Positions 1 to 12,037 of a DNA stretch of 12,037 bases are shown in pieces. Location of the stretch: positions 1 to 12,037 of the forward strand of contig JAUIKP010000045.1 of NCBI GenBank assembly GCA_030430725.1, in the 5' to 3' direction. Origin of the DNA: Nitrospiria bacterium. Its GTDB lineage: Bacteria > Nitrospirota > Nitrospiria > Nitrospirales > UBA8639. The position numbers were made by a program, and so were the translations under genes. The notes beneath the pieces are model-generated. The model saw only the letters and a program-made list of their open reading frames with translations, made no database searches and was not told the DNA's origin. How positions within the stretch are numbered: the first letter of the stretch is position 1; every line of letters begins with the position of its first letter.

Positions 1-200
1 GCCACCACCGTGATTTTTTGATGAGGAGCCCCGAGGCAATCCGCCCGGTCTAAGGTGTGTTGCAACATCGACCGGTTTCCCACGAATGTACAGTACTGTT
101 TAGGTTTGGGATAGCCTAACCATCGTTGAATAAAGGGACGCGTGCGTTCCCCCTCCCCACCGGCGAGAATTATAGACCATAAGGCATGGGATTGAGACAT
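1..200 (-). CDS. sugar-phosphate nucleotidyltransferase, mannose-1-phosphate guanylyltransferase-like (5' part only)
   Basis: Only the first 66 codons are in the window; the gene runs off the left edge. The N-terminus has the nucleotide-binding signature of the GT-A type nucleotidyltransferases, LAGGEGERTRP at residues 12-22, followed by PKPKQYC (31-37), where the lysine and glutamine lie at the usual substrate-contact region, and SMLQHTLDRA further on. Enzymes with this start join a sugar 1-phosphate to a nucleotide (typically GTP plus mannose 1-phosphate giving GDP-mannose) in the cytosol, feeding polysaccharide or glycoconjugate synthesis. The ATG at 200 is supported by AAGGAG nine bases upstream. 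A tripartite operator and -10-like hexamer (266-332) lie in front of it, so it is probably co-regulated with the signalling genes. The family is clear; the exact sugar and nucleotide cannot be set from this fragment. Confidence 0.85.
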   Translation of the reverse strand, partial: MSQSHALWSIILAGGEGERTRPFIQRWLGYPKPKQYCTFVGNRSMLQHTLDRADCLGAPHQKITVV

Positions 201-265
201 AGGGCGGAACTCCTTCCTTTGCACGAAAAAATTGTATAAAAGCTATGAATATACTTACGCGGTCT

Positions 266-332
266 TGTATATCGAGAAAGAAATGAGACGGATACTAGGG
301 ATTTTCCTAGAATGCCAAGAAAATTTCCCTAG
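266..332 (-). promoter_or_regulatory. operator copy A and promoter of the nucleotidyltransferase gene
   Basis: Read on the gene strand: distal half-site CTAGGGA (332-326), 15 bases, CTAGGAA (310-304), two bases, TCCCTAG (301-295), 23 bases, then TATACA (271-266) as a -10-like hexamer. The inferred transcript start is near 259, placing the palindrome centre about 43 bases upstream of it and leaving a leader of about 60 bases. There is no good -35 box, which fits an activator-dependent promoter. The arrangement repeats in copies B and C. The pattern is seen directly; activator binding is inference. The rest of the 323-base gap 201-523 shows no gene. Confidence 0.6.
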
Positions 333-523
333 GGTTCTGCTAGGATTCTGATGGATGTCCGAATCAAAATACCGAGTCGATGCCTCTTCCTCAGTCATCC
401 CCCCGTCGTGAGCGAAGACACCTCTTCGGGGGAGAGTAAAAAAAGGATTCTTCATTAACTATGTCAGATTTTCGGCGTGGGGATAAGGACCCGATTACAA
501 CTGTCGAGCCAAACAAACAGGCT

Positions 524-760
524 TTAAGCAGGCAACTGGGGCCTTTCAGAATCCTCGGACAAAATCTCCCTTGCGGCTTTCAACCAACTGGCTAAACTCG
601 GGCCACTATGCTCACCTCCCCGCTGGGAGATCTCATGGGCACGATGGTCAATCTTGGTCTTCAGCGAACCATCAGGTATCCTGTCCTGATTTTCATCGAC
701 AGAAACCGGCAGACATTGCATTTCTGCCTGTTTGTCGAACATGCATGAAATGTTTTTCAT
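524..760 (-). CDS. DUF2934-like small protein
   Basis: A 78-residue protein. Residues about 36-68 (KIDHRAHEISQRGGEH, then SLASWLKAAREIL) resemble the short DUF2934 domain, whose members carry an RAxEIxxxRGxxHG...WLxAExEL pattern. The function of that family is unknown to me. The N-terminal 35 residues contain two cysteines (6 and 16) and no recognisable motif. The ATG at 760 is strongly supported by GGAGG eight bases upstream. It stands alone between the cysteine protein gene and the operator region of the nucleotidyltransferase gene, on the same strand. A 7-bp inverted repeat (788-811) precedes it. There is no signal peptide or membrane segment, so it is probably cytosolic. Confidence 0.75.
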   Translation of the reverse strand: MKNISCMFDKQAEMQCLPVSVDENQDRIPDGSLKTKIDHRAHEISQRGGEHSGPSLASWLKAAREILSEDSERPQLPA

Positions 761-787
761 TGAATCAACCTCCGCCTTGTATGGCCT

Positions 788-811
788 TGATATCAGTTCA
801 GCTCGATATCA
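788..811. promoter_or_regulatory. inverted repeat TGATATC-N10-GATATCA upstream of the DUF2934-like gene
   Basis: Two perfect 7-base arms, each containing the palindrome GATATC, are centred 17 bases apart and lie 28 bases before the start codon at 760. Position and symmetry suit an operator or a leader hairpin. No known binding protein is recognised. Confidence 0.3.
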
Positions 812-1044
812 TTTCAAGACAGATGAGCAGAAAACGGACGTGCTCCTTCCTGCGACGATCAAACCGAATTGAACGCTCATGGATGAAGACATATCAAATC
901 GTTCAAAACAGCCAGGTGGTCTGTTGCGACCAACACAGCGCACGCTTATCTTTGGCACATGCAACGTCGAGAAGCATACGAAGCGTCACAGACCTTTACC
1001 TTTCTTCTATAGGACCCAGGGGATGACCTGCATCTCAACCGATT

Positions 1045-1215
1045 TCATGCTTCCACCGGTTTATGAATGACCTCACCACATTCCCGACAGACAAGACTCC
1101 CTGTTTTCTCGCCTTGATGATTGACATGTTCGTCCAGGAGACGTTGATGGGCGCAGACGCCCCTCCTCCCGTCGACAAGAGTTCCATTCACACGACCGGC
1201 CTCATGTTCATCCAT
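1045..1215 (-). CDS. 56-residue cysteine-rich protein with a CxH...CxxC motif
   Basis: Starts at the ATG at 1215, behind a purine-rich AAGGGCGGGG stretch, and ends at TGA (1045-1047). Residues CAH (21-23) and CREC (43-46) give a CxH plus CxxC arrangement with a linker rich in H, D and E (HQRLLDEHVNHQGEK), as in small zinc-ribbon proteins. Two other short CxxC proteins occur in this window (7919-8110 and the C-terminus of 11531-11914), so such proteins appear common in this genome. It is cytosolic by composition, with no signal peptide. The function is unknown. The coding call rests on the ribosome-binding site, the ordered cysteine pattern and the lack of a better frame. A second in-frame ATG lies at codon 4 on no better signal only if frame is ignored, so 1215 is preferred. 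Confidence 0.55.
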   Translation of the reverse strand: MDEHEAGRVNGTLVDGRRGVCAHQRLLDEHVNHQGEKTGSLVCRECGEVIHKPVEA

Positions 1216-1291
1216 GCGCCCCGCCCTTTCTGAAAAATACCCAATCCCTCATGTGACAATCCATCAGCTCTAACCGGCATTCCGTCTTTCA

Positions 1292-2332
1292 TCAAGCCAC
1301 ATGGAAACGAGAGGAGGCCTCTACCTTGACCTCATCGTTTTGAAAGATCTTATGGCAGACTTGTTGAACAGTGGCCAAATGAACCGGTTTGAGGAAAAAT
1401 CCTTGAGCGCCTTCCTGCAACATCCGCCGGAGCAATCGCTCCTCGGCCCCGCCCGACATCATCAGCACCGGCATCTGATGTCCCAACCATCGCAGTTCAT
1501 CCAACATGGTCCGCCCATCCATAATGGGCATGTGCAGATCCAGTACAATTCCATCCACGCAACGGCCGTCCAACAGATCCAGGCCCTCCCGCCCATTTCT
1601 CGCAATAAGCACTTCATATCCCCATTCCTGAAGGGCCTGATCCAACAACCGGGAGATGGAAGGATCATCATCGACCACCAACAAACAGGGACGGACTTCC
1701 AGGGCCTCGGTCCCGGCACGCGACACACCCCGCGATGTGGCTTGGAGCGCTTGAAGAATTTCCAGACAGGAAGGGCAATAGGTTTGTGTAGGCTCGATAT
1801 CGGAGAATGTGAGTTGATGGCTTGACAAATATGCATCCAAAACCTGCCAGTCATCTGTTCCGGCAAGCCCCTCAGAGGAGGGATCGTGAACCCGTTCGCA
1901 CCAGGCACAGGAAAACACGAATTGGGAGGTAGGCGAAGATAACGAGAGGCTATGCCGTAAGACATCTCTCCGGGAAATGACTCCGACAAGCTGCCGATCA
2001 CGAACCACAGGCATCCTCAGAACTTGGCTGTGAACCATCCCCGTCATCACGACATCGAGCGGATCCTGCTCAAACACATATACCGGGGTAATCATCGTGT
2101 CCTCGACCCTAAGTTCATCCAGGGAATTCACGCGTGCACAGGCTTGTAACAGACGGAGTTCGGTCACGACCCCCAAAATTTCTCCAGTGGAATCGACCAC
2201 CGGCCATCCGCTGTATTGACCGGAAAGAAATTGCAAAACCAGACCGTTCTCAAAGCGGCCGGGTCGAAGAGGAACGGCTGCGGTGTCCATCAAATCTTCC
2301 GCCAACGGAGAAGAGGGAAAAAGGTGGTTCAT
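1292..2332 (-). CDS. CBS-domain pair, four-cysteine linker and receiver-domain fusion protein
   Basis: A 346-residue soluble protein in three parts. Residues about 10-130 form a tandem CBS pair (AEDLMDTAAVPL..., GWPVVDSTGEILGVVTE, then VEDTMITPVYVF..., RMPVVRDRQLVGVISRRDVL), a fold that usually senses adenine nucleotides. Residues 142-189 carry CAWC (142-145) and CPSC (186-189) around a W..L.AYL stretch, a pattern that recurs in bacterial signalling proteins and could bind a metal. Residues about 215-331 are a CheY-like receiver with acidic pocket DDD (221-223), phospho-acceptor D265 in VLDLHMP, S293 and K315. No DNA-binding or catalytic output domain is present. ATG 2332 has GAGG seven bases upstream and keeps the whole first CBS domain. 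Operator copy B lies in front. It may link energy state to phosphorelay signalling from the neighbouring kinase; that role is inference. Confidence 0.88.
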   Translation of the reverse strand: MNHLFPSSPLAEDLMDTAAVPLRPGRFENGLVLQFLSGQYSGWPVVDSTGEILGVVTELRLLQACARVNSLDELRVEDTMITPVYVFEQDPLDVVMTGMVHSQVLRMPVVRDRQLVGVISRRDVLRHSLSLSSPTSQFVFSCAWCERVHDPSSEGLAGTDDWQVLDAYLSSHQLTFSDIEPTQTYCPSCLEILQALQATSRGVSRAGTEALEVRPCLLVVDDDPSISRLLDQALQEWGYEVLIARNGREGLDLLDGRCVDGIVLDLHMPIMDGRTMLDELRWLGHQMPVLMMSGGAEERLLRRMLQEGAQGFFLKPVHLATVQQVCHKIFQNDEVKVEASSRFHVA

Positions 2333-2352
2333 CCGAGGACCTCACTTTCACT

Positions 2353-2374
2353 ATGGTTTCAACCATGAAACCAT
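2353..2374 (-). other. leader hairpin of the CBS-receiver gene
   Basis: ATGGTTTCA and TGAAACCAT are perfect 9-base arms around a 4-base loop, ending 21 bases before the start codon at 2332. The left arm can also pair within itself (ATGGTT with AACCAT), so two folds compete. It lies inside the leader inferred from operator copy B (start near 2404). It could modulate translation or be a protein-binding site. Confidence 0.4.
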
Positions 2375-2410
2375 CAGAATTACGGGGGATTGTGCCGCGA
2401 CGCTGAGAGG

Positions 2411-2477
2411 AACCTACCGAATCGAGGCAAAAAAAAGAACTAGGGAAATCCCTAGTTCTTTCCGGAAAACATCCTAG
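2411..2477 (-). promoter_or_regulatory. operator copy B and promoter of the CBS-receiver gene
   Basis: On the gene strand: distal half-site CTAGGAT (2477-2471), 15 bases, then CTAGGGA-TT-TCCCTAG (2455-2440), 23 bases, and TAGGTT (2416-2411) as a weak -10-like hexamer. The palindrome is the most perfect of the three: the symmetry extends to 13-base arms (2434-2461). Spacing from distal half to palindrome equals that in copies A and C. The -10 match is poor, so the promoter part is less sure than the operator. Confidence 0.55.
2429..2461 (-). terminator. Rho-independent terminator of the 2509-3201 regulator gene
   Basis: On the minus strand a stem AAAGAACTAGGGA / TCCCTAGTTCTTT closes around TT (functionally a 4-base loop) and is followed directly by eight T residues (2436-2429). 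It begins about 48 bases after the TAG stop of the response-regulator gene. The same bases form operator copy B. Confidence 0.65.
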
Positions 2478-2508
2478 AGATGAAGGGGGGAGAGATGATC
2501 GGAATCGT

Positions 2509-3201
2509 CTACTTCTCAACCAGGCCATGAGCAACCGCAAATTGGGTCAACTCTGGAATGGTATGCATCCTTAACGTTTCTATGACCTTGGCTTTATGAA
2601 ATTCCACCGTCTTGGTGGAAATATTGAGTAGGCTGGCTATGGCTTTGATGGAATGCCCCTCCGCAATCAGCTGCAAGACTTCCCGTTGACGAGGGGTAAG
2701 CTGGCTCAAAATCGGTCTCCCCATTCCTTGTGAGTTCGGAGGGGAAATATCCCTTCGCAAAACTAATGGGGTAACATACGTGTGGCCGGCCAACACCGTT
2801 TGCACAGCCTGCTTGAGTTCCGATCCGGCAGACCGTTTTAATAGATAGCCGGAAGCCCCGGCCTCGAACGCCGCGGTAATATAGGAGGAATCTCCATGCA
2901 TCGTCAGAAAAATAATTTTACAGTGAGGAATAAGTTTTTGGAGATGGCGAGCGGACTCCAGACCGTTTAAACTCGGCATGGAAATATCCATCACCACCAC
3001 ATCCGGGTTCAGATGTGGAGCGATATGGAGTAACGCTCGTCCATCTTCCACCTTTCCCACGACCTCAGCGAACTCCTCCACAAGCCTTGCCACCCCTTCC
3101 AGAACCATGGGATGATCATCCGCCAACACAATACGGGGAAGGTTCCTTGAGGATTTCCCTGCACATGAGCTCGAATAAGGAGGTGAGAGCGGCACCGGCA
3201 T
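2509..3201 (-). CDS. NarL/LuxR-family response regulator (first of two paralogues)
   Basis: A 230-residue DNA-binding response regulator. The receiver domain (about 23-140) has DD at 28-29, phospho-acceptor D72 in VVMDISMP, a switch threonine in FLTMH and lysine in LLKRSA. The C-terminal LuxR-type helix-turn-helix (about 165-228) begins LTPRQREVLQLIAEGHS and has recognition region NISTKTVEFHKAKV. The start is set at ATG 3201 because AGGAGG stands six bases before it; a TTG at 3219 would put that site inside the gene. A 22-residue leader rich in P and S precedes the receiver domain. Its promoter (copy C) carries the tripartite operator and a consensus TATAAT, so the gene may be autoregulated. 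It closely resembles the regulator encoded at 3330-3974, with shared blocks such as VGKVEDGRALL. The input kinase is probably the one at 4177-6981. Confidence 0.93.
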   Translation of the reverse strand: MPVPLSPPYSSSCAGKSSRNLPRIVLADDHPMVLEGVARLVEEFAEVVGKVEDGRALLHIAPHLNPDVVVMDISMPSLNGLESARHLQKLIPHCKIIFLTMHGDSSYITAAFEAGASGYLLKRSAGSELKQAVQTVLAGHTYVTPLVLRRDISPPNSQGMGRPILSQLTPRQREVLQLIAEGHSIKAIASLLNISTKTVEFHKAKVIETLRMHTIPELTQFAVAHGLVEK

Positions 3202-3242
3202 CTTGATCCTCCTGAACAATTTTACGCGCTTAGGTGGGAGGT

Positions 3243-3308
3243 ATTATATACAAGCGCGAACAAATCGACACCAGGGAAATCCCTAGTTCCCGACAGAAAC
3301 ATCCCTGG
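3243..3308 (-). promoter_or_regulatory. operator copy C and promoter of the 2509-3201 regulator gene
   Basis: On the gene strand: distal half-site CCAGGGA (3308-3302), 15 bases, CTAGGGA-TT-TCCCTGG (3286-3271), 22 bases, then a perfect TATAAT (3248-3243). The inferred start is near 3236, so the palindrome is centred about 42 bases upstream, overlapping where a -35 box would be; no TTGACA-like hexamer is present. This is the clearest of the three promoters and the anchor for the class II activator interpretation. Confidence 0.68.
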
Positions 3309-3329
3309 CCAAAATCATTCGCCACTCTG

Positions 3330-3974
3330 TTATTCCGGAGACACGAGACCATGGGTAATGGCATACCTTGTTAATTCCGCCGTGCTTTGACAATTCAACT
3401 CCCGGATTATTTTGGCTCGATGAAATTCAATGGTTTTTGGGGATACATGCAACATCGTCGCAATCTCTTTGGTACTGTGACCTTCGGCGATGAGTTGAAG
3501 CACTTCCCGCTGCCGTGGCGTTAGAGAATGATCCTCAGCTTTAGGAGCCGCCATTTCATGAGTAAGGGTACCCAGAAAATCTTTGGCAATGGCCGGAGTC
3601 ACATAGTACTGCCCTTTCATCACCGCATGGATCGCTTGCATTAACTCTGAAGCCGCGGAACGCTTTAAAAGAAAACCGGACGCCCCGATTTGAAAGGCTT
3701 CCTTCGCATACAAAGGATCCGCATGCATGGTCAGAAAAATCAGCTTGATTGACGGAAGCAACTTTTTGAGTTGACGCCCGGCATCCAAGCCATTCAATTT
3801 GGGCATTGAAATATCAAGGACGATCACATCCGGTTCCAGCTTCCGGGCAGCCTGTAGAAGGGCCCGTCCATCCTCTACTTTCCCGACAAGGTCACAATCG
3901 TCCGTGACCAGTTTCGCCAGACCTTCCAGAACCAATGCATGGTCATCGGCTAATAATACTCGAGTTCGAGTCAC
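3330..3974 (-). CDS. NarL/LuxR-family response regulator (second paralogue)
   Basis: A 214-residue regulator of standard length. The receiver domain has DD (10-11), phospho-acceptor D54 in VLDISMP, T82 and K104. A linker of about 25 residues leads to the LuxR-type helix-turn-helix, LTPRQREVLQLIAEGHS, with recognition region HVSPKTIEFHRAKI, nearly the same as in the neighbouring paralogue. The start is GTG at 3974, the first usable start after an in-frame TAG; an AGGA lies 11 bases upstream, a rather long spacing, so translation may be modest. The gene lies 202 bases downstream of the kinase gene on the same strand and is its most likely partner. The similar recognition helices suggest both paralogues read the same operator family, which is inference. 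Confidence 0.92.
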   Translation of the reverse strand: MTRTRVLLADDHALVLEGLAKLVTDDCDLVGKVEDGRALLQAARKLEPDVIVLDISMPKLNGLDAGRQLKKLLPSIKLIFLTMHADPLYAKEAFQIGASGFLLKRSAASELMQAIHAVMKGQYYVTPAIAKDFLGTLTHEMAAPKAEDHSLTPRQREVLQLIAEGHSTKEIATMLHVSPKTIEFHRAKIIRELNCQSTAELTRYAITHGLVSPE

Positions 3975-4176
3975 CAGGGATCTTGTCCTATGCTATTGAT
4001 GAGCGGCCATCACCTTGACCATAAAGACATTCCTGCCCCTTTCCCTGCCCTGCCCTTCCAACTTCATCACCTGCCCCTCATTCCCGGCAACCGGTCATTG
4101 AAAGGTAACCATAAGGAACGGGGAATCCAACTATGCTGACACCTGGGGTTACGAGCCGATCTTTGCCCCCCAGCAA

Positions 4177-6981
4177 TCATGTTTGGTCGCGGCCCGGTAT
4201 TGAGACCGTCACGGTGGTGCCACGGCCAGGCTGACTCTCCACCGACAAGATCCCACCCACCAGACGAGCCCGCTCTCTCATGTTGACAAATCCCAAGCCG
4301 TGGGAAAGAAGTCCGTCCACCTCAAATCCCACTCCATTGTCGTGAATGGAGAGAATAATGTCCTGCCCGTCCTTTCTCAAAACGAGATGGACGGCCGTGG
4401 CCTGAGCATGCCTTGAAACATTTTGCAAGCTCTCCTGTGCTATCCGGTACAGACACGTGGCCACGGCCTGAGAGAATGTTCGTGCCTCCTCAGTCACCTC
4501 TTGCGTAACGGACACCCCTTTCCACTTCGTAAAGTCTTCGCATAACGAACGAAGAGCCGGTCCCAAACCCAGATCATCGAGAATCGACGGGTGATATTGG
4601 TAAGCTAAATGCCGAACATCATCGGACAGATTGGCGACGCTTTCAAAGAGCTCCTGGATCATTGGCGTAACGAGGTGCGCATCCGACAGGCCGTCACGCG
4701 CAGCTTGCAGCTTCAAACTCAGAAGCGCAAGCCGTTGATTCACATCATCGTGCAGATCACGGGAAATACGCCGACGCTCCTCCTCCTGCGCCGTCAAGAG
4801 TCGGGCAGCCAATGAGCGAAGCTCCTGCTGTTGAATTTCCAGGCGCTGAGAGGCTTCCTGAAGAATGATTTCCGCTTGTTTTCTTTGGGTAATATCCGTG
4901 GAAATTCCACAGAGTGCATAAGGTTTTCCTGTGGGAGTCGTCAACAAAAATTTAAACACATGTTCGGTGTGCTTTCCATCAGCACGATCCGATATTTCAT
5001 CGGATTCATGGGCCTGCCCGGTTTGAAGAATGGTTTGGTCAATTTCCCGAAATCGCGAAGCCCGGTCGAAGGGAAAAATTTCTGTATCAGTTTTGCCCAA
5101 AATCTCCTTCTCGGACAGACCCGTATTTTTTTCGAACTGCCGATTGACCTTCAGATACCGACCCTCAAGATCTTTGAGCCATATGGAGATCGGACTATGA
5201 TCAAGAATTGCCTGAAGCTGCTCTTTGCTCTGTTGAAGCAGCTGTTCTGCCTTCTTGCGGGCGGTAATATCCGTTCCTGTCGCAATAAAAAATTTCACTT
5301 TACCTTTTTCATCAGGGATGGCAGTGGTTTCCCAATGAATCCAAGTCGGTTGACGCGATTGGTTCACGAGGGCTGATTCAAACAAGGGAGGCAGCCGTCC
5401 CGCCTGGCAAGAATCGATAATTTCCCTGGTTCCTTGATCGTCCTCCCCTGAAATGACAAAAAGGTTCACAAACGGTTGTCCCTTTAAGTCTTGGAAAGAG
5501 TCCCTCACAGTCTGTTCACAGGCCCGGTTGATGCGAAGAATCCGCAAATGCGGGTCCAGAATCACCACGAGGGCGCCTGTCGTGTCCAGCACCTGGCTGA
5601 CAAACCTTCGCTCTTTCTCCAGAGCCTCCTGCGCAGCCCGTTGCCTGGTGCGATCAATGCCGGACGCAATCAGGTATTTCACCTCACCGTGTTTATCCCA
5701 CAGCAGGGCATTAGACCAGGCAATCCAGCGCAGTTGCTTCTGTTTGGTGATCCAGAAATTCTCATGAATGTTCGGGGCTTGACCTTGGAGAAATGCTTGA
5801 AAATACGCCTTGACCTCTTCCACGCTACCCGGTGGCAGCACGGTTTCCCAAAAAGGCTTATTCTGGATTTCTTCAGAAGAAAAACCTGTCAGCATTTCAC
5901 AGGCACGATTGAACCGGACGATGTTTCCCTGTGAGTCCGTGACCACAATTAATGCGGCAGTGGTATCTAAAATTGCCGTAATAAATTCCTGCTCTTTCTT
6001 AATCTCATCCCGTGCTTGTCGACGTTCGGTAACATCCCGCAACACCACAATGAATAATTTTCTGGCCCTGCCTTTGCTATGTTCTTGCAATTCCACTTGT
6101 GAAAGGGACGCTTCGATAGGAAATTCTTCCCCGTCAGCTCGTAGTCCAAAAACCTCTCTCGACGCATCCATCCGCCTGGTAGCCTCTGGATTTTGACCGA
6201 ATTGGCGATGGTGGTTATGATGCGCTTCCCGAAACCGTTCAGGAATAAACCGGCTAATCGAATGCCCGAGGGCGCTCGAAGCAGGACAGCGAAACATCGT
6301 CTCGGCGGCCTCGTTAAACAGCACAATCCGTTCATCCTCATCGGTGGCCATGATCGCATCCATCACACCATTCATGACCACCGACATCAAGGCCTCTTGT
6401 GATTTCTGCACGTCTTCCATTCGCTCCAGCATCGTCACATCTTCGACCGCAATTCGGAACCTAGTTGCCAGACCCAATGGCTCCATGCTCTCCAAGCATC
6501 CTTCCAACCGGACTCGATGGATGCTCGCACCATGCCGCAGGGTCAGAATATCGGAAGGCTGAGTGCCGGCCTTTTTTTTCAGCGTTTCCAGATACAGACG
6601 AAACCTCCCCTGGTCCTCCGGTTCCACATATTCTTCAAACCTCTTGTGAATGAGGGTCCGCCGTGGCAGTCCCAGTACATGGCAGAAGGTCAAATTGGTC
6701 TCCAGAATCCGGCCGGTCCCATCGAGCGTGACGTATCCCGCCGGTGTAAAATCAAAGAGGGTGGCATACCGATCACGTGCCAGCCCAAGATCAGCCTGAG
6801 TCCGACGAAGTTCTTCATTTTGCATCTCCAGTTCGTTCTGATGCACTTGGAGTTCATGCACAAGGCGCTGCACTTCCTCAAGCGTCATCTTCTTCACCTG
6901 GGCGCGTGTCACCTGAAGAGCCGTTTCGGCCTTTTGCCGTAAAATATTCTTCCCGGTCGATGGTGTATGTTTTGAACTCAT
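4177..6981 (-). CDS. soluble five-PAS sensor histidine kinase (NarX/DegS-type core)
   Basis: A 934-residue cytosolic kinase with no membrane segment. An N-terminal coiled coil (about 20-65, LVHELQVHQNELEMQNEELRR) is followed by five PAS-type units near 70-185, 193-320, 325-445, 450-575 and 585-700, each ending in a DxT-like PAC tail (VEDVT, LRDVTERR, ASGIDRTRQ, GTDITARKKAE, STDITQRKQAE). The core is HisKA_3 type: phospho-acceptor H744 in ISRDLHDDVNQ, N-box around N854 (RIAQESLQNVSRHA), G1 box DNGVGF (881) and G2 box GLGFVNMRER (895). Kinases with this core phosphorylate NarL-type regulators, two of which lie just downstream. The ATG at 6981 has a weak GAGAA site four bases before it. The signal is unknown; several PAS units could bind haem, flavin or small molecules, but no ligand residue can be assigned by eye. 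A decayed kinase lies immediately upstream. Confidence 0.95.
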   Translation of the reverse strand: MSSKHTPSTGKNILRQKAETALQVTRAQVKKMTLEEVQRLVHELQVHQNELEMQNEELRRTQADLGLARDRYATLFDFTPAGYVTLDGTGRILETNLTFCHVLGLPRRTLIHKRFEEYVEPEDQGRFRLYLETLKKKAGTQPSDILTLRHGASIHRVRLEGCLESMEPLGLATRFRIAVEDVTMLERMEDVQKSQEALMSVVMNGVMDAIMATDEDERIVLFNEAAETMFRCPASSALGHSISRFIPERFREAHHNHHRQFGQNPEATRRMDASREVFGLRADGEEFPIEASLSQVELQEHSKGRARKLFIVVLRDVTERRQARDEIKKEQEFITAILDTTAALIVVTDSQGNIVRFNRACEMLTGFSSEEIQNKPFWETVLPPGSVEEVKAYFQAFLQGQAPNIHENFWITKQKQLRWIAWSNALLWDKHGEVKYLIASGIDRTRQRAAQEALEKERRFVSQVLDTTGALVVILDPHLRILRINRACEQTVRDSFQDLKGQPFVNLFVISGEDDQGTREIIDSCQAGRLPPLFESALVNQSRQPTWIHWETTAIPDEKGKVKFFIATGTDITARKKAEQLLQQSKEQLQAILDHSPISIWLKDLEGRYLKVNRQFEKNTGLSEKEILGKTDTEIFPFDRASRFREIDQTILQTGQAHESDEISDRADGKHTEHVFKFLLTTPTGKPYALCGISTDITQRKQAEIILQEASQRLEIQQQELRSLAARLLTAQEEERRRISRDLHDDVNQRLALLSLKLQAARDGLSDAHLVTPMIQELFESVANLSDDVRHLAYQYHPSILDDLGLGPALRSLCEDFTKWKGVSVTQEVTEEARTFSQAVATCLYRIAQESLQNVSRHAQATAVHLVLRKDGQDIILSIHDNGVGFEVDGLLSHGLGFVNMRERARLVGGILSVESQPGRGTTVTVSIPGRDQT

Positions 6982-7019
6982 TGCGTTCTCTTTATGGGCT
7001 AACCCTTCGACTTTAAAAT

Positions 7020-7435
7020 GGTAGGGAGTTGTCTTCCATCACAATTTCATGGCCACAAGCATGACGGGTTGAGTTCACCATACAACAATCCAAGGCCAAT
7101 ACCCAATAATCGGAAAAGCTGAGGGGCGCTCCAACACTCTTCGAAGAATTAGGAAAATCTTGAGCGGGCCTGGAAAGTTGGCAATGGATCGTGATGCGGT
7201 AGAAGGTGTCTTGACGAAATTCAGAGAAACCGCCTTCCTTATAAAAGTGTGTTCCCTCGCCGGAGTTTCGAGTTGTCCTTGGATTTCGCGGGCCTTGTTT
7301 AAGCCGCCATTCTTCCACCGGGATGGAAGTTTTAATCGGTTCCCCGCCCTTGGCAAAGGTCAGGAGTTGCTGAGTCAACGTTTTCGCGCGAAGACAAGTC
7401 TGTGTTGACTGCCCATCCAGATGACTCCCCCTCAC
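7020..7435 (-). pseudogene. remnant of a second histidine kinase
   Basis: The minus strand around 7395-7330 encodes LRAKTLTQQLLTFAKGGEPIK, which matches the end of the dimerisation helix pair in hybrid PAS kinases (usual form LRARDLTQQLLTFSKGG). The expected ATP-binding domain does not follow in one frame. Near the 3' end one frame gives GIGLGL, like a G2 box, and another gives HACGHEIVMEDNS, like the HGGHIxVES segment that normally follows it. This suggests frameshifts plus internal deletion. No receiver domain and no good start are present. An open frame spans 7013-7435 but has no ribosome-binding site and does not fit an intact protein. The LTQQLLTFAKGG match is strong; the downstream frame assignments are tentative. 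Confidence 0.6.
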
Positions 7436-7918
7436 GGCAGCCGGGATGAGGAAGATAAAAGATTGACTTCCTCAATTACTACTGAGAGACGGAAGCCAAT
7501 CATTCGTCACATGGGGATATCTTTCGATTGAGGAAGACTGGGACGACACATTCTGCAGATGTGGGGAAAGATGCCACACTTTCTTTGGGTGTCCATGTCA
7601 CACTTTTCATTGTCACTTTCCATTTTTCAATCACGTCCAGATCTTTTAGCCAATATTTCCTGACCGTTTTCCTCCTAGATCTTCAACGTTTCTTCACTTT
7701 TTCAACACAATACGATTCACTCTTTCCAAACCACTCTCCTGAAACCGTCGGCGTAAGGACCTCAAATCCGTACTTGGCACACAGCTTGAAAGTGCTCTCA
7801 GTTGTGATGGAACCGAAACGGAATTCTGACACAAACCTGTAGGTTGAAGGACTCACATTGAACAATCCACTCATGTATTCTTTCTCTTTAACAACACCAG
7901 GCCTGCAGAGGTGAACTG
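7436..7918. other. gene-poor junction between the minus-strand and plus-strand gene sets
   Basis: The sequence here is more AT-rich than its flanks. It must hold the promoter for the plus-strand genes from 7919, but no convincing -35/-10 pair was seen. Three mutually pairing segments occur near the left end: TGAGGAAG (7447-7454), CTTCCTCAAT (7467-7476) and ATTGAGGAAG (7527-7536). A 63-residue minus-strand frame (7683-7874) resembles nothing I recognise and lacks a good ribosome-binding site. Decayed coding sequence is possible. Confidence 0.4.
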
Positions 7919-8110
7919 ATGGAATGTCCTCGCTGTCATGGGTTGATGGTTATTGATGCCTGTCTGAATCAGGAGGGAGCGAACGAGACTATCTGGGTAC
8001 ATGAATGGCGGTGTCTAAATTGTGGAGAAATCTTTGATTCGCAAACCCTATCCAATCGGAATGGTTGCCGATACAAATCCTCCTCCAAACATGCCCATGA
8101 GGTCGCCTGA
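7919..8110 (+). CDS. small zinc-ribbon protein
   Basis: A 63-residue protein with two CxxC pairs, CPRC (3-6) and CLNC (32-35), separated by an acidic linker and the WVHEWRC stretch. It resembles short zinc-ribbon proteins annotated as hypothetical in Nitrospira-type genomes (MECPRCxGLM...WRCxNCGEIxD). The ATG at 7919 is preceded by GAGGTGA at close spacing, a near-ideal ribosome-binding site. The 28 C-terminal residues are basic and polar with no motif. It is followed 28 bases later by a cytochrome c gene and may be co-transcribed with it. It probably binds zinc structurally; the role is unknown. Confidence 0.75.
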   Translation: MECPRCHGLMVIDACLNQEGANETIWVHEWRCLNCGEIFDSQTLSNRNGCRYKSSSKHAHEVA

Positions 8111-8138
8111 ATGGTTTCAATCACCCAAAGGATATCCA

Positions 8139-8576
8139 ATGAATTATTTGCTTAGTCTTTTCCTACGGAATGGGGGCCTCGCCTTGCTGATTCTGATCAT
8201 GGGAATGAATTCGGGATGGGCTCAGGAACAGGATGTCATAGCCGGAGGGAGGCAGCTCTTTCAAAAATTCTGCGTATCCTGTCATGGGTCCCAGGCCAGG
8301 GGGGACGGTCCACTTTCCGAATCTTTGGAGCCCAAGCCAGCGAATCTGACCAGGTTATCAGCCAAACATGGCGGGTCATTCCCCTTTTGGCACGCGTACC
8401 GCACGATCGATGGACGCAATCACATTCCGAGTCATGGCACGCGTGATATGCCGGTGTTTGGAATATGGTTCCGGATACCGGATGATGAGGTCTCGATTGA
8501 AACGGAGTGGGCCGACCAAGTACGAGGGCGGATCTGGCAACTGTTGTCATATCTGGAATCTATTCAGGAACCATAA
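8139..8576 (+). CDS. periplasmic monoheme cytochrome c (first of two)
   Basis: A 145-residue exported class I cytochrome. The ATG at 8139 gives a clear signal peptide (hydrophobic 12-22, likely cleavage after GWA at 28) and has AAGGA seven bases upstream; longer in-frame starts would bury the signal. Haem is bound through CVSCH (45-49), followed by GSQARGDGPLS as in many small cytochromes. M104 in TRDMPVFG is the likely axial ligand. The domain ends with the usual WQLLSYLESI helix. A WHAYRTIDGRNHIPSH segment before the methionine adds several histidines. It should carry electrons in the periplasm; partner enzymes are not in the window. It lies between a small zinc-ribbon gene and a second cytochrome, probably in one operon. 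Confidence 0.88.
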   Translation: MNYLLSLFLRNGGLALLILIMGMNSGWAQEQDVIAGGRQLFQKFCVSCHGSQARGDGPLSESLEPKPANLTRLSAKHGGSFPFWHAYRTIDGRNHIPSHGTRDMPVFGIWFRIPDDEVSIETEWADQVRGRIWQLLSYLESIQEP

Positions 8577-8652
8577 GAACGAGGATGAAGCTTCTGACCG
8601 TCCGGAGATGACACGTAAACCCATCCCTAAGATAAGCGAGCAGGAGGACATG

Positions 8653-9057
8653 ATGCGTCAACAACACAATTACCGTGGAATTCTCGGCATTCTCCTCATC
8701 ATGGCATGGCCCATTCTGGCGTACAGTCAAGAAGTTCCAGGCAACCCTCAGAATGGGAAAATCCTGTTCGAAAAGCATTGCGCGAATTGTCACGGAGAAA
8801 AAGGAACCGGTGATGGACCTGACACCCAATTCCTGTTGGTGCAGCCCGCGAATTTTCACTCGTTGGAATCACGATCAAAAACGGATTGGGAATTAATGAA
8901 TGTGATCACCTATGGAGCCGTCTTTTCTCCTATGCATGGATGGTCAGAGCGTCTGACGGAAGATGAGCGCTGGGATGTGTTGCGATATATCAGATTCCTT
9001 GCTCCCTTTAATCCCATCGCCAAACACCTTCCTCCTTCAACAGTGAGGCACGGATAA
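8653..9057 (+). CDS. periplasmic monoheme cytochrome c (second of two)
   Basis: A 134-residue exported cytochrome. The start is taken at the second of two adjacent ATGs (8650 and 8653), because AGGAGG at 8642-8647 is five bases before it; either may be used. The signal peptide spans about 8-25 (ILGILLIMAWPILAYS). Haem is bound through CANCH (43-47) with GEKGTGDGP after it, and M94 in FSPMHGW is the likely sixth ligand. The end helix ERWDVLRYIRFLAPF is typical. It differs from the first cytochrome mainly by a shorter middle, so the two may be an old duplication or partners with different potentials. It lies 76 bases downstream of the first cytochrome gene on the same strand. Confidence 0.88.
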   Translation: MRQQHNYRGILGILLIMAWPILAYSQEVPGNPQNGKILFEKHCANCHGEKGTGDGPDTQFLLVQPANFHSLESRSKTDWELMNVITYGAVFSPMHGWSERLTEDERWDVLRYIRFLAPFNPIAKHLPPSTVRHG

Positions 9058-9064
9058 CATCGCG

Positions 9065-9087
9065 ACCACTGTCTCCAGGTCAGTGGT
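9065..9087 (+). terminator. possible weak terminator after the cytochrome pair
   Basis: ACCACTG and CAGTGGT form a perfect 7-base stem around a 9-base loop, eight bases after the second cytochrome's stop. The following GTATCATTCATTTT is T-rich but not a true T-run, so termination would be partial. It could equally be a processing hairpin ahead of the dodecin gene. Confidence 0.3.
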
Positions 9088-9121
9088 GTATCATTCATTT
9101 TCATAGTAAGGAGATTCAGCC

Positions 9122-9325
9122 ATGTCAGACATGTTAAAAGTGATCGAAGTGTTAGCAGAATCAGATAAGAGTTGGGAGGATGCGGCTTCGTACGCCGTGA
9201 CCAAAGCAGCCAAAAGCGTGCACGGCATTAAATCGATTTACATCAAGGACATGGAAGCCAAAGTGGAAAATAACAAGATCACCCAATATCGAATTAACGC
9301 GAACATATCTTTCCTGCTGGATTAG
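9122..9325 (+). CDS. dodecin-family protein lacking the flavin-stacking residues
   Basis: A 67-residue protein with the whole dodecin pattern: KVIEVLAESDKSWEDAA (6-22), KAAKSVHGIKSIYIKDM (28-44), then NKITQYRINANISFLLD. Dodecins assemble into hollow 12-subunit shells, and many store flavin between paired tryptophans with a glutamine contact. Aligned by eye with the Thermus-type sequence (LDWFEVKE ... KEYQVVLEVGF), the tryptophan position is S38 and the glutamine position is R57. It therefore belongs to a divergent dodecin subgroup and may bind another ligand or none. AAGGAG eight bases before ATG 9122 supports the start. It stands alone between the cytochrome operon and an inverted repeat. 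Confidence 0.9.
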   Translation: MSDMLKVIEVLAESDKSWEDAASYAVTKAAKSVHGIKSIYIKDMEAKVENNKITQYRINANISFLLD

Positions 9326-9357
9326 ACAGAAAAGCCAAGCAGAAAGATTCCCACGTT

Positions 9358-9413
9358 TTACCCTGAACCCTTCGGCAAATGTGTACTGCACGCAGTCGAA
9401 GGGTTCAGGGTAA
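9358..9413. repeat. perfect 17-bp inverted repeat, REP-like
   Basis: TTACCCTGAACCCTTCG (9358-9374) is exactly mirrored by CGAAGGGTTCAGGGTAA (9397-9413) with 22 bases between. It begins 32 bases after the dodecin stop. No T-run follows on either strand, so it is not a standard terminator, though it could stabilise the upstream transcript. The CCCTGAACCCTTCG core resembles dispersed intergenic palindromes found in many bacterial genomes. The remaining stretch to 9497 has no gene. Confidence 0.65.
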
Positions 9414-9497
9414 GGTCTACGGAAGGATCTGGTTGAGCCGTGGTCTCGTCAACCCGGGCACCTAGCCTTCAGGAGTAGTTCAGGGTGACCACGGGTT

Positions 9498-9941
9498 ATG
9501 ACACGAATGGACCATCTTGAATCTTCAACAGGATGGGAGCATTTTCCCCATGAGGCGGATATGGGGATTCGCGGTTTTGGAGTCACCAAACCTCAAGCCT
9601 TTGAACAGGCGGCGTTAGCACTGACCGCAGTGATAACGGATCCCCAACAGGTAGACCCTCAGATGGAACGCCATTTCACCTGCGACGCGCCGGATGATGA
9701 GCTGTTACTGGTCGATTGGTTGAATGCCCTCATCTATGAAATGGCGTGCGGGCATGTGATTTTTGGCCGGTTCGACGTCACCATCACAGATCATCACCTT
9801 TCAGCCATTGCCCATGGAGAACCAGTCGATCGTAGCAAACATGAACCAGCCGTAGAAATAAAAGGGGCCACCTATACCGAGTTGGCTGTCCGGCAGATTG
9901 AGGGAAACGGCTGGGTGGCCCAATGTGTCGTGGATGTCTAA
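9498..9941 (+). CDS. archease, RtcB activator
   Basis: A 147-residue archease, about the family length. The start motif HFPHEADMGIRGFG (15-28) carries metal-binding D21, LLVDWLNALIYE (70-81) is the family's central helix, KGATYTELAV (122-131) carries the conserved lysine, and the protein ends in CVVDV with D146. Archease promotes guanylation and repeated turnover of the RNA ligase RtcB, whose gene follows 85 bases downstream, giving strong context support. ATG 9498 has only a distant AGGG; a second ATG at 9507 (codon 4) is a close alternative. The inverted segment CCGTGGTC / GACCACGG flanks the upstream region and might fold over the start. Confidence 0.9.
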   Translation: MTRMDHLESSTGWEHFPHEADMGIRGFGVTKPQAFEQAALALTAVITDPQQVDPQMERHFTCDAPDDELLLVDWLNALIYEMACGHVIFGRFDVTITDHHLSAIAHGEPVDRSKHEPAVEIKGATYTELAVRQIEGNGWVAQCVVDV

Positions 9942-10026
9942 TCCCGTGAGTTGAACATCACATGCATCATCAGCCGGCTCTGACAGCATACTCATTGTTT
10001 CACACTTCTTTCCTGCGACAAACCGT

Positions 10027-11457
10027 ATGGACCTGAACCTCCTATCCCGAGTGTCTGCGTATGAGTGGCACATTCCTCAAAAGGGGACGATGCGCGTGCC
10101 GGGAATTATATATGCGGATGAGTCACTTGTTCGGGACATGGATCTCAAGGTCTATGAGCAGGTCGTCAACGTGGCCACACTCCCGGGAATTGTCCAAGCC
10201 TCGTTTGCCATGCCTGATGCCCACTGGGGTTATGGATTTCCGATAGGCGGAGTCGCCGCCTTCGATCCCCAACAGAACGGAGTGGTTTCTGCCGGCGGTG
10301 TGGGATTTGATATTTCCTGCGGCGTACGGGCCCTCTATACGGGTTTACGTACGGACGATATCACTCCCGTGAAAGAAAAACTTGCCGACCTCTTATTTGC
10401 GCAGGTGCCTGCCGGCGTGGGAAGTACCGGTCGATTGCATCTGAAATCCAAGGAAATGGATAACATGCTTGCCGGAGGCGCCCAATGGGCGGTCCAACAA
10501 GGCTACGGGACCGTAAAAGATTTATCCCGCATTGAAGAACACGGCTGCATGGCCGGAGCCAAACCTGGATGCGTATCTGATCACGCCAAGAAGCGCCAGC
10601 AGGACGAAATGGGCACGTTAGGATCAGGGAATCATTATTTGGAAATTCAGGAGGTCGTGGAAACCTATCACGATCCCTTGTCGGAAAAACTCGGTATCCA
10701 TACCGGGGATATCCTGGTCAGCATTCATTGCGGATCTCGAGGGCTTGGGCATCAAATCGGGACAGAATACCTCAAGAAAATGGTCGAGGCGGCAAGCCGG
10801 TATGGCATTACGTTGCCGGACCGGGAACTGGCCTGTGCTCCGATCGACTCCCCCTTGGGGCAGGAGTATTTAGGGGCGATGCGGGCGGCGATGAATTGCG
10901 CCTTAGCCAACAGGGAAATCGTCACGCATTTGGTGCGTCAAGCCTTTTCGGAAATCTTTCCTCAGACGTCCCTCCCGCTACTCTACGATGTATCACACAA
11001 CACGTGCAAAATGGAGGAACACCAGATCGGCGGCCGGAGTCGGCGCCTCTTTGTCCATCGGAAAGGTGCCACGCGTGCGTTTGGTCCGGGACATGCTTCC
11101 ATCCCTGCCGACCTCCAGGCCTTCGGTCAACCGGTCCTTATCGGTGGCACCATGGGAACAGCCTCCTACCTTCTGGTCGGAACGAAAGAAGGCATGGCTC
11201 TGGCCTATGGATCTGCCTGCCATGGAGCAGGACGCAGTATGAGTCGGCATCAAGCCACCCGCCAATGGAAAGGTCAGAGGGTGATTCAAGAATTAGCGGC
11301 TCACGGGATCTTCATCCGAAGTCCTTCCGCGCGGGGGGTCGCCGAAGAAGCACCGGGGGCCTATAAAGACGTCTCCGCCGTGGTCGATGCGGCTGAACAG
11401 GCGCACCTGGCCCGCAAGGCAGCGAAAATGCGCCCGTTAATTTGTATTAAGGGATAA
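10027..11457 (+). CDS. rtcB: RNA-splicing/repair ligase RtcB
   Basis: A 476-residue GTP- and manganese-dependent RNA ligase joining 2',3'-cyclic phosphate or 3'-phosphate ends to 5'-hydroxyl ends in tRNA or damaged RNA. Family motifs are complete: PDAHWGYGFPIGG (63-75), GVGFDISCGVR with D95 and C98, GSGNHYLE with H203, SIHCGSRG with H234, the SHN histidine (324), HRKGATRAFGPG (344-355), GTMGTASYLL, and SACHGAGR with guanylate acceptor H399. No intein interrupts it. The start at 10027 is chosen by homology (WHIPQKGTMRVPG matches the normal N-terminus), although no Shine-Dalgarno sequence precedes it; an internal ATG at 10090 has AAGGGG upstream but would remove conserved residues. It forms a pair with the archease gene. 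No RtcA cyclase or RtcR regulator gene is in the window. Confidence 0.97.
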   Translation: MDLNLLSRVSAYEWHIPQKGTMRVPGIIYADESLVRDMDLKVYEQVVNVATLPGIVQASFAMPDAHWGYGFPIGGVAAFDPQQNGVVSAGGVGFDISCGVRALYTGLRTDDITPVKEKLADLLFAQVPAGVGSTGRLHLKSKEMDNMLAGGAQWAVQQGYGTVKDLSRIEEHGCMAGAKPGCVSDHAKKRQQDEMGTLGSGNHYLEIQEVVETYHDPLSEKLGIHTGDILVSIHCGSRGLGHQIGTEYLKKMVEAASRYGITLPDRELACAPIDSPLGQEYLGAMRAAMNCALANREIVTHLVRQAFSEIFPQTSLPLLYDVSHNTCKMEEHQIGGRSRRLFVHRKGATRAFGPGHASIPADLQAFGQPVLIGGTMGTASYLLVGTKEGMALAYGSACHGAGRSMSRHQATRQWKGQRVIQELAAHGIFIRSPSARGVAEEAPGAYKDVSAVVDAAEQAHLARKAAKMRPLICIKG

Positions 11458-11530
11458 TCACACGACTAAAACCAGGACGTGCCGTCTGCATCGTTCATCA
11501 ACACAAGCATCCACACAAGGGGAATTTGTT

Positions 11531-11914
11531 ATGGATCACGCACAACGGGAACAGAGTCTTCTCCAGGTCTTGGAAGCCTTCACAAAAGGGTTAACCACCT
11601 TAAAGGAGGCGATTGCCCTGGTCCATTCCGCAAACGATCAACTGCCGGCAGGGGAACCACGAAAAGCCATACAACAAAAGATTGAAGAAGCCGAACGGAC
11701 AATCCAGGTTGGTCATGCGGCCATGGGGCAATCTCTGGGCTTTCAACTCTGTCACTGCACATGGCCCCCTCAGGTGATGGCCAGCAGCCACTATTCGAAC
11801 GAAACACAGGTTGAACAATTCACCTGTCCAAATTGCGGGAGAACCCTTTCTCTTCCCGGTCGGCAGGCCCCGGGGACGGCAATGACCGCCTTCGACCCTT
11901 ATGATGTGTATTAA
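11531..11914 (+). CDS. uncharacterised protein with helical N-terminus and C-terminal four-cysteine motif
   Basis: A 127-residue protein. Residues 1-65 are predicted helical by their heptad-like leucines and alternating charge (EQSLLQVLEAFTKGL, KIEEAERTIQVGH). The C-terminal part has CHC (74-76) and CPNC (99-102), likely a zinc ribbon, with TWPPQVM after the first pair. The ATG at 11531 is preceded by AAGGGGA at eight bases. It lies 73 bases after rtcB on the same strand and before a PEP-synthase-like gene, so an operon with rtcB is possible but not shown. The function is unknown. The cysteine layout with CxCxxPPQxM resembles hypothetical proteins found in similar bacteria. Confidence 0.75.
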   Translation: MDHAQREQSLLQVLEAFTKGLTTLKEAIALVHSANDQLPAGEPRKAIQQKIEEAERTIQVGHAAMGQSLGFQLCHCTWPPQVMASSHYSNETQVEQFTCPNCGRTLSLPGRQAPGTAMTAFDPYDVY

Positions 11915-11959
11915 GGGGAATGCCTCTTTACTGGTTTTCCAATATAAAAAAGGAACGTC

Positions 11960-12037
11960 ATGGGTATGAAATCCCCTGCCTCATCACCTGAATCCTACAT
12001 CCTCTGGTTTAAAGAAATTGGCCTACAGGATATCAGT
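11960..12037 (+). CDS. ppsA: phosphoenolpyruvate synthase-like protein (5' end only)
   Basis: The first 26 codons are present, reading MGMKSPASSPESYILWFKEI then GLQDIS, and the gene leaves the window. PEP synthases begin with a close match, YxxWFxEIGxxDVxLVGGKNASLGEM, so this is probably the N-terminus of the ATP-binding (pyruvate, water dikinase) domain, making phosphoenolpyruvate from pyruvate and ATP. AGGA five bases before ATG 11960 supports the start; ATG 11966 is an alternative. With only 26 residues, and before the GGKNASLGE motif, the identification is probable rather than certain. Confidence 0.65.
   Translation, partial: MGMKSPASSPESYILWFKEIGLQDIS

Follow-up and report, generated by a model that had tools for sequence, protein, structure and literature searches.

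We describe an element, shared by three promoters in the 12,037-nucleotide window (the whole stretch of Nitrospiria DNA analysed), that is probably the operator through which the adjoining histidine kinase-response regulator system activates its targets. The initial annotation had reported the pattern CYAGGRW-N15-CTAGGRA-WW-TCCCTRG in three minus-strand copies, and all three are exact matches at the positions and on the strand it gave: copy A at 295-332, copy B at 2440-2477 and copy C at 3271-3308, scoring 46.5, 50.9 and 44.1 bits, respectively, against a weight matrix built from 41 sites. Copy A comprises a distal half-site, CTAGGGA (332-326), a T tract and a proximal 7-2-7 palindrome (310-295), and it precedes the 5´ part of a nucleotidyltransferase gene (3-224, minus strand, with a likely ATG start near 200). 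This gene is interrupted by the end of the window's contig and continues on contig C242, whose terminal sequence equals the first 127 bases of the window; an orthologous site and gene are found in G016. Copy B precedes a gene for a CBS-domain and receiver protein (1292-2332, minus strand), and copy C precedes RR2 (2509-3219, minus strand), a NarL-type response regulator and paralogue of the NarL/LuxR-type response regulator RR1 (3330-3974, minus strand); both regulators have Pfam Response_reg and GerE domains. A histidine kinase (4177-6981, minus strand), in which Pfam recognises HisKA_3 and several PAS domains, is, judged by position, the likely partner of RR1, and is probably soluble, since its hydropathy maximum is only 1.28 over 19 residues. 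Conservation, spacing and target orthology support the view, first put forward in that annotation, that copies A-C represent one operator common to the nucleotidyltransferase, CBS-receiver and RR2 genes.

The palindrome alone (≤3 mismatches) occurs three times in the window against a mean of 0.12 in dinucleotide shuffles, none of 200 reaching three. In the genome that holds the window (83% complete at 3.52 Mb), four sites matched the full pattern with ≤2 mismatches against none in the control, the fourth at G000:C242:12027-12064, and seven against one with ≤3; the palindrome with ≤1 mismatch occurs four times, each time with the half-site. Scanning relatives, as had been suggested, showed that the pattern is enriched over control and kept across those genomes of the genus that carry an RR1/RR2-type regulator. 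The 15 genomes with such a regulator hold 40 palindromes (≤1 mismatch; 1-5 per genome) against 8 in the reversed control, and the five genomes without one hold 5 against 4, confining the excess to regulator-bearing genomes. The tripartite pattern (≤2 mismatches) is found in 14/15 regulator-bearing and 0/5 other genomes (Fisher p 0.0004, relatedness ignored; the five may be a single clade). The weakest site used to train the matrix, which omits a weak G003 site (L059:7373) and the opposite-strand reading of one G019 site, scores 32.7 bits. The best score among 738,441 bases of control sequence was 10.0 (49 loci, L136-L184, mostly from other phyla by title and including two Nitrospira contigs).

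When the genes downstream of the sites were listed, 40 of the 42 distinct sites (≤3 mismatches) proved to precede a same-strand gene from a few families, with the match beginning within 126 bases, the sites being drawn from fetched genus regions and the reference families chosen from such downstream genes. These targets encode RR2, CBS-receiver or receiver-only proteins, nucleotidyltransferases, a PAS-like protein and a Cu/Zn superoxide dismutase. All six weaker sites in G004, G005 and G012 (12.7-39.5 bits), which lie outside the 43 site rows analysed below, also precede a gene from these families. Two extra sites in G003 have no convincing target, and a distant PAS-like orthologue lacks the site in four regulator-bearing genomes (G001, G004, G005 and G012).

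The proximal palindrome, CTAGGRA-WW-TYCCTAG, consists of two inverted heptamers with a 2-base gap in copies A-C and, with ≤1 mismatch, at 40 genus sites. A further heptamer (≤1 mismatch) in direct orientation lies upstream at offset 22 in 33/40 palindromes of the regulator-bearing genus genomes, compared with at most four for any other offset from 8 to 52, so the third half-site at 22 bases noted earlier is real. The 15-base spacer had been written as free sequence, which does not hold: of the 43 site rows, 42 have T at position 10, 41 at position 11 and 38 at position 12, and positions 13-14 are mostly pyrimidine. The order-wide search pattern required TT at positions 10-11, and its matches are not a measure of T-tract conservation outside the genus. 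Seven of the 40 palindromes lack the offset-22 heptamer (one has CTAGGAT at 20, in G004; one has CTAGTGG, in G012; three retain the T tract alone; two are in G001), so some promoters can do without the distal site; all seven precede a family gene, five receiver-type and two nucleotidyltransferase. The three half-sites of the "tripartite" site first described stand, and we read the element rather as a tandem pair of NarL-type dimer sites spaced by 22 bp, a strong promoter-proximal 7-2-7 site and a weak distal one with one good heptamer and a degenerate inner arm (TTTYC) in this genus. The upstream site is a near or full palindrome in some g12 records, as two dimer sites would predict, and in some Nitrospira records it is a fuller palindrome with a 3-base gap.

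Both NarL-type regulators had been named as candidate binders. RR1 is the likelier one, because other genera, with other genes downstream, keep the element behind their RR1 homologues. Among 28 newly fetched loci from other genera, the element sits directly behind an RR1 homologue in 18 and no RR1 homologue is in reach at 10, one of these on a short contig; in other genera porin-like, receiver-only or efflux-linked genes lie downstream in place of a full RR2. In g12, a diverged element directly follows an RR1 homologue at 25/26 sites, a count that partly restates conservation, because the pattern was derived from sequence behind RR1 homologues; the g12 pattern uncovered no further targets there. 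The recognition helix KT(I/V)EFH(R/K) is found in nearly all RR1 homologues of the genera with CTAGGGA; two RR1-labelled rows have KTVDFH and KTVQFH instead. It is nearly identical in RR2, which may bind the same operator. A rival in which RR2, by itself or mixed with RR1, does most of the binding and RR1 merely feeds it would fit this likeness and the place of the RR2 gene between two operator copies. We consider it unlikely, given the loci of other genera without a full RR2 and the operators retained without a close RR2 in G003 and in G013 (99% complete), where RR1 is present at 85%, the next best match is a 49% paralogue, and operators are kept before the nucleotidyltransferase and PAS-like genes. 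RR1 itself is not taken as a NarL orthologue, falling below the NCBIfam NarL cut-off (121.6 bits vs 250); its best NCBIfam model, MctR, is likewise under cut-off (178.8 vs 300).

A -10-like hexamer had been reported behind every copy, and that of copy C was said to place the palindrome at the class II activator position. Such a hexamer is present in copy C, with TATAAT at 3243-3248 (minus strand; element positions 61-66, counted from 3308), and in copy B, with TAGGTT; copy A has no TANNNT between element positions 52 and 74, and only TATACA by eye. TANNNT begins at position 61 or 62 in 18/43 site rows and at position 65 in seven rows of the PAS-like class, and each of the other positions between 40 and 129 has four rows or fewer. 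The 13 nucleotidyltransferase rows and the seven PAS-like rows all lack it at 61/62. Taking the hexamer's last base as -7, the proximal centre of copy C falls at -42.5, and in class II activation the site centre lies about 41.5-43.5 upstream of the start. The class II position is thus probable for the RR2 and receiver promoters, where the hexamer supports it, and only possible for the nucleotidyltransferase and PAS-like promoters. No -35 box was seen by eye, and the palindrome covers that region, which would also fit occlusion by a repressor whose dimer at -42.5 blocks RNA polymerase until a signal relieves the block. We think this quite improbable, as a promoter that lacks a -35 box and keeps its site centre and hexamer at a constant spacing usually points to activation. 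In the passages cited, moreover, NarL activates from -44.5 (PMC7419079), and the BvgA dimer nearest the promoter lies right next to the -35 region (PMC7250471).

In the activation model, the PAS kinase would phosphorylate RR1, one dimer of which would occupy the strong 7-2-7 palindrome near -42.5 in place of a -35 box. A second RR1 dimer, aided by contacts with the first, would bind the weaker upstream site 22 bp away on the same face of the DNA. Together the dimers would recruit RNA polymerase to RR2, the CBS-receiver gene and the nucleotidyltransferases, and RR2, given its nearly equal recognition helix, may in turn occupy these sites and strengthen the response. The sites, their spacing, target orthology, regulator co-occurrence and, in some classes, the hexamer position form the basis of this model, from which we infer binding, phosphorylation and activation.

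Alternatively, the palindromes could serve the genes upstream of them as intrinsic terminators or RNA hairpins. At 6/8 sites of the CBS-receiver class a hairpin of -16 to -19 kcal/mol is followed by a T run. Of two receiver-only sites, one does likewise; it lies in G002 and has the corresponding place behind RR2. Copy B is among the six, its DNA doubling as a terminator-like hairpin behind RR2 (-18.9 kcal/mol, with T run). As a general account this is very unlikely, since no T run of that kind follows the sites of the RR2, nucleotidyltransferase, PAS-like and superoxide dismutase classes (a nucleotidyltransferase site in G005 reaches 8 T of 12, but its hairpin is weak), and the classes share an upstream heptamer, T tract and 22-base spacing that no terminator needs; we keep it only as an overlap at copy B and its class. 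A mobile or REP-like family, suggested by several near-identical palindromes in each genome, is hardly credible with so few copies in each regulator-bearing genome, and is contradicted by their placement at orthologous promoters in a single orientation towards the gene.

A pattern search with the correct spacer gave 22/235. The G080 site (L022) has no related gene nearby and was counted as chance; the G023 site has no recognised target, the best RR1 match in that genome being 37%; and the G031 site has a doubtful target about 600 bases away, in a genome with RR1 (67%) and RR2 homologues. In the window's genus, in g19 and in others, half-sites reading CTAGGGA accompany an EFH helix; in Nitrospira, TTAGGCA and variants accompany EYH. 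We tentatively suggest that a kinase-regulator module spans the order Nitrospirales and has this element as its ancestral output port. The element would keep its place behind RR1 as downstream genes are exchanged, its half-site letters tracking the recognition helix. At CBS-receiver promoters it would also terminate the regulator gene that comes before, and activator binding could then be coupled to termination.

The heptamer CTAGGRA differs from the NarL consensus, TACYYMT, and the element would be NarL-like in its working rather than a NarL site; the DevR/DosR box sequence also differs, and BvgA is a NarL-family response regulator. The geometry matches that of published BvgA and NarL sites, and the element is thus of a known kind. 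As described in the passages cited, BvgA dimers at Bordetella operators are arranged head to head, their centres spaced by 22 bp along a single face of the DNA, with an inverted heptad at strong sites (PMC7250471), a spacing recalling the offset-22 heptamer, and the arm TTCCTA of the Pfha primary site also occurs in TTCCTAG versions of our element. In contrast, the strong Pfha site is furthest upstream whereas ours is proximal (PMC7250471), our heptamers are CTAGGRA with a 2-base gap, and RR1 is no shown BvgA orthologue. Escherichia coli NarL dimers bind 16-bp inverted heptamers with a 2-base gap (PMC4549865), a 7-2-7 arrangement like that found here alongside a NarL/LuxR-type regulator; however, the heptamer quoted there is TACCCCT, and at ogt NarL activates from sites centred at -44.5 and -77.5, 33 bp apart rather than 22 (PMC7419079). 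The mycobacterial NarL-subfamily regulator DevR/DosR binds a primary and an adjacent secondary site cooperatively (PMC3029386), resembling the strong and adjacent sites proposed for our element. The ComA site of Bacillus subtilis, termed tripartite in earlier work cited in PMC4797271, likewise joins an inverted repeat to a degenerate further element needed for activation, but there the extra element, RE3/RE4, is built as a direct repeat with a 5-nt spacer, and the optimal gap of the inverted repeat is 4 nt (PMC4797271). A limited search of the open-access literature found no account of this operator; PMC8510549 concerns CRP/FNR regulons in a microbiome containing Nitrospira and is not relevant to it. 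The design of the switch resembles known bacterial ones, and its code word and gene set seem to be undescribed.

Most Nitrospirales have not been cultured, and little is known about their regulation. A sharply defined operator, a likely regulator and a short target list make one two-component system of this order predictable from sequence, and with the operator defined, existing metatranscriptomes can be searched for the signal of that system. Across the order, the drift of half-site and recognition helix provides a natural data set on the specificity of NarL-family regulators.

Three copies of a 38-base element, CYAGGRW-N15-CTAGGRA-WW-TCCCTRG, lie on the minus strand: copy A (332-295) ahead of the nucleotidyltransferase gene that crosses the window start, copy B (2477-2440) ahead of a CBS-receiver gene (1292-2332), and copy C (3308-3271) ahead of RR2 (2509-3219), a paralogue of the NarL-type response regulator RR1 (3330-3974). 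The initial annotation had noted these copies and read them as a shared operator; the copies themselves are confirmed by exact matches, shuffles and genome scans: pattern matching recovered all three at precisely the coordinates it had given, and none of 200 shuffles of the window reached its three palindromes. The full pattern with up to two mismatches occurs at four places in the window's own genome (control, none), these three and a fourth on the neighboring contig C242. Since C242 terminates in the window's first 127 bases, the contigs adjoin, copy A's nucleotidyltransferase gene runs over their junction, and all four sites lie in one chromosomal neighborhood: PAS kinase (4177-6981), RR1, site C, RR2, site B, CBS-receiver gene, site A, nucleotidyltransferase 1 and then, on C242, DUF2934, SpoIIAA-like, the fourth site and nucleotidyltransferase 2. 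Beside this signaling cluster, at 8022-11457, come cytochrome c genes and then an archease-RtcB pair, and archease and cytochrome c relatives are again found beside it in four compared genomes (G018, G009, G013 and G003). The stretch that separates a small ORF from the archease gene (9360-9490) contains inverted CCCTGAAC...GTTCAGGG repeats that, by eye, look REP-like.

The element combines a proximal 7-2-7 palindrome with a distal heptamer. Among 40 palindromes from the genus chosen by the palindrome alone, 33 are accompanied by a direct heptamer that sits exactly 22 bases upstream; every other offset between 8 and 52 has at most 4. All seven that lack it precede target-type genes (five receiver-type, two nucleotidyltransferase), and thus the proximal palindrome is constant and the distal site optional. 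Regions fetched around tripartite-pattern matches gave 43 aligned rows, representing 42 distinct sites. Counted from the distal heptamer, the supposed spacer holds a T tract (positions 10-12 are T in 42, 41 and 38 of 43 rows) followed by pyrimidines at 13-14, and the palindrome is extended by A at 22 (31/43) and T at 39 (40/43). A weight matrix built from 41 rows, leaving out a weak site in G003 and the row that reads a G019 site on the opposite strand, scores these at 32.7-56.1 bits, compared with at best 10.0 elsewhere in 738 kb of other loci.

Forty of the 42 sites precede a same-strand gene from a few families: nucleotidyltransferases (13), RR2 (8), CBS-receiver proteins (7), a weak PAS-like protein (7), Cu/Zn superoxide dismutase (2), receiver-only proteins (2) and an RR1-like gene in the RR2 position (1). 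Both sites that lack a target-family gene downstream belong to G003. The superoxide dismutase sites, in G009 and G017 (L052:8022-8059 and L071:446-483), are near cytochrome c genes. Across the 43 rows, TANNNT hexamers are most frequent at positions 61 (7), 62 (11) and 65 (7, all PAS-like), every other position between 40 and 129 having at most 4. The 18 rows with the hexamer at 61 or 62 comprise RR2 (7), CBS-receiver (7), receiver-only (2), superoxide dismutase (1) and RR1-like (1) promoters, and no nucleotidyltransferase or PAS-like row; nucleotidyltransferase promoters have, by eye, TATAAG-like letters at 62. Setting the hexamer as -12 to -7 places the palindrome center at -42.5 or -43.5, and visual inspection showed no -35 box.

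Some of these palindromes could instead be read as terminators. Directly behind RR2, copy B forms a terminator-like hairpin with a T run (2430-2460). Hairpins with energies of -16 to -19 kcal/mol, each trailed by a T run, occupy this place at six sites (copy B included) of the eight in the CBS-receiver class, and likewise at the G002 receiver-only site. No such combination was found in the RR2, nucleotidyltransferase, PAS-like or superoxide dismutase classes, and as a full account termination leaves the common heptamer, T tract and spacing unexplained. The sequences suggest that CBS-receiver promoter DNA is in double use, as operator and terminator.

Across genomes the operator is associated with its proposed binder. 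The tripartite pattern (up to two mismatches) is present in 20 of 97 genomes, including the window's own, with one match for the reversed control; 14 of the 20 fall in the window's genus. RR1/RR2-type regulators (at least 57% identity) are found in 15 of 20 genus genomes, the best match in the other five being only 36-37%. With up to one mismatch, the palindrome count is 40 against 8 for the control in the genomes with such a regulator, and 5 against 4 in those lacking it, an association rather than independent events, as the five genomes may be one clade. In G013 (99% complete), the sole close homolog is RR1 (85%), the next-best match (49%) resembling a paralog present in several genomes, and operators still precede the nucleotidyltransferase and PAS-like genes.

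A relaxed pattern matched in 56 of 235 genomes of the order (two control matches). For the 51 sites outside the genus, surroundings were viewed at 28 newly fetched and five earlier loci (L023, L024, L025, L027 and L041). At 18 of the 28, from other genera, and at three of the five (L024, L025 and L041), an RR1 homolog (56-65% identity, one fragment 51%) immediately precedes the site, no more than about 240 bases away and with the same orientation. The genes that follow differ: receiver-only, porin-like without a Pfam match, or leading to an outer-membrane efflux protein. A diverged block of the same geometry follows the RR1 homolog in 14 of 19 inspected loci, mostly Nitrospira records. Nitrospira sp. 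CG24A (RR1 homolog 60%) has two diverged sites before the kinase, rather than behind RR1 (L110:4766-4803 and L110:5020-5057; 31.7 and 19.0 bits). The pattern derived from the block is found in 22 of 235 genomes, all of genus g12 (control 0), and revealed no other g12 targets in that scan; 25 of 26 sites directly follow an RR1 homolog (two being fragments), which reflects conservation more than an independent link given that the pattern came from such places. In many of the 26 g12 loci (L305-L330) the operator is followed by a further, overlapping 7-2-7 dyad of sequence TGTGCCT-TA-TGGCACA and by a stretch resembling TTGCTAAGTATTAG, perhaps a third site or promoter.

Some Nitrospira-type records have a near palindrome as their upstream site, and L124 has a full one with a three-base gap, as would be expected for dimer binding there also. 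Nearly all RR1 homologs of CTAGGGA genera have the helix KT(I/V)EFH(R/K), and KT(V/I)EYHK was present in all 12 read from the Nitrospira block, where half-sites are TTAGGCA, TTAGGTA or CTAGGCA. This covariation is only suggestive, since the EYH reading covers the 12 homologs from the block and g12 also has CTAGGGA half-sites.

The earlier interpretation of the copies as a regulon signal is supported, with two refinements: the element is better viewed as a pair of tandem dimer sites, and RR1 is the more probable binder of the two regulators. The element's parts are of known kinds. BvgA has the closest geometry, with dimers bound head to head at 22-bp intervals and the final one bordering the -35 region (PMC7250471); NarL provides a precedent for the 7-2-7 form (PMC4549865) and activates from -44.5 (PMC7419079); DevR is recruited cooperatively to a weaker neighboring site (PMC3029386); and ComA offers a tripartite-site precedent, but of different build (PMC4797271). 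Within a limited open-access literature search, the operator word, the regulon and the order-wide placement behind RR1 seem undescribed. In our model, two RR1 dimers would bind cooperatively on one DNA face, the stronger site being the promoter-proximal one, in a class II arrangement. Since nothing in the window besides A, B and C scores above 4.2, the operon of the kinase and RR1 apparently does not regulate itself by way of the element; a cascade would result, with RR1 acting upon RR2. The kinase carries roughly five PAS domains and lacks an evident membrane segment, so that it could plausibly respond to an internal redox or gas signal.
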